IMG/VR virus record: IMGVR_UViG_3300032236_001159
Coordinates: 1 to 64,000 of that record
Source: a virus
Reading direction: 5' to 3' (one strand)
Length of the DNA stretch: 64,000 nt
The translations under genes and the position numbers were made by a program. Shown here one piece after another: positions 1 to 64,000 of this stretch (positions are counted from its first letter, which is position 1; every line of letters begins with the position of its first letter). The notes below the pieces were generated by a model, which had not been told where the DNA came from, made no database searches, and saw only the letters and a list, made by a program, of their open reading frames with translations.

Positions 1-771
1 GATGTTTTGAGTAATGACAAGGTGCTGATTTTCGTCTCTTGCGATGAGAGAGATAATCTTAGCGGATCCTTCCATAAGTTTGAGTTCACCAAACGCAAAC
101 GAGCAAGCGAATGAGACATAAAACCTGATACCTTCGAGAATGTTGACATTTGCGACCGCACGATAAAGTTTTCTTTTGAGTTCTAATCTTTCCTCTCTTG
201 CAGCACCGGCACCTTCTTGTGCGTGAATCCATAGATTTGAGGATCCATATTGTTGTGCTGAATTAATAAAATCATCATATGTTCCTGTAACAGAAGATGC
301 TCTCTCTAAAATCTCATCATTATTCAAAATAGTATCAAAGACTTCTGATGGATCAGGATAGATATTTTTAATAATGTAAGTATAAGATCTGGAATGAATC
401 ATTTCCATAAATCCCCAAACAGTCATACAAGCTTCTAGTTCAGGAAGAGAACAGTATGGAATAAATGCCATACCTGGGGCACGACCTTGAACACTATCAA
501 GCATAATCTGATACTTCAAGTTTGAAGTATACATATGCTTTTGTTCAGGTCTTAATGTCAAATAGTCAGAACGGTCCTTTTGAAGAGAGATTTCTTCTGG
601 TCTCCAGAAGAAACCAAGTTGCTGCTGTGTGAGTTTATCAAAGACAGGATACTTATAAGAATCATATCTTTGAATTCCTTGTGGTGCTCCAAAAAACATT
701 GGTTGTTTTTTGAAGTCTACTTGTTGGGTATTTAATACAGTCATACCCTTTATTGCATTGGTTTCTTCCAT
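1..771 (-). CDS. nrdB: Ribonucleotide reductase class Ia beta subunit (NrdB), 3' part missing
   Basis: Small subunit of aerobic ribonucleotide reductase; it houses the diiron-tyrosyl radical cofactor that NrdA uses to make dNTPs for phage replication. The first 257 residues are visible and the C-terminus runs off the window at base 1. Seen directly: an E-x-x-H-x-x-x-Y motif at residues 123-130 (EMIHSRSY), which places the radical tyrosine at Tyr130, and a second iron-ligand motif (RDENQH) near the end. The start was read by hand at ATG 771, two bases after the nrdA stop, so the two subunits are translationally coupled. T4 NrdB is about 388 residues, so roughly 130 are missing. Confidence 0.95.
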   Translation of the reverse strand, partial: MEETNAIKGMTVLNTQQVDFKKQPMFFGAPQGIQRYDSYKYPVFDKLTQQQLGFFWRPEEISLQKDRSDYLTLRPEQKHMYTSNLKYQIMLDSVQGRAPGMAFIPYCSLPELEACMTVWGFMEMIHSRSYTYIIKNIYPDPSEVFDTILNNDEILERASSVTGTYDDFINSAQQYGSSNLWIHAQEGAGAAREERLELKRKLYRAVANVNILEGIRFYVSFACSFAFGELKLMEGSAKIISLIARDENQHLVITQNI

Positions 772-773
772 AA

Positions 774-3071
774 TCAAATGCTGCAGCTATCGCAATTTTC
801 TTCATCAGAGTTTAGTATGTCCTGCACCAAACTGTCAAGGTTGAATTTTTCCTCCTTGACTTCATCGGATTTACCATCATAGGTATTCTGATAATATGCA
901 GTTTTGTGACCATACTTAAAGCAAGTAAGCATATCTTGTGCCATTACGCTAACAGGAACTTCATTATCGGGATAATTCTCTGGATTATATGACCAGTTTC
1001 CAGAAATTGCTTGATCGAAGAATTTTTGCATAACTGCAACAATATTAATATACCCACGATTGCTAGGCATATCCCAAAGAAGTGTATAATTGTTTTTAAG
1101 AGCTTGATACTGTGGAACAATTTGCTTAAGAGGACCTTTCTTAGACTGTTTGACCGACAAATAACCTCTAGGTGGTTCGATTCCATTAGTTGCGTTAGAG
1201 ACGACTGAACTGCTCTCGGAGGGCATCTGTGCCGATAATGTGGAGTGTCTAAGACCATACAGTTTTATATCTTCTCTAAGTGCTTCCCAATCGTGTTGAA
1301 GAGTTGGTTTTACTAGTTCATCAACATCCTTTTTGTATGTATCAATTGGAAGAATTCCTTGAGAATACTTTGTGTGATGGAAATATTCACAAGCACCTTT
1401 TTCTTTGGCAATCTGATTAGAAGATTTGAGTAAGAAATATTGGAAAGATTCCGAAAGTCCATGAACCGCATCCCATGCTTCTTGGGAATCATACTCGAAA
1501 CCAAGTTTAGCAAGATAATGTGCTAGACCAATAAATCCAATACCAAGAGACCTACGTGCCTTTGTTGATTTTTCGGCAGCAACGACTGGATATTGTTGAT
1601 AATCAATTAGTTCTTCCAATCCACGAACGGCCAAATCACAAAGTTCTTCAAATTCCGAATCATCTTTAACTTTACCAACATTAATTGCAGACAAAATGCA
1701 AAGAGCAATTTCACCATTTGGATCATCAATATGTTGAATTGGTTTAGTTGGAAGTGTTATTTCTTGACAAAGATTTGACATAGAAACCTTACCAAGAAAA
1801 GAACTATGAGAATTACAATGGTCAATATTCATAATATAAACACGACCAGTTTCTGCTCTTTCTTTTAGAAGGTCCAAAAAGAGTTCTTGAGCACCGATAG
1901 TTTTTCTTGGAATAGATGAATCTCGTTCATAACCCACATAAAGGTCGTCAAATCCATCAGTACCAAAAGCATCATAAAGACCAGGAACATCGTGGGGGGA
2001 GAAGAGTGTGATTTCTTCGTTGCGGATAAATCGTTCATAAAAGAGTTTGCTAATTTGAATGGAATAGTCTAACTTACGAACACGATTATCTTCAGTTCCC
2101 TTATTATTTTTCAGAACAATAATGTCTTCTATTTCTTGGTGCCAGATTGGAAAATGGACAGTTGCTGAACCACCTCTGATACCGTTTTGTGTGCAGCTTC
2201 GTACAGTTGCTTCAAACTTTTTGAGGAAGGGAATAACTCCGGTATGTTGTACTTCTCCACCTCTGATTTTAGAATTGATACCACGGATTCTGCCCGCATT
2301 GATACCGATGCCAGCCCTTTGAGCAACATACTTATAGATAGCCAAATCAGAGTGACCGATGCTATCGAGGGTATCATCAGGATCAACAAGAACACAACTT
2401 GCATATTGTCGTAAAGGAGTTCTAACTCCTCCCATAATTGGTGTTGGGATGTTGATTTTGTGTTTTGATATTGCGTCATAGTACCTCTTTACATATGAAA
2501 GACGAGTTTCTTTTGGGTATCGTGAGAACTTGGTTGCAGCAATCATCATATACATGAACTGTGGAGTTTCATATACTTTTCCAGTACTTCTGTCCTGAAC
2601 AAGATACTTATCAACAACTTGACGAAGACCCGCATAAGTGAAGAGATAATCACGATTATGTTTGATATAATCACCAAGACGATTTAATTCTTCTTCCGTA
2701 TAATAAGACAAGATTTCATTATCATATACTTTGGCATCTACACATTTATTAATGTGTTCAAAGAATGTAGGATGATCTTTAATTTTGCCGTAAAGTGATT
2801 TACGAATAGAGAATAAAAGAAGTCTTGCTGCTACAAATTGATAATTTGGATTTTCCAAGTTAATCAAATCCGCAGCAGATTTAATTAAAATTTCTTGAAC
2901 TTCTGCTGTTGAAATTCCATCATAGAATTGAATTCCAGAAGTCATCTCAACTTGAGATGCAGAAACACCTGAAAGGTCTTTACAAGACTCTTCAACCATC
3001 AAATGGAGTTTATTAAGATCCAAACTCTCAACAGACCCGTTTCTCTTAACTACGTTTGTGCCGTTACTCAT
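774..3071 (-). CDS. nrdA: Ribonucleoside-diphosphate reductase alpha subunit (NrdA)
   Basis: Catalytic large subunit of class Ia ribonucleotide reductase, 765 residues (T4 NrdA about 754). It reduces ribonucleoside diphosphates to deoxy forms with NrdB. Seen: the N-terminal ATP-cone region starting VVKRNGSVESLDL, the substrate-site cysteine in ASCVLVDPDD, the active-site N-x-C-x-E in SNLCQEI, and a C-terminal redox pair in ENCDSCSI that takes electrons from thioredoxin or glutaredoxin. The ATG overlaps the primase stop by four bases (ATGA) and nrdB follows two bases later, so primase, nrdA and nrdB form one unit that joins nucleotide supply to replication. No intein is seen in this copy, although phage nrdA genes are frequent intein hosts. 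Confidence 0.97.
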   Translation of the reverse strand: MSNGTNVVKRNGSVESLDLNKLHLMVEESCKDLSGVSASQVEMTSGIQFYDGISTAEVQEILIKSAADLINLENPNYQFVAARLLLFSIRKSLYGKIKDHPTFFEHINKCVDAKVYDNEILSYYTEEELNRLGDYIKHNRDYLFTYAGLRQVVDKYLVQDRSTGKVYETPQFMYMMIAATKFSRYPKETRLSYVKRYYDAISKHKINIPTPIMGGVRTPLRQYASCVLVDPDDTLDSIGHSDLAIYKYVAQRAGIGINAGRIRGINSKIRGGEVQHTGVIPFLKKFEATVRSCTQNGIRGGSATVHFPIWHQEIEDIIVLKNNKGTEDNRVRKLDYSIQISKLFYERFIRNEEITLFSPHDVPGLYDAFGTDGFDDLYVGYERDSSIPRKTIGAQELFLDLLKERAETGRVYIMNIDHCNSHSSFLGKVSMSNLCQEITLPTKPIQHIDDPNGEIALCILSAINVGKVKDDSEFEELCDLAVRGLEELIDYQQYPVVAAEKSTKARRSLGIGFIGLAHYLAKLGFEYDSQEAWDAVHGLSESFQYFLLKSSNQIAKEKGACEYFHHTKYSQGILPIDTYKKDVDELVKPTLQHDWEALREDIKLYGLRHSTLSAQMPSESSSVVSNATNGIEPPRGYLSVKQSKKGPLKQIVPQYQALKNNYTLLWDMPSNRGYINIVAVMQKFFDQAISGNWSYNPENYPDNEVPVSVMAQDMLTCFKYGHKTAYYQNTYDGKSDEVKEEKFNLDSLVQDILNSDEENCDSCSI

Positions 3072-4072
3072 GCTACTTTTTTCCAGTTGGTAAATTTAAG
3101 TTTTGCTTCTAATCCTTGATAGGTATTTAATTTTAGCATAGATTCCACGTCTTGTCCAGATAATACAATATCATTAATGTCTTTTTCCTTTAAATCTTTT
3201 GGCCAGATCACCACAGGAAATTTCATTTCAATACTTTTCTCCAATCGTGCAACCATCTCTTTATTTCTTTTTTCATTATCATAAACCATAACAAAATTGG
3301 TTTCAAAGTTTGTTATGAAAAACATTTTATCAATATCAGCACCAACCATCGCAATTGAATTTTCAATAAACATACTATCAAATGGACCTTCTACAATATA
3401 AACAGTTTTGTTCCAATCAATTCTGTCTAATCCATAAATTTTTGGTTGATTTTCATCAAGAATAATTGTGATGTATTTTACTTTTGGTTTCTTACTTAAA
3501 CTGCGACCTTGAAATCCAAATATTTCTCCATTGTTAATAAGTGGAATTATGATTCTAGGTTCATCGTATTTTGTAGATTCAAAAGTTTCTTTCTGCTCAT
3601 TCGTCCATTGTTTAAACTTTTCACAATAAAACAATTGACTCAAAAATTTTTGAGGAATTTTTCTGTTTTCTAAATAAATTCTTGCCGAATGTTCTTTATT
3701 TAGTTCTGCGATAGAAGGTAGATCAAATGCCTTTTTTGTGAATTTTGGTTTCTCAAAAGTGAATTTTGGTTCTGGTGTATTGGATCCCTTACCAGTAGAA
3801 CCATTCTTATATCTTTCCATAATATATTGATCATAAAGAGTAGAATCAATATCTTTTAGAAAATTAGTAAAAGATTTGGATACTCCACAATTATGGCATT
3901 TGTAATTATGATCGTTCTTATAACCGTAAATATATCCTCTCGTCTTATTCTTATTCTTTTGCGAATCCCCACAATATACACATCTAAAATTATACAGTCC
4001 AATTTTGACTTGTTTAAATTTTTCTAGTCTTGAAGAGACTAAACCAATGTATTTTTGATCAATAAAATTCAT
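3068..4072 (-). CDS. gp61: DNA primase, T4 gp61 family
   Basis: Primase that lays RNA primers for Okazaki fragments and works with the gp41 helicase in the primosome. 334 residues, close to T4 gp61 (342). Seen: an N-terminal zinc-ribbon with Cys31-x2-Cys34 and Cys59-x2-Cys62, and a Toprim-like core with VYIVEGPFDSMF followed by a MVYDNE acidic motif. The gene ends on an ATGA overlap with nrdA. The family assignment rests on this two-domain layout and on the cyanophage-type order gp41 ... gp61-nrdA-nrdB. No good Shine-Dalgarno is visible before ATG 4072. Confidence 0.9.
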   Translation of the reverse strand: MNFIDQKYIGLVSSRLEKFKQVKIGLYNFRCVYCGDSQKNKNKTRGYIYGYKNDHNYKCHNCGVSKSFTNFLKDIDSTLYDQYIMERYKNGSTGKGSNTPEPKFTFEKPKFTKKAFDLPSIAELNKEHSARIYLENRKIPQKFLSQLFYCEKFKQWTNEQKETFESTKYDEPRIIIPLINNGEIFGFQGRSLSKKPKVKYITIILDENQPKIYGLDRIDWNKTVYIVEGPFDSMFIENSIAMVGADIDKMFFITNFETNFVMVYDNEKRNKEMVARLEKSIEMKFPVVIWPKDLKEKDINDIVLSGQDVESMLKLNTYQGLEAKLKFTNWKKVA

Positions 4073-4090
4073 TCACAAAAAGTTCAGGAC

Positions 4091-4549
4091 CTATATGCTA
4101 GCACGAATATTTGGTACGGTCAAACTTTGATTTGTTTTATTTTGTTGCATTCCGGAAGGAGTCCATAATCCAGAAGCAAGAGTTGAAAATGCTGTTGCAA
4201 GTACTACAAGAACTGCACCACATCCAATAGTCATCCATTTAATTTGTGATATATGCTCTACCTGCTCCTCTACTTTATCCAATCTTTCTCCAATATTTTT
4301 ACTAATTGCTTCGTGTTGTTCTTTTGATGATATTTTTACATCTTCTATCATTTTTACAATTATATCATCAGTTTTAATTGCTTGCTCAATTCTTTCATTA
4401 TGAATTGCAAGCATTTGACTAATTCCTTGATTAGTTTCACTAATCTTTTGAATTGCTACATCAATTCTACTCACCATCTGTTCATATACAGATAACCTTT
4501 CTTCTAATACTGCTATCTTTGTATCAGATGATGAGCTTGGGTTGAACAT
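4091..4549 (-). CDS. Coiled-coil protein with C-terminal membrane segment (holin/XhlA-like candidate)
   Basis: 152 residues. Residues about 10-100 are predicted coiled coil, with repeated leucine/isoleucine spacing and many Glu/Lys residues. A hydrophobic stretch around residues 106-128 (WMTIGCGAVLVVLATAF) can span a membrane, and a short polar tail follows. This layout resembles small phage proteins of the XhlA/holin-associated type, but no family-specific motif is visible, so a lysis role is only a guess. It lies between two small unknown genes and primase in an accessory block and is probably co-transcribed with them. Alternative: a membrane-anchored structural or signalling protein. Confidence 0.7.
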   Translation of the reverse strand: MFNPSSSSDTKIAVLEERLSVYEQMVSRIDVAIQKISETNQGISQMLAIHNERIEQAIKTDDIIVKMIEDVKISSKEQHEAISKNIGERLDKVEEQVEHISQIKWMTIGCGAVLVVLATAFSTLASGLWTPSGMQQNKTNQSLTVPNIRASI

Positions 4550-4553
4550 TTTT

Positions 4554-4784
4554 CTATTGCGGTGGATTTCGTCTTTCTATTTGGGGTAATTTTTCAAAAA
4601 ATGGATTGCGATTTTTTTCTCTTGAATCAGTTTTTTTATTTTTAAAGACGGGAGGATTATCTGGTGGCAATCCTGCAATTTTTCCACTTGATGCATTATT
4701 CGCAATTGATGAAGTAACCATTCCTCCATCTTCACGAAGATTACGAACAATATTAATTAGTTTTAAAAGAGTTTCTTCTTTCAT
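4554..4784 (-). CDS. Small conserved-type hypothetical protein
   Basis: 76 residues, not recognised. The N-terminal 25 residues look helical (KEETLLKLINIVRNL); the rest is rich in Asn, Pro, Lys and Arg and probably disordered. The ATG at 4784 overlaps the stop of the upstream gene by one base, and the gene ends five bases before the next start. This tight packing is the main reason to call it real. No catalytic motif, signal peptide or membrane segment is seen. Confidence 0.65.
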   Translation of the reverse strand: MKEETLLKLINIVRNLREDGGMVTSSIANNASSGKIAGLPPDNPPVFKNKKTDSREKNRNPFFEKLPQIERRNPPQ

Positions 4785-5155
4785 TAGATTGATTTTAAAA
4801 TTTTAAGACATTCAATATCAACCGGTATATCGTGTATTGTTGTCTTTGGATATTCCGGAAGTCTTCCAAGATATAAAACAAAAGTCTTTAATATACTCCA
4901 CAATTCTTTATTTAATTTATAAAATAACAAAGGAGTTGCTGCTTCACCAAATACATTATAAAGAACCATAAAATGATTAATTATTAAATGAATATTCAAT
5001 TCACCTGTATTTTTGTATTTGTTTAGAAGTCGTTTAATCCATTTAAATCTTTTCATATCTTCAAAAAAATCCTCTTGCGTCATTGCTTGAGGATTTTCAT
5101 AATGTTTGATAGCAAAGATTATATAATTTTCTTCGTTCAATTCATCAAACTTCAT
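4784..5155 (-). CDS. Conserved hypothetical helical protein
   Basis: 123 residues, mostly helical, with an acidic N-terminus (KFDELNEENYIIFAIKHYEN) and several aromatic residues. Proteins that look like this are common near structural genes of T4-like cyanophages but have no established function. It follows a virion protein gene by one base and precedes another small gene with a one-base overlap, so it is probably part of the late unit driven from 6017-6024. No motif allows a function to be proposed. Confidence 0.7.
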   Translation of the reverse strand: MKFDELNEENYIIFAIKHYENPQAMTQEDFFEDMKRFKWIKRLLNKYKNTGELNIHLIINHFMVLYNVFGEAATPLLFYKLNKELWSILKTFVLYLGRLPEYPKTTIHDIPVDIECLKILKSI

Positions 5156-5156
5156 T

Positions 5157-5990
5157 TTATGCAGTTATAGTCAAAGTTGTTGTTCCAATTCCAACTGGTG
5201 TTCCTAAACCATCATTTTTAGTGGAGAGGTAAGAACCTGCTCCGCCGATATTGCGAATAGCATCAGAACTAAATGAACTGGTGACTCCTGCCCCAAAATA
5301 AATATCAGTAATCACACCAACAAATCCTTTACTCATATCAATTGTCAATACTGTTCCAATTCCAGTATTGGGAACAGTAAATGCAAATGCAATTCTATTG
5401 CTAATTTGACCGTTAAAGTTTGTAGTCAATATAGGTCCACCAGCATTAGTGACAGCTCCTACACCGCTAGTAGGATATTGATATGTCCAGTTCGCAACAG
5501 TAACACCAGGAGTTATAGAAGATGCAGTAGCAATAATTGGTGTTCCAGTAGAGCGATTAATAGAAATTGTTGCGCCAGCACCAGCAAATACGATTTCATT
5601 AAAACAAAGATGAACATATCCAGTTCTTCCTGTTCCAATTCCAGTAGTTCCCCCAGATCCAACAGAAATATTTGATGCTCTATTTGGATCTTCAAAGAAC
5701 ACAGCAACTGGCTGAGCAAGTCCTAAACCAGTCAAAGTGCTTCCAAGAGAAACACTATAACCACCAGTTCCGGCAAGTCCAGGCGCAGCAATAGGAACTA
5801 AAACTTCATCATAATAGTGGGTAGAAAGACCAGAATGTTCTTGTGTCTTATAATGTCTTTGAACCCACCCACGAGAATCTGCGAAGACATCGTGTCTGCT
5901 GTTTGCTCTTGCTACTTGAAAAACATACTTAGGTAAATTATACTGATTCGCCGCAGTTTCGGTTGTTGTTGAAATGCCCCAGAGTGCCAT
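5157..5990 (-). CDS. Virion structural protein (cyanophage-type, starts MALWGISTTTE)
   Basis: 277 residues from ATG 5990. An upstream in-frame ATG at 6056 exists, but that stretch is a terminator hairpin and a late promoter, and a purine-rich GGAAAAAAGA lies just before 5990, so 5990 is the start. The N-terminus MALWGISTTTETAANQY followed by SRGWVQRHYKT is characteristic of a structural protein found repeatedly in T4-like marine phages. The C-terminal two thirds is Gly/Thr/Val-rich beta sequence. It probably belongs to the tail fibre or capsid exterior. A perfect TATAAATA octamer at 6017-6024 indicates late expression. Confidence 0.85.
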   Translation of the reverse strand: MALWGISTTTETAANQYNLPKYVFQVARANSRHDVFADSRGWVQRHYKTQEHSGLSTHYYDEVLVPIAAPGLAGTGGYSVSLGSTLTGLGLAQPVAVFFEDPNRASNISVGSGGTTGIGTGRTGYVHLCFNEIVFAGAGATISINRSTGTPIIATASSITPGVTVANWTYQYPTSGVGAVTNAGGPILTTNFNGQISNRIAFAFTVPNTGIGTVLTIDMSKGFVGVITDIYFGAGVTSSFSSDAIRNIGGAGSYLSTKNDGLGTPVGIGTTTLTITA

Positions 5991-6016
5991 TCTTTTTTCC
6001 GTAAGTTTCCTATTTT

Positions 6017-6024
6017 TATTTATA
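6017..6024 (-). promoter_or_regulatory. Late promoter TATAAATA
   Basis: Perfect T4-type late octamer on the minus strand, directly after the T-tract of the terminator at 6030-6056 and 27 bases before ATG 5990. It should drive the structural gene at 5157-5990 and downstream small genes. Confidence 0.75.
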
Positions 6025-6029
6025 AAAAA

Positions 6030-6056
6030 ATGGAGACCCCCAAATCGGTTCTCCAT
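6030..6056 (-). terminator. Intrinsic terminator
   Basis: Stem ATGGAGA/TCTCCAT (6030-6036 and 6050-6056) followed on the minus strand by seven T residues (6024-6030). Ends the transcript of the 58-residue gene. Confidence 0.8.
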
Positions 6057-6082
6057 TAATACTTAGATATTGAGTTTTTAAA

Positions 6083-6259
6083 CTATTTGGTTTCTTTTGA
6101 CTTTAAGAAATTTTGTGCTTGAATCAAAACAAATGAAAGAATTCCATTTGCCTTAACTCTTGGATCTGCACCAAGAACTTCTGATATTGCCAAAAGAGCA
6201 CCAAAAGCAAGTTTTGTATTTGCAGAACTTAATGCTACTGCTGCGAATGTAGTTAACAT
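6083..6259 (-). CDS. Small conserved phage protein, 58 residues
   Basis: Read by hand: ATG 6259 to TAG 6083, 58 residues beginning MLTTFAAVALSSANTK and ending KSKETK. An AGAGG Shine-Dalgarno lies at good spacing before the ATG, and a late promoter octamer (6289-6296) lies 30 bases upstream. A terminator follows at 6030-6056, so it forms its own short late transcript. The sequence is an Ala/Leu-rich helix (ALSSANTKLAFGALLAI) with a basic tail; it could be amphipathic or membrane-associated. Function unknown. Confidence 0.75.
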   Translation of the reverse strand: MLTTFAAVALSSANTKLAFGALLAISEVLGADPRVKANGILSFVLIQAQNFLKSKETK

Positions 6260-6288
6260 AATAACCTCTATTTTTTAGTTTCCTATCT

Positions 6289-6296
6289 TATTTATT
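6289..6296 (-). promoter_or_regulatory. Late promoter AATAAATA
   Basis: NATAAATA octamer 30 bases upstream of ATG 6259. A second AATAAATA lies at 6320-6327. It gives a short monocistronic late transcript ending at 6030-6056. Confidence 0.6.
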
Positions 6297-6329
6297 ACTT
6301 TATAAGTTCTTAAAAAAATTATTTATTCA

Positions 6330-7550
6330 TTATCTACTAATTTCTTCCCAGTCCATAGATGCAAGAATATCAGCATTCATACTTGCAGAAGATACTAAAG
6401 TGAGTTCATAGGGAATTCCAGTTAGTCCATCTCTTTCTAATTGGAATTTAAAAAGTGCTTCTTTGAGAATATCTACAGGAACAGAACTTTGTCGAGATGA
6501 ATTGAAATATCCACTTGCTAAAACTCTTCCACCAGTAACTGTTCCACCATCAATCTTGTATTCGACAGCACTATCAGAACCAGCACTTGCCCAAGTTCCT
6601 CCTGATGTGGTGGCACTTGCCCTGACTTGCCAATTATAGTTTGCGTTATTTGTAACACCAAGCATAGAAACTGCTGTTAAAATTACAATCGCATCTAAAC
6701 GATTTGGAGATGATTTAAGACGAAGTGAAATGACTGGATAATAAGTTCCAGCAGGTAATGGTAAACTAACTGGAGATGTGACTGCGGTTCCAACTGCTTG
6801 CTGTAAACCACGAAGTTCATAACCACCCTCAGATAATACGGTAGAACAAACTTGTTTTAATGTGCTTGCACTAGTGGTCACTCCTGTATTTGTAATCTCA
6901 TATCTCAAAGGCAATGATGCTGTTGTAATATAAGTTGATTGAATTATATTTGCGTGATGGAATGAATGACAATGAATAAATTGTCCATTAATTACAAAAC
7001 CAACTCTAACTGTTCCTAATCCCAACCACTCAATATCAGACCAAAAAATTTGACCTTTGGATGGATCAAGTGTATATCCAGAAGGTCCTGTTCCATCTAA
7101 CTTATCATATAACCAAGATGATTGTGGTGCATGAGTTTCAGATAAAATTCCACTTACAATACTTCTTTCTATAAAATTTAAAGTAGTTCCATCTGCCTCA
7201 AAATAAATTCCATTATCGGCACCAAAGTATCCTACTCTCTGACGAAGATTTGGTTTTGGTGCATTCATTACAAAAGTATTCATTATTTGTAATGATTTTC
7301 CTGGTTGATATGAGAATACTTTTGTTGTTTCTCTTATAACAGATTCACCACTTGTAGTTCCAATTCCAATATTAACTAATCCCTGGGTCGTTACAAATCC
7401 AACAGTTGCAGCAGTCCCTACAATTAAATTCGTCCAAAGATTATTGTCTCTAAATCTATGAGAAGAATCAAAAAGTGTTAATGGATTTGAAGTTCTTAAT
7501 CGTCCAAAGGCATCAAATTGCTCTTGACTTGGTTTATATAAATGAGACAT
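6330..7550 (-). CDS. Virion structural protein (MSHLYKPSQEQFDAFGRLR type)
   Basis: 406 residues from ATG 7550, which overlaps the upstream stop by one base (TAATG) and has a GGAGGG Shine-Dalgarno nine bases upstream; an alternative in-frame start at 7565 gives five extra residues and lacks that signal. The N-terminus MSHLYKPSQEQFDAFGRLRT and the following LFDSSHRFRDNN are hallmarks of a conserved marine T4-like structural protein. The rest is beta-rich and Ser/Thr/Gly-heavy, as in receptor-facing or decoration proteins. Its role in the particle is not known; fibre or capsid surface is plausible. Confidence 0.85.
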   Translation of the reverse strand: MSHLYKPSQEQFDAFGRLRTSNPLTLFDSSHRFRDNNLWTNLIVGTAATVGFVTTQGLVNIGIGTTSGESVIRETTKVFSYQPGKSLQIMNTFVMNAPKPNLRQRVGYFGADNGIYFEADGTTLNFIERSIVSGILSETHAPQSSWLYDKLDGTGPSGYTLDPSKGQIFWSDIEWLGLGTVRVGFVINGQFIHCHSFHHANIIQSTYITTASLPLRYEITNTGVTTSASTLKQVCSTVLSEGGYELRGLQQAVGTAVTSPVSLPLPAGTYYPVISLRLKSSPNRLDAIVILTAVSMLGVTNNANYNWQVRASATTSGGTWASAGSDSAVEYKIDGGTVTGGRVLASGYFNSSRQSSVPVDILKEALFKFQLERDGLTGIPYELTLVSSASMNADILASMDWEEISR

Positions 7551-8425
7551 TAAACTACCCTCCAACCGTTTCTATAAACAAAAGTAAGTGAACCATAATC
7601 ATATGCAAGAATTGCTCTATCTCTTCCATCAATTGTATCTGAACCCGATGGAAGGATTGTGATATATCTATTTGTTCCCTTGGATGCTTCTCCAAGTTCA
7701 TCTTTTACTATGTAGGTAGTTCCTGTAATAACATTAGTGGGAAGAGTGATTGTAACTGCTCCGGCATAATTAACTCCAATATAATAATCATTTTCAGTAA
7801 TTGTATATGATGGTGAAGTTATATAAGTCGTTGATGATATAAAAGGTGCTTCACCAGCATATGCACCAATCCATTTTTGGGATGGTAAATCATATCTTAA
7901 AAACTTATGATCTACTTTAACCGAATTTCTATTTACATCGTCAAGAAACTCAAGACGAGTTTCACCACCACCACCTAATGTGGAAAGTTGTTGTTGAATA
8001 CGAGAAAGAAAAGTACTGTAATGGTTTTGTAAATCGTCAAGTGTTACGAACTTTTGATCCAATGGAGTTAATGGATCTTTTTGAACTTTGGTATTAGAAG
8101 GTTCAGCAAGAAGACCTAAGGATCTCTCCATTAATGTTGGTTGTTTTGGTTCTTCAAGTTCTTCTTGAAGTTCCTCTACCACTTCAACAATTTCACTGAT
8201 TACTTCTTCATTAATCGGTTCAATTTCTTTGGAAGATAAGAAATCCTCAAATACTTTGAGTGCTTTGTGTCCTTTTTTGTTTTTTATTTTGCTTTTAGTT
8301 TTAAGAACAGAAACTTCCTCAAAGATGGAATCTAACCCAAAATCACCAACTAAGGATTCAAATTCTTCCTTTTTTCTTTTCTTTTCTTCCGATACTAATT
8401 TAAAAAGTTCCGATAACTCATTCAT
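7550..8425 (-). CDS. Structural protein with acidic/coiled-coil N-terminus and beta C-terminus
   Basis: 291 residues. The first 100 are strongly charged and helical (EEKKRKKEEFESL, then VVEEL-rich acidic stretches), consistent with a coiled coil. Residues about 180-290 are beta-rich with ITLPT and LPSGSDTIDG motifs like those of short C-terminal domains of marine phage fibres. It lies between a collagen-like protein and another virion protein and shares a one-base overlap with the latter. It is most likely a fibre or head-associated protein; no catalytic residues are seen. Confidence 0.8.
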   Translation of the reverse strand: MNELSELFKLVSEEKKRKKEEFESLVGDFGLDSIFEEVSVLKTKSKIKNKKGHKALKVFEDFLSSKEIEPINEEVISEIVEVVEELQEELEEPKQPTLMERSLGLLAEPSNTKVQKDPLTPLDQKFVTLDDLQNHYSTFLSRIQQQLSTLGGGGETRLEFLDDVNRNSVKVDHKFLRYDLPSQKWIGAYAGEAPFISSTTYITSPSYTITENDYYIGVNYAGAVTITLPTNVITGTTYIVKDELGEASKGTNRYITILPSGSDTIDGRDRAILAYDYGSLTFVYRNGWRVV

Positions 8426-8426
8426 A

Positions 8427-10454
8427 CTAACACTTCCAACGTCTTCTCGCCGCTAATCCTCTTTCTCCGTGCCAACTTCTACTACGGGAGCAGAAATTTT
8501 TACGACGTTTTGCCGCCTTACTTCCTGGTTTTACCTTGCCGGTAACTGGTGCTTGAAGATGCGAACCAGTTGCACGATTATATTTTTCTCTTCCTTTTGC
8601 AGTCAATCCACCGCCCTTTTCTACCGAAAGTTTTTCTCCTCTTCCAACAGACAATGAGGGACCTTCTTCTGTTAGTTTATTTTTCTTCTTTTTTTTCTTT
8701 TTCTTTGGTTCAGCATCTTTATTAAGTTCTTTTATTTTTTGAAGAACTCTGGAAGTTCTTTGTGCTCTATCACTATCGGAAGAACCAGCAGTAAACCTCT
8801 CACGAGAATGCTGGCGGAAGGTTTCATTTTCGTCGTCATATGCTTCTTTAACTGTTTCAGACTCACCCATCATATAATCTGCAACAGTATCAATATGATC
8901 TGCTGCTTTTGTGATTTTGGATTGAACCCACGCAGGTAATTGTTGTTTATTTGATTTTATTTTTTTGCGAAGAGATTTGACTGCTCTTTCTATGGTAGAA
9001 AGTTCATTACGAGCCATTCCACCTTCTTCATCTTTATATGCCTCACCAATCATTGGGTTGTAAGATGCAGTAATATCAGTTGCTCCGGGAACTGATAATG
9101 ACTGTATTTTTTTCATTAAGATTTGTCTTTGTATTGCTTTTTGTTTTTTTTGTAAATTATCTTCTTGATTTGGATTTTGTTGAGTATCTGGGTTGTCTAC
9201 TGCTTCTTTAACTGATGTTTCATTTGGATTAATATCAATCTTATTCTTTCCTTTCATCACATCAATAATTTTTTTCTTTTCCTTTCCTTTTTCATTATCT
9301 TTTAATCCAAAATCATCAATTTCAATAATCAATCCCTGTTCGGTGAGCAATTCATCTCTCCAATTAGAATATTTTTCTCTAATATTTGATGTATTTCCTT
9401 TATATTGTCTTTTTACCGCATTGGCTTTATCAATTCTTTTGCTGAGTGGATTTTCTCCTCCTCGTCCAATAGTATGAAATTTTCCGGATAAAGTTTTACC
9501 AGCAATTGCAGTTGCTGTGGCTAAACGACCAACAGGAAATCCGAATGCGGTTGGTGCTTTATGTACAACACGTTTTGCTGGAACTGTTGGTGTTGTTGGT
9601 GCTGGCGCAGTTGGTTTTTGTCCGGTTGATATATTAGATCCCGGTCCCTTTGGTCTCATTGCCCCAGGTCCTTTTGGTCCAGAAGGTCCTTTTGGTCCAG
9701 AAGGTCCTTTTGGTCCAGAAGGTCCTTTTGGTCCAGAAGGTCCTTTTGGTCTCATTGCTGCTGGTCCCGATGGTCCAGCAGGTCCTTTGGGACCAGAAGG
9801 TCCTTTTGGTCTCATTGCTGCTGGTCCCGATGGTCCAGCAGGTCCTTTGGGTCCAGAAGGTCTAGTTGCTGGTGCAGTTGCTTTTGGTGTAGATGCTGAA
9901 CTTGAAGATCCAGTCCCAGGAGTTGCTGGTGCAGTTTTGTTTGCTTGTGGTGGTCTTCCAGGTGCCCCTAGTTCTTTTTTTTCTGGTTGTGCTTTTGCTG
10001 CTGCATTTGCTGCTGCATTTGCTTTTCTTTTCGCAGCCAACCATTTTGCGCCATGAACAGCCGCACCAGCAACACCAGCAGCAGCAGAACCTACATTCCC
10101 GATTGCTTTGGAATATGCAGTTCCTTCTTTATCTTGACTACTAATCTGTTGAGTTTTAATGCCAGAAAGAGATGCTTTTGCTGCTGCTGCGTGTTTCTCT
10201 ACTCCCTGTTTCTTTAATTTATCAATTTGTGCTTTCTTTTGTGCTTCATATTTTTCTTTTTTGAACTGGTGAATATCTCTTAACAGTTGAGTATGAGCCG
10301 ATTGATAGTCTCTTTTGTCTTTTGCTTTCTTTTCTTTACTTTGAAGAGATTTTGGCATTGATGGGTCTTTATCGGCAAGTTTCTCTGCTTCAATTCTAGC
10401 TTGTCTATCTCTTTTTGATTCTGCTTCTGTGATGATTTCTTTCCAAGTCTTCAT
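8427..10454 (-). CDS. Basic collagen-like protein with capsid-targeting-like N-terminus
   Basis: 675 residues. The N-terminus [14 protein letters not shown] matches the pattern of T4 internal-protein targeting peptides (MKTYQEFIAEA), with a possible gp21 cleavage after I-T-E. Next come a Lys/Ala-rich helical region, a Pro/Ala linker, and about 75 residues of G-P-K/G-P-S collagen-like triplets (residues about 200-270). After acidic and Lys-rich segments, a basic C-terminal module follows ([15 protein letters not shown] ... [12 protein letters not shown] ... ARRRWKC) with two Cys, a module seen in many T4-like phage proteins. It could be a packaged DNA-associated protein or a fibre. A GATAAATA octamer at 10492-10499 may drive it. 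Confidence 0.8.
9667..9738. repeat. Four tandem 18-bp repeats (collagen-like coding)
   Basis: Four perfect copies of GGTCCTTTTGGTCCAGAA on the plus strand (9667, 9685, 9703, 9721). On the minus strand they encode Gly-Pro-Ser-Gly-Pro-Lys triplets. Such tandem arrays can change copy number by slippage or recombination. Confidence 0.95.
9739..9858. repeat. Two tandem 60-bp repeats (collagen-like coding)
   Basis: Near-identical 60-base units at 9739-9798 and 9799-9858, each starting GGTCCTTTTGGTCTCATTGC, differing at one base near the end. They code for two copies of a 20-residue G-P-x block interrupted by A-A-M-R, in register with the 18-bp array. Confidence 0.92.
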
Positions 10455-10456
10455 TT

Positions 10457-11650
10457 TTACTTAGACCCACTATTTCTTTTAGTATTTATCTTTTTCTTTG
10501 GTACTGTTATTTTAATTTCAGTATCAGTATAAGGAACTACTGGTTGTCCGGGCGTCATTGATTGTGCATGTGCCCTGTAAGTACAAGTTCCAATCTCTTG
10601 AACTTCTCTTAAATCTCTTAACCAACTCTTAAACATTACTCCATCTTCTGTTACACAGATAAGATGATTTGAACCTTTGCGAAGTATTCTTCCAACTAAT
10701 CCAGTATTTAAATTTTCAACAAATGTTCCCACCTCAAATAATCCATTTTTTTTATAATTCCATCTCATTCCATTATAATCAAGTTCAGGTGCTATTTTCC
10801 ACAATTCAGTATTTTCATTTACCTTCATAGACCTTTTTATAGTATTAAACATTTCTTTTCTTTCGCTAACTTTCATAGTAGCGGGAAGACCACTTGAAAA
10901 CTTTTCATAGTCTCCCATAGCAGCAGCAGTTCTCATCATCGCAGAAGAACCAGCACCTCCAACATCACTATCTGGATCTTTCACACCAGCAGAAATTACC
11001 TGAATACTATTGAATTGGTATGATTCTCCTTCTCCTTTGTGTGCTAAACTTTGAAACTCTCCAAGTCTATCTTGACCAACAACAATAACTACATCAGTAT
11101 ATCCATCACCATATAAAGATTCAAGAACATCAAATATCGTTTTCATCTTATCGCTATCCACAATATATTCTGCATATTGTGGATACATTGATTGCATATA
11201 AGAAACTTTAAGTCTTACATTCAATGGATTTGTGGCATCATCCTGAATACGACTTGGATAGATACGATATTCAAATTTTCTTCTATTTGCTTGTGAATAT
11301 CCTGCCCTCAAGAGTGCTTCGTGATTCTTAGATGGCGGATTGAATCTTCCCAATACAATTACTGCACCATTTGGTTCTTGTTGCTGTTCTTGTGATGCAG
11401 TTTGAGTCTGTTGTGGCGCAGTTTGTTGTGATGCTGTTTGTGAAGTCTTTTGTTGTGTTTTCTGTTGTTGCTGTGCTCCCGCACCACCTTGACCAAAATA
11501 CTGCAACTTTCCCCCCACAGTTTTTGCTACAAGATTTCCTTGATTATCATAATAATCTCCGTGGGCATCACTTTTAAGACCACGATTTCTTGCTTCCGTG
11601 GATGCGGCAGTAGTTCGTGCTTCTATTATGAACTGGGCAAAAGTCTTCAT
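10457..11650 (-). CDS. Nucleotidyltransferase-fold protein with capsid-targeting-like N-terminus
   Basis: 397 residues. It starts MKTFAQFIIEARTTA, almost the T4 internal-protein targeting peptide, with a predicted protease site after I-I-E. A Gln-rich linker (residues about 58-90) leads to a cytidylyl/nicotinamide-nucleotidyltransferase-like domain: VIVLGRFNPPSKNHEALL (residues about 95-115, equal to the GRFNPPTxGH motif but with the first His-type position altered), a VVIVVGQDR strand, and a GSSAMMRTAA signature. A C-terminal beta domain and a basic tail follow. Enzymes of this fold transfer nucleotides to small phosphorylated substrates; the substrate here is unknown. A late promoter octamer lies at 11669-11676. 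Confidence 0.8.
   Translation of the reverse strand: MKTFAQFIIEARTTAASTEARNRGLKSDAHGDYYDNQGNLVAKTVGGKLQYFGQGGAGAQQQQKTQQKTSQTASQQTAPQQTQTASQEQQQEPNGAVIVLGRFNPPSKNHEALLRAGYSQANRRKFEYRIYPSRIQDDATNPLNVRLKVSYMQSMYPQYAEYIVDSDKMKTIFDVLESLYGDGYTDVVIVVGQDRLGEFQSLAHKGEGESYQFNSIQVISAGVKDPDSDVGGAGSSAMMRTAAAMGDYEKFSSGLPATMKVSERKEMFNTIKRSMKVNENTELWKIAPELDYNGMRWNYKKNGLFEVGTFVENLNTGLVGRILRKGSNHLICVTEDGVMFKSWLRDLREVQEIGTCTYRAHAQSMTPGQPVVPYTDTEIKITVPKKKINTKRNSGSK
10492..10499 (-). promoter_or_regulatory. Possible late promoter GATAAATA
   Basis: NATAAATA match 37 bases before ATG 10454, within the 3' end of the preceding gene. May boost the collagen-like gene. Confidence 0.45.
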
Positions 11651-11668
11651 TTATATTGGTTTTTAGTT

Positions 11669-11676
11669 ATTTATTA
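11669..11676 (-). promoter_or_regulatory. Late promoter AATAAATA
   Basis: Octamer 18 bases before ATG 11650, in the gap after the 11682-12770 gene. Likely drives the two capsid-targeting-like genes. Confidence 0.6.
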
Positions 11677-11681
11677 TAAAT

Positions 11682-12770
11682 TTATCTAACACCTTTGATG
11701 TATTCTTTATCCTTAATTTTTTCTCCATTTACAAACTTAATATCAAATCCTTTCAGTATTTTAGACCCATTTTTTCCAGGATCAGCTTCTTCAATCAAAA
11801 GATAAACATCTTTCATTAACTCAGTCAGATCAGATGGAGAAGTTTTTCTATAAATCCTTTCGCAAATCACATTCATTACAATATTTTCATCTATTCCTTG
11901 ATATTTAGAGTTAATTACAATATAATCAACTTCATTCTTTCCTTCACCAAAACAAAACTTTTTGGTTTCTTCTTTTGTTGCAGGGATATATATTCCCCTA
12001 ACACCAAGCTGAAAGTTTCTTACCCCAGACATTGAAGTGTTAATATTGACTATTCCATGAGAAATATTTCTATCTAATATTTCCGAAGCATCTTGGTATG
12101 TATTTGCACTACTCCAAAAACCAAAATTTCCTTGCTTTAAAGAAATTTTAATCGTTGGTCTAGGGCTTCCATTATCTAATCTTCGTATAAGTTCAATATC
12201 CGGTTTATCATTGGCTTGCCCCACTCTTTTGACATCAACTATATTAGATATGTTTATAGAATTTTTATTTTTATTATTAAATAAATTTAAAGTTAAATTG
12301 AAAAAAGATAACGGTATAAGGGGGCGTCCATATTCTTTCTGCAAATCTTTTAATTTTGATAGTTCATCTTTAATTATAGATTCGAAATATAATTCAAATG
12401 CCATTCCTGGCCTTAATACTTCTGGGGTTTTTGTTTTATGTAATCCAGTAAATATTTTTATTGATATATCTTTATTGGCATTTACCAATATAGTTTTATA
12501 TTTTCGAGTTAAATTTTCATCCTTTCCAATATAAAAATTCGATTGAGGATAATAATTCGACAATGCTTTATACAAATTAATATAAAGTCTTGATATCATA
12601 TCAAAAGTCATCAATCTATTTGGAATTATAATAAGTGTATTTGGTGACTTACTAGTATTTGGATATGTAATTTGGACCTTATTATTTTTTAATATTTTTT
12701 CCACCAAAATAAATACCTTTTTTGGTAAGAGATACACACTATCGGATTTAGAATTTTGTAAGGAGGGCAC
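11682..12770 (-). CDS. Unknown protein, possible PD-(D/E)XK-like fold
   Basis: 362 residues from GTG 12770. No Shine-Dalgarno is visible, so the start is uncertain and a later start is possible. Very Asn/Lys/Ile-rich. The only suggestive feature is NDKPDIELIRRL followed some 15 residues later by TIKISLKQGNFGFW: an Asp plus a beta strand with S-L-K, as in divergent PD-(D/E)XK nuclease-like phage proteins. That is weak evidence. It lies alone between the terminator at 12820-12847 with a late-promoter octamer (12797-12804) and the next late promoter. It may be an acquired gene; function not assigned. Confidence 0.6.
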   Translation of the reverse strand: MPSLQNSKSDSVYLLPKKVFILVEKILKNNKVQITYPNTSKSPNTLIIIPNRLMTFDMISRLYINLYKALSNYYPQSNFYIGKDENLTRKYKTILVNANKDISIKIFTGLHKTKTPEVLRPGMAFELYFESIIKDELSKLKDLQKEYGRPLIPLSFFNLTLNLFNNKNKNSINISNIVDVKRVGQANDKPDIELIRRLDNGSPRPTIKISLKQGNFGFWSSANTYQDASEILDRNISHGIVNINTSMSGVRNFQLGVRGIYIPATKEETKKFCFGEGKNEVDYIVINSKYQGIDENIVMNVICERIYRKTSPSDLTELMKDVYLLIEEADPGKNGSKILKGFDIKFVNGEKIKDKEYIKGVR

Positions 12771-12796
12771 AATAATTTTTTACTTATTCTATTGTA

Positions 12797-12804
12797 TATT
12801 TATT
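12797..12804 (-). promoter_or_regulatory. Late promoter AATAAATA
   Basis: Octamer just past the terminator 12820-12847 and 26 bases before the GTG start at 12770. Terminator-then-late-promoter layout as at 6017-6056 and 33841-33879. Confidence 0.6.
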
Positions 12805-12819
12805 TTACGCACATAAAAA

Positions 12820-12847
12820 ATCCCCCCTTCGTTTAGAAAGGGGGGAT
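12820..12847 (-). terminator. Intrinsic terminator of the gp43-gp41-mazG unit
   Basis: Stem ATCCCCCC/GGGGGGAT (12820-12827 and 12840-12847) with a 12-base loop, followed on the minus strand by a six- to seven-T tract (12814-12820). Very strong; lies just after the 59-residue gene. Confidence 0.92.
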
Positions 12848-12851
12848 TAAA

Positions 12852-13031
12852 TTATTCTTTTACTTGTTCTTCAATTTTTTTATCAATATCTGTAATTACA
12901 TTACGAATATCAGTAATCCTAGGAGGAATAGTATCCACATCATAAGTATATGATTTTTGATGTTCAAAAAGAATTTGACGAACTGCTGCGGCAGAACGAA
13001 CATCCATTTTAATAGTTATATTTTTTGCCAT
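12852..13031 (-). CDS. Small conserved cyanophage-type protein, 59 residues
   Basis: 59 residues from ATG 13031, which overlaps the mazG stop by one base (TGATG); a TTG three bases earlier is a less likely start. The sequence KIDV-like MDVRSAAAVRQILFEHQ, followed by DIRNVITDIDKKIEEQ, is a compact helical protein of a type recurrent next to mazG/gp41 in T4-like marine phages. It is the last gene of the gp43-uvsX-gp41-mazG unit and is followed at once by the terminator at 12820-12847. Function unknown. Confidence 0.75.
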   Translation of the reverse strand: MAKNITIKMDVRSAAAVRQILFEHQKSYTYDVDTIPPRITDIRNVITDIDKKIEEQVKE

Positions 13032-13441
13032 CAAATATCTCCCTCTTCACGATGTTCTGAGTAATAAGCATCAAAATACCCTTCCGGATAACGCTTCATT
13101 AGTTTATCAATATTCGTTTGAATCACTTCATCAAAAGAAATATCAAGTGCGATACAAGCTTGTGCCACATACCACATCGTATCTCCAAGTTCTTTAATTA
13201 GATGAGTGCGCGTTTCCTCATTCCAAGGTTTTCCTTGGAAAATAAGTTTCTTCACAATTTCAAGAAATTCGCCACCTTCGGCATTGATACCAACACCAGA
13301 GGTTAGAAGTCTTTCAATATTAGCACCTTTCTCATCAAGTTGTACCATACGGTCAGAAAGAGCAAGAAAGTCTTTGGATGCATCAGAAGTTACTGCATCT
13401 ACAAAGTTTTGATATTTAGAAAAGTCAATTTTTTTAGTCAT
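13031..13441 (-). CDS. mazG: MazG-like nucleotide pyrophosphohydrolase
   Basis: 136 residues. MazG-family enzymes hydrolyse NTPs/dNTPs to NMPs and pyrophosphate; phage versions are proposed to adjust the host nucleotide or alarmone pool during infection. Seen: the all-alpha core with EGGEFLEIVKK (EExxE-like metal site) at about residues 53-63 and the second acidic motif KELGDTMWYVAQ at about 84-95, then TNIDKLMKRYPEGYF. It overlaps the gp41 stop by one base and leads directly into a 59-residue gene. Its place in the replication operon suggests early expression. Confidence 0.88.
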   Translation of the reverse strand: MTKKIDFSKYQNFVDAVTSDASKDFLALSDRMVQLDEKGANIERLLTSGVGINAEGGEFLEIVKKLIFQGKPWNEETRTHLIKELGDTMWYVAQACIALDISFDEVIQTNIDKLMKRYPEGYFDAYYSEHREEGDI

Positions 13442-14817
13442 TAAAATTTAAATCCAGAGAATTGTTTTTTAGGTTTATCTTCTTCATAATTATACTCTTC
13501 TTCTTGTCCAGAGTCAAGTATATCTTTTTGAGCAGATTGCTCTACATCAAATAATCTCATTTTTGCCCTATCAATACCAACAACAAATCTTTTATTCACA
13601 GAAACATCATTATCACGATTTTTAATTTGTTTAAACATTACTTGACCTAATTGATCAAGTTCTTCTGTTCTTATCATACCCAACATAATGTCTGCAGTGG
13701 CAGGAAGCCCAAAACTTTCTGAAGTATCAGACATATCCGGATCTGAACTATTATAACCACTACGAGTAAGCTGTGTGGCTGTCCATAATGGAAAATTATT
13801 TTCTACCGCAAGTCCACGAAGTTCCTCAGTGATTGATTTAACAATTGTATAAGAATTTGCTGAATAATTTTTGCTGTATCTACTAGATGTGCAGATATTT
13901 AAATAATCCACAAATAAAACATCAGGAACAAATGATTGTTTTAATACAAGTTCATTCAAAAGAGAACGAAAATGGCCAGAATGAGCAGAAGAAGTTGGAT
14001 ATTCTTTAATAATCAATCGCCCCATTGTTTTTTTAGATAATTCTGCGATTTTTCTATTAAATGTATCTTTTTGTAAATACTGAATATCTCCGATATTTAC
14101 ATTCAATAAATTAGCATCAATTCTTTGGGCAATCTTTTCTTCTGACATTTCAAGAGTAATATAAAGAACATTTTTCCCTTGAAGCAAAAATGATGACGCC
14201 AAATGAGTTAATGTTAATGATTTTCCTACATTTGGTCCAGCAAGTATTACATTTAAAGTTTTTTTGGATGTTCCGCCTCCTGTGATTTTATTGAAATACT
14301 CCAAATCAAATTCTATTTTTTCTTCTTTTCGATTATAATATTCAAATCTTTCTTCCGAATTATTTAAATAATCGTGACCGATGTTATTATCAAATCCAAC
14401 CGAAAGTGCTTCTTGAAGAATATTTGGAATTGCATCCCTACCTTTCTTTTCGTCTTGTCCGTCAGCAATTTTAATACTTTCCATAAGTGCGAGATAGATT
14501 GCTCTATCACGACACCATTTCTCAGTCGTATCAGTAATCCAATTCGTATCGGCAGGAGTATTATCTAAATTAGAAACATATTCACAAATTGTTTTATAAG
14601 TATCTTCTGTAATATCAATTCTTTTTTCAGTCTCAATCAAAAGAACTTCTTTTGTTGCAAGACCATCATAAGCAACAATAAACTTACATATTTCTTCAAA
14701 AACTACTTTTTCATGAAGATTTTCAAAATACTCATTTTTAATAAAAGGTAAAACTTTTCTACAATAATCATTGTTGAAAAGTAAATTACGAAGAATTGTT
14801 GTCTCTACTTTTTCCAT
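13441..14817 (-). CDS. gp41: Replicative DNA helicase, T4 gp41 family
   Basis: Hexameric 5'-3' helicase that unwinds the fork and carries the gp61 primase. 458 residues (T4 gp41 about 475). Seen: an N-terminal helical domain, then the RecA-like core with Walker A AGPNVGKSLTLTHLA (near residue 193), LFVDYLNIC Walker B, a TATQLTRSGYNSSD motif and an arginine-containing IGMIRTEEL-like segment. It overlaps the oxygenase stop by one base and mazG by one base. Phage gp41 genes can carry split inteins; this one is uninterrupted. Confidence 0.95.
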   Translation of the reverse strand: MEKVETTILRNLLFNNDYCRKVLPFIKNEYFENLHEKVVFEEICKFIVAYDGLATKEVLLIETEKRIDITEDTYKTICEYVSNLDNTPADTNWITDTTEKWCRDRAIYLALMESIKIADGQDEKKGRDAIPNILQEALSVGFDNNIGHDYLNNSEERFEYYNRKEEKIEFDLEYFNKITGGGTSKKTLNVILAGPNVGKSLTLTHLASSFLLQGKNVLYITLEMSEEKIAQRIDANLLNVNIGDIQYLQKDTFNRKIAELSKKTMGRLIIKEYPTSSAHSGHFRSLLNELVLKQSFVPDVLFVDYLNICTSSRYSKNYSANSYTIVKSITEELRGLAVENNFPLWTATQLTRSGYNSSDPDMSDTSESFGLPATADIMLGMIRTEELDQLGQVMFKQIKNRDNDVSVNKRFVVGIDRAKMRLFDVEQSAQKDILDSGQEEEYNYEEDKPKKQFSGFKF

Positions 14818-15377
14818 TACTTATAATGCAAATATGTGTGTAAAATATATTTTGGATTACTTATTGGTTGCAATCCAGCGTGAGGAAACATCCAAAGAGG
14901 AGGAAATACAAGAAGACTTCCTTTCTTCGGTTGTATAATCATATCAGCAAATTTAGTTTCTCCTCCTTGCTCTACGTCATTCAAATACCAAAAGAAAGCT
15001 AAATATCTTCTTGATGTTGAATGATCTATAACATCTACGTGAGTATCAAATTCATCATTTCCATCATTATTATACTTCTTAATGCGAAATTGCTCAAATG
15101 CGTGTTCTTCAGGAAAAACTCTCTTATCAATCATATCATAATATTGATTACGATAATCAAATGTTTTTTTAATTAGGTGATTGTGAACAGTATTTACTTC
15201 GTCTGTGATCTTGCAGTTTTCCGTAAGATTAAATTGAGTAAAATTTGGTTTTCTTTCATTTTCAATTCTTTCGTGTTTATCTGGAACTTGATCAAATAAT
15301 GAAATTAAAAAATCACAAACATTTTCTTCCAGTGCATTTTCATAAACTTGAACAAAATAATTTAAATCAATTACCAT
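14817..15377 (-). CDS. 2-oxoglutarate/Fe(II)-dependent dioxygenase
   Basis: 186 residues. Members couple 2-oxoglutarate decarboxylation to oxidation of a substrate. Seen: the H-x-D iron motif (FDTHVDVIDH) near residue 117, the RRYLAFFWYLNDVEQGGETKF strand region, and a distal His in WMFPHAGLQP, followed by a basic residue before ILHTYLHYK, as in prolyl-4-hydroxylase-like proteins. The gene overlaps uvsX by 11 bases and gp41 by one, so it is embedded in the replication-recombination operon. The substrate is unknown; protein, nucleic acid or small-molecule hydroxylation are all possible. Confidence 0.88.
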   Translation of the reverse strand: MVIDLNYFVQVYENALEENVCDFLISLFDQVPDKHERIENERKPNFTQFNLTENCKITDEVNTVHNHLIKKTFDYRNQYYDMIDKRVFPEEHAFEQFRIKKYNNDGNDEFDTHVDVIDHSTSRRYLAFFWYLNDVEQGGETKFADMIIQPKKGSLLVFPPLWMFPHAGLQPISNPKYILHTYLHYK

Positions 15378-16371
15378 AACTAAATTCTTTTCTTGCTGTT
15401 TCGTCTAGTGCTTGCATTACTTCTGGAGTAAAATATTTTTCTGGTTCTGCAAGAATTTGTTTGGCATAGATTTTCTTGCCACCTATTTCATAACGTCCCG
15501 CAACATTTTTCCATAATCCACCAAGTTCACCAAGTTCAAGCAGACCGTAATACCTATCAAGACCTCGTTCATCATAATAAAGACGAACTTCAACATCTTG
15601 ATTTTCTTTACTCAAACGTGATTTTGCAGTCTTACATTTGATGATATTGCCAATGATTTCTGTTCCGTCTTTTTCCTTTTTCTTGGATAGATGAATAATA
15701 GTAGAAGCAGCATATTTGAGACCACTACCACCACCCATTTCCTTAGTTGGAACATAAGCACCAATAACATCATAAGTGTGATTTGTCACGATCATTGGAA
15801 TATTTGCCTGACCTAGTTTCAAAGTAAGCATACGGAATGCACCTTTGATCAGTTGGGATTTGGTCATATCCCTAACCTCCTTGTCGTTCAGAGCATCATT
15901 GATCTCCTTACTGGTGGAAAGCATTCCCAAAGAGTCTAGCACAAACATACAAGGATTGCGATCCCCCTCTGCCTTCTTCATATACAGATCAACTGCTTTT
16001 AGTGCCTTCCCACGAAACTCTTCTACGGTGACAACATTGATAACCACCAATCGAGTTGTGTCGATCTTTCTGCTCTCTAATAAGGATTTAGTGATTGCAG
16101 CTTCAGTATCAAAATACAAACAATATCCAGTAGGATTATTATCAAGAAAATTCTTGACGACTGCCAAACTGAAAAAAGTTTTTCCAGTACTTGATTCCCC
16201 CGCAATTGCAGTAATTTTATTACCAGATACCCCGCCAAAGATGCTCCCACTAACAAGAGCATTGAATATGTAACTACCAGTGTCCACATAAGTTTCAGTT
16301 TCGTCAATATCTGATGCAAGTTGCGTATACTCTCCGCCAATTTCTTTTACAATATCTTTTAAAAAGTCCAT
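15367..16371 (-). CDS. uvsX: RecA-like recombinase UvsX
   Basis: Strand-exchange recombinase for recombination-dependent replication and repair; it acts with UvsY and gp32. 334 residues (T4 about 391). Seen: Walker A AGESSTGKTFFSLAV near residue 57, a Walker B-like CMFVLDSLGML, and loop residues around VTNHTYDVIGAYVP and MGGGSGLKYAAS. A good Shine-Dalgarno (AGGAG) precedes ATG 16371. It follows gp43 closely and overlaps the oxygenase by 11 bases. Confidence 0.96.
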   Translation of the reverse strand: MDFLKDIVKEIGGEYTQLASDIDETETYVDTGSYIFNALVSGSIFGGVSGNKITAIAGESSTGKTFFSLAVVKNFLDNNPTGYCLYFDTEAAITKSLLESRKIDTTRLVVINVVTVEEFRGKALKAVDLYMKKAEGDRNPCMFVLDSLGMLSTSKEINDALNDKEVRDMTKSQLIKGAFRMLTLKLGQANIPMIVTNHTYDVIGAYVPTKEMGGGSGLKYAASTIIHLSKKKEKDGTEIIGNIIKCKTAKSRLSKENQDVEVRLYYDERGLDRYYGLLELGELGGLWKNVAGRYEIGGKKIYAKQILAEPEKYFTPEVMQALDETARKEFSYGN

Positions 16372-16379
16372 TTTATCTC

Positions 16380-18875
16380 CTATATGAAAAATGAGTCAAG
16401 TGTTACCGTTTTTTCTGTTCTCCAACCAATTGAATCCAAAATTACTTTCATTGGCTCCAAAAATGCTTTCTCAAATTGTAAGTCATAATCGATGTATTTG
16501 TCCAGTCCAAATTCTTTTGGAAATTGTTGAATATAAGAAATAACATTTTCTTGAATTGGATTTGGAAGTTTCAAATAGCAAAATTTAATTTTCTCACCAT
16601 TTTGAATTTTTGCATACTTCTTATCTAATTTCCTTTCTTTGATTAGATGATTGTAAAGAATTGCCCCCCTTGCGTGAATTGGAGTTCCTTTACTGTAAAG
16701 AGTTGATGAAGATTTGTATTTATTTACATCAGAAACTGTTCTTGGAAATGATACATCTTCGACTGGAAGTGCGTTAAATGTTTTCCGCGAATTTGATATA
16801 AAAGAAATCAAATCATCTTCTGTTTTTGTCATCACTATTTTAAGTGCGTCTTTAATCATTTGACGACAAGGGGCAGGAGTTGAAGATTTAACAGCTTCAA
16901 TGCCTGTTATTTTAAGTTTAGGTTCTTCATAACGAACACCTTCACTGTCCCAAACATTTAAGATATATCGTTTTTTGGCAGTCCAGATTCCACGTTCCGC
17001 GATATTCTCACGTTTCATTTGCATCTTCTGGTCATATGCATTTACATATTCCGCCAGTTCTTGATAACAACTATCAATATATTTTTCAAGTTCAACTTTA
17101 CAAAGTTTATCTAGAAATGAAACAATATTTTTAGTATCTTTTTCCTTTCCTTTATACACTTTATCAACCAATGGACCTAAGTTAAGATAGATAGAATCTG
17201 TATCAGAAGCAATCACATAATCAATATTATTAGTTTTAAGAATTCTATTCAAGTATAAGTTCATTTTACTTTCAATCCAACGAATGGAAACTTGTCCAGA
17301 CATTGTAATTGCTTCGGCATTTGCTAGTTTATAATACCTGAAATACTGATTTCCAATAGCACCGTAAGCACTATTAAGAGAAATCTTTTTCGCCATTTGG
17401 ATGTTGTTGCATCTTGCAATTTCCTTTTCCAATTCTTTTGTCTTGGTTTTTTCATATTGCTGTTTTGCGACCAACATCTTTTTCTTGAAGATTACACGGT
17501 CATTATACATTTTTTCCATTAATTCAGGAAGAAACCCACGAACATCTTTGCGATACATCGCACCATTCGCACAGACGGCATAATCACTATACTTATCAAA
17601 AGTAATATCTTGATTTAAAATTTTATCAATAGTTACGGAAGGATGTCTTTGTTCAATCAAAGTTTCTGGCGAAATGTTATATTGCATAATCAAATGTGGA
17701 TAAAGCGAATTCAAATCAAAATTAACAACATAATCATACTTTCCTGGAATTGGATCTTTTACATATGCACCAGCAAATTTATCACTCTTTTCAGAATGGT
17801 CTTTGGGAGGAATGACAATATTCCTCTTTTTCAAATAATTATAAATGATAGCATCCCAAGTTCTCACTTGATAGAAAACATCGTTGAAATTTACTTTTGC
17901 GTCATACGCCATCGTAAAACAAAGTTCAATCAACTTCATTTTATCTTCTAGTTGATCTACAAGCTCTACGTCTCGGATATTATAATCAATAAACTTCTGC
18001 CAATCTTTTGTGTAAAAATCCTTAAAGGTCTCAAACTCAGAGTGGTCCAATTTCTGTTGTCCCAATTCCACACTTGCAATATGATCTAGACGATAAGATT
18101 CCTGCGCCTTATAAGTAAATTTCTTATAAAGGTCAAGATAATCAATCACAGAAATCCCAGCAATTTCATAAGAGATTTGCTCTCTTCCTTTAATCACAAG
18201 TTCTTTTCTGCGAATGTTTCCCCAAGGTGAAAGACGATATGCCTCTTTCTCACCTAAGATTCTTTCAATTCTTCCAGCAATATAAGGAATGTCATACAAT
18301 TCACAGTTCCATCCTGTAATCACATCGGGAGTTTCCCTTTCCCAAAATCCAAGAAAGTGTTGGATCAAATCAATTTCATCCTTACACTCAATATATTCAA
18401 CATCCTTACGAGTATTAATATAAGGACGAGAAGCAAAGCACACCAGTTTCTTTGTTGCATAGTTTTGTAGTGTGATTGCTAGAAGTTCTTCCGCACAATC
18501 AAATACATTTGGAAATCCATTCTCGGAGGCAACCTCAATATCAATTGTTACGAGGCGAATTTTCTTAATATCAAACTCAATTTCATCTTCTGGATATGTT
18601 TGTGAAATATATTGTGCTTTATAATTATCATTTCCATATACAGAAAATCCATCAACATTTGAATATTTTTGAAGAAAATCTTTACACTCTGATATTTTTC
18701 CTGGTTGAATCGGTTCTACTGATTCTCCACTCAAAGTTTTATACTTACTTTCTTTTTTTGAGGAGACATAAAAGGTAGGATAAAAATCTTCTATTGATTC
18801 AAAATACTTTCCGTCTTCATACCCTCTCACATAAATTTTATTAAATTTCTCATAAACTGATGTATAAAAACGCAT
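16380..18875 (-). CDS. gp43: DNA polymerase, family B (T4 gp43)
   Basis: Replicative polymerase with 3'-5' proofreading, 831 residues (T4 about 898). Exonuclease motifs are visible: TIDIEVASE (Exo I), GWNCELYDIPY (Exo II) and YNIRDVELV (Exo III). Polymerase motifs are visible: FDLNSLYPHLI (A), KISLNSAYGAIGNQYF (B) and ASDTDSIYLN (C). The C-terminal tail (EKTVTLDSFFI) resembles a sliding-clamp-binding peptide. ATG 18875 is preceded by GAGGA. It is the main product of the unit started at the promoter 19519-19547 and is uninterrupted by inteins or introns. Confidence 0.97.
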   Translation of the reverse strand: MRFYTSVYEKFNKIYVRGYEDGKYFESIEDFYPTFYVSSKKESKYKTLSGESVEPIQPGKISECKDFLQKYSNVDGFSVYGNDNYKAQYISQTYPEDEIEFDIKKIRLVTIDIEVASENGFPNVFDCAEELLAITLQNYATKKLVCFASRPYINTRKDVEYIECKDEIDLIQHFLGFWERETPDVITGWNCELYDIPYIAGRIERILGEKEAYRLSPWGNIRRKELVIKGREQISYEIAGISVIDYLDLYKKFTYKAQESYRLDHIASVELGQQKLDHSEFETFKDFYTKDWQKFIDYNIRDVELVDQLEDKMKLIELCFTMAYDAKVNFNDVFYQVRTWDAIIYNYLKKRNIVIPPKDHSEKSDKFAGAYVKDPIPGKYDYVVNFDLNSLYPHLIMQYNISPETLIEQRHPSVTIDKILNQDITFDKYSDYAVCANGAMYRKDVRGFLPELMEKMYNDRVIFKKKMLVAKQQYEKTKTKELEKEIARCNNIQMAKKISLNSAYGAIGNQYFRYYKLANAEAITMSGQVSIRWIESKMNLYLNRILKTNNIDYVIASDTDSIYLNLGPLVDKVYKGKEKDTKNIVSFLDKLCKVELEKYIDSCYQELAEYVNAYDQKMQMKRENIAERGIWTAKKRYILNVWDSEGVRYEEPKLKITGIEAVKSSTPAPCRQMIKDALKIVMTKTEDDLISFISNSRKTFNALPVEDVSFPRTVSDVNKYKSSSTLYSKGTPIHARGAILYNHLIKERKLDKKYAKIQNGEKIKFCYLKLPNPIQENVISYIQQFPKEFGLDKYIDYDLQFEKAFLEPMKVILDSIGWRTEKTVTLDSFFI

Positions 18876-18881
18876 TTATCC

Positions 18882-19196
18882 TCATTTGGAAAGTTTTAAA
18901 TATTCTTCGAGTAAATCTTTTTTTGGATCTACTAATGTTAAAATTTTATCAGAACTTAAAGCAATTTCTTTTTCATTTGTATAATCACCAAACAACCAAG
19001 GCACTAGATAATTACCTTCACCGATTCCTTTTTTAATTTGAAAAGGTTTAATTAATAAACAATCAGGTTGCCCAATATCAGCTAAAACTTCCCTTACTTT
19101 ACTGATTAAAACTAATTGATTCGTTAAGATCAATACTTGAATTGTCGTTTCTTCTACTTGCTCGTCCATCGGCAGGTCCATCATTTCCTCTTCCAT
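18882..19196 (-). CDS. Lsm/Sm-like small protein (copy 2)
   Basis: 104 residues from ATG 19196, chosen because a GAGGA lies 9 bases upstream; 19211 and 19169 are alternatives. After an acidic leader (EEEMMDLPMDEQVEE) comes an Sm-like layout: a strand with LILTNQLVLISKVREV, then LIKPFQI, LVPWLFGDYTN, ILTLVDPKKDLLEEYLKL. It shares this order with the overlapping gene 19099-19497 and with 30999-31394. About 98 bases overlap the upstream gene in a +1 frame. Sm-fold proteins bind RNA or act as small scaffolds; the function in phages is unknown. It directly precedes gp43. Confidence 0.75.
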   Translation of the reverse strand: MEEEMMDLPMDEQVEETTIQVLILTNQLVLISKVREVLADIGQPDCLLIKPFQIKKGIGEGNYLVPWLFGDYTNEKEIALSSDKILTLVDPKKDLLEEYLKLSK

Positions 19197-19497
19197 TAAA
19201 TTTTTCCTCATAAGATTTTTTTACCATTTCTACTGGTTCTACAATTGAAACCACCCAATCAGTTCTCACCACAATATCCTTTTCCAAAGATAACGGCAAC
19301 CAAGAAGAAAAGGAAACTTTATATTCCATCTCTGGGGATTCGGCCACATCTTCAACTAAAATTTGTGGAGTGATAAGCTTAACAACATATGGATTTGAAA
19401 ATAAAAGAGAAACTATCTTTTCTTCTTCATTCACAATCTCTTTAATATCGGCAATCACTTCTTCTCCCGATTTAAGAAGTGCTAATTTAATTGACAT
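19099..19497 (-). CDS. Lsm/Sm-like small protein (copy 1)
   Basis: 132 residues from ATG 19497 (MSIKLALLKSGEEV), preceded by a GGAGA Shine-Dalgarno; an ATG at 19512 would be at the predicted transcript 5' end and is unlikely. The core shows LLKSGEEVIADIKEI, LFSNPYVVKL, FSSWLPLSLEKDI and VVSIVEPVEMVKKSYEE, the Sm-like pattern shared with two other genes here. The last 30 or so residues (GRGNDGPADGRASRR) are low complexity and lie over the start of the next gene. It is the first gene of the gp43 operon. The Sm-fold call is inference from pattern only. Confidence 0.72.
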   Translation of the reverse strand: MSIKLALLKSGEEVIADIKEIVNEEEKIVSLLFSNPYVVKLITPQILVEDVAESPEMEYKVSFSSWLPLSLEKDIVVRTDWVVSIVEPVEMVKKSYEEKFNGRGNDGPADGRASRRNDNSSIDLNESISFNQ

Positions 19498-19518
19498 AAA
19501 ATCTCCATACATTCATAT

Positions 19519-19547
19519 AGTATAACAAGAAAAAAGAGGGGTGTCAA
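19519..19547 (-). promoter_or_regulatory. Sigma70-like promoter for the gp43 unit
   Basis: -35 TTGACA (19542-19547), 17-base spacer, -10 TATACT (19519-19524). The -35 lies inside the terminator hairpin 19535-19573. The predicted start is close to 19512, giving a short leader before ATG 19497. Confidence 0.8.
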
Positions 19548-19573
19548 GACTGATTCTGCCAGTCTTCCCCTCT
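19535..19573 (-). terminator. Intrinsic terminator after hsp20, overlapping a promoter
   Basis: Outer stem AGAGGGG/CCCCTCT (19535-19541 and 19567-19573), inner stem AAGACT/AGTCTT, then a T-run on the minus strand. The gap 19513-19610 also holds a small hairpin (19594-19611) of unknown role. Confidence 0.85.
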
Positions 19574-19610
19574 GCGGCGACAATAGTTAATTGGGGTAGC
19601 CCACAATTAT

Positions 19611-19733
19611 TTATCTTTTTCTTTTAAATGCACATACTTTTTTATTTGGTGCCATTTTATATTTCACGGTTTTACCATAACAATTAACTGGTTGATCACT
19701 CATCTTTTCATCAGCACCAAAATCACCCTTCAT
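19611..19733 (-). CDS. Possible 40-residue basic protein
   Basis: ATG 19733 to TAA 19611 reads a 40-residue protein beginning MKGDFGADEKMSDQ and ending CAFKRKR; a shorter form could start at an internal ATG (19703). It has two Cys and a Lys/Arg-rich end. It overlaps the hsp20 stop by 11 bases and is followed by a small hairpin and then the terminator at 19535-19573. No clear Shine-Dalgarno. It is a candidate only; the alternative is a 3' untranslated region of hsp20. Confidence 0.4.
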   Translation of the reverse strand: MKGDFGADEKMSDQPVNCYGKTVKYKMAPNKKVCAFKRKR

Positions 19734-20208
19734 TTCCCGAATTGTCTTCACGAACTCCTGAAATGATTTCATAAACTTTTCTCTTTGGATTCTCTGGAAT
19801 AACTCTATTTAGTTTAATAGTAAGCAATCCATCAATATAAGAAACATCTCCAAGAACTACATCATTAGATAAAGTCCAAGTTCTTTTCAATCTTCTTTTT
19901 GCTATTCCTCTATGAATATATTCTATATCATTTTTGGATTTTTTATCTTCTGCTACATCAAGGGTAAGTATATTTTCTTCTGTAAATACCACAATATCTT
20001 CTTTTTTGTATCCAGCAAGTGCAATTTCTAATCTAAATTTATCACTACTTTCTTTGACTAGATTGTATGGTGGATAATTTGTGTGCGTATCAAAAGCACT
20101 ATCAAATTTTTTAAACCACTCATCCATTCCAATGCTATTTTTCTGTATATCTAACAAATACTTTGCAGTTTCTGGTACTGTCATAGTAAATGAATTTGTT
20201 CCGAACAT
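19723..20208 (-). CDS. hsp20: Small heat shock protein, Hsp20/alpha-crystallin family
   Basis: 161 residues. An ATP-independent holdase chaperone; phage copies are common in T4-like cyanophages and are thought to stabilise host or virion proteins during infection. Seen: the alpha-crystallin domain from about residue 48 (YPPYNLVKESSDKFRLEIALAG), the KEDIVVFTEENILTL strands and the GLLTIKLNRVIPENPKRK end, with an I-x-L-type C-terminal region. A strong AAGGAGG precedes ATG 20208. It has its own upstream -10-like TATAAT (20265-20270) and follows the regA terminator, so it is expressed separately from regA. Confidence 0.93.
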   Translation of the reverse strand: MFGTNSFTMTVPETAKYLLDIQKNSIGMDEWFKKFDSAFDTHTNYPPYNLVKESSDKFRLEIALAGYKKEDIVVFTEENILTLDVAEDKKSKNDIEYIHRGIAKRRLKRTWTLSNDVVLGDVSYIDGLLTIKLNRVIPENPKRKVYEIISGVREDNSGNEG

Positions 20209-20264
20209 AATAGACCTCCTTAAAGCGTCTGTAAGTGAATAATGTCCCCGAAGGCAACATCACT

Positions 20265-20270
20265 ATTATA
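20265..20270 (-). promoter_or_regulatory. Possible -10 element (TATAAT) for hsp20
   Basis: Perfect TATAAT on the minus strand, 57 bases upstream of ATG 20208 and just past the regA terminator. No convincing -35 is present, so it may need an activator. Confidence 0.45.
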
Positions 20271-20290
20271 TATCAGAAATCATAAAAAAA

Positions 20291-20307
20291 GGGAGTGTTG
20301 AACTCCC
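20291..20307 (-). terminator. Intrinsic terminator after regA
   Basis: Stem GGGAGT/ACTCCC (20291-20296 and 20302-20307), five-base loop, then seven T residues on the minus strand (20284-20290). Confidence 0.88.
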
Positions 20308-20314
20308 TACAAAA

Positions 20315-20752
20315 TCATTCGGTTTCCTGTGGTTTGGTCTTTTTACCGATATTGTATTTAGTTTCAAGTTCCCATTCACCCTTATCTTTAAATGCAAGAA
20401 CTTTAATTTGATTCAAAGGTGCAATATCAATAATTTTTTCAGGAGAAATTATAGTAATAAGTCCCCAATCAGCAAGAAGTTGAACAATACGATTACGACG
20501 TTGAATATCATTTACCGTAAGATTTGCGTGTTTGCCATCAAGTGCAAATAATTCTTTAAAATGAACAAGATAGTATCTGCCTTGCTTATGAAGAATATGG
20601 CAAGATTGATAGATTTTCTTTTCCTTTCGTGAGGCAACTCCGATACGTGTCAAAGTTTCACGAACTTTCAGGAAGTCATCAGGTTCATTTAGGATCACTT
20701 CTACCATTTGGTCAGGTGTCCAATTTACAACAGGTTCTTGAACTACACTCAT
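20315..20752 (-). CDS. regA: Translational repressor RegA
   Basis: 145 residues (T4 RegA 122). It binds start regions of early phage mRNAs and represses their translation, including in T4 gp44/gp62/gp45. Seen: VEVILNEPDDFLKVRETLTRIGVAS, a ...QSCHILHKQGRYYLVHFKELF core and NDIQRRNRIVQLLADWGL, all typical of the family. ATG overlaps the gp62 stop (ATGA). The gene ends just before a strong terminator at 20291-20307 and closes the clamp and clamp-loader unit, as in T4 (45-44-62-regA). Confidence 0.95.
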   Translation of the reverse strand: MSVVQEPVVNWTPDQMVEVILNEPDDFLKVRETLTRIGVASRKEKKIYQSCHILHKQGRYYLVHFKELFALDGKHANLTVNDIQRRNRIVQLLADWGLITIISPEKIIDIAPLNQIKVLAFKDKGEWELETKYNIGKKTKPQETE

Positions 20753-21132
20753 TTTGTTCCTCCAGTTTCAAATTTCGCTTTAATAAATGTTAATTGTTCT
20801 TTTGATAGAATAGACAAAGCTTGTAGTGCCTTTTCATTATTATATCCATAATAACGTTTGACATAATCAATATCTTTGATTTTTTCTTTTTTCAACCAAG
20901 GAGAGAATCTCTTCTTTTTCCTAATTATATTTATAAAAAAATCATATTGAAGTCTGTTTGGCAAAAAGTTATACTTATTCATCTCATTTGCATACATTAC
21001 GCAATCAATATGCCCTGAAAGGCAATGGTTAATAATATATGGAGAATAATCTTTTTCTGATGATGGGTCATCACTCATAATATTTTTTTTGTTCTGATTG
21101 ATTGAATTCAACCAATCTTTAAGTTCAATCAT
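20749..21132 (-). CDS. gp62: Clamp loader small subunit, gp62
   Basis: 127 residues from ATG 21132 (a TTG three bases upstream is less likely); T4 gp62 is about 187, and shorter forms are usual in marine relatives. It pairs with four gp44 subunits to load the gp45 clamp. Seen: ELKDWLNSINQNKKNIM at the N-terminus, YIINHCLSGHIDCVMYANEMN and FSPWLKKEK, which match the cyanophage gp62 pattern. It overlaps dam by eight bases and regA by four. Unusually, it is separated from gp44 by dam, a LAGLIDADG ORF and a small gene. Confidence 0.85.
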   Translation of the reverse strand: MIELKDWLNSINQNKKNIMSDDPSSEKDYSPYIINHCLSGHIDCVMYANEMNKYNFLPNRLQYDFFINIIRKKKRFSPWLKKEKIKDIDYVKRYYGYNNEKALQALSILSKEQLTFIKAKFETGGTK

Positions 21133-22036
21133 CAACTAACCCCTCTTTCTTTAATCTATCGTAATTATAACACCCATCAAAACTAAATTGTATTTTAGGA
21201 TTTTTAGTATAATTAAACAATAAAAGTTCCTTTCGTTCTTTTTGTTCCCGCATATATTCACCAACAGAACGCATCGTGTAAGTTAGATCAAATTCCGCAG
21301 CATTCCAGTTTTTGAATCTATCCATTACAAGTTGGTCAGAATTATAACTCACCAATTGATCCATACCATTAGCATCACAATCAGCAGCAAACTTATCGTG
21401 ATCAAATCCTTTATGCATTGACCCCTTACGCCCATAGAGATTATCCTTAATGTCATAAGGAGGATCAAGATACATAAATGCATTCCTATTTCCATCCATT
21501 AGATAATCGTAAGAATAATTAGTTATACGCCATTTCTCAATGATTTTAGAATATTCTGGGAGTTTTTCAATTCCCCTCAAAGAGAAATTTGAATTACTTG
21601 CCTGCACCGAGAATGAAGAACTCTCCGTCAAACCACTAAATGAGCACTTATTAACAATATAAAAAGATACAGCACGACCAAGATTTGAATACATTTCATT
21701 ATTGATATGTCTCTTAGATGATGTAAATAAATCTCTTGCTAGTTCTGGAGTATTATGTTCGGTTTTTAATTCCGCCAATATGTTTTTCATTTCTTCACCA
21801 AATATCTGGAGTTGTTGCCAGAAATTTACAAGAGGTTCATATAAATCATTTACCCAAATATTCAAATTTGGATACCTCTTTGTAATGTGAATGGCAACAC
21901 TTCCACCACCAAGAAATGGTTCCCGAAACTCATCATAATCTCGTAAGTCTGGAAAGTATGGATCCATCTTAACGCAAGCGCGTGACTTACCGCCAGCGTA
22001 GCGCAGCGGCGTTTTGAATTGTTTCAAACTAACCAT
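21125..22036 (-). CDS. dam: DNA adenine methyltransferase, D12/Dam class
   Basis: 303 residues. It transfers a methyl group from SAM to N6 of adenine, in T4 Dam within GATC. Seen: TPLRYAGGKSRA at the N-terminus, the SAM-binding motif FREPFLGGGSVAIH, the catalytic MYLDPPYDIKD and a C-terminal NYTKNP segment. It may protect phage DNA from restriction or mark it. The first codons are GC-rich (21971-22013) in contrast to the rest of the window. It overlaps the LAGLIDADG ORF by 13 bases and gp62 by eight, wedged inside the clamp-loader operon. Confidence 0.93.
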   Translation of the reverse strand: MVSLKQFKTPLRYAGGKSRACVKMDPYFPDLRDYDEFREPFLGGGSVAIHITKRYPNLNIWVNDLYEPLVNFWQQLQIFGEEMKNILAELKTEHNTPELARDLFTSSKRHINNEMYSNLGRAVSFYIVNKCSFSGLTESSSFSVQASNSNFSLRGIEKLPEYSKIIEKWRITNYSYDYLMDGNRNAFMYLDPPYDIKDNLYGRKGSMHKGFDHDKFAADCDANGMDQLVSYNSDQLVMDRFKNWNAAEFDLTYTMRSVGEYMREQKERKELLLFNYTKNPKIQFSFDGCYNYDRLKKEGLVDD

Positions 22037-22437
22037 ATCAGTTCAGTATTAATGTTTTCATAAATCGTTTCAATTTTTTCCATTCTCCTTTTACCGAGAT
22101 ATGGTTTCATAAGATTAGTCCACAATACAGCAGCCTTACCTCCGATAGTAAAAGTATAAAGTGGTTTCCACCCTTTTTCTTTTTTGCTGGGGACGTGGGT
22201 ATAAGTTACATTTCTATTATCCATAATTTTTGCGACCCTATACACAATATCTTCATCTGCCATTTGAATAGACATTCGCAATTCTGGACTTTGAGTATAT
22301 GTTTTTCCATTAGAATAATTTCTTACTCTTGGTTTTTTATATTCCCAACATCCCTCCCCCTCCCATATTCCAGATATCCAAGCAAGTTCCATTTCAGTTG
22401 GAGGAGTATGTTGGTATTGAGATCTTTTTAATTTCAT
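22024..22437 (-). CDS. LAGLIDADG-type homing endonuclease (single motif)
   Basis: 137 residues from ATG 22437, one base after the previous stop; a GTG at 22458 would add seven residues. Seen: one LAGLIDADG-like helix, LAWISGIWEGEGCWEY, near residue 22, then SPELRMSIQMADEDIVYRVAKIM and a TFTIGGKAAVLWTNLMKPYL pattern typical of the alpha-beta-beta fold. A one-motif protein would act as a homodimer. It is free-standing next to dam, between gp44 and gp62. A perfect TATAAATA octamer lies 25 bases upstream (22462-22469), suggesting late expression. Confidence 0.82.
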   Translation of the reverse strand: MKLKRSQYQHTPPTEMELAWISGIWEGEGCWEYKKPRVRNYSNGKTYTQSPELRMSIQMADEDIVYRVAKIMDNRNVTYTHVPSKKEKGWKPLYTFTIGGKAAVLWTNLMKPYLGKRRMEKIETIYENINTELIWLV

Positions 22438-22438
22438 T

Positions 22439-22633
22439 TTAAGTATTTCTATTACCACCTTTATTTATAGGAGGTAACTCTTTATTTTCATAAGTTTTAG
22501 GATGAAAATTACAATACTCGTTAAACACAATCTTACATTCTTTTTGTGTAAGATTGCAGTGCTCTGCTGCTTTTGGAAGATTCCATTTAGCAGAAAAAAG
22601 CATTTCCATTGCTTCTCTTGTTTCAGGTCTCAT
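22439..22633 (-). CDS. Small conserved phage protein, 64 residues
   Basis: 64 residues. MRPETREAMEMLFSAKWNL followed by PKAAEHCNLTQKECKIVFNEYC looks like a small helix-turn-helix-like protein of a type found beside clamp-loader genes in T4-like marine phages. It overlaps the gp44 stop by four bases (ATGA), so it is translationally coupled to gp44. The tail (ENKELPPINKGGNRNT) is probably disordered. DNA binding is only a guess from the helix-turn-helix look; no function is known. Confidence 0.72.
   Translation of the reverse strand: MRPETREAMEMLFSAKWNLPKAAEHCNLTQKECKIVFNEYCNFHPKTYENKELPPINKGGNRNT
22462..22469 (-). promoter_or_regulatory. Candidate late promoter TATAAATA for the LAGLIDADG ORF
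   Basis: Perfect octamer inside the end of the 64-residue gene, 25 bases before ATG 22437. One of only two such sites noticed in the replication region; both precede homing endonuclease ORFs. Confidence 0.5.
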
Positions 22634-23583
22634 AAGAACTCACACTCCACCATAATTTCAGTCAAACAAGCAAGAAGATTTATCTCCTGATCTGCCACAA
22701 ATCCCCCCTGATACAAATACTTCGCAATAACAAGAACAGCAGCAGGAATACTGGCAGGAACCAAAGATTCATAAAGTGAATCATACACCCTGCGGAGAAT
22801 AACAGAAGAGTCATTATCAAGATTGGATACAACCCATTTACGAACTTCCGTAAAGTTCTTTTCCTTGAGACATTTAATGAGATCATTTACTTTTACGTCA
22901 GAGAACGATGCAAGAATACCAGAATCAATTTCACCACTCACAGAATATCTTTGACATTCATTAAGGACTCTACGCCAATCTGGAAAGTGCTTATTGATCA
23001 GTTCTGCAAGGACTTTCGGATCATATCGGATCCTCTCTTCATCCAAGATGTTTTGAAGACGCTTGAAAAAGGATCCTGCCAACTGGGATTTTTCTTTCCC
23101 TTTGATCGAGAATTCGACAACTGCACATCGGGAGTGAAGTGGTTCGATGATTTTGTTTTTGTAATTACAGGTGAAGATGAATCGACAATTCTTACTAAAT
23201 TCCTCAGTAAACGCCCGTAAGAGGAGTTGAACATCTTTACTTGAATTGTCTGCTTCATCAATGATGATGACTTTGTGTTTAGCATCCGAAGAAAGTGAGA
23301 CGGTCGAAGCGAAGTTCTTCGCATTGTTTCGGACAGTATCGAGGAATCTACCTTCGTCGGATCCGTTAATGACATAAAAATCTACTCCTAACTCATTACA
23401 TAATGCTTTTGCTACAGTTGTCTTGCCGCAACCAGCAGGACCTGCAAGTAGCATATTTGGAATTTCGCCCCTAGTTACAAAGTCACTAAAAGTTTTCTTA
23501 ATACCTTCTGGGAGAATACAGTCCTCAATTTTACGAGGTCTGTATCGTTCCACCCACAAGAAGTCAGTTCTGTCTATGTTCAT
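22630..23583 (-). CDS. gp44: Clamp loader ATPase, gp44
   Basis: AAA+ subunit of the gp44/gp62 clamp loader that opens the gp45 ring at primer ends. 317 residues, T4 gp44 319. Seen: LWVERYRPRKIEDCILP at the N-terminus, Walker A LLAGPAGCGKTTVAKAL near residue 46, Walker B KVIIIDEADN, sensor 1 FIFTCNYKNKI and the SRC motif LHSRCAVVEF. It lies downstream of three accessory genes that separate it from gp45, and is coupled to a 64-residue gene. Confidence 0.97.
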   Translation of the reverse strand: MNIDRTDFLWVERYRPRKIEDCILPEGIKKTFSDFVTRGEIPNMLLAGPAGCGKTTVAKALCNELGVDFYVINGSDEGRFLDTVRNNAKNFASTVSLSSDAKHKVIIIDEADNSSKDVQLLLRAFTEEFSKNCRFIFTCNYKNKIIEPLHSRCAVVEFSIKGKEKSQLAGSFFKRLQNILDEERIRYDPKVLAELINKHFPDWRRVLNECQRYSVSGEIDSGILASFSDVKVNDLIKCLKEKNFTEVRKWVVSNLDNDSSVILRRVYDSLYESLVPASIPAAVLVIAKYLYQGGFVADQEINLLACLTEIMVECEFL

Positions 23584-23626
23584 AATTTAAATAAAGTTCA
23601 AAGGTAATAATAATTTGTGAATAATC

Positions 23627-23866
23627 TCAACCTCTGGTTGCTCTTACTTTTTCGATAGAAAATGACTCATTTGGTACAAGAATTTTCATATAAAAAACAA
23701 TAAGTTCTTCTTTTCCTTCTTCATTTATTTTAATCCGACTTTCGTCTGGTGTTTGAAGTTGTTTGTTTATTCCTTCCCAACAATCATAGTCATACTTTCC
23801 AGGTCGTTGATTATCAAATACTTCTTGAATAGTATCGATTTGTTCTTGTGTTAATTTAAAAGTCAT
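23627..23866 (-). CDS. Hypothetical protein, 79 residues
   Basis: 79 residues, not recognised. Acidic N-terminal helix (KLTQEQIDTIQEVFDNQRPG), a Trp-containing middle, then a beta-like IVFYMKILVPNESFSIEKV end. It lies between two other unknown or accessory genes in the clamp operon, with short spacers (43 and 16 bases). No Shine-Dalgarno is evident. The case for a gene rests on position, length and a sequence that does not look like a frame shadow. Confidence 0.6.
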   Translation of the reverse strand: MTFKLTQEQIDTIQEVFDNQRPGKYDYDCWEGINKQLQTPDESRIKINEEGKEELIVFYMKILVPNESFSIEKVRATRG

Positions 23867-23882
23867 AGTTAGTTAAATAAGT

Positions 23883-24314
23883 TTAATGGTCAAATCTATC
23901 ATAACCTTCATCAGGAAAGGTTGCAAATCGTACTTTATACTGTTGTGTTTCATCAATAATCTGTAAAGAGTATAAAAATAATTTTTCATAATATTCTTTA
24001 TAACGATTTATTCCTAGGAATAAATCTTCAATAGTGTCAAAATTGCGACTTTTTGACACTATTGGATATTCTCGTTGTCTTTTTTCACAAAAATATAAAT
24101 TATTTGGAGAACAAATGAAATGGTCAAATAATGAACAAATTTTAATTATTTCATCTTTTGGTGGATCAATAGTTTTGACTCCAGATCCACCAAATCGATC
24201 AAATTCCCATCCATTTATAATTTCCCTTTTACGATTTTCAAAAAATAACCGATACCAAGTTTCAAAAGAAGTTAAATGCTTATCGTTGCTGTTTATTTTC
24301 ATGGTTAAATCCAT
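23883..24314 (-). CDS. Hypothetical protein, 143 residues
   Basis: 143 residues, or 139 if translation starts at ATG 24302, which has GGAT nearby. Rich in aromatic residues, Asp and Lys; contains FETWYRLFFENRKREI and ICSLFDHFICSPNNLYF. No family recognised. It overlaps the preceding gene by ten bases and sits in the clamp operon between gp45 and gp44. No signal peptide or transmembrane helix. Confidence 0.65.
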   Translation of the reverse strand: MDLTMKINSNDKHLTSFETWYRLFFENRKREIINGWEFDRFGGSGVKTIDPPKDEIIKICSLFDHFICSPNNLYFCEKRQREYPIVSKSRNFDTIEDLFLGINRYKEYYEKLFLYSLQIIDETQQYKVRFATFPDEGYDRFDH

Positions 24315-24832
24315 TCGGGTTTTCTTTCGGGAATACGAAGATAATTATCCTTCACCCAAGGTTTGGAGGCAATATACATTTTGTAGGCAGTGAATGTATC
24401 AATGCTTTCATCAAGTTTGTATTCGTCAGGCATTGCCCTTGTGAATTCTACCACATTATTGTAGATGTGAAGACTTTTGCCAGAGTTATCAAGAAAGATA
24501 ACTTCTGCTGCTTGAAGACCATCGAAGCAAGCATGAATTTTGCCATAACGATGCCGATACTCATTACACAGGGCATACCCGTGCCGAATCAACCAGGCAA
24601 GGTTCTCATGGGATTTTGCTGCCCATTGAGTACAGGGATGATTACGGAAGGCACCTTTCTCCGTATTATAAGGGGTGCCATCCTTCTTGGGAATGGTTCC
24701 CCAATTATAATACCACTTGGAGTAGATGATAGAAATTAGTTGACATGTCTCCAAGGGCATTTTCACTATATGTTTGTCAGGAAGTGCCACAGCAGAAAGA
24801 ACTGGGCACTGATCATTCACAAAGATGTTCAT
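24305..24832 (-). CDS. Conserved phage protein, possible pyrimidine-dimer glycosylase-like family
   Basis: 175 residues. The N-terminus MNIFVNDQCPVLSAVALPDKH followed by IVKMPLETCQLI matches a widespread phage family with a DKHxVKMxxE motif; members are often annotated as pyrimidine dimer DNA glycosylase-like, but the assignment is uncertain. Also seen: HPCTQWAAKSHENLAWLIRHGYALCNEY, typical of the same family. It is located directly after gp45, which would suit a DNA-repair role. Confidence in the family is good, in the activity low. Confidence 0.7.
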   Translation of the reverse strand: MNIFVNDQCPVLSAVALPDKHIVKMPLETCQLISIIYSKWYYNWGTIPKKDGTPYNTEKGAFRNHPCTQWAAKSHENLAWLIRHGYALCNEYRHRYGKIHACFDGLQAAEVIFLDNSGKSLHIYNNVVEFTRAMPDEYKLDESIDTFTAYKMYIASKPWVKDNYLRIPERKPEWI

Positions 24833-24848
24833 AATATAAAAAATAAAA

Positions 24849-25514
24849 TTATTTGAATTGAGAATCAGGTTCCATTGGAATCCAATAATTCAAATTATAC
24901 TTCTCATTTGTGAATTGGGAAATAAGTTTAGATGAAATCACAACATCATAATTTGTTGGAATAATTTTAAGATTTTCAACTTTAAAATTAAAAACAAATT
25001 CTTTATCAGTTTCTCCCACGGTAATTGAATACTCATTGGAAGTATCAGTTCTCTTATCTCTTACAACCAAACGAATTACACCAGCATCACCAATTACAGA
25101 TAGATCATTTAATTGATATACCGCAGATGCTTTTTTCAATTTATCTAAATGGGAATGATCAAGTTGAAAACAAACATCTTTGGAAGGAAGTTCAATTTCT
25201 TTTTCTGGCGCAGATACAATTACTTCTGGGTCAGCAAAGAAATATTTTACCTTACGTTTTCCTTCCCGAATCACAAGATAATTATCATTTGAGAAATCAA
25301 GTTCTGGATCTTGGTGAAGACTAAGACCATTTAGAAATTGATTCAAATCATAAATTGCAAAGTCTTTTGGGAATTCTTCTTCGACTTCTGCCTGAGCTAA
25401 AATAGTTTTTATTACAGACATAGTGCGAATTTTTGATCCACTTTTCACAAGAATAGATTGATTAATTGACGCAAAGTTTTTAAGAATTGAAATCGTATTT
25501 TCGGATAGTTTCAT
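24849..25514 (-). CDS. gp45: Sliding clamp, gp45
   Basis: Trimeric processivity factor for gp43 and, in T4, the co-activator of late transcription with gp55 and gp33. 221 residues (T4 gp45 228). Seen: MKLSENTISILKNFASINQS with ILVKSGSKIRTMSVIKTIL, the FAIYDLNQFLNGL strand and DFSNDNYLVIREGKRKVKYFFADP, a classic clamp pattern. ATG overlaps the upstream stop by four bases. The unit is driven from the sigma70-like promoter 25844-25872. The late-promoter octamers in this window fit the presence of both gp45 and gp55. Confidence 0.96.
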   Translation of the reverse strand: MKLSENTISILKNFASINQSILVKSGSKIRTMSVIKTILAQAEVEEEFPKDFAIYDLNQFLNGLSLHQDPELDFSNDNYLVIREGKRKVKYFFADPEVIVSAPEKEIELPSKDVCFQLDHSHLDKLKKASAVYQLNDLSVIGDAGVIRLVVRDKRTDTSNEYSITVGETDKEFVFNFKVENLKIIPTNYDVVISSKLISQFTNEKYNLNYWIPMEPDSQFK

Positions 25515-25819
25515 TTAAATTCACCCAATCCATTATCAACACGGCTATAATGCTTATCGAAGTGAAGAAGTAGCATAGCATAGTGAATGACCTTAAGTAA
25601 ATCACGCTTGTTACGCCCGTTTTTCTGTCCATACCTAGACCCATATTTCAAGATGTTCACTTGACAGAAGTCTTGTGCAAGTCCTTTGGAAGCAGCCAAA
25701 TCGATGGTTTGAATATCTTCATATCCTTCTTCACTACCAACATAATGGCTGCCATATGTACTCAGAACATATTCGGTTATATCTTTTAGAATTTGTTCTT
25801 CATTGTACTTCCATTTCAT
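25511..25819 (-). CDS. DUF3310-type protein
   Basis: 102 residues. The C-terminal half, VNILKYGSRYGQKNGRNKRDLLK then VIHYAMLLLHF, matches DUF3310, a small helical family common in phages and often placed near nucleotide or DNA-metabolism genes; its biochemical function is unknown. ATG 25819 is the first gene after promoter 25844-25872 and overlaps gp45 by four bases. No membrane segment or signal. Confidence 0.78.
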   Translation of the reverse strand: MKWKYNEEQILKDITEYVLSTYGSHYVGSEEGYEDIQTIDLAASKGLAQDFCQVNILKYGSRYGQKNGRNKRDLLKVIHYAMLLLHFDKHYSRVDNGLGEFK

Positions 25820-25843
25820 AATCTATAATCAAACTACTTTAAA

Positions 25844-25872
25844 ATAGTAGCACAAAAAACAAGAAAAGTCAA
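25844..25872 (-). promoter_or_regulatory. Sigma70-like promoter for the gp45 unit
   Basis: -35 TTGACT (25867-25872), 17-base spacer, -10 TACTAT (25844-25849). It overlaps the gp46 stop codon and starts the DUF3310-gp45-gp44-gp62-regA unit, which ends at terminator 20291-20307. Confidence 0.65.
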
Positions 25873-27836
25873 GTTAGTATCTTAGAGAATCCTTTCACTT
25901 TTTCAAATGTGATGATTTTATCGAACTTATCAATCAATTCATCTGTCTTATGTGAAATCACAAACACATTAGTATCTTTAATAACATACTTAATAATTTT
26001 TGTGAAATAATCAGTTCCAGTATTATCCAAAGAACTATCAAAAACTTCATCTAAAATTAAAAGATTTGTAGAAACACTATTTTTCATTCTAGCAATTTCT
26101 CTCCAAGTAAAAAGAATTGCTAAGTTAATTCTCATCTTTTCACCTTCACTAAAACTTTCATAACTAAAATCTTCGTGAATAGGAGATTTAATATGCTCCT
26201 TGAATTCATCATCAAGAGTAAAGTTGATATAAAAATCCATCAATTGAAGGTACTTATTGATTTGTTGATTCATCAATGGAATATACTTTTGAATAATCTT
26301 AGATTTAACTCCACCATCCTTCATTAAAAGTTGAGCAAAGTCGAAATAATTTACACTTTCTTTATATTTTGATTTCTTTTTAAAATTATCAATTTGTTCT
26401 TTTTTTAATTTTTCTAATTTTTCGTGTTCGGTACTTCGATTTTTAAGTTGTTCTGTAATGGTTCGAATTTCATTTTCCAAATCCTTGATCTGTCTTCTAG
26501 TAGCATTAATTTTAATATTATTTTGGGAAATATTATTTGTAAGTTTTGAAATTTCTTTCGTGAGGATATTAAATTTACTTTCTCTTTCCTCTTCTTCTTT
26601 AATTGCTTTCTCTAATTCTTCATATCCAGTTTGCATCTCCTTCACTTTATCTTGAGAATCTTTGAGTTTTTTTATTCTAAATTCTTCATCAATGGACTGG
26701 GTACAAGTAGGACATATCGTATTTTCATTAAAGAATTTATGTTCTTCGGCAATTGATGATATTTTTTGACTAATTTTTCCTTTTAAATTTCCAAGTTTAC
26801 GAAGTTTTTCTGCATATCCTGTTATTTCATCTTGCTCTTGAATATATTTACTAAGTGGGTCTTCAAGGGAAGAGTTATATTCCATAAGATCATTGATTTC
26901 GACATCTAAATCGGAAATTTTCCGATTATTAATATCAATCTTTTCATTTCCACGATTTTCCAATTCTTCAATAAATTCAGTCTGCATTAAAATCTTTTCA
27001 TCAATTGATTTTTCGAGCAAAGTGAATTCTTTTATTTTTTCATTTGAATTTCTTATTTTTTCTTTTAAAATGGAATTCATTGTTGAAAATATTTTAATGT
27101 CCAATAAGTCTTCCACAACTTCACGACGATGTGCTGCCGAAAGTTGCATAAAAGGTACAAAGGACGCACTTCCAAGAATTACAATTTGAGTAAATGATTT
27201 ATAATTTAATTTGAGTATTGTATCTTCTAAGTATTTTTGCTGGTCGTTTGATGCTGCTACCTGATTTTGCAAAACACCATCGATCCAAATTTCAAAAATG
27301 TTTGGCTTAATTCCCCTTATGACTTTATATTCTTTATCGGAAATATTAAATTCAACTTCAACTAAACATTCTTTTTCATTGGTCGAATTGATCATTTGAT
27401 TTTTTACAATCTTTCTAAATGCTTTATTGAATAGAACAAAACATAAAGCATCTAACATTGTTGAGTTATGAGACAATATTCCATTAGTATAAAATCTATG
27501 ATTATTTGAATTTACTGTAAAATCATACATATTTTCATAGACATCATACAATTTCACACATTTGACCATTTCTGGCCCATCTTTGGTCATAATATAAGAT
27601 TCATCAGGTATGAGATTTTTTACAAAAATCTCATTATAATTCTCTGTGAATAATATATGATCATCAGCGCATTCCAACACCAAACCATTATAAGTTTCTA
27701 TTCTCCATTTTTGATATGGAATTGTTTTATGGATGTGCGTAACTTCTTCCCATCCGGTATCTGTTTCAATTTCCCAGTCGGTTAGATTTATACTATTGAT
27801 AAATTTTCTATTTACTGTTTCAGAAAGTTCAAACAT
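25869..27836 (-). CDS. gp46: C-intein (124 aa) fused to gp46 C-terminal extein
   Basis: 655 residues in two parts. Residues 1-124 are the C-terminal half of a split intein: block B GLVLECADDH (51-60, Thr of TxxH replaced by Ala), block F MYDFTVNSNNHRFY (103-116) and block G NGILSHN ending at Asn124. From Ser125 the protein is gp46: STMLDALCFVLFNKAF completes the P-loop, with the CPTC zinc hook, coiled coils, FSEGEKMRINLAIL signature and LLILDEVFD Walker B. Splicing joins residue 125 to Lys40 of the 28857-29075 product, giving 571 residues (T4 gp46 560). Its start overlaps the endonuclease ORF by 25 bases. Confidence 0.95.
   Translation of the reverse strand: MFELSETVNRKFINSINLTDWEIETDTGWEEVTHIHKTIPYQKWRIETYNGLVLECADDHILFTENYNEIFVKNLIPDESYIMTKDGPEMVKCVKLYDVYENMYDFTVNSNNHRFYTNGILSHNSTMLDALCFVLFNKAFRKIVKNQMINSTNEKECLVEVEFNISDKEYKVIRGIKPNIFEIWIDGVLQNQVAASNDQQKYLEDTILKLNYKSFTQIVILGSASFVPFMQLSAAHRREVVEDLLDIKIFSTMNSILKEKIRNSNEKIKEFTLLEKSIDEKILMQTEFIEELENRGNEKIDINNRKISDLDVEINDLMEYNSSLEDPLSKYIQEQDEITGYAEKLRKLGNLKGKISQKISSIAEEHKFFNENTICPTCTQSIDEEFRIKKLKDSQDKVKEMQTGYEELEKAIKEEEERESKFNILTKEISKLTNNISQNNIKINATRRQIKDLENEIRTITEQLKNRSTEHEKLEKLKKEQIDNFKKKSKYKESVNYFDFAQLLMKDGGVKSKIIQKYIPLMNQQINKYLQLMDFYINFTLDDEFKEHIKSPIHEDFSYESFSEGEKMRINLAILFTWREIARMKNSVSTNLLILDEVFDSSLDNTGTDYFTKIIKYVIKDTNVFVISHKTDELIDKFDKIITFEKVKGFSKILT
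27465..27836 (-). other. C-intein coding segment (blocks B, F, G)
   Basis: Codes for residues 1-124 of the 25869-27836 protein. It ends with His-Asn followed by Ser+1, the chemistry of a class 1 intein with a serine C-extein nucleophile. The codon boundary Asn (27465-27467) / Ser (27462-27464) was read directly. Confidence 0.93.
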
Positions 27837-28876
27837 TCTTCAATTACCTTTTCTTTTTTAAATTTGTAATCATTTTCATTTACTCTATGAATTAAATATC
27901 CATACTTTTTATAAATTTCATCTCTCTCTTCATCTCTATTTTTATTGCCCCTACCAACCAATCCGTGCCAATAAGTACCATCAAATTCAATTATTTTTTT
28001 GCTATTTGTATCTATAAAATCTGGAAGTAACAATTTATCTAATTTTAATCTCAACTCATTATTTTTTCCAGATTTATCTGGTTTTTTATTTTCGTCAAGT
28101 TCTGCAAAAAATATGCTATCCAAAGAGTTCAAATGTGAAGAAATTTCCCAAAATAACAATTGAGATATTTTTGAAAAATTTGATTTTCTATAAGATTTGT
28201 GCCACTTTTCTTGTCTATCTAGCCATTTCTTTTTTCCATCTTTTTCACCATATTTTTCAATACATTTTTTAAGAGTGAAAGTAGATTGTTCTTGTGATAT
28301 TTTTTCTCTTGCTTCCACTTCATTAAATCCTCTAACAATCCAATATTCAATACATCTTTTTGATGATACTCTTTGGATTTTATTGTTATCTTTTGCTTTT
28401 TTAGATCCTTTGTTGTTGTTTTTTTCTTTCTGTTTTTTTGCCAATTCTATGGATTCTTCTTCATTATAACCTGCTTTTAACCAATATTCTTTTCTAATTG
28501 GTCTTCTTGAATCTCTTTCATAATTTGCCTCACTTTCTGTATAATTTTTACCAGTATTTGGATTTATTTTAGAAGTCCAAAATTCTTTTGAATATGGACT
28601 TACATTTCCTTTCATAGAATTTTTCTTTGATTTAAAATGTGCCTCACCCTCTCCCCATCCACGAGAAATCCAATATTGTTTTGTGTGCTTTCCCATCTCT
28701 GGAAGTGAAAGAAGTTTAGACACATAAGATTTGCATTTTACGACATTTGATGCTTCTGGAACACTTTGAAGTTCTATAAAAAGTTTTTGTCTTAAATCAG
28801 GATGAAGATTTTGTATCTTTTCATCAAGACATTCTTCAATTTTTTCTTGAATGGTTCTACTTCTTTTGTGCGTCAT
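27812..28876 (-). CDS. Vsr-like homing endonuclease nested between intein halves
   Basis: 354 residues with its own AGGGGA Shine-Dalgarno before ATG 28876. Residues about 60-195 carry four degenerate YW/FW modules (68-69, 99-100, 131-132, 178-179; for example EYWLKAGYNEEES and EYWIVRGFNEVEA), likely DNA-binding. Then come EKYGEKDGKKKWLDRQEKW and a C-terminal Vsr/PD-(D/E)XK nuclease core: Asp286, then KKIIEFDGTYWHG with Glu297, Asp299 and His304. It overlaps the N-intein ORF by 20 bases and the C-intein ORF by 25. This is the layout of fractured genes with split inteins plus a Vsr-like endonuclease; predicted to cut intein-less gp46. Confidence 0.9.
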   Translation of the reverse strand: MTHKRSRTIQEKIEECLDEKIQNLHPDLRQKLFIELQSVPEASNVVKCKSYVSKLLSLPEMGKHTKQYWISRGWGEGEAHFKSKKNSMKGNVSPYSKEFWTSKINPNTGKNYTESEANYERDSRRPIRKEYWLKAGYNEEESIELAKKQKEKNNNKGSKKAKDNNKIQRVSSKRCIEYWIVRGFNEVEAREKISQEQSTFTLKKCIEKYGEKDGKKKWLDRQEKWHKSYRKSNFSKISQLLFWEISSHLNSLDSIFFAELDENKKPDKSGKNNELRLKLDKLLLPDFIDTNSKKIIEFDGTYWHGLVGRGNKNRDEERDEIYKKYGYLIHRVNENDYKFKKEKVIEECLNFLKQ

Positions 28877-29075
28877 AAAAGTCCCCTACTGTGGTTTCTA
28901 AAATTTCTCCGGTAATTTTATTTCTTACCTTTATTTTAGTATTTATACAAAAACACTTACCAGAACCATTAGTTCCAACAATCAATGTCGTAGGAACTTC
29001 GGTAAAATTAATTTCTGTTGGTGTATTTCCAGAAGACAAAAAATTTTTAAATTTTATTCGCTTGAATAGTATCAT
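28857..29075 (-). CDS. gp46: gp46 N-terminal extein (40 aa) fused to N-intein (32 aa)
   Basis: 72 residues. Residues 1-40 are the start of gp46 (MILFKRIKFKNFLSSG ... LIVGTNGSGK), ending at the Lys of Walker A. Residues 41-72 are an N-intein: block A CFCINTKIKV, then RNKITGEILETTVGDFYD and a stop. T4 gp46 has the same P-loop followed at once by STML, so the intein cuts exactly between Lys and Ser. The N-intein is very short and contains only block A, an atypical split. It overlaps the preceding 94-residue gene by 29 bases. Only trans-splicing would restore the ATPase. Confidence 0.95.
   Translation of the reverse strand: MILFKRIKFKNFLSSGNTPTEINFTEVPTTLIVGTNGSGKCFCINTKIKVRNKITGEILETTVGDFYDAQKK
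28860..28955 (-). other. N-intein coding segment (block A only)
   Basis: Codes for the 32 residues from Cys41 (codon 28953-28955) to the stop. Cys1 of the intein follows Lys40 (28956-28958) directly. A short N-intein like this is known from a few phage-derived atypically split inteins. Confidence 0.92.
28940..28947 (-). promoter_or_regulatory. Candidate late promoter TATAAATA inside the N-intein
   Basis: Perfect T4-type late octamer on the minus strand, 64 bases upstream of the endonuclease start. It could give late transcription of the endonuclease ORF (and the C-intein-gp46 part) without the gp46 N-part. It lies within coding sequence of an AT-rich genome, so chance occurrence is possible. 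Confidence 0.45.
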
Positions 29076-29331
29076 ATTCTCTTGGTGGTATTACAAAATC
29101 ATTTGAATTAATTATAACATAATTGTACCCATACATCTCACATGTTTTTATTACTAGATGATCATCAACTTCAACTACATCCATTTCTGGATAATCTTCC
29201 GCTTCTAATAGTCCAGAATAACGTTCAGCATCATCAATATCTTCGAAAAGATACAAAGCTCTTTCACCATCTTCGTCAATTACGGAATATGCTCCCTCAT
29301 CTTCTTTTCCTTTAATCGTAAGTATATACAT
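29047..29331 (-). CDS. Conserved cyanophage-type hypothetical protein, 94 residues
   Basis: 94 residues, acidic. MYILTIKGKEDEGAYSVIDED then ALYLFEDIDDAERYSGLLEAEDYPEM resembles DUF3110-like proteins found between gp47 and gp46 in T4-like marine phages. ATG 29331 overlaps the gp47 stop by one base, and its end overlaps gp46 N-part by 29 bases, so it is co-translated with the nuclease genes. It may be an accessory to gp46/gp47; no function is known. Confidence 0.78.
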   Translation of the reverse strand: MYILTIKGKEDEGAYSVIDEDGERALYLFEDIDDAERYSGLLEAEDYPEMDVVEVDDHLVIKTCEMYGYNYVIINSNDFVIPPREYDTIQANKI

Positions 29332-30374
29332 CAGGTTGCTTCCAATGCTTCTTTATATACATCTCGAAGTAGTTTTTTGATTATAGTTTTATCCAAACCA
29401 AATTCTGCCTCTTCTACATATTTATCTAAAATGGATAAAGTATCTTCGGCAGATATTTCTTCACAATCCACACTTTCATCATCAATATCAACAATTTCTA
29501 CAACTTTCAAATCCAAAGGTGAAGATTTTACAATTTCATCTAAAAATTTATCAAAATTTAATTGATTAGTTTTTTTTCTGACTATAATTTTTACAATTTT
29601 ATCTTTTAAAATTGAACAATCTATTTTTTTCGCATCACTATCTTCATAGTAGATTCTTTCAAATATATTGTATGGATTTTTAAAGTATTCTAATTCATAA
29701 GTATTGGTATCAAAAATATGAAATCCTCTAGTATCATCCACATCACTCCAAAACATTTGATAAGGATTTCCGAGGTAAAATACTTTTCCATTATCAGATT
29801 TAGTATGATAATGTCCGGTAAATACTCTATCAAATTTTTCAAATTTTTCAGTAGACAATCCATCAGTCATAATATGACCGGGATATGCAGAAAATCCATT
29901 CAACTCCAAATGACCAAAAACAACTTTTGCTTTGGTTTCTTGAATTAAATTAAAAGTTTCTTCTTCATTATCAGAACAAATCCAAGGAAGAACCAAAGAA
30001 TTCATTCCTCCAATACAAATTTCTGTTGGTCTTGAAATTGGTATTACATTATCATATTGTCTCAATAATCCATCAACTGCATTTACTTCATTAGAATTTT
30101 TATAATAAGAATCGTGATTTCCTACTATATTATAAACCGTAATTCCTAATTTTTCAAATCGGTCATAAACATTCTTCTTTGCCCATTCTAATGCCCAATA
30201 ATCAACACCTTTGCGATTATCAAAAGCATCTCCCAAATGAACTACTGTTTTGATTTTTCTTTTTTCTAATGTAGGAAAAAATACTTCATCATAAAATTTA
30301 GCAAAGTAGTCATGAAAAGATTTATTTGCTTTCTTGAATCCATAGTGAGTGTCTGTTACAAGTCCGAGTTTCAT
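29331..30374 (-). CDS. gp47: Recombination nuclease subunit gp47 (Mre11-like)
   Basis: Nuclease partner of gp46; together they process DNA ends for recombination-dependent replication, like Mre11/Rad50. 347 residues (T4 gp47 339). Seen: all calcineurin-like phosphoesterase motifs, GLVTDTHYGF, VVHLGDAFDNRK, YNIVGNHDSYY, VVFGHLEL and FTGHYHTKSD. It overlaps the gp55 stop by four bases. Since gp46 here is split by an intein, the complex depends on trans-splicing. Confidence 0.96.
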   Translation of the reverse strand: MKLGLVTDTHYGFKKANKSFHDYFAKFYDEVFFPTLEKRKIKTVVHLGDAFDNRKGVDYWALEWAKKNVYDRFEKLGITVYNIVGNHDSYYKNSNEVNAVDGLLRQYDNVIPISRPTEICIGGMNSLVLPWICSDNEEETFNLIQETKAKVVFGHLELNGFSAYPGHIMTDGLSTEKFEKFDRVFTGHYHTKSDNGKVFYLGNPYQMFWSDVDDTRGFHIFDTNTYELEYFKNPYNIFERIYYEDSDAKKIDCSILKDKIVKIIVRKKTNQLNFDKFLDEIVKSSPLDLKVVEIVDIDDESVDCEEISAEDTLSILDKYVEEAEFGLDKTIIKKLLRDVYKEALEAT

Positions 30375-30877
30375 TGATTCATCTTAATATGCACATTATC
30401 TTTAATTGTATTGTAGTCAGAATTAAATCCGGTTTCATCTGATGTGAACACTTCTTCAAATCCACTACGTTCAATTAATTTATCTTTAATTTCCATTTGC
30501 CTCTTTTCTCTTTGAATTCTGCGAAGAAAGGCATAATAAACAATTTGAGTAAAATAAGCAAATGGATTGGTTCTTTCTACATCAAAATTATGAATATATT
30601 GAACTGCATTTTCTACTCCATCACTTATCATATCTTCACGAAACATATAATTTACAAAATTTGGTCTATATGATAAGTGAGTAGCAATTTTTAAAAAACA
30701 ATCTCCAATATAATTTGGTATTTTTGGTTTTCCTTCCCAAGGTCCATTATTTGGAGGATACTTATCATATTTTTCAAAATATTTTTCCTTTGCGATATCA
30801 ATTTTCATTTTATATGCAATTAAAGCATCGTGAAAATCTTTATTATTTACATAATGTGGATTTTTTCTTTCTTTCAT
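30371..30877 (-). CDS. gp55: Late sigma factor gp55
   Basis: 168 residues (T4 gp55 185). It recruits host RNA polymerase to late promoters with the gp45 clamp. Seen: FLKIATHLSYRPNFVNYMFREDMISDGVENAVQYI, a sigma region 2-like helix pattern with a conserved IHNFD..RTNPFAYFTQIVYYAFLRRI block. Its promoter region has a good sigma70-like element (30904-30932), so host polymerase makes it early, and its product should then act at the NATAAATA sites found in this window. Confidence 0.93.
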   Translation of the reverse strand: MKERKNPHYVNNKDFHDALIAYKMKIDIAKEKYFEKYDKYPPNNGPWEGKPKIPNYIGDCFLKIATHLSYRPNFVNYMFREDMISDGVENAVQYIHNFDVERTNPFAYFTQIVYYAFLRRIQREKRQMEIKDKLIERSGFEEVFTSDETGFNSDYNTIKDNVHIKMNQ

Positions 30878-30903
30878 TATTTTATGAATTTTAATTTATC
30901 TCC

Positions 30904-30932
30904 ATTATATCACAATAATTGTTTATCCGCAA
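30904..30932 (-). promoter_or_regulatory. Sigma70-like promoter for the gp55-gp47-gp46 unit
   Basis: -35 TTGCGG (30927-30932, weak), 17-base spacer, perfect -10 TATAAT (30904-30909), 27 bases before ATG 30877. Gives host-polymerase expression of the late sigma factor and the nuclease genes. Confidence 0.7.
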
Positions 30933-30936
30933 AGAC

Positions 30937-30965
30937 TTGACATTGGTTTGGATAACAGTTAGAAT
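30937..30965 (+). promoter_or_regulatory. Candidate plus-strand sigma70 promoter
   Basis: -35 TTGACA (30937-30942), 17-base spacer, -10 TAGAAT (30960-30965), pointing towards the 3' end of the Lsm-like gene and uvsW on the antisense strand. It is almost back-to-back with the gp55 promoter. No plus-strand gene follows, so an antisense RNA is possible. Confidence 0.55.
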
Positions 30966-30998
30966 CACTCTGTTAGGGTTGATAGATAAGTTATATCT

Positions 30999-31394
30999 TT
31001 AAGTATTAGAAGATTTATAGATTTTTTCGAGGGATATTCTGGCTTCAGAAATTGAAGAAATATATCCCATATTCGGGCTTATTTTTGACTTATTGGTTTT
31101 TTTATTTAAATCTTTGAGATATTTTTCATACATTTTAATAATAGATGATTCATTGATTTCTGTCATAGTAATAATTTTATCAATATCAACAATAAACATT
31201 GTATCATCTGTAAGTTTTATCCAAGGAACTATTTTAAGTGCTGTCATCCCAAGTTGTTTCATAGTAATGGTTTCCATTATAACTGGATTGTCCAAAATTA
31301 AAATAATTCTGTCTTCTTCTTCACAGGGACAAACTTTGGAGAAAACTTCTTCTCCGGATATCATTTTTATGGTTGCGTAAAATTCTTCGTACAT
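30999..31394 (-). CDS. Lsm/Sm-like small protein (copy 3)
   Basis: 131 residues starting one base after the uvsW stop. Pattern: ATIKMISGEEVFSKV, ILILDNPVIMETI, LKIVPWIKLTDDTMFIVDIDK, IITMTEINESSIIKMYEKYL. It has the same strand-and-motif order (SGEEV, NP, PW, hydrophobic I-T, Y-E-K) as the two genes at 18882-19497. The Sm-like fold is inferred from pattern only. It is the last gene of the gp3-uvsY-uvsW unit. Tail is Lys/Ser-rich. Confidence 0.72.
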   Translation of the reverse strand: MYEEFYATIKMISGEEVFSKVCPCEEEDRIILILDNPVIMETITMKQLGMTALKIVPWIKLTDDTMFIVDIDKIITMTEINESSIIKMYEKYLKDLNKKTNKSKISPNMGYISSISEARISLEKIYKSSNT

Positions 31395-32858
31395 TTATTT
31401 TTTAAAATCTATTTGTATAATTTCATAATTAAATTTTTCTTCATTATAAATTTGAATTCTTTCTACAAGATGATTCAATGTATAATTTTTCTTTGATTTA
31501 TAAGTAGTATCATCTGCTATATCGTATAATATTGCTTTTGTTTTACTTTCACTTGTTCTTAGAACTCTACCAATTGATTGTAGATTTCTAACTCTGGATT
31601 TTGAAGGAGAAGCAAAGATAACATTGTGTAGGTTTTTAATGTTAATTCCAGTAGAGAATGTACCATAAGATGCAACAATGATTGCATTATCTTCTTTTTC
31701 AGTAATTGCTCTTACTTGCTCTCTTTCCTCAGCATCCACTCCACCATGAACAAAAAATATTTTTCTTTCATCTGATGCTGAACTATTTATGAGTTCATAG
31801 AGAGGTTGTCCGTGAGTTTCCACACGATTAAAAAGAACTAAACTATTTCCTTTTAAATCTAAAGTCAGATTTTTGATAAATTTATTTCTTTTTTCGTGAG
31901 TAATTAAATATTGAATTTCATCCTCATATTCATCAAATCTTTGTGGATTATGCTTCAATAAAAGAACTTTAATATCTAATTTTGATAGATGTCCCTTTTC
32001 TATGAGTTCTTTTGTTTGTGTGACTTTGTAAGAAGGACCAAACAATCCTTCAAGAACCCATTTATGCGTCTGAGACCCATCCAGAGTGCCCGTGAACCCG
32101 TATCTGTATTTGGTGCCATCCATCTTTGTCATAATGCCCGTAATGGACTTGCTACGGGCAAGATGGCACTCATCTATGATGACAGTATCAAAAGTATTAA
32201 AGAACTTTCTATCCATCTTATACAGACTTTGCCAAGTTGAAATAGTTACATTTTTATCTGTTTGCTTTTCTTTTCCCGAATAAATCTGATGACAATGTTC
32301 ATCTACATTCCATCCATAATCTTCAAAATCTTTATAGATTTGACTTACAAGAGAAGTAGTTGGAACAATAATCAAAGTGTTCAAATCTTTGTCAGTATAA
32401 TAACGAACCAAAGAATAAATCATCAAACTTTTTCCACTTCCAGTTGGAGAGATTAAAAGTTTACGATTATATTTTAAAGCATCATAAACTCCATCAATTT
32501 GGTACTCTCTTGGTGAATATTTACAAATTGAATTAATGTAATCTTTTACACCCTCTCTGGATATATTTTCATTTTCTTCAAATGGATCACCGTAAAATTT
32601 ATTATGTTTGAACTCTACTTTGTAATCTGATTTTTTTGCCCAAGATACAACTTTATCAAGCAATCCCGCATAAATTTCCCCAGTGTGATTGCTGTATAAA
32701 TGAATTTTTCCATCCCAGTATTTGTTTCTATACTGTGGCATAAACTTTGCACCAGGAACTTCAAAAGTAAAATAATCAAATAACTCTTGATGTATATGTG
32801 GTTCTGCTTCTATTTTGATATAAATTTCATTCTTTTTTTGTATAATTAAATCAACCAT
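31395..32858 (-). CDS. uvsW: Recombination helicase UvsW
   Basis: SF2 helicase that remodels stalled forks and Holliday junctions and switches off origin R-loops; 487 residues (T4 about 503). Seen: motif I SPTGSGKSLMIYSL near residue 142, motif Ia TLIIVPTTSLVSQIY, motif II VIIDECHLAR, motif III FTGTLDGS, and C-terminal motifs VASYGTFSTGINIKNL and QSIGRVLR. An N-terminal UvsW-type domain precedes the helicase core. It overlaps uvsY by eight bases. Confidence 0.95.
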   Translation of the reverse strand: MVDLIIQKKNEIYIKIEAEPHIHQELFDYFTFEVPGAKFMPQYRNKYWDGKIHLYSNHTGEIYAGLLDKVVSWAKKSDYKVEFKHNKFYGDPFEENENISREGVKDYINSICKYSPREYQIDGVYDALKYNRKLLISPTGSGKSLMIYSLVRYYTDKDLNTLIIVPTTSLVSQIYKDFEDYGWNVDEHCHQIYSGKEKQTDKNVTISTWQSLYKMDRKFFNTFDTVIIDECHLARSKSITGIMTKMDGTKYRYGFTGTLDGSQTHKWVLEGLFGPSYKVTQTKELIEKGHLSKLDIKVLLLKHNPQRFDEYEDEIQYLITHEKRNKFIKNLTLDLKGNSLVLFNRVETHGQPLYELINSSASDERKIFFVHGGVDAEEREQVRAITEKEDNAIIVASYGTFSTGINIKNLHNVIFASPSKSRVRNLQSIGRVLRTSESKTKAILYDIADDTTYKSKKNYTLNHLVERIQIYNEEKFNYEIIQIDFKK

Positions 32859-33279
32859 AACCTGCGGTAAACCTCATATATTCAATACTATTTTTTATTT
32901 GATAAGTTCTATTCATTATTGCTTTCAGAATACTATCCAAATAATTCAACATTGTTTGGTAATATTCTATTTTTGATATGGATTTTAAAATGTCCTCATC
33001 GGCATCCATATACTTATCTATATCCTGTCGTAATACCTTATAATCAAATGGATTTTTTACATAAACTTCAGGATTTGATTTTCCAGAAAAATACATCCAT
33101 TTTTCTTTTTTTAATATTTTAAATTTGTTTTCTTCTAATTTTTTAAGAAGAAGAATATTATTATAAATTTTATAATATTTTGCGTGAAGTGAAGGTATTT
33201 TGATTGATTCTTCGTGTAAATTATCTGGATCTATTTTTGCGTCTTCTTCCCATAACGATTGAATTTCATCAAGATTCAT
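32851..33279 (-). CDS. uvsY: Recombination mediator UvsY
   Basis: Loads UvsX onto gp32-coated single-stranded DNA. 142 residues (T4 137). Seen: MNLDEIQSLWEEDAKIDPDNL at the N-terminus, then EENKFKILKKEKWMYFSGKS and IDKYMDADEDILKSISKIEYYQTML, a well-known UvsY pattern. It lies between gp3 and uvsW, the usual order in T4-like cyanophages. Confidence 0.92.
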   Translation of the reverse strand: MNLDEIQSLWEEDAKIDPDNLHEESIKIPSLHAKYYKIYNNILLLKKLEENKFKILKKEKWMYFSGKSNPEVYVKNPFDYKVLRQDIDKYMDADEDILKSISKIEYYQTMLNYLDSILKAIMNRTYQIKNSIEYMRFTAGYG

Positions 33280-33282
33280 AAA

Positions 33283-33831
33283 TCATAAAACAACTATATC
33301 ATATATAGAATACTTAAATTGGACCCTTGCTGTCACGTAATTAATATCAGATTCCTTTGAATCAAATTGAACTGTGGATAAACTTATTGGAAATAAGTCT
33401 TTAAAATGAACTTGCGATATAATATTAAAATTGCTGTTGTATATGAACAAAGTAGCATCTGAATATTCATTATATGAATTTTTTCCCGCATTATCCGGCA
33501 AATATTCATTATTATTTTTTAAATCTATAAATTCTTGAATGCTATATGGATAACCAAGTCCCCTTAACCACTTATGAACTTCAAGATAATTTTCTAAGTT
33601 TTCATCTATAAAAAATTCTAAAGAAAAGTCATCATAAGTTATTTTATCACCTGGAACTGGAATATCTTTGAGATATGTTGGTTGCATTGCAACACCAAGA
33701 TTAATTCCTGGAATTTCTGCTGAATTTGAAAAGAAATCTACTTTTGGTAATTTTGTAACAGAAAATTTGAATCCAACTGGAGACAAAAAGTTTCTATTTG
33801 ATAATTGCTTAGACCAAGGAGTTTGAGACAT
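33283..33831 (-). CDS. gp3: Tail completion and sheath stabiliser gp3
   Basis: 182 residues (T4 gp3 176). It caps the tail tube at the head-proximal end. Seen: SNRNFLSPVGFKFSVTKLPKVD then AEIPGINLGVAMQPTYLKDIPVPGDK and YDDFSLEFFIDENLENYLEVHKWLRG, the tube-protein-like pattern used for gp3 in marine T4-like phages. The order gp23-gp3-uvsY-uvsW supports this over the related tube protein gp19, which is at 39743-40378. A late promoter lies at 33841-33848. Confidence 0.85.
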   Translation of the reverse strand: MSQTPWSKQLSNRNFLSPVGFKFSVTKLPKVDFFSNSAEIPGINLGVAMQPTYLKDIPVPGDKITYDDFSLEFFIDENLENYLEVHKWLRGLGYPYSIQEFIDLKNNNEYLPDNAGKNSYNEYSDATLFIYNSNFNIISQVHFKDLFPISLSTVQFDSKESDINYVTARVQFKYSIYDIVVL

Positions 33832-33840
33832 TTTTATTTC

Positions 33841-33848
33841 TATTTATT
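33841..33848 (-). promoter_or_regulatory. Late promoter AATAAATA for gp3
   Basis: Octamer between the gp23 terminator and ATG 33831. Confidence 0.6.
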
Positions 33849-33860
33849 TTCATAAAAAAA

Positions 33861-33879
33861 GGACCCCATATTGGGGTCC
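33861..33879 (-). terminator. Intrinsic terminator after gp23
   Basis: Stem GGACCCC/GGGGTCC (33861-33867 and 33873-33879), five-base loop, then seven T residues on the minus strand (33854-33860). Confidence 0.93.
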
Positions 33880-33903
33880 CTTGTAAAAGAAACGTGAGAA
33901 GAC

Positions 33904-35301
33904 TCACATTAAATTGTCAACACGTACACGACGGTAGTAACGGTTAGCATTAGCAAGAAGACGACCAGATCCTTGGTTGGTGCCTTCAGCAAATGGGTTA
34001 GCAACGATTCCGTAACGAGTCTTGAATCCAATTTTTGGTTGGAAGCTGTTCTCACCAACGGCACGAACCATTTGGAGAGGAACATAAGGACAATAGAATA
34101 GACCAGCGTCATAAGGGGAAGAACCCTTATAACCTACAACGTAATACTGGTTAGCAGATACGTTTGCAGAATATGGATCAATATATACACGATACTTACC
34201 CTGAAGAATACCAGCGAAGGTATTGCCAGTATCATCAACGTTAAGGTTAGCGTTAAGAGCAGGGGTGTAATCAAGAACACCTGCCATGGTGAGTGCAGAA
34301 GCAACGTCAGCAGAGCAGAGAATCATATTACCCTTTCCTCTACGAGTTCTTTGTGCGATTGCGTTAGCATCACGCTCGATTTGGAAAAGAAGACCTTTGA
34401 ACTTCTCAACAGACCAACGACCGTTAGAATCAACATCAAGGTCAAAGATACCAGCGGTTGCAGTATTAACAGCAGCGCCTTGCTCAGCAATCTTGTAGAT
34501 TGTACGAATAACTTCTCTGTTGATTTCTGCAAGGATTTCAGTTGAGAGAATGTTAGCAAGTTCTGCTTCTGCGTTTAGACCGTGGATAGCCTTGAGGTCT
34601 TGTGCGAGTTCTAGTGAATACTCAGCTTTCAGAGCGCGTGACTTTGCAGTAACAGTGACTTTCTCGATTGAGAATGCCATCTGGTTAAACGCAGCAGCAC
34701 CACTACCATCAAGGTTTTCTGCGTCTCCAGTATTCATACCTTGACCAGTAGCATAGGTGTTGGTTGCCGCAACTCCTACTGGGTTAAGAAGACCTGGATT
34801 TGTACCTGCTGGGTTTGAAGTAGTACCAAAACCAGCAACACCATCAGTAAAGGAACCTGTAAGATTCTGACCTGCATTTTCACCAGAGAATGAAGTATCT
34901 ACTTCGTTGAAGAAGGCTTCAGTTCCAGTTTGGTTGGTGTAACGTGAACGCATCGCAAAGATAAGTCCAGTAGGACCATTCATTGGCTGTACGCCAGCAA
35001 GGTCATAAGCGACCAAGTTGGGCATAGAACGACGAATCAAGCTGATTAGAACAGGGTCGAAACCTGCAACAGGACCAGTAGCAACAGCTCCAGTACCAGT
35101 ATTTGAGAAACCACCAGTACCAGCTGAGTTGGTTGGGGATTCATAAAGGAACTCACGCTCCTCTCTTTGGAATTTTTCTTGGTTTTCGAGCAGGACTGCG
35201 GTTACCATTCTACGATGTGAGTCCTTGATTTTATCAAGACCCTCATAATTAAGGAGTGGTGCCCACTTCTCCTGCAATTGTTCTGCATTGAACATTTGCA
35301 T
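33904..35301 (-). CDS. gp23: Major capsid protein gp23
   Basis: 465 residues. Precursor of the hexameric capsid shell. Seen: an N-terminal delta region with helices up to about residue 65 and a likely gp21 site in EFLYES (L-x-E), then SLIRRSMPNLVAYDLAGVQPMNGPTGLIFAMR, a hallmark gp23 signature, and the C-terminal KTRYGIVANPFAEG. ATG 35301 has GAGG at 8-base spacing. It is followed by a strong terminator at 33861-33879, as expected for the most abundant late product. Head assembly neighbours (gp20, gp67, gp21, gp22) are all upstream. Confidence 0.98.
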   Translation of the reverse strand: MQMFNAEQLQEKWAPLLNYEGLDKIKDSHRRMVTAVLLENQEKFQREEREFLYESPTNSAGTGGFSNTGTGAVATGPVAGFDPVLISLIRRSMPNLVAYDLAGVQPMNGPTGLIFAMRSRYTNQTGTEAFFNEVDTSFSGENAGQNLTGSFTDGVAGFGTTSNPAGTNPGLLNPVGVAATNTYATGQGMNTGDAENLDGSGAAAFNQMAFSIEKVTVTAKSRALKAEYSLELAQDLKAIHGLNAEAELANILSTEILAEINREVIRTIYKIAEQGAAVNTATAGIFDLDVDSNGRWSVEKFKGLLFQIERDANAIAQRTRRGKGNMILCSADVASALTMAGVLDYTPALNANLNVDDTGNTFAGILQGKYRVYIDPYSANVSANQYYVVGYKGSSPYDAGLFYCPYVPLQMVRAVGENSFQPKIGFKTRYGIVANPFAEGTNQGSGRLLANANRYYRRVRVDNLM

Positions 35302-35332
35302 TTGTTTTACCTCTTTTGGAAATTGTTAGTTT

Positions 35333-35340
35333 GATTTATA
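35333..35340 (-). promoter_or_regulatory. Probable late promoter TATAAATC for gp23
   Basis: Seven of eight bases match TATAAATA, 32 bases before ATG 35301, in the gp22-gp23 gap. Confidence 0.5.
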
Positions 35341-35349
35341 ATCTAAAAA

Positions 35350-36573
35350 TCACTTTTTAGAAACTCTGGAAAGTGTCTGAAGATAAGATTCCATCGCACC
35401 AGAAACTGGTTGACTGTAATTTGCTTCTTCAGAAATTACTTCCGAATACCCTTTTTGAGTGCCAGCATTTCTTGGGAAATATGCTTCCCTCAATGTTACT
35501 AGCTTCTCACGATAGTCTGCCTCACTTTCAAACTCAACACTTTCAGATAGGGAAGCGAGTTTATCTTTCTGAGAGGTCGCAAGACCTTCGGAAACGTCAC
35601 TTAAAATTACATCGGCAACCGATTCTGCTAGTCTTTGGTTTAGAGCAATATTTCTTTCGATTTGCTCATTGAGTTTGGTCTCCATTTCATCAAGTTTATC
35701 TACCATACTCTCGATTACATCATATTTATCTTCAGGGATTGATACATAATGATCTTCAAAAAGACCCTTCATTCCTTGAAGGAATGATTCGGTCATTTCA
35801 GTCTTAAGTCCTTGCTCTACGACAAGAGCATTTTCCTGTAACCACTCATCGGCTACATACTCAAGATAAGAATCAACTCTTTCGGTCAATTCTGATTTAA
35901 TTTCTTCAACTTGCTCGACAAGTTGAGTTTCATAACGAGCTTCTAGAGATTCATAAATTTCAGAAATCTTTGAATTAATTGCTGCTTCAAAGATTAACTT
36001 TGCTTTATCTCTAAATTCTTCAGATAGTTCTTCACCGGCAAGAAGAGCATCGACATCCTCTTCAATACTAATGGATTCTTCCATTTTCTTCTTGCCATCT
36101 TCTTCCTCTTCGTCGTCATCTTCTTCATCATCATCGTCATCATCTTCTTTTGAAGATTTTGATTTTTTGGAAGATTTTTTCTTATTCATTTTTCCGTCTT
36201 CTTCTTCATCATCTTCTTCTTCATCATCTTCTTCTTTGGCAGCTTCTAAGAGTTCTTCATCTTCATCATCATATTCAGAATCTTCTTTTACAGCACCAGT
36301 TTTCATTGCATCTGCTGCTTTTGCTCCCTTATTTACGACATCCTTAACTTGCTTAAGGGTTGCGCCAGGAGTCTTAAGTTTAGCAGAATCGTCGTCTGGT
36401 CTATAATTTGAAGGATCTGGTCCTCCAAGATCTTCCCAACTACCAGTTTGACCATCAGGAATTCCTGTGCTCAACTTTTGCATTGGTTCTGCCGCCTTTG
36501 CATTAGCATTTACAGCAGTACGAGATTGTGTAGTGCCTATTTCCATTTCTTGTAAGTTTTTACCACGGGACAT
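35350..36573 (-). CDS. gp22: Prohead scaffold gp22
   Basis: 407 residues (T4 gp22 269; marine relatives are longer). It forms the core around which gp23 assembles, then is degraded by gp21. Seen: a low-complexity acidic Glu/Asp/Lys/Ser-rich stretch (residues about 100-170) followed by helical scaffold (ISEIYESLEARYETQLVEQVEEI and ERVDSYLEYVADEWLQENA). Shine-Dalgarno GGAG and a perfect late promoter (36610-36617) precede it. Its position between gp21 and gp23 is diagnostic. Confidence 0.93.
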   Translation of the reverse strand: MSRGKNLQEMEIGTTQSRTAVNANAKAAEPMQKLSTGIPDGQTGSWEDLGGPDPSNYRPDDDSAKLKTPGATLKQVKDVVNKGAKAADAMKTGAVKEDSEYDDEDEELLEAAKEEDDEEEDDEEEDGKMNKKKSSKKSKSSKEDDDDDDEEDDDEEEEDGKKKMEESISIEEDVDALLAGEELSEEFRDKAKLIFEAAINSKISEIYESLEARYETQLVEQVEEIKSELTERVDSYLEYVADEWLQENALVVEQGLKTEMTESFLQGMKGLFEDHYVSIPEDKYDVIESMVDKLDEMETKLNEQIERNIALNQRLAESVADVILSDVSEGLATSQKDKLASLSESVEFESEADYREKLVTLREAYFPRNAGTQKGYSEVISEEANYSQPVSGAMESYLQTLSRVSKK

Positions 36574-36609
36574 TTGAACTCTCCGATTTACCTTTGTTAA
36601 ATCTATATT

Positions 36610-36617
36610 TATTTATA
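36610..36617 (-). promoter_or_regulatory. Late promoter TATAAATA for gp22
   Basis: Perfect octamer 37 bases before ATG 36573, in the gp21-gp22 gap. Confidence 0.75.
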
Positions 36618-36619
36618 AT

Positions 36620-37270
36620 TTAAAGATTTGAAAGAAAATTATTAAATAATTTTACTTTGTGCTCATTAAGTATTTTTTTATCAACTAATGTATTTATTGT
36701 TTTATATGTTTTTTCTACAAATTGTTCTCTTAAAATTCCACCATCCCACACCCATTCTTTGCCTTCCATAATTCCCTGAACAAAAGCATCAGGAGCAGAT
36801 GGATCTGCAACAATATCAGCAGCGGTTGCTAACATGAAATCTTCACCAACAACTTTATGTCCTTCATTCGTTTGAATTAATGAACCAACACCACGAGAAG
36901 AAACACCAAGAGTTACACCTTCACCAATAAGTGATTGTGCAATTTTGCCCATAGGAGTAGAAAGTAATTGAGATCTTCCCTTAAAATTGTTTCCTTCACG
37001 AACGAGTGAAGTAATTTTATGAGAAACACGATCCAAATTAATTGTTGGTCCATCTGGATGACCAAGTTCACCAAGAGCACGACCTTTTTGGATAAAAGAT
37101 TCATTATATCTTTTTACTTCACGATCAAGAATATCAACTGGATATTCTCTCCCATTACGATTTTTCATATTTCCTTGAAGGTATATACCTTCAATAAACA
37201 TTTTTTTGGAAGATCCTGTTCCCTCAACAATAAATTCTACTTTTTGGACTTCTTCTGTGATTAGTTTCAT
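36620..37270 (-). CDS. gp21: Prohead core protease gp21
   Basis: Serine-type protease that cleaves gp22, gp23 and internal proteins at L/I-x-E sites; 216 residues (T4 212). Seen: the IYLQGNMKNRNGREYP motif, GRALGELGHPDGPTIN with the catalytic His, and TLGVSSRGVGSL with the catalytic Ser. The C-terminus (LREQFVEKTYKTINTL) is helical. In this phage its candidate substrates also include the three proteins with MKT/S-x-x-x-F-I-x-E-A-like ends. Confidence 0.94.
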   Translation of the reverse strand: MKLITEEVQKVEFIVEGTGSSKKMFIEGIYLQGNMKNRNGREYPVDILDREVKRYNESFIQKGRALGELGHPDGPTINLDRVSHKITSLVREGNNFKGRSQLLSTPMGKIAQSLIGEGVTLGVSSRGVGSLIQTNEGHKVVGEDFMLATAADIVADPSAPDAFVQGIMEGKEWVWDGGILREQFVEKTYKTINTLVDKKILNEHKVKLFNNFLSNL

Positions 37271-37271
37271 T

Positions 37272-37793
37272 TTAGGTTACTGATGCGGTTTGAATTTCTG
37301 CAATACTTACAGTTGTTGCTGCTGGGGCAAATACAGAAACTTTCACACTTCTAGAAACGGAAGCATTTGTTAATGCAACCCCAACAACTGAAGTACTATT
37401 ATAATTCAAAGTAATATTTGATGTATTTGATGCAATCACTTGGCTATGGACTGTATTAATCCCTGCGGGATATGCATTTTGAATTGTTACATAATCACCA
37501 ACAATAAATGGATTACCATTATTTTCCCCAAAATCAAGAATTGTTGTTGTTCCTGTAGTAATTCCAGAAATTCTTTGTTTAGCAACTCTTTGCTTTAAAA
37601 CTTCTGAACTATTTGGAACAATCATAAAATCATTTGCGGTTGCCACTGGATTTTCAGAAATCTGAATGTAGGCAGCAGTTGATCCACAAGAAATACGAAT
37701 ATATCCAGATTGAAGAGCAATAGGATTAGATGTCGCAGTAGTTCCAGCGGCAGCATTTACTGCACTAACTGTTTGTACAATTCTAAAACTCAT
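37272..37793 (-). CDS. Virion structural protein between gp67 and gp21
   Basis: 173 residues, Ser/Thr/Ala/Val-rich beta sequence (MSFRIVQTVSAVNAAAGTTA then YIRISCGSTAAYIQISENPV). It occupies the place of T4 gp68, but is beta-rich rather than a helical core protein, so it is not a gp68 homologue in any obvious way. Similar proteins are conserved at this position in T4-like marine phages. Possible capsid decoration or vertex protein. It overlaps gp67 by one base and precedes gp21 by one. Confidence 0.78.
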   Translation of the reverse strand: MSFRIVQTVSAVNAAAGTTATSNPIALQSGYIRISCGSTAAYIQISENPVATANDFMIVPNSSEVLKQRVAKQRISGITTGTTTILDFGENNGNPFIVGDYVTIQNAYPAGINTVHSQVIASNTSNITLNYNSTSVVGVALTNASVSRSVKVSVFAPAATTVSIAEIQTASVT

Positions 37794-38005
37794 TAGTCTT
37801 CCTCATCTTCGTATTCATCTTCATCCTCATCAGACTCGTCATCTTCATATGTTTCTGAATCTTCTTCACCAAAAAGACTAGCAGCAGCATACGGTCTTAC
37901 TGCATCTATTCTTTCTGCACTTTTGGCAAAAAGAATATCTTTAATCCGATCAGAAACTTGTGATTGTGAATCACCAGAAGCAATCATATCTATTAAATCG
38001 TCCAT
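37793..38005 (-). CDS. gp67: Prohead core protein gp67
   Basis: 70 residues (T4 gp67 80). A small internal core component cleaved during head maturation. Seen: a helical first half (MDDLIDMIASGDSQSQVSDR, then IKDILFAK) and a very acidic tail of Asp/Glu/Tyr (residues about 47-70). Position directly after gp20 and this composition identify it. A perfect TATAAATA lies at 38035-38042. Confidence 0.85.
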   Translation of the reverse strand: MDDLIDMIASGDSQSQVSDRIKDILFAKSAERIDAVRPYAAASLFGEEDSETYEDDESDEDEDEYEDEED

Positions 38006-38034
38006 ACTGTTATAATATATTAATAACTAAAAAC

Positions 38035-38042
38035 TATTTATA
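38035..38042 (-). promoter_or_regulatory. Late promoter TATAAATA for gp67
   Basis: Perfect octamer overlapping the gp20 stop, 30 bases before ATG 38005. Confidence 0.7.
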
Positions 38043-39717
38043 TTTCTCCGCCTTTGGGCATCTTGATTTCCGTGGATTTTCCTTGCTTTTCTAAGTCTGG
38101 TTCCATCATTGGCTGCCCCAAATCCATTCCACCGGTATTATCTTGGAAAGGCATACCAGTGGATGGATCAATAGTTGCTGGATCTGGTATAATACCATCT
38201 TTAATTTCTTTTTTGATCTGCTCATCAATTTCTTTCATAATAGTGTCTGACTGTCTGAGAACTTTTTGTCTTACATATTGTGCTGAAAAATAAGTTCCGA
38301 CATATGGTTGCATCGCAGCAACCACACCCAATTGATCATTTAGAAGCTCATTATTTTTTAAATCCGAAAAATGATTATCATAAACAAAATCATATTGAAT
38401 ATGTTCAGATAGTGATTCCCAATCTTCTGGGGTAATAATATTTTTTAAAATCAGTTGTGTTTTTAAGAAATCATTAAACATCTGAGAAAATCTCTTTCTC
38501 AGTCTTCCTACAAACTTTGTAAATTTGAGTTCGTCTCTTAAAATTTCAGAAGATCTTCCAAGATTGAATCCACCACCACCAACGTCAATTCTACTTGATG
38601 GGACATTTAGAGATTTATAAAGTTTCTTTTGAAAGTATTCAATATCAGCAAGTTCTCCAAGATTTTGCCCACCTGGAAGTGTAGTGATTTCTGTTCCACG
38701 ACCACCTTCTCTACGTGGTAACCAAAAATCTTCAAGCATCGCCATATACTTACGGTCATCACGAATTTCTCCGGTATCGGCATTATAGACAAGTTTATTT
38801 CTATAACGATTCATCACATCACGAAGATATTGCTCAGCTTTGATTTTTGGTAGATTGCCCACATCAATGTAGAAAATTCTACGTTCTGGGGCACGAGATA
38901 ATCTATAAATTACAAGACTATCCTCAATCATTCTTAATTGATTAAGTGCTTTAATTGCTTTATGAAGATAAGAAAGAACCGTTTGTTTATTGCGGTCTAC
39001 AAGTCCAGATGTGATAAATGTAATCGCATCCTTTGCAATTTTTACACTTTTTGATTCATTTCTAAATGAAATTGATCCGCCGCTACCCATAGCGGCATTT
39101 GGATCATATAGATAATACTCTTCTATTTTTGGTGCTTGATAGATATCAATGGGATCTTTACTTGCACTTAGAGGAGTGGGAAAGTTTGCATTTGGTCCAG
39201 ATTGCTCTGCTCTACGAATGAATCTAATTTTAAGTGGATCGATATATCTTATTTCTTTGATTCCTTCTTCTGGTTTTTTTAGATCGATAACTTTATGATA
39301 AAAAATTCTCCCATCAATATACCAATTTCTAAAAATTTCGTGTGATTTCCTATCAAAATCTAAAATATCTTTAATTGTTTTAAATTCATCTCTAATGATT
39401 TGTTTTAGTTTATCTGAAGCTGGAAGATTTGAAAGTTCAATCTCTACTGGAGAATCATTCAAATCTGATACAATTGCTTCATTTACCACATCTTCAATGG
39501 CACTATCACATTCTGGATGAAGTGCCATCTCACGATATCTTCTTACTAAATCTTGCTCACTTTTATAAACACCTTCAATGTCTACATATTGACCATAAAA
39601 TCCACTTTGAAGATAAAAATCTGACTTATCTTCTTCATTGGGTGGTACTGGAGAGATAATACTTTTTGATTTATCTACTCCAGTATCTTGTATTTTAAAT
39701 CCAAATAGTTTAGCCAT
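38038..39717 (-). CDS. gp20: Portal protein gp20
   Basis: 559 residues from ATG 39717 (a TTG at 39720 is less likely); T4 gp20 is 524. Dodecamer at the head-neck vertex through which DNA enters and leaves. Seen: YRELALHPECDSAIEDVVNEAI-like N-terminal block (RYREMALHPECDSAIEDVVN), SYLHKAIKALNQLRMIEDSLV, YRLSRAPERRIFYIDVGNLP and AEQYLRDVMNRYRNKLVY, all strongly conserved in gp20. The late octamer CATAAATA lies at 39740-39747. Confidence 0.97.
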   Translation of the reverse strand: MAKLFGFKIQDTGVDKSKSIISPVPPNEEDKSDFYLQSGFYGQYVDIEGVYKSEQDLVRRYREMALHPECDSAIEDVVNEAIVSDLNDSPVEIELSNLPASDKLKQIIRDEFKTIKDILDFDRKSHEIFRNWYIDGRIFYHKVIDLKKPEEGIKEIRYIDPLKIRFIRRAEQSGPNANFPTPLSASKDPIDIYQAPKIEEYYLYDPNAAMGSGGSISFRNESKSVKIAKDAITFITSGLVDRNKQTVLSYLHKAIKALNQLRMIEDSLVIYRLSRAPERRIFYIDVGNLPKIKAEQYLRDVMNRYRNKLVYNADTGEIRDDRKYMAMLEDFWLPRREGGRGTEITTLPGGQNLGELADIEYFQKKLYKSLNVPSSRIDVGGGGFNLGRSSEILRDELKFTKFVGRLRKRFSQMFNDFLKTQLILKNIITPEDWESLSEHIQYDFVYDNHFSDLKNNELLNDQLGVVAAMQPYVGTYFSAQYVRQKVLRQSDTIMKEIDEQIKKEIKDGIIPDPATIDPSTGMPFQDNTGGMDLGQPMMEPDLEKQGKSTEIKMPKGGEI

Positions 39718-39739
39718 CAATAATTAAATCAGTTTTTAT

Positions 39740-39747
39740 TATTTATG
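39740..39747 (-). promoter_or_regulatory. Late promoter CATAAATA for gp20
   Basis: NATAAATA match 23 bases before ATG 39717, at the gp19 3' end. Confidence 0.6.
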
Positions 39748-40378
39748 CTCCAGTTCCAAGCTGAGTTGCGCCAACAGGATCAAGAGCATCCCACCATTGA
39801 ACTTGGAGATCAACAGTAAATTCTTCAATTGTATCTGAAGAATCATATGAAAGTGCAATATCACTTACTGAAGTTGGGAAAACTCCATAAAATTTATATT
39901 GCTTCAATACTGGAATTTGAGTTGCACTTGTTGGAGTTGATCCATTAGTTAAAGCTCTTCCAAATTGCTTTACAAAAACCTCTTTCTGATAATCCACTGG
40001 ATTATTTTTTCCAGCATTATCTTCGTGTTTGTTGATAAGGTTCATCCATCTTTCGAAGGCAGTTCTGATTGTAAAATCAGAATCATTAATTACAGTAATA
40101 GTCCAAGGATCAAATGTTCTATCTCCAGCAATTTTGAGATTTCTTCCTCTAAATGGAACATCAATAACTCCAAGAGTGGAAGCAGGAAGACTTGCGGCTT
40201 TGACAAGAAATCTAGTCTTATCTGAAAGTGCGTCTTCGGTGGTTCCTACTGGAATTGAATCGGAAGGAAAAAACAATTCACATTCAAATAAATTAGGTCT
40301 CGCTCCACCCCCAATCATTCTTCCCTTGAATTGATCAAGGGTTCTATCTTTTGTATTTGGAATGTTTAAATTAGCCAT
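39743..40378 (-). CDS. gp19: Tail tube protein gp19
   Basis: 211 residues (T4 gp19 163). Stacked hexamers form the inner tube. Seen: FKGRMIGGGARPNLFECELFF, VKAASLPASTLGVIDVPFRGR and RTFDPWTITVINDSDFTIRTAFERW, typical of T4-like tube proteins. A GAGGAAA Shine-Dalgarno precedes ATG 40378. It lies 20 bases after gp18, and the gp18-gp19-gp20 order matches T4. Confidence 0.95.
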   Translation of the reverse strand: MANLNIPNTKDRTLDQFKGRMIGGGARPNLFECELFFPSDSIPVGTTEDALSDKTRFLVKAASLPASTLGVIDVPFRGRNLKIAGDRTFDPWTITVINDSDFTIRTAFERWMNLINKHEDNAGKNNPVDYQKEVFVKQFGRALTNGSTPTSATQIPVLKQYKFYGVFPTSVSDIALSYDSSDTIEEFTVDLQVQWWDALDPVGATQLGTGA

Positions 40379-40398
40379 TGTGGGTTTCCTCTATTGAA

Positions 40399-42801
40399 TT
40401 AAACGTTTCCAACAACTTCTTCAAAACTTACACCTGTGCGTGTAGCAACAAAGGTAAGTCCGATGAAGTTAATTGATCTTGCAGGCTTAACAAAGATATC
40501 AGCTCTAAACTGATTTCCATCAATTACGTCGGGAGTGTTATTTGTTTCGTCACAAACAACCAAGAAGTCAATAATACCTCTCTTTGATTTTACATCACGA
40601 AGATATGGTTCAACAATATTTACAAAGTTTGATCTTGTGATTATATCATTAAATTCAAACAACTGCGCTCTTGCTGCTCTTTCGATTGTGGATTCAATTG
40701 TAAGGAATAAACGACGAACGTTAATTCTATCAAAAGCGGACGTGTATGAAAGTGCAGTTTTATCGCCATAAAGAATAATACCAGCACCAGGAGAGAAAAT
40801 AATGGGATTAATTCTCTTTGGATACAATAGATCCCTTTGTGCCTTTGAAGGATTGTAAGCAAGCTTTACAGCACCATTAATTGCACCCCTAGAGGCGCCG
40901 GCAGGAGAGAACCAAGAATATTGGTTGATTGATGTTCTAGCCATTAGACCGGCAACATCGGCATTGCAGGGAATGTATCTGAAAGTATTGTTGAATCTAT
41001 CAAACATATACTTATAACCACTATCAAATACAGCATAAGAACTGGATGTGATGGGATCAAAGAAATTAATAATATTAGTAGTTTGAGTATCGGAATTTGT
41101 AATATTTACAATTCCAGATTTGTGGGGAGAAATTACAGCAACGCAATCCTTTCTTGCTTCGGCAATTGCAATTAAAGCATTTGCTTTTGCTTGAGATTCA
41201 TAGATTGTTGCACCACCAGAAGGACCATTAATTAGGAAATTAACTTGGTATTCTGCTGGATTCAATAAAACATTATAAGAAGAAATGATATTAGCAAGAG
41301 TGGCACTCATCCCACCAGAAGAAGAATAATCAACACCACCAGTTAAATTATAAGAAACATTTCCTACTCCAGAAAAAGTCGTACCTTGAGCATTTTGTGC
41401 CCAGTTACCAACATTAGTATTTGTATATCCGGTAGTACTTGTAAAACCAGTAGCAGAACCAGTAGGAGCAGCACCTGCGAAAATATAATTAGAATTTGCA
41501 GAAATAAAATCCTTATAATATACAGATTGAGTTGGTGAAATTTTACCATCAAATGCCTTTGATAGATATGTAAATTTCTCTACAATGTTGCCAGCAATTC
41601 CAGTAACAGAACCACTATCATCTACAACTACTATGTGAATCTCATCATTTTTTCCACTTCTATCATTTACATATTGCGAAGTTGCAGGCTTTTCTGCAAT
41701 TGTCTTCCAATAAACTGTTGAATTTGTAAGACCAAGAGTTTGGAGATTATACCAATCAGATACAACAGTTGGAGTTGATGGGTCGGTTGTAAAATTGATT
41801 CCAGATGCTGATGGAGTTTTTATTACAAATTGGACATTTGTGCCAACACCTACAGCAGTATTGGAAGTTACAATAGTTGTCTGTAAAGAACCATTCACAA
41901 GAGTTGTACTTAGACCTACAATAGTAGATTCATTTAAAATTCCATTACTTACTGTTTGAACTAAATTGCCAATAGAAACGGTAGGGAGCGATACTGAAAT
42001 TGATGGTGGTAAAATGATTGAAGAACCAGTACTTACAGACCCATAAAATCTATTTACTTCAACTGAGGTTGAAACTCCAGAAGATGTTTTGATATAGGCT
42101 ACACCAACACCAGATTGGAAAGAATTAATACTATTTTGCGAATATGAAACTAAACTTGATGTTCCAGTAGCATTATCGTATCTATCAGTTATTTTTACAT
42201 CAACATATTGATTTCCGATATTGGTAATAATCCCCCTCAAATAACCAATAGATGAACCAACAGTACCATCTGTATTGGCATATGAAGTATTCAATCCAAC
42301 GGTCATTCCATATCCAACCGATAATCCAAAAGTTCCAATTGCAACTCTTTGGTCAGAGGCAGCATCAATTACACAAACTTTTAAATTATTTGCCCAACTT
42401 CCTGGATTTCTTGATGCATAAGACCAAGAAGATGCTGTTGAATAATTATTAATATAATCTTCATATGAAGAAATTTTCAAAGTGGTTGATCCATTACCAA
42501 CCGCTGAAGCATTTGAATTATTTAATGTATTTCCATCTGTTCTGAGAACTCTGAGAATACCACCATATGATAAGTATGAAGAAGCACTCAACCAATACTC
42601 ATATTGAGAATCAGTAGAAAGTGGTCTTCCGAATGTATTAAGAAGATCCTGCTCGTTCTGAATTAAAATAGGTACATTGACTGGTCCTTTTGAAAATGGA
42701 CCTGCTATTGCGCCAACCTGCTCACTTGATGCAGTAATTCCCCCAATAGTTAAGTCAACTTCTCTTATATTGACCCCTGGAGATACTAAGTTTAGCGACA
42801 T
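40399..42801 (-). CDS. gp18: Contractile tail sheath gp18
   Basis: 800 residues (T4 659; the surplus is a Gly/Ser/Thr/Val-rich middle region, residues about 130-350). Seen: MSLNLVSPGVNIREVDLTIG at the N-terminus, YEYWLSASSYLSYGG, a core with KANALIAIAEARKDCVAVIS, and the C-terminal sheath block GDKTALSYTSAFDRINVRRLF and FVATRTGVSFEEVVG. A late promoter (42839-42846) and GAGGGA Shine-Dalgarno precede it. Confidence 0.97.
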   Translation of the reverse strand: MSLNLVSPGVNIREVDLTIGGITASSEQVGAIAGPFSKGPVNVPILIQNEQDLLNTFGRPLSTDSQYEYWLSASSYLSYGGILRVLRTDGNTLNNSNASAVGNGSTTLKISSYEDYINNYSTASSWSYASRNPGSWANNLKVCVIDAASDQRVAIGTFGLSVGYGMTVGLNTSYANTDGTVGSSIGYLRGIITNIGNQYVDVKITDRYDNATGTSSLVSYSQNSINSFQSGVGVAYIKTSSGVSTSVEVNRFYGSVSTGSSIILPPSISVSLPTVSIGNLVQTVSNGILNESTIVGLSTTLVNGSLQTTIVTSNTAVGVGTNVQFVIKTPSASGINFTTDPSTPTVVSDWYNLQTLGLTNSTVYWKTIAEKPATSQYVNDRSGKNDEIHIVVVDDSGSVTGIAGNIVEKFTYLSKAFDGKISPTQSVYYKDFISANSNYIFAGAAPTGSATGFTSTTGYTNTNVGNWAQNAQGTTFSGVGNVSYNLTGGVDYSSSGGMSATLANIISSYNVLLNPAEYQVNFLINGPSGGATIYESQAKANALIAIAEARKDCVAVISPHKSGIVNITNSDTQTTNIINFFDPITSSSYAVFDSGYKYMFDRFNNTFRYIPCNADVAGLMARTSINQYSWFSPAGASRGAINGAVKLAYNPSKAQRDLLYPKRINPIIFSPGAGIILYGDKTALSYTSAFDRINVRRLFLTIESTIERAARAQLFEFNDIITRSNFVNIVEPYLRDVKSKRGIIDFLVVCDETNNTPDVIDGNQFRADIFVKPARSINFIGLTFVATRTGVSFEEVVGNV

Positions 42802-42838
42802 GTCTTTCCCTCTAAAGAAGTTTCATTTTGTCTAGAAG

Positions 42839-42846
42839 TATTTATA
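42839..42846 (-). promoter_or_regulatory. Late promoter TATAAATA for gp18
   Basis: Perfect octamer in the gp17-gp18 gap, 38 bases before ATG 42801. Confidence 0.75.
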
Positions 42847-42857
42847 AATTGCTAAAC

Positions 42858-44555
42858 TTACCTATACTCCCACATATATGATCTATCCCCATATTCATCA
42901 AGATGCCATCCATTTTCATCACCTTGAAGTTGATTTCCACCAATAACTTTCCAAGTATCTCCTTCGGTGTCAACAAAGGTGTTTTCATTATTTAGACCGT
43001 CAGTAATAAACCCAAAAGGAGACATATCCTGCTCTATTTGTTCCTTTTGATCCTCATATATTCTTTTGCGGACATCATTTTCTGTCATCTCCTTGAAGTA
43101 GTCTTGAACTACCAACCAAGCAAAGATAACTAAACACATTACCAAGTCATCATTTGATCCTTCTTCTGCTTCAAATGATTGATTTTTTTGAATGAAAGTT
43201 GTTAATTCGCTAATAATATCATAATCATTGAATATTAATTTGTCATCTTCTATAATTGTCTTCAAGTTGGAGCAACCCACTCTCTTTACTGTCTTGGACA
43301 TTTTCACACCCAATTGAGTTTTCTTTCCAGAAAATCCTTGTCCAACTAATTGCCCTGCTCTACCTCTCATCGCACACATTAGAATATTATCGTATTCCAA
43401 ATCAAAATGCAAAATACTTGTTACTTGTTCGCCAATATCATTAACTTCAGCTAAAACAAAAGCTTTATTGTATGCTCTTGCTACATCCAAAATAATATTT
43501 GGAAAAAGCATAGGTTTGATTTCATTGTTTTTGTATTTTGCAACTATTCTATACGGAAATGTAGTTATATCAAAAACTACAAATGCTGAATAATCATTAT
43601 CTACTCCTCTAGAAACATCCACCGTCATTATATAAGTGTGGTCTTCTTTTGGCTCTTCATATACATCCAATCCTCCACTTTTTTCTATTGGATCGTCATA
43701 TACTAAATTTCTTAGTTTTGTTGCATTAATTAAAGTTCCAACAGAACCAAGAAATTCACACTCAAATTCAACTGCAAATTGTTGATCGCTTGTGTTGGCT
43801 ATTGTTTGGCGTTTCCATTCTTCATCCCTACCCGGAACATCACTCCAATGAACTTCTGTTGAGATATATTCATTCTTTTTCCTTTCGGCATCATGCCAAA
43901 TTTTATAAAAATGATTCATCCCGTGAGGTGTAGAAACAATAATCATCTTGGTAGATTTACCAGATGATATTACGGGATAAACCGAACTAAAAAATTCATC
44001 TGCAACATTATTTGGAACAAACGCAAATTCGTCCAAAAATACAATATTATAAGATCCACCACGAACCGCAGATGCGCTAGTAGAGGCGGCAACAATCTTA
44101 GAACCATTCTCAAGCTCTAAGGATCCTTTGTTCCATATCAGGACGCCTTGCTGCATCCATTTGGGGAGATTTTCGTATGCTAGTTGAAGTCTTCCGAGAA
44201 GGTCTCTAGCAGTAGACGCTTTATTAGCAAGAATCGCAATATTGACGTTATCATTAAATATTGCGTAATGAAGTAAATAAGAAACGACAGTGGTAGATTT
44301 TCCAGACTGCCTTGGCATTTTGCAGATATTGAATCTATGATCATGGAAATTCTTAATAAGTTTTTCTTGAAACTTGTACATATTAAAAGGCACAAGACCA
44401 TGATCAAGAGAAACAATTTTTATATAATTTTTTGCAAAATATACTGGATCCTTTTTGCATTTTATATACTGTTCAATATCATTCTTAGTGAATTCTATTG
44501 GTGTATTTGCTTTTTTTAGTAAAGGATTGCCTAGATACTGATCACCACTACTCAT
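42858..44555 (-). CDS. gp17: Terminase large subunit gp17
   Basis: Packaging ATPase and nuclease; 565 residues (T4 610). Seen: Walker A KMPRQSGKSTTVVSYLL near residue 83, Walker B YNIVFLDEFAFV, a coupling VSTPHGMNHFY motif, and the RNase H-like nuclease with MTVDVSRGVDNDYSAFV, LAEVNDIGEQV and DDLVMCLVIFAWL. GAGGT precedes ATG 44555. It lies two bases after a 62-residue gene. Phage terL genes often carry inteins; none is seen here. Confidence 0.97.
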   Translation of the reverse strand: MSSGDQYLGNPLLKKANTPIEFTKNDIEQYIKCKKDPVYFAKNYIKIVSLDHGLVPFNMYKFQEKLIKNFHDHRFNICKMPRQSGKSTTVVSYLLHYAIFNDNVNIAILANKASTARDLLGRLQLAYENLPKWMQQGVLIWNKGSLELENGSKIVAASTSASAVRGGSYNIVFLDEFAFVPNNVADEFFSSVYPVISSGKSTKMIIVSTPHGMNHFYKIWHDAERKKNEYISTEVHWSDVPGRDEEWKRQTIANTSDQQFAVEFECEFLGSVGTLINATKLRNLVYDDPIEKSGGLDVYEEPKEDHTYIMTVDVSRGVDNDYSAFVVFDITTFPYRIVAKYKNNEIKPMLFPNIILDVARAYNKAFVLAEVNDIGEQVTSILHFDLEYDNILMCAMRGRAGQLVGQGFSGKKTQLGVKMSKTVKRVGCSNLKTIIEDDKLIFNDYDIISELTTFIQKNQSFEAEEGSNDDLVMCLVIFAWLVVQDYFKEMTENDVRKRIYEDQKEQIEQDMSPFGFITDGLNNENTFVDTEGDTWKVIGGNQLQGDENGWHLDEYGDRSYMWEYR

Positions 44556-44557
44556 AT

Positions 44558-44746
44558 TTATTTTACCTCAAATTCTTTTATGTCTAGTAATGTTAGTGTT
44601 TCCTGTTGCTTGAAATAAAGCTTCACATAACATCTACAAATATTTTTCAATAAATCAATGTTAGTGCAAGATTCCAGTTCTCTTGATATTTTTTCATATT
44701 CAAAAATTTTACTCAAATTATCAAGTTCAATATTATCTGGGTTCAT
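44558..44746 (-). CDS. Small helical protein upstream of terminase
   Basis: 62 residues: MNPDNIELDNLSKIFEYEK then LESCTNIDLLKNICRCYVKLYFKQQ. It overlaps the preceding gene by 14 bases and ends two bases before gp17, so it is surely translated with it. Similar short helical proteins sit before gp17 in T4-like marine phages. Three Cys residues are notable for its size. Function unknown; possible accessory to packaging. Confidence 0.72.
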   Translation of the reverse strand: MNPDNIELDNLSKIFEYEKISRELESCTNIDLLKNICRCYVKLYFKQQETLTLLDIKEFEVK

Positions 44747-45920
44747 TAGTTTGACCTGTAAATAGTAATGGTTTTGTTGGATCCTTTAATGATGGATTGA
44801 ATGCTAAAACAATAGCATTTGGGTAAACTTTATTGACTTCTCTTGTTACTTCTGCTTTTGTTGGTCTAGTAAATTGTTGGAAGAACATTTGAGTTGTAAT
44901 ATACTTACCTCTCCAATTAAGAATTATACTATAAGTTGTTCCGCGAGTCTGTATCCTTAGATAGTTTTCGGATACATTGCTTTTTTCTTTTTTATTTCCC
45001 CAATTTGCTGCACCAACTTTACGGCACTTTACTAACGCACCAGATGCATAAGCAGAAGGCCATATTTTATATCTAGATTTCACTTTTTCTTTACAAGCAT
45101 CTTCATTTACAAATTCTTCGGTTGCAACATTTTTTGCCTTTCCACTTCTTTCTGGATTTGGGTCTTCTTTTCTTTTTCTTCTTGCTGCTGCTTCTTCTTC
45201 CTTATCGGACATATTTGCAGCCATTTTTGATGAACCACATTTTGGTTTTGTGGTTTGTCCTGGTTGTTTAGCACAAGGTTTGCCTGCGTATCTTCCTCCT
45301 AACTGAACCCATCCTGGTTTTCCATCACTTGATTTGCTTTTTGAAAACCAATCGTGGAGAGATGAATCACCGGATTTTGTTTCTTCACTAACACCCTTCA
45401 TTTTTTCTGGTTTAATCAAATCAATAATTTCCAAAAAGGTATTGCCATTCGCATCTTCAATAGTCACTGATTCATTTTTATATTGCTTTTCTTCTGGAAA
45501 ATTTCCAGGATGAGTAGTTGCTATTGAATAATTTTTTTGCACTTTCACATCTTTAAATTTATTATGATCTTTTTTTGCGGAAGATTCCATTTTTTTCAAA
45601 CGTGTATAATAATCTGGTATTTCATTCAAATGTTGCAAAGCAATATCAATTGCTAAATCTTTATCTTTTGTGTGTTCGTGCTCAATTTTAATTCCCATTT
45701 CAAGTTGATTTTTTATAAAAGAAACATCAAGCCTATGTTTTTTTGCAATTTCTTTTACTGTACTGTGTGATTTTATTTTTAAATTTTCTTCTACGTGGTT
45801 TTCATTATTATTAGAATGACCTGAACAATCGTTCATTCCATGAACTGGGCATTTTATTTTTGCTTTCGTTTTATTGCAAATAGGATTTGCTTCTTTTATA
45901 AATTCCTTAAAACTTTTCAT
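44733..45920 (-). CDS. Capsid-targeting-like protein with DUF5661-type and KxWPSAYASGALVKC modules
   Basis: 395 residues. It begins MKSFKEFIKEANPICNK, the T4-type internal-protein targeting pattern with a potential gp21 site after I-K-E. A Cys/His cluster follows (CPVHGMNDCSGH, residues about 25-36), then a DUF5661-like helical segment (HRLDVSFIKNQLEMGIKIEHE ends with YYTRLKKME). Next come WVQLGGRYAGKPCAKQPGQT, a charged linker and KVKSRYKIWPSAYASGALVKC with RKVGAANWG, a module common in marine phage proteins. A C-terminal beta domain ends it. It lies between gp16 and gp17. Likely a packaged protein; activity unknown. Confidence 0.78.
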   Translation of the reverse strand: MKSFKEFIKEANPICNKTKAKIKCPVHGMNDCSGHSNNNENHVEENLKIKSHSTVKEIAKKHRLDVSFIKNQLEMGIKIEHEHTKDKDLAIDIALQHLNEIPDYYTRLKKMESSAKKDHNKFKDVKVQKNYSIATTHPGNFPEEKQYKNESVTIEDANGNTFLEIIDLIKPEKMKGVSEETKSGDSSLHDWFSKSKSSDGKPGWVQLGGRYAGKPCAKQPGQTTKPKCGSSKMAANMSDKEEEAAARRKRKEDPNPERSGKAKNVATEEFVNEDACKEKVKSRYKIWPSAYASGALVKCRKVGAANWGNKKEKSNVSENYLRIQTRGTTYSIILNWRGKYITTQMFFQQFTRPTKAEVTREVNKVYPNAIVLAFNPSLKDPTKPLLFTGQTNEPR

Positions 45921-45935
45921 GTGAAAATTTTTTAA

Positions 45936-46358
45936 CTATTTAGAATCTATAACACCCTGTTTAAGTAATTTTTGTAATTCTGCGGTAGATCCAACAAAAA
46001 GAGCATTTGTAACATTTTTTGGATTGGATTTATCTTCCTTTTTAAGATCCTTCATTTTTTGGTGAATGTCCATAAGTTTATCCGTAGAATCAGCAACATT
46101 TTTAATTAATTGCCCAAAAACTTCATATGCTCTTGGTTGTTGTCCATCTTGTGCTATTTCCAAAAGACTAGTCGCCGCTTCTTGTCCTTTTTCAATTAAA
46201 CTATAAAGTGTTCCTCTAATGTATTCAAAATCTAATTCCGATTCATCTTTATTCTGTATATTTTTTAAATCTTTTTTTGATTGTTTTATAATTTCCTTTG
46301 CAGTAACTGTTGCTTCAATATCCAAAGACTCGTTGATTTTATCAAAATTATTTTTCAT
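45936..46358 (-). CDS. gp16: Terminase small subunit gp16
   Basis: 140 residues (T4 gp16 164). It recognises DNA and stimulates gp17. Seen: helical N-terminus, ATSLLEIAQDGQQPRAYEVFG and QLIKNVADSTDKLMDIHQKMKDL, and the C-terminal ALFVGSTAELQKLLKQG, which correspond to T4 gp16 blocks (SPRHMEVFATL ... TVFMGSPTELM). ATG overlaps the gp15 stop (ATGA). Unlike T4, gp17 does not follow directly: two genes intervene. Confidence 0.9.
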   Translation of the reverse strand: MKNNFDKINESLDIEATVTAKEIIKQSKKDLKNIQNKDESELDFEYIRGTLYSLIEKGQEAATSLLEIAQDGQQPRAYEVFGQLIKNVADSTDKLMDIHQKMKDLKKEDKSNPKNVTNALFVGSTAELQKLLKQGVIDSK

Positions 46359-47407
46359 ATATCAATACCTTTAGATGGACTATAAATTTTACCATCACCA
46401 TAGTCAAAACGATATTCATCGAATCCAAAATCATCTGTTTGTTCAATCAAATTATTATCCTCAATATTAATAAGATTTATATATGATCCATTTAAATGTG
46501 AAACTACGGAAGAGTTATCTTCACCTCTCAAAACAGTAATAGTATTTCCAGATATTGATTTAATATACATCTCTTCATCATCAATTTCTATGTAGGTATT
46601 TTCTGAAAGAGAAGTTGCATCATTTACTATAAATTTGGTAATTTTATCATCTATATCTTGTGCAAGAGAAGTTGTATTATCTGTATTATAATCTTTAATT
46701 GCTCTTGGTTCTGCAACATAACGAAGCTGTCTAGATGAATTTTTAGTGTCCGTATCGGAATAATAATCCACCTGAACTTTTTTGATAAATCCTTCCGTAT
46801 TGTCTGGAATAGGTCCAAACAAATAAGTTTTAGCAGTAAAATTCAAATCATAAATTATAATTCTTTTTTCTTCATAACCACTATCATAATTATCTTTAAA
46901 ATTTATATTTTCGAGTATCATCGGAACATCTCTTTTTTCTCCTATAGAAGAAACCAAATCTAAAGTTAAATTAAAAGATGGCTGAAAATACGGAAGGATT
47001 TGCTCAACAATTTGCAAAGCATCGTCATTATATTGCGTCATAATAGAAAGTTGAATTCCAATATTATATGGGGCAGGCATAAAAACTTTCTTAACTGTCT
47101 GATTATCTGTGGAACTCAATGCTTTGAAAGTTTGCATAGTAGAAACTTTTCTAGTATTATCATATTGAATACTAGTCATTTCAAATGCCAATCTTGGCAA
47201 AACAATAGAAACTCTCTTTCTTAAATCTGGTTTCTGTTCTAATCTTGCTATAAATTTCTCTACTGGACCATATGCAATAGGAACTTTTATTATACTATGA
47301 TCACTACCATCTTGGTTTTTATGTTTAATGTTGATGTTATTAAACAAAGTTCCAAATGCAATTATGGTTTTTTTAATTATTTCGTGATAATAATATTCTC
47401 CTAGCAT
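46355..47407 (-). CDS. gp15: Tail sheath stabiliser gp15
   Basis: 350 residues (T4 272). It forms the ring that ends the tail and joins the neck. Seen: MLGEYYYHEIIKKTIIAFGTLF at the N-terminus, VPIAYGPVEKFIARLEQKP, VLPRLAFEMTSIQYD and TQYNDDALQIVEQILPYFQPSF, which match T4 gp15 closely. AAAAGG lies before ATG 47407. The C-terminal 100 or so residues are an extension not in T4. Confidence 0.93.
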   Translation of the reverse strand: MLGEYYYHEIIKKTIIAFGTLFNNINIKHKNQDGSDHSIIKVPIAYGPVEKFIARLEQKPDLRKRVSIVLPRLAFEMTSIQYDNTRKVSTMQTFKALSSTDNQTVKKVFMPAPYNIGIQLSIMTQYNDDALQIVEQILPYFQPSFNLTLDLVSSIGEKRDVPMILENINFKDNYDSGYEEKRIIIYDLNFTAKTYLFGPIPDNTEGFIKKVQVDYYSDTDTKNSSRQLRYVAEPRAIKDYNTDNTTSLAQDIDDKITKFIVNDATSLSENTYIEIDDEEMYIKSISGNTITVLRGEDNSSVVSHLNGSYINLINIEDNNLIEQTDDFGFDEYRFDYGDGKIYSPSKGIDI

Positions 47408-47436
47408 AATAATAACCTTTTATTAATTATTTAGAT

Positions 47437-48852
47437 TTAAAAATCCCCAAAAGGATTATGCTCACTAAAATCCAAAAATACATCTGCTTCGGATTCGATA
47501 GGAATATTTTCCGCATATGGATCATATTCATCTTGAACGTCAATCGAAAAAAGTCTATAATTGGCCTCAGATCCACCATAATTTGTGCCCATACCAATTA
47601 TAGATTCGCCCAAAGAAAAAGATCCATTTGATATTTTGACTTTAAGTATTCTTGTATCATAATCCCAATCCGAAACGTGTGCAGTTGTTCCTGTAGAAAC
47701 TCCCTTAACCACCTCATTAAATACATAATTTCCCGTAGATATTCCAATAGGAGATGAGAAAGAAACTGAAGGTGCTATTGTATAACCAGATCCGGCATTG
47801 CTATATCTAATAGCAGTTACTATCCCGAGAGAATTGATTACGCATTCTGCTTTTGCATCTATTCCCCCATAAGGTGCTGCCGATATTGTTACTGTAGGAC
47901 TAGTGGAATATCCTACACCACGATTAATAATTTCAAATGTACCCAAAGAACCAGAAGATAAAATCGCCGTTGCTATTGCGCCAGATCCACTTGAACTTAA
48001 AATCGTAACCGATGGCGTAACCGTATATCCAATTCCTGGATTTGTAATTAATATTCTATCAATTGAACTTCCGGTTTGGTTGGAACGATGAGTCATAATT
48101 GCAACTGCAGTTGCATTTACTCCTCCTGAAATCGCACGAGAAATAGAAATAGTTGGAGTTGTTAAATAACCAGTTCCATCATTAATTAAATCAATTTTAG
48201 AAACTGAACCACCAACTACTGACGCAAGATTGGAAGCAAGATTGACAATTGCAGATGTTGGAGTTGCTTCAGATTTAACCATATTTAAAGTTGTAATATA
48301 TCCAAAATCTTTTACAGATTCATCAACTTCACTGATGCTTGTATTAATATTTTCATCTGCTTCATAATCAAACACTTCACATCTCAATTCGTAGACATAA
48401 AGATTATTTAATTGATAAAATGGAGATTTAGCCTCTACGTATTTAATTTCAAATATTGTATTGTCTAAAGGCAAATAAATTATATCACCTTCTTCTGGTC
48501 TTGTAGATACTTCTATTTCTGCACTATTTGCAAGAAAATTAGAAACAAAATCTTCATATCTTTCTCTTGATATAATTAAAGTTAATTCATCAGTAGTCTG
48601 AACTCCAAATTTTGATAATATATCTCCTCTTCCCCCAAATCCTTGGTAATTCATTATATAAGCTTCTAATCTATATGCATCATCAAATTTTGATACAAGT
48701 ATTTCTTTTAATATATTACTTTTATTGACTATTTTTCTTGGCATATAAACAACATCTTGCCCAAACATCTTTAATTGTTCATTGATTAGATCCTGTACCA
48801 ATCTTTGCTCACTAACAGAACCATTTAAAAAATAAGGATTAAGTGGAGACAT
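47437..48852 (-). CDS. gp14: Neck protein gp14 with inserted GxGY repeats
   Basis: 471 residues (T4 256). The N-terminal 190 residues are gp14: VQDLINEQLKMFGQDVVYMPR, AYIMNYQGFGGRGDILSKFGV and LPLDNTIFEIKYVEAKSPFYQL. Then about 190 residues hold four repeats of a G-x-G-Y-x3-P pattern (NDGTGYLTTPTISIS, NPGIGYTVTPSVTI, NRGVGYSTSPTVTI, NAGSGYTIAPSVSF). The final ENIPIESEADVFLDFSEHNPFG is the gp14 tail. AGGAT precedes ATG 48852. The insertion is shared in style with baseplate proteins of this phage. Confidence 0.93.
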   Translation of the reverse strand: MSPLNPYFLNGSVSEQRLVQDLINEQLKMFGQDVVYMPRKIVNKSNILKEILVSKFDDAYRLEAYIMNYQGFGGRGDILSKFGVQTTDELTLIISRERYEDFVSNFLANSAEIEVSTRPEEGDIIYLPLDNTIFEIKYVEAKSPFYQLNNLYVYELRCEVFDYEADENINTSISEVDESVKDFGYITTLNMVKSEATPTSAIVNLASNLASVVGGSVSKIDLINDGTGYLTTPTISISRAISGGVNATAVAIMTHRSNQTGSSIDRILITNPGIGYTVTPSVTILSSSGSGAIATAILSSGSLGTFEIINRGVGYSTSPTVTISAAPYGGIDAKAECVINSLGIVTAIRYSNAGSGYTIAPSVSFSSPIGISTGNYVFNEVVKGVSTGTTAHVSDWDYDTRILKVKISNGSFSLGESIIGMGTNYGGSEANYRLFSIDVQDEYDPYAENIPIESEADVFLDFSEHNPFGDF

Positions 48853-48856
48853 ATTA

Positions 48857-49672
48857 TTATCCTATCATATCCATTGGGGGAGTTTCATATTCATCTTTAA
48901 GTTGTTTTTCGGCTTCTTCAACTTCTCTTATTCCGTCATTTAAAATTCTTTCTCCATTAAATTGAATACCACCAGGAAGAGATACATTATTGAATTTAGT
49001 TAAATTAATTCCCCATTGTCTCTTCATTAAAGCGGTTAAGTATTTTTTTAACCACCAATCATTATAAATGTTTGGTGCATCTGAAGGATCTACCAGTCTA
49101 TAGCAATCAAAAATTAAATAATTATTTGGGCTCATTTGGCTCCAATCAATATCTAAGTACAATCTATGATTTTTTTTATTAAATCTAATTTGAATATCTG
49201 GAGTAATAATTCTACTTAAATCTTCAAGATATGTTTTTACCATTGCATAATTTAATAGATCAAGTGCTCCATAATAATACAAATCATTTAAAAATAGTTG
49301 ATATTTAATATTGAAAAGACCACTTGATATTGTACTAGAATCCACTTTAAATACATTATTAACACCAATTACGTGATCTGGTAACTGTAAAAAGTTGTTT
49401 GTTTCTGTGTAATTTACAGTCGTTATTCCAACAGAAGATGATGCAGTTGAAGTTGTAACTCCTGTCTTTATCGCATCTAATTGGGATTGGCTTAATTGAT
49501 GTTTTAAAAATACTTTTTCAATACCATCATAATGTCTTTCATTAAAATATTGAATGGCATCATCTACCAAATCATCAATTTGGTCATCTTCAATATTAAT
49601 TTCCAAAACGGGATAACCGAGTCTTCTCAGACAATAATCAATTAGTCCTTGGCGAGATGATGGTTGTGCCAT
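48857..49672 (-). CDS. gp13: Neck protein gp13
   Basis: 271 residues (T4 309). Binds gp14 to seal the filled head and receive the tail. Seen: SSRQGLIDYCLRRLGYPVLEI then DDLVDDAIQYFNERHYDGIEKVFLKHQL and a C-terminal ALMKRQWGINLTKFN with LPGGIQFNGERI, typical of gp13. GAGAGG precedes ATG 49672 and a late octamer is at 49695-49702. Confidence 0.95.
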   Translation of the reverse strand: MAQPSSRQGLIDYCLRRLGYPVLEINIEDDQIDDLVDDAIQYFNERHYDGIEKVFLKHQLSQSQLDAIKTGVTTSTASSSVGITTVNYTETNNFLQLPDHVIGVNNVFKVDSSTISSGLFNIKYQLFLNDLYYYGALDLLNYAMVKTYLEDLSRIITPDIQIRFNKKNHRLYLDIDWSQMSPNNYLIFDCYRLVDPSDAPNIYNDWWLKKYLTALMKRQWGINLTKFNNVSLPGGIQFNGERILNDGIREVEEAEKQLKDEYETPPMDMIG

Positions 49673-49690
49673 TACTTAAATACCTCTCTT

Positions 49691-49882
49691 TTAATATTTA
49701 TTAATAGAATCTGTTTGTAATTCTTTTATTTGTTCCAATAAATCATATTTTTCTTTTTCGAAATCTTTAATTAAAGATTGAATTTTTGATTCTAATACAA
49801 TATTTTCAATTGAAAGTGAAGATATTTTTTGAGAATATGTATTAATTAAAATCGTTACGTCGATATCATTTTCATTATTCAT
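49691..49882 (-). CDS. Small coiled-coil protein
   Basis: 63 residues from ATG 49882, which has a strong GGAGGT upstream and lies one base after the previous stop; an in-frame start at 49900 would give six more residues. Sequence MNNENDIDVTILINTYSQK with LSIENIVLESKIQSLIKDF is a regular coiled coil. Similar small proteins occur near neck genes of T4-like marine phages. It could be a chaperone or linker in tail assembly; unknown. Confidence 0.72.
   Translation of the reverse strand: MNNENDIDVTILINTYSQKISSLSIENIVLESKIQSLIKDFEKEKYDLLEQIKELQTDSINKY
49695..49702 (-). promoter_or_regulatory. Late promoter AATAAATA for gp13
   Basis: Octamer at the 3' end of the small coiled-coil gene, 23 bases before ATG 49672. 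Confidence 0.55.
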
Positions 49883-49883
49883 T

Positions 49884-51002
49884 TTAATATTGACCTCCAT
49901 CTATGGCATTTGTCCACACAGGAACATTTGAATTGTCCGTCGTTAAAATATAATTTGAAGTGGATGCATATCCAACTTCTGGGGAATTAGTACTAATCAA
50001 TTTACCAGAAGAATCAAAATATGCAGATCCTCTGGTACTAATTCCGGAAGTAGTGAAATTAAGTAAAATTGAACCTATATCAAGAGTTCCTTTTGTTCCA
50101 GATACTACATTTCCTGTAATTGTGGCATCTGGTATATATGTGAGATAACGAGTACTGTCTTTATAACCAAAAAATCCTTTTCTATAATTTTGAACACCAG
50201 AACCTACATTATATTCAAATGAAATACCTTTATCTGTATTAGTGTCATAATAATGTCTAATTGTTAATTGTGATGTGGTTGAAATTGATCCACTAGTATT
50301 CCCTTGAATGAAAACAACATTAGTGTATGGATTATATGAATTTATTGTTGTGATTCCACTTGATGGGAGATTTGCATTTCCGCTAATTAAATCACCAGTA
50401 TTAATTCCAACAACAGAATCTAAAGTAATAGTTGAACTTCCAGTCAATACCGGAGACATCACTGTTCTAATACTTGTTATATCACCAAGATTTAATATAT
50501 CTGCATCTGCATTTACACTTGTTGAATTAATTGAAGTAGTAGTACCATCAACTTGTAGATTACCTTTAACAACAACTGTGCCTTGATTGCTTAATCCATC
50601 GGGATATGGATCAATATATAAAGTATCTCCAGTTCCAGGTAAAGATGAAATTATATTTGAATTAATTCTAACGTTATCAAATGTTGCACCGCCAGTATTT
50701 GTAATATTTCCACTTATATTTACCTTTCCCGAAAATGACGAGATACCAATAAAAGTATTTAAATTTGTACTTACTTGCCCAAGTGTAGTATTTCCATTTA
50801 CAGTTAATGATCCAACTAAAACTGGATTGCTAGTTGCTTCCCATTTTAATGTGGTGGAATTAAATACCAAAATCATTCCACCAACTTGGCCATTACTTAC
50901 ATCAACATCGGAAAGTTGATATAATTTCCCCCCTGCCACAATAGATGTGGCAGGAACTCTAATTGCATTTTCTGTTCCTAGTCTTACTCTTATATCTGCC
51001 AT
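49884..51002 (-). CDS. Fibre-like structural protein
   Basis: 372 residues. Starts MADIRVRLGTENAIRVPATS; contains beta-strand rich segments with NGNTTLG, VKGNLQVDGTTTSINST and ADADILNLGD, a repeating unit found in many marine phage fibres. It lies where T4 carries gp12/wac, between baseplate and neck genes, so it may be a short tail fibre or whisker analogue. No chaperone motif is seen. No Shine-Dalgarno is clear before ATG 51002. Confidence 0.8.
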   Translation of the reverse strand: MADIRVRLGTENAIRVPATSIVAGGKLYQLSDVDVSNGQVGGMILVFNSTTLKWEATSNPVLVGSLTVNGNTTLGQVSTNLNTFIGISSFSGKVNISGNITNTGGATFDNVRINSNIISSLPGTGDTLYIDPYPDGLSNQGTVVVKGNLQVDGTTTSINSTSVNADADILNLGDITSIRTVMSPVLTGSSTITLDSVVGINTGDLISGNANLPSSGITTINSYNPYTNVVFIQGNTSGSISTTSQLTIRHYYDTNTDKGISFEYNVGSGVQNYRKGFFGYKDSTRYLTYIPDATITGNVVSGTKGTLDIGSILLNFTTSGISTRGSAYFDSSGKLISTNSPEVGYASTSNYILTTDNSNVPVWTNAIDGGQY

Positions 51003-51007
51003 TTTTT

Positions 51008-51352
51008 TTATGCAGTGGTAACGCCGGCAGTTACAATCGCACTTCCTTCCACAACTCTGGTTTTAATGGAAGCCGCATCTATTAATAAAATATCATAAGA
51101 ATATCTTCCTGGTTTTATTCCAGAAGTAATTGAAGATCCTAAAGAGATTGTCAATTTACCAAAAGATCTATTATTAAATGAAACATCAAAGCTTGCAGTG
51201 ATTTTTGATGATGCTGGACTTTTTTTAATAGAAGAATATGCAGTATATCCAGTCAAATCCAATGGAGTATTTGCAGTAGTTTCAAAATCAAATGTTTGGG
51301 TGAAATCAGTTCCCGAATTGATTATGATGTTACTAACATAGGAAGCTGCCAT
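51008..51352 (-). CDS. Small beta-sandwich structural protein
   Basis: 114 residues. MAASYVSNIIINSGTDFTQTF then LDLTGYTAYSSIKKS and ITSGIKPGRYSYDILLID resembles N-terminal domains of phage baseplate upper proteins (BppU-like). In cyanophages, a protein like this is a regular neighbour of the fibre genes. Most likely a small virion component; no enzymatic motif. Confidence 0.75.
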   Translation of the reverse strand: MAASYVSNIIINSGTDFTQTFDFETTANTPLDLTGYTAYSSIKKSPASSKITASFDVSFNNRSFGKLTISLGSSITSGIKPGRYSYDILLIDAASIKTRVVEGSAIVTAGVTTA

Positions 51353-51381
51353 TATTTAAAATTTAATACATTCTAATATAT

Positions 51382-51603
51382 TTAGGATTTACTAGAAACC
51401 AATTGAATTAATAAATCTTTTATCACATCAATATCTTTTTTAATATTTTCAACATCAATTTCCAATTGCTTTGATTTTTCTATCTCCTTTAATTTATTTT
51501 CCTTTGCTTTTATATAATTTTGATAGTCACTGTCGGAGCAATTTATAATTGCTCCGCTTTTTTCGTCACGAAATAGCGATTTATTATTTTCAACAGGAAT
51601 CAT
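51382..51603 (-). CDS. Small coiled-coil protein, 73 residues
   Basis: 73 residues. FRDEKSGAIINCSDSDYQNYI then a Lys/Glu-rich heptad helix (KEIEKSKQLEIDVENIKKDID) make it coiled coil. ATG 51603 overlaps the stop of the 2505-residue gene by four bases, so translation is coupled. Probably a baseplate/fibre accessory or assembly factor; unknown. Confidence 0.72.
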   Translation of the reverse strand: MIPVENNKSLFRDEKSGAIINCSDSDYQNYIKAKENKLKEIEKSKQLEIDVENIKKDIDVIKDLLIQLVSSKS

Positions 51604-54600
51604 GATTTTGTTGCGATTGCTCTCAGGTCTTTAATTTTTGGATAAAGTGCCTGATTTGTTCCAGACATTAAGATTTTGATTTGGAATCCATTAAATGGTG
51701 CCAAATTATGAGCAGTAAATTCATAACTACCTAAATCATTAAAATTAACAGAAGGTATAACTAATTTATCTGGAAGTCCATTATTGTCTTTTGGATCAAT
51801 TACATCTCCATTATTGTTTAGATTTGAATACCCAGGGAATAGTTCGAAACCTTGTTGTTGAGACGATGTATCATCTCTCAATAATCTATACATTACTCTA
51901 ATATCACTAGAAGCATCTCTATATGCATCAAATAATACCATCAAACTATCTGCAGACTGTTTCAATTTGATGATTTTTGAAACATAAATTGCCGCATGTG
52001 GATCATCAGTCAAACTGTTTACGCTGGAATTCGTAGCATAGTTTGATACTGGAGAATTTAATCTGGACATAATGGTGATAATATTCACTCTATCCAGATC
52101 AATCATTGGAGATACTTTGGGGTCTCCTGTAGAAAGTACCATCTCTAATGTAAATGATTTTGCTCCTGGATAATTTCCGAGATTATTAGATTCATTTATT
52201 TTAGAAGCAATAATTCTAGTGGAATTTAAAATATTATTTGAATTTAATGAAATATCTTCAAATCCTTGATCTACAAATGAGGTTTCCGTTCCATCAGCAC
52301 TTGTTCCGGAGAAAGTTCTAATTCTTGCACTAATATTGGTAGTCTGTGGCAATAATGTTTGGATATTTGGTCTTATAATACTAAATGGAATATTTTGTGT
52401 TGCTTTTGGACCTTTTTCGAATCCAACTATCGGATTTGTCGATTCATACGTTCCTCCGGATTTTCTTTGTGAGAAGAATAATTCTGGATATCCATTTACA
52501 TTCGAAGTAGTTCTGTCTGCACCATCAATAGATGTATCTAATATTAAATTATATTCATCCAAATCTATAGGATAAGAATCTGTGATTGTATGAGTTTTAT
52601 TAATTCTCTTCAAAGATACACCATTAAGTTCATATTTAAATACTAAATCATTTGCAGAATATGATCCTGCAATTGGACCTCTCGCAATTCCAGTTAAACT
52701 ATTAGTGGAAGTATTTACTCCAGTATAACCTATGATTTCATTTTTAATAATAACATAACCAGTATTTGCTGAACCAACTGGAATATTTTCAAAACTTGTG
52801 AATATTCCAACAGAGGATGATAATGGGATATCCGAGGTTGAAGAGGAACTATACGATGCAGATAATTTTAATGGAGATAAATCTGGCTCAATTCCACTTA
52901 AAGTAACTTTGTTCTGTGAAGAATACATTCCATGATTATTATGATTTACTTTAATTCTCAGACCAGTAGTAATGTCAATAAGTGAGGTTACGCTCGCATT
53001 CGCCATTGTGACAATACCAGTTTGTCCATTATAGGTGATATATTTTGTCGAATCTGTGGAATCAATTTTTCCTTGAATATTATCAACAATTAAAGAATTT
53101 ATTGAAGTAATAATACCAGCAGTATTTGGAATTGTAATGAGAAGATTTTTTCCAAGATTTCCAGTATCCGTAGAAGCAATACTTAAAACATCGCCAATTG
53201 CATATCCAGTGCCACCAACAGAAACTGTTGCAGCTACTGCGACACCACCAATTACAGTGAGATTTGCCTTAGCACCTTGACCGTATCCACTGACGGCAAC
53301 TAAATTTTTATTTTGGAATGTGACGGATCCACTAGTATATCCACTTCCGGGATTTGTTATAGTTAGTGTTCCTGTTGCCCCAGTACTAATACCACCTAAG
53401 ACTGATCTCAATTTTCCAGAAAAATTAGAATTATTTTTCTGGAAAATTTGAACTCCATTAATTAGATTTGCTTGATCAGCAGCAGAAATGCTAGTTCCAA
53501 TTCCAACCAAACTCGATTTTGAATACATTTGAATTGGATTTGGTCTCAGTGCTGCAATTTGATTATTTCCAATATCTAAATTTGGATTATAAAATCTTAC
53601 GGACGCAGAACTTGTTACAAAATTTGCACGATAAAGTGTCATCTTCAAATCTTCAAGTTGACTTGCATCCCAAGTAGAACCATTTTGTGATTTGAATAAA
53701 GAACCTAGAAGTGGTTGTTGTGCCACAACAATTCTTTCTGCTTCTGGTCTGGTCAAAGTTGAAACATCAGTTTCGGTCATTCTTGAAATCCAAACATTAT
53801 ACTCATCTGAAGCCGACAAAAGAACAACAGCATATGAATTTGCGGTTTCTAGATAAACAGGAGATGGGAATGTAAAAGTAGTTGGAACGGAAGCATCATC
53901 TGAAATGCGAACTTTATCTGGATCTAAAATAACTTCCGCAAATGGTAGAATGGTTTGTGTTGGCAAACCAGTACTCATTGTTCTTATTTGTAAAGTAATT
54001 GGAAGATTATTTGTAGATTTTGATTTGAAGAAAATATCACATTTTGTTACATATACCCCATTTGGATCCGATACTTCAAATGATTCTGCAAGTGGATCTA
54101 CCCATCTAGTTTGGGTTACAGTTCTGTTTATAAATGATGTACTTGCCACAAGTCTTGTATCTGTTTCCGATGTTTTTCTATCATCGGTTTTTACATCTCT
54201 AGATATGTTTGCATTACGAATACGAAGAGTAGTTGATTCTACATTATCCAATGTTCCACTTGATGAGAAATTAGTTTCTGCAGAACTTTGAGCAAATCCA
54301 GAAATTGTGGAATTTGTTGAACTTGTAGTAAGTGTGAATGTTTTATTTCCTGTGGTAAATACTGGAGTTGATGGTGAAGTTGGGTCCGGAATAAATAGTG
54401 ATCCAATAAAAGTTCCAGAATTATCACTAATCAATCTAAGATTTTTTATATCTGCAATTGCTCCACTAGTTTGTCCAATTAAACGCATTCCATTAGAAAC
54501 ACATCCATAAAAACTAGAATTTGATTGCAATTCTAAACTTGCAGTATCAACATTCAATAAACCAGTAGTTGAAGAATAACTTGATGAAATTGTGCTCGAT

Positions 54601-57600
54601 GAATCATATGGATTAATTGAATAGTATTCAGATGGTGAATTGTATGGTCCATATTTGTGATTTTGAGATGCTAATCTGAATTTGATTGATTTTGATCCCA
54701 AAATACCTATGACAGTTTCTCCAGTAGAAAATGTACCACTTATCATTGAAACTTCTAAAAGTTTAGGGATAATATAATTTGACATATCAATATTATCAAA
54801 GAATGCATAAAATTGACTATTTGGTTTAAGTCTTTTTGCGATAACTTCAATATTTCTTGATCTCATATGAGTTATAATGTCTCTAGAAATTACTCTATCA
54901 CCAAGATTTGTTGTATCAAATCTTGATGTGACACCATATTGAATTCCTTGTCTAGTTTGATTTCTTGATGTGATTGTAGTTTGATTTGAAAAATTAATAA
55001 AACTATCTTTGTAAGTATTAGTTCTATCCTGACTTTGCATCATCGCACCATTTGCAGGATTGCGAGATTGATGTAAACCTGAGGTAGCAATCCAATCAGT
55101 TGAAGATGTTAAAGTTGATCCAGTTTGTTGTGTGAATAGTGCTGGCCCATTTGTTGTTTGTGAACCAGTCCAAGTTGTTTCCCAAGATCCCCAATCTATG
55201 GGCGAAAGACCAGTGTTGGTATCAACTCCCAACTGTTGAATAGCAGAATTATAAGATCCTTCAATATCAGATATTTTTTCAGTTTTTCTCGTTTCTATCC
55301 AAGTATCTGAAGAAGGACTTAGATGTATTGTCCCTATCCAATTTACAACATTGAATGGATTTACATTTTCTGTTCTTGTCGCATATGGATTTTTTACATA
55401 TTCAACATCGGAATATTTTAAACACACTACATCACCAACTCTTGTCAGATTTGGTGATCCCAAATCATTCACGAATCTTAAATCTGCGTTAACATTTGAT
55501 GTTGTTCCTATTCCAAGTACTGATTCTGAACCAATAAGAAGATCAATACTTGTCGAATATGGTTGTGGATTTAATGTTCCGGCATTTTTATCGACACTAG
55601 ATTTATATAAGCGATTTGAAATATCTCCACCATCGGAAGATTTGAAATTATCCACAAAGAAACCACATTTAAATCTATCAAGTTGAGTAGTGGAATCTCT
55701 TATTGTTAGATTTTGAGTGTCAGTTTCAAGTAAAGATAGCGAAGTGTAATACTCTATATTACTAATTCTTTTATCTAAACTAGAAATATCCTGCATTCTA
55801 TATCTTTTATGTGTTGTTAAAGATATTTTGACACTAGACGTATCAAACAAATATGCAGGCAAATAGACAGTTCCGATTTCTAAGGATGAATCCAAACTAT
55901 TAGGAACTTTTGGGGAAAGGGAAGGAACTCCTTTATTGATGATAAATGCGCCATCTTTATCCAAGAAGATTCTATCTATTCTTGGTAAATAATAATCATA
56001 AGAAAGATTAATATTTTTATTTTTAGCAAAAATATCAGTTGCAGAACCATTTGTATTTTGAAAAATTCTCGATTTAAATTCAAATGGTGATGTTGTTGTG
56101 CTATTAAATTGGGAAACTCTTGGTCTGCAATCTAAAAGATCTGTAACTCTCAATCCATCAACTGATGGGATATAATCATCATAACGATCTTTATCATATG
56201 AATTTACTCCAACGAAATCTCCATTATCGGAAGAACTAATTGTGTAATTATTAAAAATTATTCTAATTTTTCTAGTAGGAGAAGAATTATTTGGTTTTCT
56301 TATGATTCTTGAATAATCTAGATATTCCGATCTTTGTCCATCATCAAAGATAAAATTATTCTTAATATTTTTATCTCCAGGAAATACTGTTGCTATTGTT
56401 GCTTGTATTTTTGATTCTTGGAATGTGACGAGTTCTCCAATTGTAAATACGTTCTCATTCAAATAAACAATATCAATTTGATTTGTTCCAGTGGATGAAA
56501 CTAATGTTGCTACAGCTTTACTATTTTCCCCAACTACCAATTCTCCTTTTGTGGAGTTTAAAATATTAGAAGATAAATTAATAAGTTGCAAATAAGAAAG
56601 AGATGGATCTCCAGATGTGGAAGATTCGATAATTGCAACAATGTTTGATACATCGGGAATATTTAAAGAAATTTCTTTATCTTGTACTCTAGTCCCATAT
56701 ATTTGACTATATGTCAATCCATCATTGAAAGTAGTAGACCCAATACCGGATCCTTGTGATGATGATTTATCTATAATTAATGATGTGCATCTATTAAAAA
56801 TTTTCTTTTTGGTGGATGTATTAATTTTATTGAAACTCACAGTTAAAACTGCGGATCCATTTTGACTAATATTTTGTAAACTGACGGTTCTTCCAGAAAC
56901 AATTAGTTTTTGATCACTTAATGATTCTATAACTCCATTCACAAATGATAGATTATAATCTTGTTCATTGAATGGCAACAGCGTTAAACTGGTATCAGTT
57001 TCAAGCACTTGAGTTGCAGCACCATTAGAAATAGTTACATTATAACTTCTCTTAATTGTAATATTAGAATCAGTTAGAGATAAATTTGAAATATTTGATT
57101 TATTTAATTTGGAATACAATGAAACATCTGCTGTATTTAAAACATCAAGGGTTGCTTTTTTAATATCGGTATTTGTGGATGCGGATGTTGGTAATGTTCC
57201 AACACAAACACCAGAAATAGAAGGCAATGGAATAATTTGAATACTTTTTGATGATGTACTAACTTGATATACTTGATTGTATGTTGGAAGTGTGTCCCCT
57301 TGCTTAGTATATGAAATAATATCTCCAGTGTTTATGCCAACATAAAAATTCTGATCGGTGGTGGTGATTGTACTGATTCCAGCAGAAGCAGTTGAAATTG
57401 TAAATACTGTTCCTGGTTGTGAAATATATAATTGATTTGAAAGTACTGGATCAGCAGTAAAGCTTACGCCATTTCCAACTATTTGGTGAATATCGGAGAA
57501 ATTATAATCTCTAACTCCAATTATTGCCCTTACATTAGTGTTTCCGTTTATATTAATAGTTTCATTATTTACAAATGAACCAGAAACTTGATATAAAGTT

Positions 57601-59117
57601 AAAGCATTAGATGACGAAATGCTATTTACAAGATATCCACTTGCTCCACTACTATTACCCTGAATAAATGCAGGAATAGATTGCGTCAATGATGTATTCA
57701 AAGTAAGATTTGTGTAAGTCTGGATATCATATAAAGATACTTCAAATTGTGTCGTATTATCAACATAAACACTATTTTTTAATTTTAAATCATATACCCT
57801 AGCAATACCAATTTGTGTCCCAGAAGAAATCCCAGCAATTCCAGTTCTTCCATTATATAAGTTAACGTATGAAGAAGATCCAAAACCAACTGGAATTATT
57901 CCAGATACATTATTTAAATTAACTTGTCTTCCAAGATTGAATGGAATTGCTTGATTGTAATCATTATCAGTAGTTCTTGGCTTATTTAAATCAATAATAG
58001 TATTATTGATAGTTTCAACTTCATATCCTCTAACATATGCTTTTCCTGGACTTACTGATAAACAAAGCAAATCTTTTGATGTCGGATTTCCTTGCTTTGT
58101 TACTTGATTTTCAAAATATATACCATTATTTCCTATTCTATCATTTAAACATTCTTTTGCTGTAATATCGAATGGGGTTACATAATAATCCCCTGCCTCA
58201 TCATAAGTTCTTCTTGCAAGTTCATCACGAATTAAATTATAATTTGTTTCTTTTACGAATTTTTGTAACGAACCATCTTCTAATCTTAATAATTCAATAA
58301 AATTTTCATCATTGAAATCGTTAATACTTTTTTTAATCAAGGATGTGGATATTTTTAATCTATCTGCTCCCGGAGCAGCATAATTAGAAAAACCTTGAGC
58401 GTTATCAAATAAATCGGTATATTCATTTGATGCAACAACAATTTCTTCATTGACTAATAAACCAACTCTATAACTTGGTGAATTAGTATATTGATCCAAT
58501 ATAACTGTTTCTGAATTTACAGTTATAAAAAAACCACGAATAAAATATACTCCAGATACAATTTTAGCGGCAGATCCAATAGAAGTTGAATTCGAAAGAA
58601 TAGATGTTGCAAATGTAGATCCTGATCTTATTGTAGATAAAGAGTATGAAATATCTTCTAACGCAATTAAATTCTCACCATCAACAAATGTTTTTGTTGA
58701 AAAATCACTATTACCAGAACTCTGATATTTAATATAAAGAGTATAAGTATTTCTTTCTGATTCTGAACTAGTAATATAATTTTCTACTTTTGCCTTAACG
58801 CCACTTGTTTCACCTTGAATTAATTTACCCAAAAGACTCTCAATATAAAGAGAAATTGGAATACCTAAATGGACCTCATCAATTTGAACACAGGTATATT
58901 CTGGATCATATGCAATTTGGCCAGGAATAACCATTGAACCTTCTTTAAAAAGGTTTTTTCCAAATTTTTCAATTTGATTTTGTAAAATAGATTGCAGAGT
59001 TGTTAATTCTCTGGCCTGTATTGGAGTTCCAGGTTTAAATAAAACTCTTTGATAATTTTTCGAATCAGAAAAATCATCAAAATATGGAGATACATTTAAA
59101 TTAGTGTTTTGTGGCAT
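51600..59117 (-). CDS. Giant gp10-like baseplate/fibre protein (DUF4815 N-terminus)
   Basis: 2505 residues. The N-terminus YFDDFSDSKNYQRVLFKPG and PIQARELTTLQSILQNQIEKFG is a DUF4815 baseplate signature. Later, a MRSRNIEVIAKRLKPNSQFYAFFD block, then WVDPLAESFEVSDPNGVYVTK and a carbohydrate-binding-like beta domain, match the large gp10-type proteins of T4-like cyanophages. The rest consists of repeated beta modules (IQGNSSGASGYL, NPGSGYTSGSVTF). T4 gp10 is 602 residues, so this is a greatly enlarged form. Located between gp8 and the fibre genes, as gp9-gp12 are in T4. Confidence 0.88.
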   Translation of the reverse strand: MPQNTNLNVSPYFDDFSDSKNYQRVLFKPGTPIQARELTTLQSILQNQIEKFGKNLFKEGSMVIPGQIAYDPEYTCVQIDEVHLGIPISLYIESLLGKLIQGETSGVKAKVENYITSSESERNTYTLYIKYQSSGNSDFSTKTFVDGENLIALEDISYSLSTIRSGSTFATSILSNSTSIGSAAKIVSGVYFIRGFFITVNSETVILDQYTNSPSYRVGLLVNEEIVVASNEYTDLFDNAQGFSNYAAPGADRLKISTSLIKKSINDFNDENFIELLRLEDGSLQKFVKETNYNLIRDELARRTYDEAGDYYVTPFDITAKECLNDRIGNNGIYFENQVTKQGNPTSKDLLCLSVSPGKAYVRGYEVETINNTIIDLNKPRTTDNDYNQAIPFNLGRQVNLNNVSGIIPVGFGSSSYVNLYNGRTGIAGISSGTQIGIARVYDLKLKNSVYVDNTTQFEVSLYDIQTYTNLTLNTSLTQSIPAFIQGNSSGASGYLVNSISSSNALTLYQVSGSFVNNETININGNTNVRAIIGVRDYNFSDIHQIVGNGVSFTADPVLSNQLYISQPGTVFTISTASAGISTITTTDQNFYVGINTGDIISYTKQGDTLPTYNQVYQVSTSSKSIQIIPLPSISGVCVGTLPTSASTNTDIKKATLDVLNTADVSLYSKLNKSNISNLSLTDSNITIKRSYNVTISNGAATQVLETDTSLTLLPFNEQDYNLSFVNGVIESLSDQKLIVSGRTVSLQNISQNGSAVLTVSFNKINTSTKKKIFNRCTSLIIDKSSSQGSGIGSTTFNDGLTYSQIYGTRVQDKEISLNIPDVSNIVAIIESSTSGDPSLSYLQLINLSSNILNSTKGELVVGENSKAVATLVSSTGTNQIDIVYLNENVFTIGELVTFQESKIQATIATVFPGDKNIKNNFIFDDGQRSEYLDYSRIIRKPNNSSPTRKIRIIFNNYTISSSDNGDFVGVNSYDKDRYDDYIPSVDGLRVTDLLDCRPRVSQFNSTTTSPFEFKSRIFQNTNGSATDIFAKNKNINLSYDYYLPRIDRIFLDKDGAFIINKGVPSLSPKVPNSLDSSLEIGTVYLPAYLFDTSSVKISLTTHKRYRMQDISSLDKRISNIEYYTSLSLLETDTQNLTIRDSTTQLDRFKCGFFVDNFKSSDGGDISNRLYKSSVDKNAGTLNPQPYSTSIDLLIGSESVLGIGTTSNVNADLRFVNDLGSPNLTRVGDVVCLKYSDVEYVKNPYATRTENVNPFNVVNWIGTIHLSPSSDTWIETRKTEKISDIEGSYNSAIQQLGVDTNTGLSPIDWGSWETTWTGSQTTNGPALFTQQTGSTLTSSTDWIATSGLHQSRNPANGAMMQSQDRTNTYKDSFINFSNQTTITSRNQTRQGIQYGVTSRFDTTNLGDRVISRDIITHMRSRNIEVIAKRLKPNSQFYAFFDNIDMSNYIIPKLLEVSMISGTFSTGETVIGILGSKSIKFRLASQNHKYGPYNSPSEYYSINPYDSSSTISSSYSSTTGLLNVDTASLELQSNSSFYGCVSNGMRLIGQTSGAIADIKNLRLISDNSGTFIGSLFIPDPTSPSTPVFTTGNKTFTLTTSSTNSTISGFAQSSAETNFSSSGTLDNVESTTLRIRNANISRDVKTDDRKTSETDTRLVASTSFINRTVTQTRWVDPLAESFEVSDPNGVYVTKCDIFFKSKSTNNLPITLQIRTMSTGLPTQTILPFAEVILDPDKVRISDDASVPTTFTFPSPVYLETANSYAVVLLSASDEYNVWISRMTETDVSTLTRPEAERIVVAQQPLLGSLFKSQNGSTWDASQLEDLKMTLYRANFVTSSASVRFYNPNLDIGNNQIAALRPNPIQMYSKSSLVGIGTSISAADQANLINGVQIFQKNNSNFSGKLRSVLGGISTGATGTLTITNPGSGYTSGSVTFQNKNLVAVSGYGQGAKANLTVIGGVAVAATVSVGGTGYAIGDVLSIASTDTGNLGKNLLITIPNTAGIITSINSLIVDNIQGKIDSTDSTKYITYNGQTGIVTMANASVTSLIDITTGLRIKVNHNNHGMYSSQNKVTLSGIEPDLSPLKLSASYSSSSTSDIPLSSSVGIFTSFENIPVGSANTGYVIIKNEIIGYTGVNTSTNSLTGIARGPIAGSYSANDLVFKYELNGVSLKRINKTHTITDSYPIDLDEYNLILDTSIDGADRTTSNVNGYPELFFSQRKSGGTYESTNPIVGFEKGPKATQNIPFSIIRPNIQTLLPQTTNISARIRTFSGTSADGTETSFVDQGFEDISLNSNNILNSTRIIASKINESNNLGNYPGAKSFTLEMVLSTGDPKVSPMIDLDRVNIITIMSRLNSPVSNYATNSSVNSLTDDPHAAIYVSKIIKLKQSADSLMVLFDAYRDASSDIRVMYRLLRDDTSSQQQGFELFPGYSNLNNNGDVIDPKDNNGLPDKLVIPSVNFNDLGSYEFTAHNLAPFNGFQIKILMSGTNQALYPKIKDLRAIATKS

Positions 59118-59123
59118 TTTCTT

Positions 59124-60707
59124 TTAGAATTCCAATACAATTTTAATATCTTCTTTTTGGCTAGAAGATCTGGGGATTGCTGATCTATTATCTATGTATA
59201 TGATCTCACCAGACCTTTTATTGTATTCTGCAGATGCAATACCTGCATTAAAGGTCATTCCTAATTGGTATGTTCTATTGTATATTGTTGTAGATACACC
59301 ACTAAATCCACTATCAATTGATAGTGGTGTTGTACCGTTCATTGAAGAACCATTTATTAGCAAACTTCCGCCAGAAGAAGGAGATGAAGTGAATTGATTT
59401 ATTTTATATCCAACACCAATTGTAGATAATCCTACTGGTTGGTAATATTTTAAAACTCCAGTAACATTATCCCAAGATGCAACAAAACCAATTGCCGTAG
59501 AACCAACACCAACAGTTTGAGTAATGACTGAATCTACAGCATAAGTAGTAGCAGTAGTTGCAGAACCAGTAAATTTGATTGCACTAAGACCACTTATTAA
59601 AGATGTATTTAAAAGTTGTGTATTGCTCCCAAGTGTCAAAGGATTTTTTATAATTCCAACTCTTGAAAAATCATTTCCCGTAATTATATCTGGATTTGAT
59701 TCTAAAGTTTCATATCTAGAATACACAAGAACACGATATGCACCAAGTTCTCTGTAAATATCATATCCATGACCACCTTTTGGCGGAATGATCACATCAA
59801 ATGTGGCAAATGAAGTCACTCCAACCCCAACATTAGTCAATGATGATGTTATTCCTGGTGCTCCTGGGTAAAATTGGATAGTTCCATATGTATATCCTTG
59901 ACCGCCATTAGTAACATAAACTTCAGAAACTTTTCCGAAAGAATCTGTTGTTACTGTAACTTTACCGCCACTACCGTCACCTAAAATGGGAATATCCGTA
60001 AATGTAGATGCAGTTGGATTATATCCAACTCCTCTTTGTGTAATTATTACTGAATTGATTTTTCCATCTATAGCATTTGATTGAGTTGATATACTTTCTC
60101 CAGAAGTTCCCCAATTCTCAGGAACTGGAATAAATTCAATAGAATCAAATTTTACAATTTCCGATGGTTTAATTGTATAAAGATATTTCCAAATATAACC
60201 ATCACCACTAGTTCCTGCAGCTCTTGGTTCTAAATCAATAAATGTCGGTTGGTCATATGATGGTCTTCCTGCTGGATTTTCTGGATTTGATCCATTTTGA
60301 ATACAAATATAAACTCTCAGATCTTCATTTATTACATAATAATTTGATTCATATAAACTTGATTGTTTAGTTACCGGAGTTAAATTGTAAATACTATAAT
60401 TATTCTTATACATTTCATAAGTAGTCCCTGCAGTCCAAGTGACTTTCCTAATCATTCTACGAACATCGTCCGTAGTAATTTGCTTCATTGCAATTATAGT
60501 ATCTTTAATATCATTTTCTTCTTTAAATCCATCTAATGGAGATGGTCCTGTCCCCCAAGAAGAAGAACCACCAGCTAATGGATTTGTTGAATTTGGTTGA
60601 CCTATAAAAGTATAATATCTATTTAAAGTTTGACCTATACCAATAAAACTTTTAACAAAAGTTTCAGCATTTAATATTCTAAATTGGTCAGATATAATAG
60701 CAGGCAT
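59124..60707 (-). CDS. gp8: Baseplate wedge protein gp8
   Basis: 527 residues (T4 334). Seen: SDQFRILNAETFVKSFIGIGQ, a VRRMIRKVTWTAGTTYEMY block, DGYIWKYLYTIKPSEIVKF and the C-terminal EYNKRSGEIIYIDNRSAI with DIKIVLEF, which parallel the T4 gp8 end (MRHSGEMIYMENRPPI ... EEINILFTF). The extra length is made of GxGY repeats (ITQRGVGYNPTAST, TNGGQGYTYGTIQF) and a Ser/Gly-rich region. A late octamer lies at 60729-60736. Confidence 0.92.
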   Translation of the reverse strand: MPAIISDQFRILNAETFVKSFIGIGQTLNRYYTFIGQPNSTNPLAGGSSSWGTGPSPLDGFKEENDIKDTIIAMKQITTDDVRRMIRKVTWTAGTTYEMYKNNYSIYNLTPVTKQSSLYESNYYVINEDLRVYICIQNGSNPENPAGRPSYDQPTFIDLEPRAAGTSGDGYIWKYLYTIKPSEIVKFDSIEFIPVPENWGTSGESISTQSNAIDGKINSVIITQRGVGYNPTASTFTDIPILGDGSGGKVTVTTDSFGKVSEVYVTNGGQGYTYGTIQFYPGAPGITSSLTNVGVGVTSFATFDVIIPPKGGHGYDIYRELGAYRVLVYSRYETLESNPDIITGNDFSRVGIIKNPLTLGSNTQLLNTSLISGLSAIKFTGSATTATTYAVDSVITQTVGVGSTAIGFVASWDNVTGVLKYYQPVGLSTIGVGYKINQFTSSPSSGGSLLINGSSMNGTTPLSIDSGFSGVSTTIYNRTYQLGMTFNAGIASAEYNKRSGEIIYIDNRSAIPRSSSQKEDIKIVLEF

Positions 60708-60728
60708 TTTTACTGAATGTTTATGTTT

Positions 60729-60736
60729 ATTTATTT
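60729..60736 (-). promoter_or_regulatory. Late promoter AATAAATA for gp8
   Basis: Octamer overlapping the stop of the gp7-like gene, 22 bases before ATG 60707. Confidence 0.55.
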
Positions 60737-63700
60737 ACTTTTAAATAATCCTCTAGTTCTTGTGACTTCAGGTGCAGTAGAAAGACCAATTAAACCATTA
60801 TTTACATTCAATGTAAATTGTTTTGGTGAACCGATTGCTCTATTTTGGTAATCGTATATTTTACCCCAACTATAATTTCCATAGAATCCATTTGTTATTG
60901 ATTGTGTATTTGTCACAAAATTAATTGAATTAGTCAGTCCGGGTCCAGGACTAAAACTGCAAGTTACTGTAACAATCCCAACACCAGATGATTCTACATT
61001 TTCTGCACGATAAACACCATCAATAAATGTATTAGCAGTTCCTACAACTACCCAAGGGGTAGAACTTGTAGTAATTCCAGTCAAAGCATGTCCACATTGA
61101 ACATTACTATTATAAATTACAAAATAATCTCCAACTGAAATTCCACTGGATATTACCCCATATGTATTAAGAGAAGAATACCCAATACCTAGAGTGCTAT
61201 TATCGTAATTTTCAGATTTTAATTTAAATTTAATTTTGGGAATAGTAGATCCTGTTCCAACACTGGTATCAATTCCTACAATAATTCCAAAATCACCCTT
61301 TGCTTTGATTGAAATTATTTCTTCAATTTTTGTTTTTTCTGGTTCAATTAATACTTTTGGTGCATTATTTAAATCGTAACCAAAACCGGGATTTGTTATT
61401 GTAATTGAAGTTATTATTCCAGATGTTGTATTTGAAGTTGCTGTGGCAAAATTATAAACCGAATCACAATAAATCATTGTAGCGCCAATTCCGACAGAAA
61501 TGTACCTATCTAAATCCGAAGAATAATTAATAAATTTCAATATATTTAATTGATTTGATGATCTTTGAGTCCAATTTTGAAGATCTTTGGAATAATATAA
61601 AATTCCACTGGAATCTAATAATGCATATAAATTATATAAACTATTATAATGAATATCTACGAAAGTTCTTAGAATATTTGGTGTTATAGTAGTCCAAATA
61701 TTGCCATCATAAGAAACAAATATTGTGCCATTGTTTCCAACCACTACAAATTTTGTTCCAGTCCAAATTATTTTATTTAAATTTTGCGATGTAACATTAT
61801 TGGAACTCCAGAAAGTTCCAATTCCAGAAGTAACAATTGTTCCATTATTTCCAACAGCAACAATAATATTACCAAATGCAATTGAATTTAAATTTTCTGA
61901 AGTATTTGAAGAAATTTTGACAAATGAAGTACTACCTACACCAATGGCAGAGAAAATTGCGCCAGAATAACCAACAGAAAACCATTTATCCAAAGTTTGA
62001 GAATATTTAATATCAGATAAAGATGATATATATGTACTCGCAGATCTAGTTATAATTCCAAATACAGAAGTTTCTTCGTACTTATCAATTTCACTCCAAG
62101 AAGATATTGTAGTCCCAAATCCAACTGCAGATACAATTTTTCCATATTGTCCAACAGCGATATACTTATTTGTGGAACCAATACCAATAGAATTAAATGT
62201 TATTGTTTTTGCATATCCAATATTAGTTAATGATTGTAATGATTTAGCATCAGTCGTAATAGCAACAACTCCAAAACTTCCAACTGCCACAATTGGATTT
62301 GAAACAACTACTGATAACAATGATGCAGTAGTAGATAATCCACTAGATATAGTCCAATTTAAAATTGGATCTTTATTTTGAACTGAAACCGTAGATATTG
62401 AAACTTTAGGTGAAACAGTATAAGCATATCCTATACCACCATCTGATATAATAATAGAAGAAATTGTACTGGATACTGAAACAACTGCTTTTGATATTGA
62501 TGTTGTTGTGTCTTTATTTTCAATTATCAATATATTTCTATCTGATTCCGAAAGATTATCCACATCAGTAAATAAAGGATAAGCATTATTTACATATATT
62601 GAAGTATCAGTGGAATTTACTTGATTAATAATTCTAGTTGTTGGTCTAATTGTTGATATTAAACTTGGTCTTGCCTTTGATACTAAAGAACCTTTGATAA
62701 TTCTATCTTGAGTTTGCTTTGACCACTTTAAAGGTCTAAACTTACTGGGATCTGTATTGATACCGATACTATCATAATTGTAAGTATCAAGTTGATCAGA
62801 AGATACTATTTGCTTAACTACTCTTTCAAATTGCTCTCTATCCAAATTATCGTAAATATTCTCTCCAATTGTAATCGTATCTCCCTCTTTGATAGTTTTT
62901 GGTGGAGTAATTGTTTGTACATCAAGTGAAGAACCCCTATAGAATATGACAGAACATTTTGAATTTGCTTTTGGTGCTTCATTAAATACAATTCTAGTTC
63001 CTGTAAATGTATATGAATAATTTGGAGATTGAAGTATATCGTTCAAATAAACAAATAAATTATTTTTAAGATCCAAATCGGAACCGGGCAGTTTCTTTAA
63101 ATCCACTATCTCTATAGTTCCGTCAAGTTTGGTTTGAGTTAAAGTAAATTTCTTACGAGAATTATTAAAATATTGAGAAAAATCATCAAAGAAAATAAAT
63201 TGACCTGGATAAAATCCACTAAATTTATCATTTAAAACTTCTGTTACTGTAATTTTAAACTCATTAAATGATGATCCAGCATTTGGATTTGTTGTTAAAC
63301 CTACTACTTTAAGTATGTCTCCAACTTTATATCCAGTTCCAGGACTATCTAAATTGAATTGGATGACACTAGAACCAGATCCAACTTGAACAGAAACCTT
63401 TGCATTAATTCCAGATCCAGTTGAACCATTAGTATAAGCAATTCCAAGATTACTATAACCAAGAGGAAGATCAATATTTACATAAATTGGGGATGATGAC
63501 GTGTATCCAATGCCACCATTAACAATAGTAAAATTGGATATAGTTCCACCAACACCAATAGTTGGAATTATAGAAGCACCAAAACCTACAGTAGATGCAA
63601 TACTGACACTTGGGGGGGTTCTATAACCGCTTCCAGCACCTTTTATGGCAATTGCGTTTATAGTTCCCCCAACAGAAACAGATGCTGTTGCAGATGCACC

Positions 63701-64000
63701 TAGAAGTGGCTGATACCCATATCCAGTAGTGATTGCAACATTAACGATTTTTCCAGCATTTGGAACTCCAGATAAAAATTTAATTGTATTAGTTCCGGGA
63801 GTGTCGATTGAATAGTCTACTCCTGGGACTTGAAATACATTGTTTATAAGAATAATTGGATTGTTATTAATATCAGTACTGTCATTCGTATTTGTGTAAA
63901 GACCAACAACAGAATTTCCATTAGATTTTAATGCAAATTGAGTTGCAGCAATTCCAGTGAAATCTGTTGAGATATCATCTAAAATTAAATTAACATCATT
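60731..64000 (-). CDS. gp7-like baseplate wedge protein, 5' end missing
   Basis: At least 1089 residues; the frame is open to the window end and no true start is inside. A GTG at 63106 was rejected because coding continues upstream without a stop to base 64000. Seen: repeated GxGY modules (AGSGYRTPPSVSI, NGGIGYTSSSPIYV, DGGIGYAYTVSPKV, NPGFGYDLNNAPKV), domains of VFQVPGVDYSIDTPGTNTI type, and a run of BNR/sialidase-like repeats (FVVVGNNGTIFVSYDGNIWT) at about 61440-62260. Its position before gp8 matches T4 gene 7 (1032 residues). Assignment by position, not by direct homology. Confidence 0.78.
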   Translation of the reverse strand, partial: NDVNLILDDISTDFTGIAATQFALKSNGNSVVGLYTNTNDSTDINNNPIILINNVFQVPGVDYSIDTPGTNTIKFLSGVPNAGKIVNVAITTGYGYQPLLGASATASVSVGGTINAIAIKGAGSGYRTPPSVSIASTVGFGASIIPTIGVGGTISNFTIVNGGIGYTSSSPIYVNIDLPLGYSNLGIAYTNGSTGSGINAKVSVQVGSGSSVIQFNLDSPGTGYKVGDILKVVGLTTNPNAGSSFNEFKITVTEVLNDKFSGFYPGQFIFFDDFSQYFNNSRKKFTLTQTKLDGTIEIVDLKKLPGSDLDLKNNLFVYLNDILQSPNYSYTFTGTRIVFNEAPKANSKCSVIFYRGSSLDVQTITPPKTIKEGDTITIGENIYDNLDREQFERVVKQIVSSDQLDTYNYDSIGINTDPSKFRPLKWSKQTQDRIIKGSLVSKARPSLISTIRPTTRIINQVNSTDTSIYVNNAYPLFTDVDNLSESDRNILIIENKDTTTSISKAVVSVSSTISSIIISDGGIGYAYTVSPKVSISTVSVQNKDPILNWTISSGLSTTASLLSVVVSNPIVAVGSFGVVAITTDAKSLQSLTNIGYAKTITFNSIGIGSTNKYIAVGQYGKIVSAVGFGTTISSWSEIDKYEETSVFGIITRSASTYISSLSDIKYSQTLDKWFSVGYSGAIFSAIGVGSTSFVKISSNTSENLNSIAFGNIIVAVGNNGTIVTSGIGTFWSSNNVTSQNLNKIIWTGTKFVVVGNNGTIFVSYDGNIWTTITPNILRTFVDIHYNSLYNLYALLDSSGILYYSKDLQNWTQRSSNQLNILKFINYSSDLDRYISVGIGATMIYCDSVYNFATATSNTTSGIITSITITNPGFGYDLNNAPKVLIEPEKTKIEEIISIKAKGDFGIIVGIDTSVGTGSTIPKIKFKLKSENYDNSTLGIGYSSLNTYGVISSGISVGDYFVIYNSNVQCGHALTGITTSSTPWVVVGTANTFIDGVYRAENVESSGVGIVTVTCSFSPGPGLTNSINFVTNTQSITNGFYGNYSWGKIYDYQNRAIGSPKQFTLNVNNGLIGLSTAPEVTRTRGLFKSK

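Follow-up and report, generated by a model that had tools for sequence, protein, structure and literature searches.

An intrinsic-terminator hairpin upstream of the DNA polymerase gene of a T4-like cyanophage spells, in its 3' side, the -35 hexamer of a sigma-70-like promoter; the overlap is evident in its anatomy, its conservation in relatives, the covariation of its stem and its recurrence elsewhere. We consider it probable that this terminator–promoter hybrid keeps two transcription programmes apart with as few bases as possible. The window (i.e. the whole stretch of 64,000 nucleotides analysed) is part of an 85.7-kb virus record (hereafter the own record) and its genes run as in a T4-like cyanophage (regA, hsp20, a pair of small genes, then gp43 and uvsX, all on the minus strand); the studied site sits between hsp20 and the two small genes preceding gp43 (Table 1).

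Read 5' to 3' on the minus strand, the hairpin consists of AGAGGGG AAGACTG GCAGAAT CAGTCTT GACA CCCCTCT (19573–19535). RNA folding of 86 nt gives -22.1 kcal/mol (z = -2.65; 2 of 200 shuffles are as good), with an outer stem AGAGGGG/CCCCTCT and an inner stem around GCAGAAT that carries a 3' bulge. The hexamer TTGACA is made of the end of the inner stem and the bulge, the 17-nt spacer CCCCTCTTTTTTCTTGT includes the T-run, and after the T-run come CTTGT, TATACT, GGAG and the ATG at 19497. An earlier note had placed TTGACA in the 3' part of the hairpin, the T-run in the spacer and TATACT as the -10, and each of these lies where it was said to lie. Like other intrinsic terminators, the site has a stable GC-rich hairpin with a U-run directly after it, both in the window and in relatives; unlike them, its 3' bulge spells part of a -35 and its U-run doubles as a promoter spacer. 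Like a host sigma-70 or T4-type early promoter with an extended -10, it shows TTGACA, a spacing of 17 nt (i.e. within 16–18 nt) and TGnTATACT with a TATAAT-like -10, an 11/12 match that is conserved in relatives, but its -35 is built from the 3' arm or loop of a terminator.

Table 1. Features at and around the hsp20–gp43 junction of the window
Feature	Position	Strand	Basis
hsp20, small heat-shock protein	19723..20208	minus	PF00011 E 7.8e-10; phrog_432 E 5.3e-46
40-aa ORF overlapping the hsp20 stop; own TAA within TAAATA	19611..19733	minus	by eye
TAAATA, late-promoter-like core	19608..19613	minus	sequence; compare T4 TATAAATA, S-PM2 NATAAATA
Putative 73-nt late RNA, beginning 6 nt past TAAATA and ending with the T-run	19530..19602	minus	promoter spacing and terminator
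Conserved 5' element AACTATTGTCGCCGC (family consensus TGAATATCGTCGNCGC)	19574..19588	minus	conservation; single copy by nhmmer
Intrinsic-terminator hairpin with 3' GACA bulge	19535..19573	minus	folding; outer-stem covariation in relatives
-35 TTGACA inside the hairpin 3' side	19542..19547	minus	promoter scan; relatives
T-run, whose first T is the last base of the stem; lies within the promoter spacer	19530..19535	minus	sequence
-10 TATACT, extended by TG at 19527–19526	19519..19524	minus	promoter scan, sequence
Predicted transcription start of the Sm-like/gp43 unit, ~7 nt past the -10	~19512	minus	inference
First gene, Sm/LSm-like, 132 aa, ATG 19497, GGAG 19506–19503	19099..19497	minus	phrog_431 E 4.7e-31
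Second gene, Sm-like/DUF6561, 109 aa	18882..19211	minus	DUF6561 E 4.3e-25; 3by7 by sequence E 1.8e-4
gp43 DNA polymerase	16380..18875	minus	similarity to annotated gp43

The promoter had been called near-consensus, and with TG it is indeed the sole 11/12 match among 52 promoter-like sites in the 14–24 kb region, a total that is itself near chance (shuffles 44.3, sd 6.5). A simple terminator scan of the same region did not list the site hairpin, and its definition allows no bulge; a terminator bulged in this way escaped that scan, and folding brings it out. The own record taken alone yields one embedded site among 18 terminators, which falls short of significance (69 of 300 shuffles yield as many or more); the case rests on relatives.

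Relatives were taken as the best 80 of 599 gp43 matches in IMG/VR, a choice made on the polymerase without regard to the site, and the 68 with at least 750 nt upstream were tested for a sigma-70-like promoter scoring at least 9 of 12 (with a TG bonus) and having a -35 that begins within the 3' half of a terminator hairpin. Such a promoter was found in 67/68; inspection places those of loci L021 and L038 at other positions, which leaves the same site in 65/68, and one relative (L020) has no embedded promoter. For comparison, under a looser hairpin definition that score is reached by 9/203 hairpins of phage S-SM2 and by 2/65 hairpins of the own record, the site included. The motif TTGACN occurs in 58/68 relatives (another pattern gives 59, the extra one, in L038, lying outside any hairpin) and is absent in 10/68, some of which have weak -35s such as TTGCGC. 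Four relatives (L012, L014, L016 and L023) have a simple hairpin and keep TTGAC in its loop. The overlap thus survives a change of hairpin design, and its conservation supports the earlier suggestion that the same bases may end one unit and start another.

The hairpins themselves were compared in a set of 113 de-duplicated modules (see below), partly chosen with TTGAC. A hairpin fold is obtained for 112 of them (mean -19.5 kcal/mol), and the promoter is present in 111, with a spacer of 17 in 104/111, TG in 95/111 and TTGACA (37), TTGACG (28) or TTGACT (26) as the most common -35s. In relatives, the -35 is spread over the hairpin, with positions 1–2 mostly at the closing end of the inner stem, positions 3–5 mostly in the bulge and position 6 mostly paired in the outer stem; this last base is paired in 93/111, variously by T-A, A-T, C-G, T-G, G-C or G-T. 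It is Watson–Crick paired in 40 of the 56 sequences that share one register, against a mean of 23.1 and a maximum of 36 in 10,000 shuffles. For the outer stem, 49 register-fixed sequences give 55 double-change cells, compared with 16.3 in shuffles, which ignore the relatedness of the sequences, and at most 7 with a slid partner, a control that allows for it. The number of outer-stem pairs with a double change (five) is not above shuffles (4.0; 132/500). This register-fixed set selects for the inner stem and TTGAC, so that evidence is taken from the outer stem only; it replaces an RNAalifold run on the full MAFFT alignment, which gave three pairs and no covariation because the outer stems are out of register there. 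By these comparisons, the stem is under selection for its pairing, and one of the paired bases is at the same time part of the -35.

The hairpin in relatives is a compromise between terminator and -35. The bulge measures at least 3 nt in 72 of the 111 promoter-bearing hairpins and 1–2 nt in the other 39, compared with 0–2 nt in ten hand-picked promoter-less modules, of which 0/10 have TTGAC (locus L136 was left out of the latter set, as it has by eye TTGCCC, 17 nt and TATAAT). The larger bulge looks like the price of carrying a -35. A serious rival explanation is mere compaction, in which intergenic space is costly and terminator and promoter both work with no mutual influence; we put its chance at somewhat under even. 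An equal saving is made at other genes (e.g. hli03 in S-SM2), and terminators elsewhere run directly into late promoters (e.g. L119, L176 and L178), as compaction would have it. By itself, however, it leaves unexplained why the -35 is retained within the hairpin across hairpin designs, which compaction together with selection on both signals would explain.

The hairpin had been described as the terminator of hsp20. It does lie downstream of that gene, but it closes a conserved single-copy module with its own late-promoter-like core (i.e. TAAATA, GAATATCGTCGNCGC, hairpin and U-run) rather than merely the hsp20 3' end, and in other genomes the module is found after genes other than hsp20. The S-PM2 late promoter is given as NATAAATA in excerpts of one report (PMC2984593). 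Among 134 usable contexts, the distance from TAAATA to TGAATATCG downstream is 10 nt in 111 and 11 nt in 12, i.e. in 123/134 together, and the bases preceding TAAATA vary; by comparison, of 923 stops of mechanical ORFs (80 aa or longer), 44 carry TAAATA (8/275, 4/81, 15/269 and 17/298). It lies within 14 nt of TGAATATCG in 159/160 contexts with a T-run, the exception (L164) being cut by the contig end. In the window the distance to the conserved element is ~20 nt, farther than in relatives, with a small GGGCTACCC repeat between. Applied to this core, the T4 spacing rule would place the first base of the late transcript on the G of GAATATCG or beside it; a late RNA of 55–75 nt would then begin at GAATATCGTCG. 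Seven example RNAs of 54–73 nt were folded, and the putative 73-nt RNA of the window folds at -23.9 kcal/mol.

With nhmmer, S-SM2, S-SRM01, S-SKS1 and the own record contain one copy each (E 5.8e-21 to 1.4e-14; next best 0.057), and an exact pattern has one match in 9/11 records and none in the two whose copy is a variant. BLAST recovers the module in 294 of 50,697 phage records, all named cyanophages except one marine virus. No Rfam family reaches its gathering score at the module, while the same loci gave manA, wcaG and PhotoRC-II elsewhere; with an E-value threshold, positions 19490–20330 return two matches, both below gathering and both outside the module, and one of these, a small nucleolar RNA at 19645–19721, was taken as chance. 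A conserved peptide was also rejected, as the reading frame breaks between module variants (by eye). With a promoter core and a terminator present and no reading frame kept across variants, the module looks like a candidate undescribed small late RNA of 55–75 nt, and it would offer a new target for holders of infection RNA-seq data. In two variants (L125 and L156) the hairpin is a short TTGGCAAAATCCAA one that lacks an adjoining T-run; TATAAT comes next, and a separate terminator stands beyond it. Several loci have, where the window has its 40-aa ORF, similar small frames rich in Lys/Arg or Gly (by eye).

These features raise the alternative that the RNA is primary, i.e. that the hairpin and GAATATCGTCGNCGC form a late small regulatory RNA and that a gp43-unit promoter settled on its terminator in some lineages. 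We give this about an even chance; it is compatible with the hybrid that we prefer and alters what the conserved sequence serves. It draws on the single nhmmer copies, the fixed TAAATA spacing, the lack of an Rfam match and a 5' part and loop conserved beyond the needs of termination, and also on the genomic distribution of the module, which is present in 15 of 19 named cyanophage genomes at differing places. Against it, an exact-pattern target search in phage genomes found no second match, TAAATA coincides with the upstream stop in 124/159 contexts (in the other 35 the TAA is not a long-frame stop, often TGATAAATA), and S-SSM4, P-SSM4, P-SSM2 and P-HM2 among the 19 have no clear copy.

The differing places are as follows. 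In S-SM2, S-SRM01 and S-SKS1 the module is flanked upstream by hsp20 (or by a small gene that follows hsp20) and downstream by the Sm-like genes and gp43; in P-SSM7, Syn19, S-CAM22 and S-RIM2, and similarly in S-WHM1 and Syn9, its place is behind a small gene on the psbA side; in S-PRM1 it follows psbA, and in S-RSM4 and S-PM2 hli genes. A convergent gene lies ahead of the S-PM2 copy, which lacks TTGAC; both points speak for the RNA being primary. Further named genomes with the module are S-RIM8, ACG-2014b, ACG-2014d and S-RIM12. A Sm-like gene lies within 400 nt downstream in 140 of 152 module contexts that have a T-run and enough sequence, and the promoter test is passed by 127/140 of these and by 4/12 of those without such a gene; the set includes loci fetched with TTGAC and the test requires TTG. 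Some of the 13/140 failures carry TAGACA or TGGACA (by eye). That the module is a partner of Sm-like genes only is ruled out by the other genes that follow it in P-SSM7, Syn19, S-CAM22, S-RIM2 and S-WHM1, and is also contradicted by the copies elsewhere in S-PM2, S-PRM1 and S-RSM4.

The same distribution bears on the possibility that GAATATCGTCGNCGC works instead as DNA, bound by an activator or by a replication protein that acts on the early promoter. Its place ~60–80 nt upstream of the early start and its high conservation would suit such a site, but GAATATCGTCGNCGC persists where the early promoter is absent, and its distance to the hairpin varies by 0–12 nt while that to TAAATA is mostly fixed. 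A replication origin at the module finds no support in GC skew: the cumulative curves of seven genomes reach their extremes close to the record ends and show nothing at the module. We regard a DNA site of this kind as decidedly unlikely.

The unit downstream had been described as the DNA polymerase unit. It does hold gp43, but as the third gene, and its first two genes are Sm/LSm-like. The predicted start at ~19512 falls on the ATG of a mechanical 137-aa ORF, so that the true gene start is probably the ATG behind GGAG. An AlphaFold2 model of the first gene product (39 aligned sequences; mean pLDDT 79.2) has 3by7 as its best Foldseek match (E 3.3e-6, TM 0.93 on the target, 23% identity), a structure whose title describes it as similar to Sm/LSm-like RNA-binding proteins; Pfam Sm_like, at E 3.2e-4, is below the curated cut-off. 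The first driven protein is thus predicted to have an Sm fold; its likeness to 3by7 is one of fold, with low sequence identity. Two overlapping Sm/LSm-like genes (19497–18882, minus strand) precede gp43 in the window and in most relatives examined.

Hfq-type proteins bind U-tails. A unit that opens with genes of an RNA-binding fold invites the reading that the hairpin is an attenuator, in which the gp43 unit is fed by readthrough, itself controlled by translation or by a protein such as the Sm-like product; we consider this unlikely, since the module also precedes unrelated genes.

We then surveyed canonical terminators (embedded promoter score of at least 10) in nine records. Embedded promoters occur in 33 of 381 terminators, against a summed shuffle mean of 2.97: S-SM2 4/50, own record 1/18, S-SKS1 8/45, S-SRM01 8/47, S-PM2 1/47, S-RIM2 2/51, Syn19 4/37, S-PRM1 1/51 and P-SSM2 4/35. 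The own record, S-PM2 and S-PRM1 are each not significant alone, and for S-SM2 shuffles reached the observed four at least once in a separate survey. Two of the 33 sites (S-SM2 58158 and S-PRM1 140879, both minus strand) look spurious. A clear case is S-SM2 167143, upstream of hli03: AGGAACCC TTGACA GGGTTCCT TTTTTACTA TATAAT. In T4, 0/41 terminators have an embedded promoter, with a shuffle mean of merely 0.11 there. A first survey of 203 S-SM2 hairpins was too permissive and was replaced by this stricter one.

The positions of Rfam RNAs bear on promoter activity. In 3/3 cases of manA (RF01745, a known cis-regulatory RNA) the RNA starts close behind a TTGACA promoter, 8, 7 and 8 nt past the -10 in P-SSM2, L066 and P-SSM7, respectively, and in L066 the promoter is the one within the studied module itself. 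The P-SSM2 promoter lies in a weaker hairpin that has a T-run, at the regA end, and is outside the survey count; the P-SSM7 hairpin looks weak. For wcaG, 3/3 RNA starts have no such promoter close by. Seven PhotoRC-II starts (L310, L311, L312, L313, L314, L384 and L390) have a promoter 18–37 nt upstream. Conservation and the manA positions lend indirect support to activity of the embedded promoter; they speak for promoter activity and not for mutual interference. The PhotoRC-II promoters read TTGACG-17-TATAAT, TATACT or TATGAT and lie 31–37 nt upstream in six loci and 18 nt in P-SSM7 (L311); in six loci TAAATAGG overlaps or follows the -10, and PhotoRC-II is a family known upstream of psbA. 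At ~142,807 of P-SSM2 (L394) a promoter embedded in a hairpin has a TTGACA that contains the TGA stop codon of regA, and its transcript would open with manA (by eye).

In the hybrid as we picture it, both signals presumably work in vivo and at different times. Early in infection, host polymerase with sigma-70 would start at the predicted site and make an mRNA for the Sm-like proteins and DNA polymerase; late in infection, transcripts from hsp20 and from the TAAATA promoter would end at the hairpin and U-run. The hairpin 3' side would lend TTGACA, and the U-run the spacer, to the sigma-70 promoter. Since the stop falls between -35 and -10, a terminating polymerase would cover the early promoter, and late activity should lower early initiation. 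Such occlusion is a likely consequence, and a switch in which late transcription shuts the early promoter is plausible on the geometry. More speculatively, terminator-embedded -35s could be a general early-to-late occlusion device in T4-like cyanophages, and the late transcript a movable single-copy RNA of 55–75 nt with a conserved unpaired 5' end and a U-tail perhaps bound by Sm-like proteins encoded beside it in some lineages; we hold this broader view to be rather doubtful. A hybrid that ends a late RNA and starts an early one would be a concrete, testable element for transcription timing, and natural variants are at hand (i.e. stem, loop and bulge forms, and module copies that carry or lack the promoter).

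Terminators with a promoter alongside are already known. The central terminator of filamentous phage adjoins the gene III promoter, and the likeness is that of a terminator beside a promoter in a compact phage. We found no description of a family-wide -35 within a terminator hairpin, or of the module RNA, in titles and abstracts of the open-access literature, which is weak evidence of absence. In excerpts of a study of S-PM2 and Syn9, early and late promoters are described before homologues of T4 middle genes (PMC2984593); the site resembles these in having a late core and a sigma-70 promoter upstream of a replication gene, but here a terminator stands between the two, so that transcripts from the late promoter should be cut short. 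The same excerpts describe the timing of early and middle transcription as unclear in cyanophages that have no alt, modA, modB, motA and asi homologues (PMC2984593). Structured or antisense RNAs known in T4-like cyanophages, from two reports (PMC9964418, PMC12197685) and from the Rfam matches above, are CfrI, PhotoRC-II, manA, wcaG and glnA. The module is set apart from the known RNAs by its absent Rfam match; CfrI is described as ~225 nt long and antisense at psbA (PMC12197685).

Some arrangements near regA and gp43 are also of note. Seven named phages whose gp43 is 57–61% identical to that of the window show by eye no terminator overlap in the gp43 region, a point against the hybrid, and their promoter-like sequence lies within an upstream ORF. 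Six loci with no module upstream of gp43 (L354–L356 and L358–L360) have there a small ORF that contains a promoter-like TTGACA followed by TATACT, TATAAT or TATGAT; in some, CCTC and GAGG flank the TTGACA (by eye). Upstream of the Sm-like gene of S-PRM1 (L353), a different hairpin, GGGGTTGCCTTTAGGGGTAACCCC with TTTT, runs directly into TATAAT, and TTGCCT lies 17 nt before it on the hairpin 5' side (by eye). At the regA–hsp20 junction of the window (20308–20251, minus strand), the terminator AGGGAGTTCAACACTCCCT and its T-run are directly followed by a TATATAAT box, and the conserved hsp20 leader that follows this terminator reads GATGTTGCC in the window and GGATGCC in many relatives.

What the first reader, a model, noticed from the sequence alone, without database searches (positions are those of the whole stretch)
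25869..29075. gp46 is split by an atypical trans-splicing intein inserted in its P-loop
Seen: ORF 28857-29075 reads gp46 up to GTNGSGK and then changes to an intein start (CFCINTKIKV ...) and stops after 32 intein residues. ORF 25869-27836 begins with 124 intein residues ending NGILSHN and then continues STMLDALCF, the rest of the P-loop. Joined, the exteins give a 571-residue gp46, like T4 (560). Known: split inteins occur in phage replication genes (gp41, nrdA, nrdJ), and a few have very short N-parts. Inference: the Rad50-like ATPase exists only after trans-splicing; without it the Walker A motif is destroyed. The split lies between blocks A and B, not at the usual endonuclease position. 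An N-part this short at a gp46 P-loop may be an undescribed split intein.
Basis: partly seen in the sequence, partly recalled or inferred. Interest (0 to 1): 0.95.

Follow-up and report, generated by a model that had tools for sequence, protein, structure and literature searches.

The report
Split intein interrupting phage repair ATPase
A T4-like phage's DNA-repair ATPase gene (gp46) is broken in its ATP-binding loop by a mobile element made of a self-joining split intein with a homing-endonuclease gene wedged between the halves, so the working enzyme should exist only after the two protein pieces splice together; this is a known type of arrangement at a gene and site for which I found no earlier report.

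Summary
In detail: gp46 is encoded in two pieces (40 + 531 = 571 residues) interrupted between Lys and Ser of the Walker A motif by a 32-residue IntN and a 124-residue IntC. Together this is the "fractured gene" arrangement.

It is not an assembly error. Six other IMG/VR contigs carry the same three-ORF layout with the same 1239-nt spacing, five of them clearly diverged, and all three parts are under purifying selection. About 70 relatives carry intact gp46. A twin locus (L002) has a nearly identical intein (1 difference in about 1.5 kb) inside exteins that fall to 64-93%: a homing signature.

The short N-part is not new in kind (AceL-TerL 25, GOS-TerL 37 residues), and Lys|Ser/Thr P-loop insertion is classic. 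Not found reported: gp46 as host, its abundance (about 35 contigs, two gp46 clades), a conserved 25-nt endonuclease/IntC overlap, a GIY-YIG-like nuclease swap, and sister elements in gp41, TerL and ClpB-like P-loops. Splicing and homing are inferred, not shown.

The parts
28956..29075 (-). N-extein: gp46 residues 1-40, ending in the first part of Walker A (GTNGSGK)
   Evidence: PHROG 77 profile positions 295-333
28857..28955 (-). IntN of the split intein, 32 residues starting with Cys1, plus stop; blocks A and N2 and the first helix
   Evidence: aligns with the N-part of the contiguous VAP7 TerL intein; AF2 pLDDT about 93
27812..28876 (-). Intervening homing endonuclease gene, 354 aa: N-terminal repeat module (YWxxRGxxExEA) and a C-terminal Vsr/DUF559/EDxHD-type nuclease domain; overlaps IntN by 20 nt and IntC by 25 nt
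   Evidence: Pfam DUF559 above its cut-off; top structural match the I-Bth0305I catalytic domain 3r3p, probability 1.00, TM 0.70 of target, but E 0.11; purifying selection
27465..27836 (-). IntC of the split intein, 124 residues with its own ATG, block B (CADDH) and block F/G ending ...HRFYTNGILSHN
   Evidence: AF2 model matches VidaL (E 7e-9, rmsd 1.1) and gp41-1 (E 2e-7)
25869..27464 (-). C-extein: gp46 residues 41-571, starting with Ser+1 (STMLDALCF), plus stop
   Evidence: PHROG 77 E 1e-156, profile positions 334-952
29331..30374 (-). gp47 (Mre11/SbcD-like nuclease), partner of gp46, intact
   Evidence: PHROG 100 E 4e-108, Pfam Metallophos

Best explanation
A mobile 'fractured-gene' element sits in gp46 between Lys and Ser of Walker A. 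gp46-N/IntN, the endonuclease, and IntC/gp46-C are translated as three overlapping, probably translationally coupled ORFs. The 32-residue IntN docks on the 124-residue IntC to form a HINT domain. Cys1 and Ser+1 act as nucleophiles and the terminal Asn cyclises, giving a scarless 571-residue Rad50-like ATPase with a restored GTNGSGKS P-loop. The free endonuclease is expected to recognise and cut intein-less gp46 P-loop DNA in co-infecting phages, and recombination repair then copies the element across. Shown here: anatomy, homology, conservation, selection, and a horizontal-transfer signature. Inferred: splicing, coupling, DNA target and homing.
For: Anatomy. Same three-ORF layout at the same codon in L002, L003, L083-L086 with constant 1239-nt start-to-start spacing and 25-nt endonuclease/IntC overlap, also a 25-nt overlap in L099 and in a second gp46 clade; GIY-YIG-type relatives have 26-29 nt. 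Pooled pN/pS 0.20 (IntN), 0.35 (endonuclease), 0.21 (IntC). About 70 other gp46 loci are uninterrupted at GK|ST. A contiguous relative in Vibrio phage VAP7 TerL, at the same Lys|Thr of its P-loop, contains both halves joined by a linker. The initiating Met of IntC is nearly invariant in split forms and absent from that contiguous form. AF2 with nonsense between the halves gives pLDDT about 93 on both; Foldseek best hits VidaL and gp41-1. Endonuclease closest fold I-Bth0305I. Window versus L002: intein 99.9% identical, exteins and neighbours 64-93%.
Against: No experiment. Foldseek alignments are too short to span both halves and so cover IntC only; IntN docking is not independently measured. 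The endonuclease fold match has a weak E-value (0.11) and catalytic residues were not checked one by one. The window-L002 identity could in part reflect metagenome chimerism. Separate initiation versus frameshifting is judged from the conserved Met and weak Shine-Dalgarno-like upstream bases, not from data.
Confidence: 0.92

Rival explanations
1. A contiguous maxi-intein with an internal endonuclease is made by two ribosomal frameshifts, so splicing is in cis rather than in trans.
For: ORFs overlap by 17-41 nt and 25-29 nt in the gp46 alleles measured (L123 excepted for the first overlap, where the first Met lies downstream), and IntN and IntC are in the same frame relative to each other in most.
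Against: Each downstream ORF keeps its own Met; the IntC Met is nearly invariant in split alleles but absent from the contiguous VAP7 intein. In L097, L098, L100 and L112 IntN and IntC are not in one frame. Some gp41 elements lack the endonuclease and still have separate halves. No slippery site was specifically looked for.
Confidence: 0.05
2. Assembly or sequencing error: the gene is really one open frame or the contig is chimeric.
For: The record is a metagenomic virus contig.
Against: Diverged alleles from other contigs share the same codon position, spacing and overlaps, and there are about 22 more contigs in a second gp46 clade. All parts show purifying selection.
Confidence: 0.01
3. Degenerate, non-splicing remnant: gp46 is inactivated in this phage and host or co-infecting functions compensate.
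For: Splicing was not tested; loss of gp46 would not leave an obvious signature in one genome.
Against: Exteins and both intein halves evolve under purifying selection (pooled pN/pS 0.14-0.30), and Cys1, block B His and the terminal His-Asn are conserved.
Confidence: 0.02
4. The interruption is a group I or II intron rather than a protein-level element.
For: T4-like phages often carry introns with endonuclease genes.
Against: No Rfam match in 25000-30500; both flanks encode recognisable intein sequence in frame with the exteins.
Confidence: 0.005

Closest known systems
Fractured genes with split inteins and intervening Vsr-like/EDxHD homing endonuclease (Dassa et al. 2009, doi 10.1093/nar/gkp095; not held here, known through citations)
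   Same: Split-intein halves flank a separate endonuclease ORF; endonuclease fold nearest to I-Bth0305I, described as EDxHD (PMC3943268), a family for which PMC12350094 cites Dassa 2009
   Different: Host gene gp46 and its P-loop; I could not read the 2009 host list, so absence there is not shown
AceL-TerL and GOS-TerL atypical split inteins (IntN 25 and 37 residues; PMC11766414, PMC13014065)
   Same: Short IntN ending after the first helix (S2 position), long IntC; AceL-TerL is cysteine-dependent as this one should be
   Different: Inserted in gp46 at Walker A with Ser+1. Many TerL genes seen here have another intein at a second site ending HN|C (HN|CEFLGS), which from memory is the AceL-TerL site
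Contiguous P-loop inteins in TerL of Ackermannviridae (e.g. Vibrio phage VAP7, Salmonella phage Marshall)
   Same: VAP7: 48% identical IntC, same IntN pattern, same Lys|Ser/Thr P-loop position; Marshall is annotated as intein-containing TerL
   Different: One chain, no endonuclease, host TerL
VidaL and gp41-1 split inteins (PDB 6vgv, 6qaz)
   Same: Closest solved folds to the modelled IntC
   Different: VidaL IntN is 16 residues (PMC13014065); gp41-1 is canonically split (own knowledge)
Pseudomonas phage MIJ3 split DNA polymerase B intein with an endonuclease ORF (PMC6892783)
   Same: Endonuclease ORF between split halves in a cultured phage
   Different: Different host gene and intein; authors call the endonuclease HNH

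Membership tests
Split intein (HINT, class 1) | N-terminal nucleophile Cys/Ser at position 1 | tested here: met
   Cys1 in window and all split P-loop alleles listed
Split intein (HINT, class 1) | Block B His and C-terminal His-Asn followed by Ser/Thr/Cys +1 | tested here: met
   CADDH and GILSHN|S; His433, His496 and Asn497 invariant in 27 aligned sequences
Split intein (HINT, class 1) | HINT fold | tested here: met
   AF2 pLDDT about 93 in IntC; VidaL E 7e-9, gp41-1 E 2e-7; IntN docking not separately tested
Split intein (HINT, class 1) | Ligates exteins in trans | not testable with these tools
   needs co-expression
Atypically split intein, S2 position | IntN of about 15-37 residues ending after the first helix | tested here: met
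   32 residues in the window, 32-39 in gp46 relatives; range from PMC13014065
Fractured gene | Separate endonuclease ORF between the intein halves | tested here: met
   ORF 27812-28876, conserved in relatives
EDxHD (I-Bth0305I/Vsr-like) homing endonuclease | Vsr-like nuclease fold | tested here: inconclusive
   Top fold hit 3r3p, probability 1.00, TM 0.70, Vsr rank 6, but no hit at E <= 0.001; DUF559 above Pfam cut-off; profile hit 3hrl E 0.0065
EDxHD (I-Bth0305I/Vsr-like) homing endonuclease | Catalytic EDxHD residues and specific DNA cleavage | not tested
   IIEFDGxYWH motif seen; residues not mapped onto the structure
gp46/SbcC-type Rad50 ATPase | Full-length gp46 profile when exteins are joined | tested here: met
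   PHROG 77 positions 295-333 then 334-952

The most novel reading that the evidence does not exclude
A single family of split-intein/endonuclease elements specialises in the Walker A codon stretch itself (GK|S/T) and has colonised several unrelated phage ATPases (two gp46 clades, gp41 helicase, TerL, a ClpB-like AAA+), because the P-loop DNA is the one target that stays similar between them. It keeps an overlapping three-ORF layout and swaps nuclease domains (Vsr-like to GIY-YIG-like) under a shared DNA-binding module.
Probability: 0.4. Interest if true: 0.7.

Novelty: new member of a known kind. Interest (0 to 1): 0.52.

Why it matters
It makes an essential-type recombination ATPase of an environmental phage group depend on protein trans-splicing, extends fractured genes to gp46, and supplies about 35 natural short-IntN split inteins at a P-loop for protein chemistry. 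The mixture of intein-plus, intein-minus, nuclease-swapped and endonuclease-less alleles gives a natural series for testing the homing cycle and how a homing enzyme can move between different ATPase genes.

Tried and rejected
Group I/II intron: no Rfam hit. Second intact gp46 in the record: none with the C-extein as query. Intein in cultured-phage gp46: the INPHARED IntC hits whose rows were listed are nearly all TerL, and no gp46 appeared; not every one of the 341 records was listed. Contiguous TerL intein as a bait in IMG/VR found only VAP7 itself. Dassa 2009 is not held. Literature searches for 'split intein' with gp46: none; the wider search with intein, Rad50 and SbcC listed 12 of 70 papers, and no title or abstract shown reported a gp46 intein.

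Full report
WHAT IS THERE. On the minus strand the order is gp47 (29331-30374), a 94-residue ORF (29047-29331), and then gp46 in fractured form. ORF 28857-29075 is gp46 residues 1-40 ending GTNGSGK, followed by 32 intein residues and a stop. ORF 27812-28876 encodes 354 residues of an endonuclease-like protein in another frame. ORF 25869-27836 encodes 124 intein residues ending GILSHN and then gp46 residues 41-571 starting STMLDALCF. The N-extein ends at PHROG 77 position 333 and the C-extein begins at 334, so the two exteins join without loss.

IT IS AN INTEIN. By sequence alone the IntC finds gp41-1 (E 7e-5), NrdJ-1 and VidaL in the PDB and matches 341 cultured-phage records, mostly TerL, the best 48% identical. 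The closest, in Vibrio phage VAP7 TerL, is a contiguous intein inserted at RQSGK|TTVV, the same Lys|Thr step of a Walker A motif. Its first 32 residues (CVDHDTMINIRHKVTGEIKNISIGDFHHMKEE) match the window IntN (CFCINTKIKVRNKITGEILETTVGDFYDAQKK), and after a linker it continues as the window IntC. The break in gp46 therefore falls in that linker. For a structural test I translated Cys1 to Asn with the out-of-frame endonuclease region read as nonsense. AF2 gave pLDDT about 93 for roughly residues 1-35 and 385-497 and low values between. The best PDB matches are VidaL (E 7e-9, rmsd 1.1) and gp41-1 (E 2e-7). These alignments are too short to span both halves, so docking of IntN is supported by homology rather than measured.

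IT IS CONSERVED, NOT AN ERROR. Six other IMG/VR contigs carry the same three ORFs at the same codon (L002, L003, L083-L086; L085 is nearly the same as L003). In all seven, window included, the distance from the gp46 start to the IntC start is 1239 nt and the endonuclease/IntC overlap is 25 nt. The same 25-nt overlap recurs in L099 and in all ten alleles measured of a second, deeply diverged gp46 clade inserted at GSRNGTGK|TTIINAL. C-exteins of both clades start at PHROG 77 position 334. Pooled pN/pS is 0.20 for IntN, 0.35 for the endonuclease and 0.21 for IntC, with most overlapping bases left out. About 70 related gp46 loci are uninterrupted at GK|ST, including L016, L018, L019 and L024, whose exteins closely resemble the window's.

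IT MOVES. Between the window and L002 the intein region has one difference in about 1.5 kb. The flanking exteins are 93% and 92% identical next to the insertion and fall to 64% in the middle of gp46 and 79% in distal gp47. Similarly, L083 and L084 have IntN dS 0.07 and endonuclease dS 0.13 against 1.6 in the adjacent C-extein (a 132-nt stretch, so rough). This is the pattern of homing with co-conversion, although chimeric assembly of L002 cannot be excluded from sequence alone. The tree of IntN+IntC puts each gp46 clade and the gp41 group on one branch, which suggests that moves between genes are rare compared with moves between alleles.

THE ENDONUCLEASE. Pfam DUF559 passes its cut-off. The AF2 model is moderate (mean pLDDT 66), better in the C-terminal domain. 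Its best PDB match is the catalytic domain of I-Bth0305I (probability 1.00, TM 0.70 of target, E 0.11), with Vsr at rank 6. I-Bth0305I is the example of the EDxHD homing family (PMC3943268), for which PMC12350094 cites Dassa et al. 2009, 'Fractured genes'. In L097, L098 and L100 the N-terminal module is retained but the C-terminal nuclease is replaced by one resembling GIY-YIG/T5orf172; the Pfam match, run on L097 and L100, is below the cut-off. L112 shows the same retained N-terminal match up to residue 237 only. L101 looks like L097 with the endonuclease internally deleted to 79 residues. L102 and L103 (gp41) have no endonuclease at all.

RELATED ELEMENTS. The same kind of element sits in the P-loop of gp41-type helicases (GETNxGK|S), TerL (RQxGK|T/S) and a ClpB-like AAA+ (GPTGVGK|TMLAKLLAEQ, L168), with examples checked by PHROG or Pfam. 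A huge-phage record (LR756500) has a fractured TerL with the same arrangement. Pseudomonas phage Deifobo has a fractured UvsX split inside its P-loop (GESG|SGKS) with a related endonuclease. In the window's own record gp41 and UvsX have uninterrupted P-loops and TerL is a single ORF, and only one such element was found.

HOW IT WORKS. The most likely mechanism is coupled translation of three overlapping ORFs, association of IntN with IntC, class-1 protein splicing (Cys1, Ser+1, Asn cyclisation), and release of intact gp46. The endonuclease acts on intein-less alleles at the DNA level. Until splicing, neither gp46 fragment holds a complete Walker A, so ATPase activity should depend on splicing. 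The anatomy and evolution are shown; splicing, coupling and homing are inferred.

NOVELTY. Natural atypical split inteins with IntN of 15-37 residues are established, and the split after the first helix is that of AceL-TerL and GOS-TerL (PMC13014065, PMC11766414). Insertion between Lys and Thr of a P-loop is called 'classic' (PMC5050341). A split intein with an endonuclease ORF between its halves has been reported in a cultured phage (PMC6892783). No paper in the held library joined 'split intein' with gp46, and the wider search showed none in the titles and abstracts listed, but the 2009 paper itself was not available. I therefore class this as a new member of a known kind, with real added interest in its abundance, the fixed overlaps, the nuclease swap and the spread over P-loop genes.

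Noticed in passing
L097:2214-3269, L098, L100:2974-4026, L112: Endonuclease between the gp46 intein halves keeps the N-terminal module but carries a GIY-YIG/T5orf172-like nuclease domain in place of the Vsr-like one (Pfam match below cut-off; in L112 inferred from the truncated match).
   Followed up: partly
L101:3585-4157: Same gp46 locus as L097 but with the endonuclease ORF cut internally to 79 residues; could be decay after fixation or an assembly collapse.
   Followed up: no
L168:2667-4990: Fractured split intein in the P-loop of a ClpB-like AAA+ ATP-dependent protease of a phage.
   Followed up: partly
L102, L103 (gp41 helicase): P-loop split intein halves about 100 nt apart with no endonuclease gene between them.
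   Followed up: no
L117, L118, L135, L148, L159, L160: TerL genes carrying two inteins at different sites, one in the P-loop and one ending HN|C further downstream.
   Followed up: no
L188:431-3437 (Pseudomonas phage Deifobo): UvsX recombinase fractured inside its P-loop (GESG|SGKS) with a very short IntN (about 17 residues) and a related endonuclease; the N-part and endonuclease are annotated as hypothetical proteins.
   Followed up: partly
L003:444-1199, L085, L083:1964-2512, L086:1961-2518, L002:5081-5731: Other free-standing endonuclease-like genes (GIY-YIG-like or HNH-like by eye) lie around gp47/gp46 in related phages but are absent from the window at those places.
   Followed up: no
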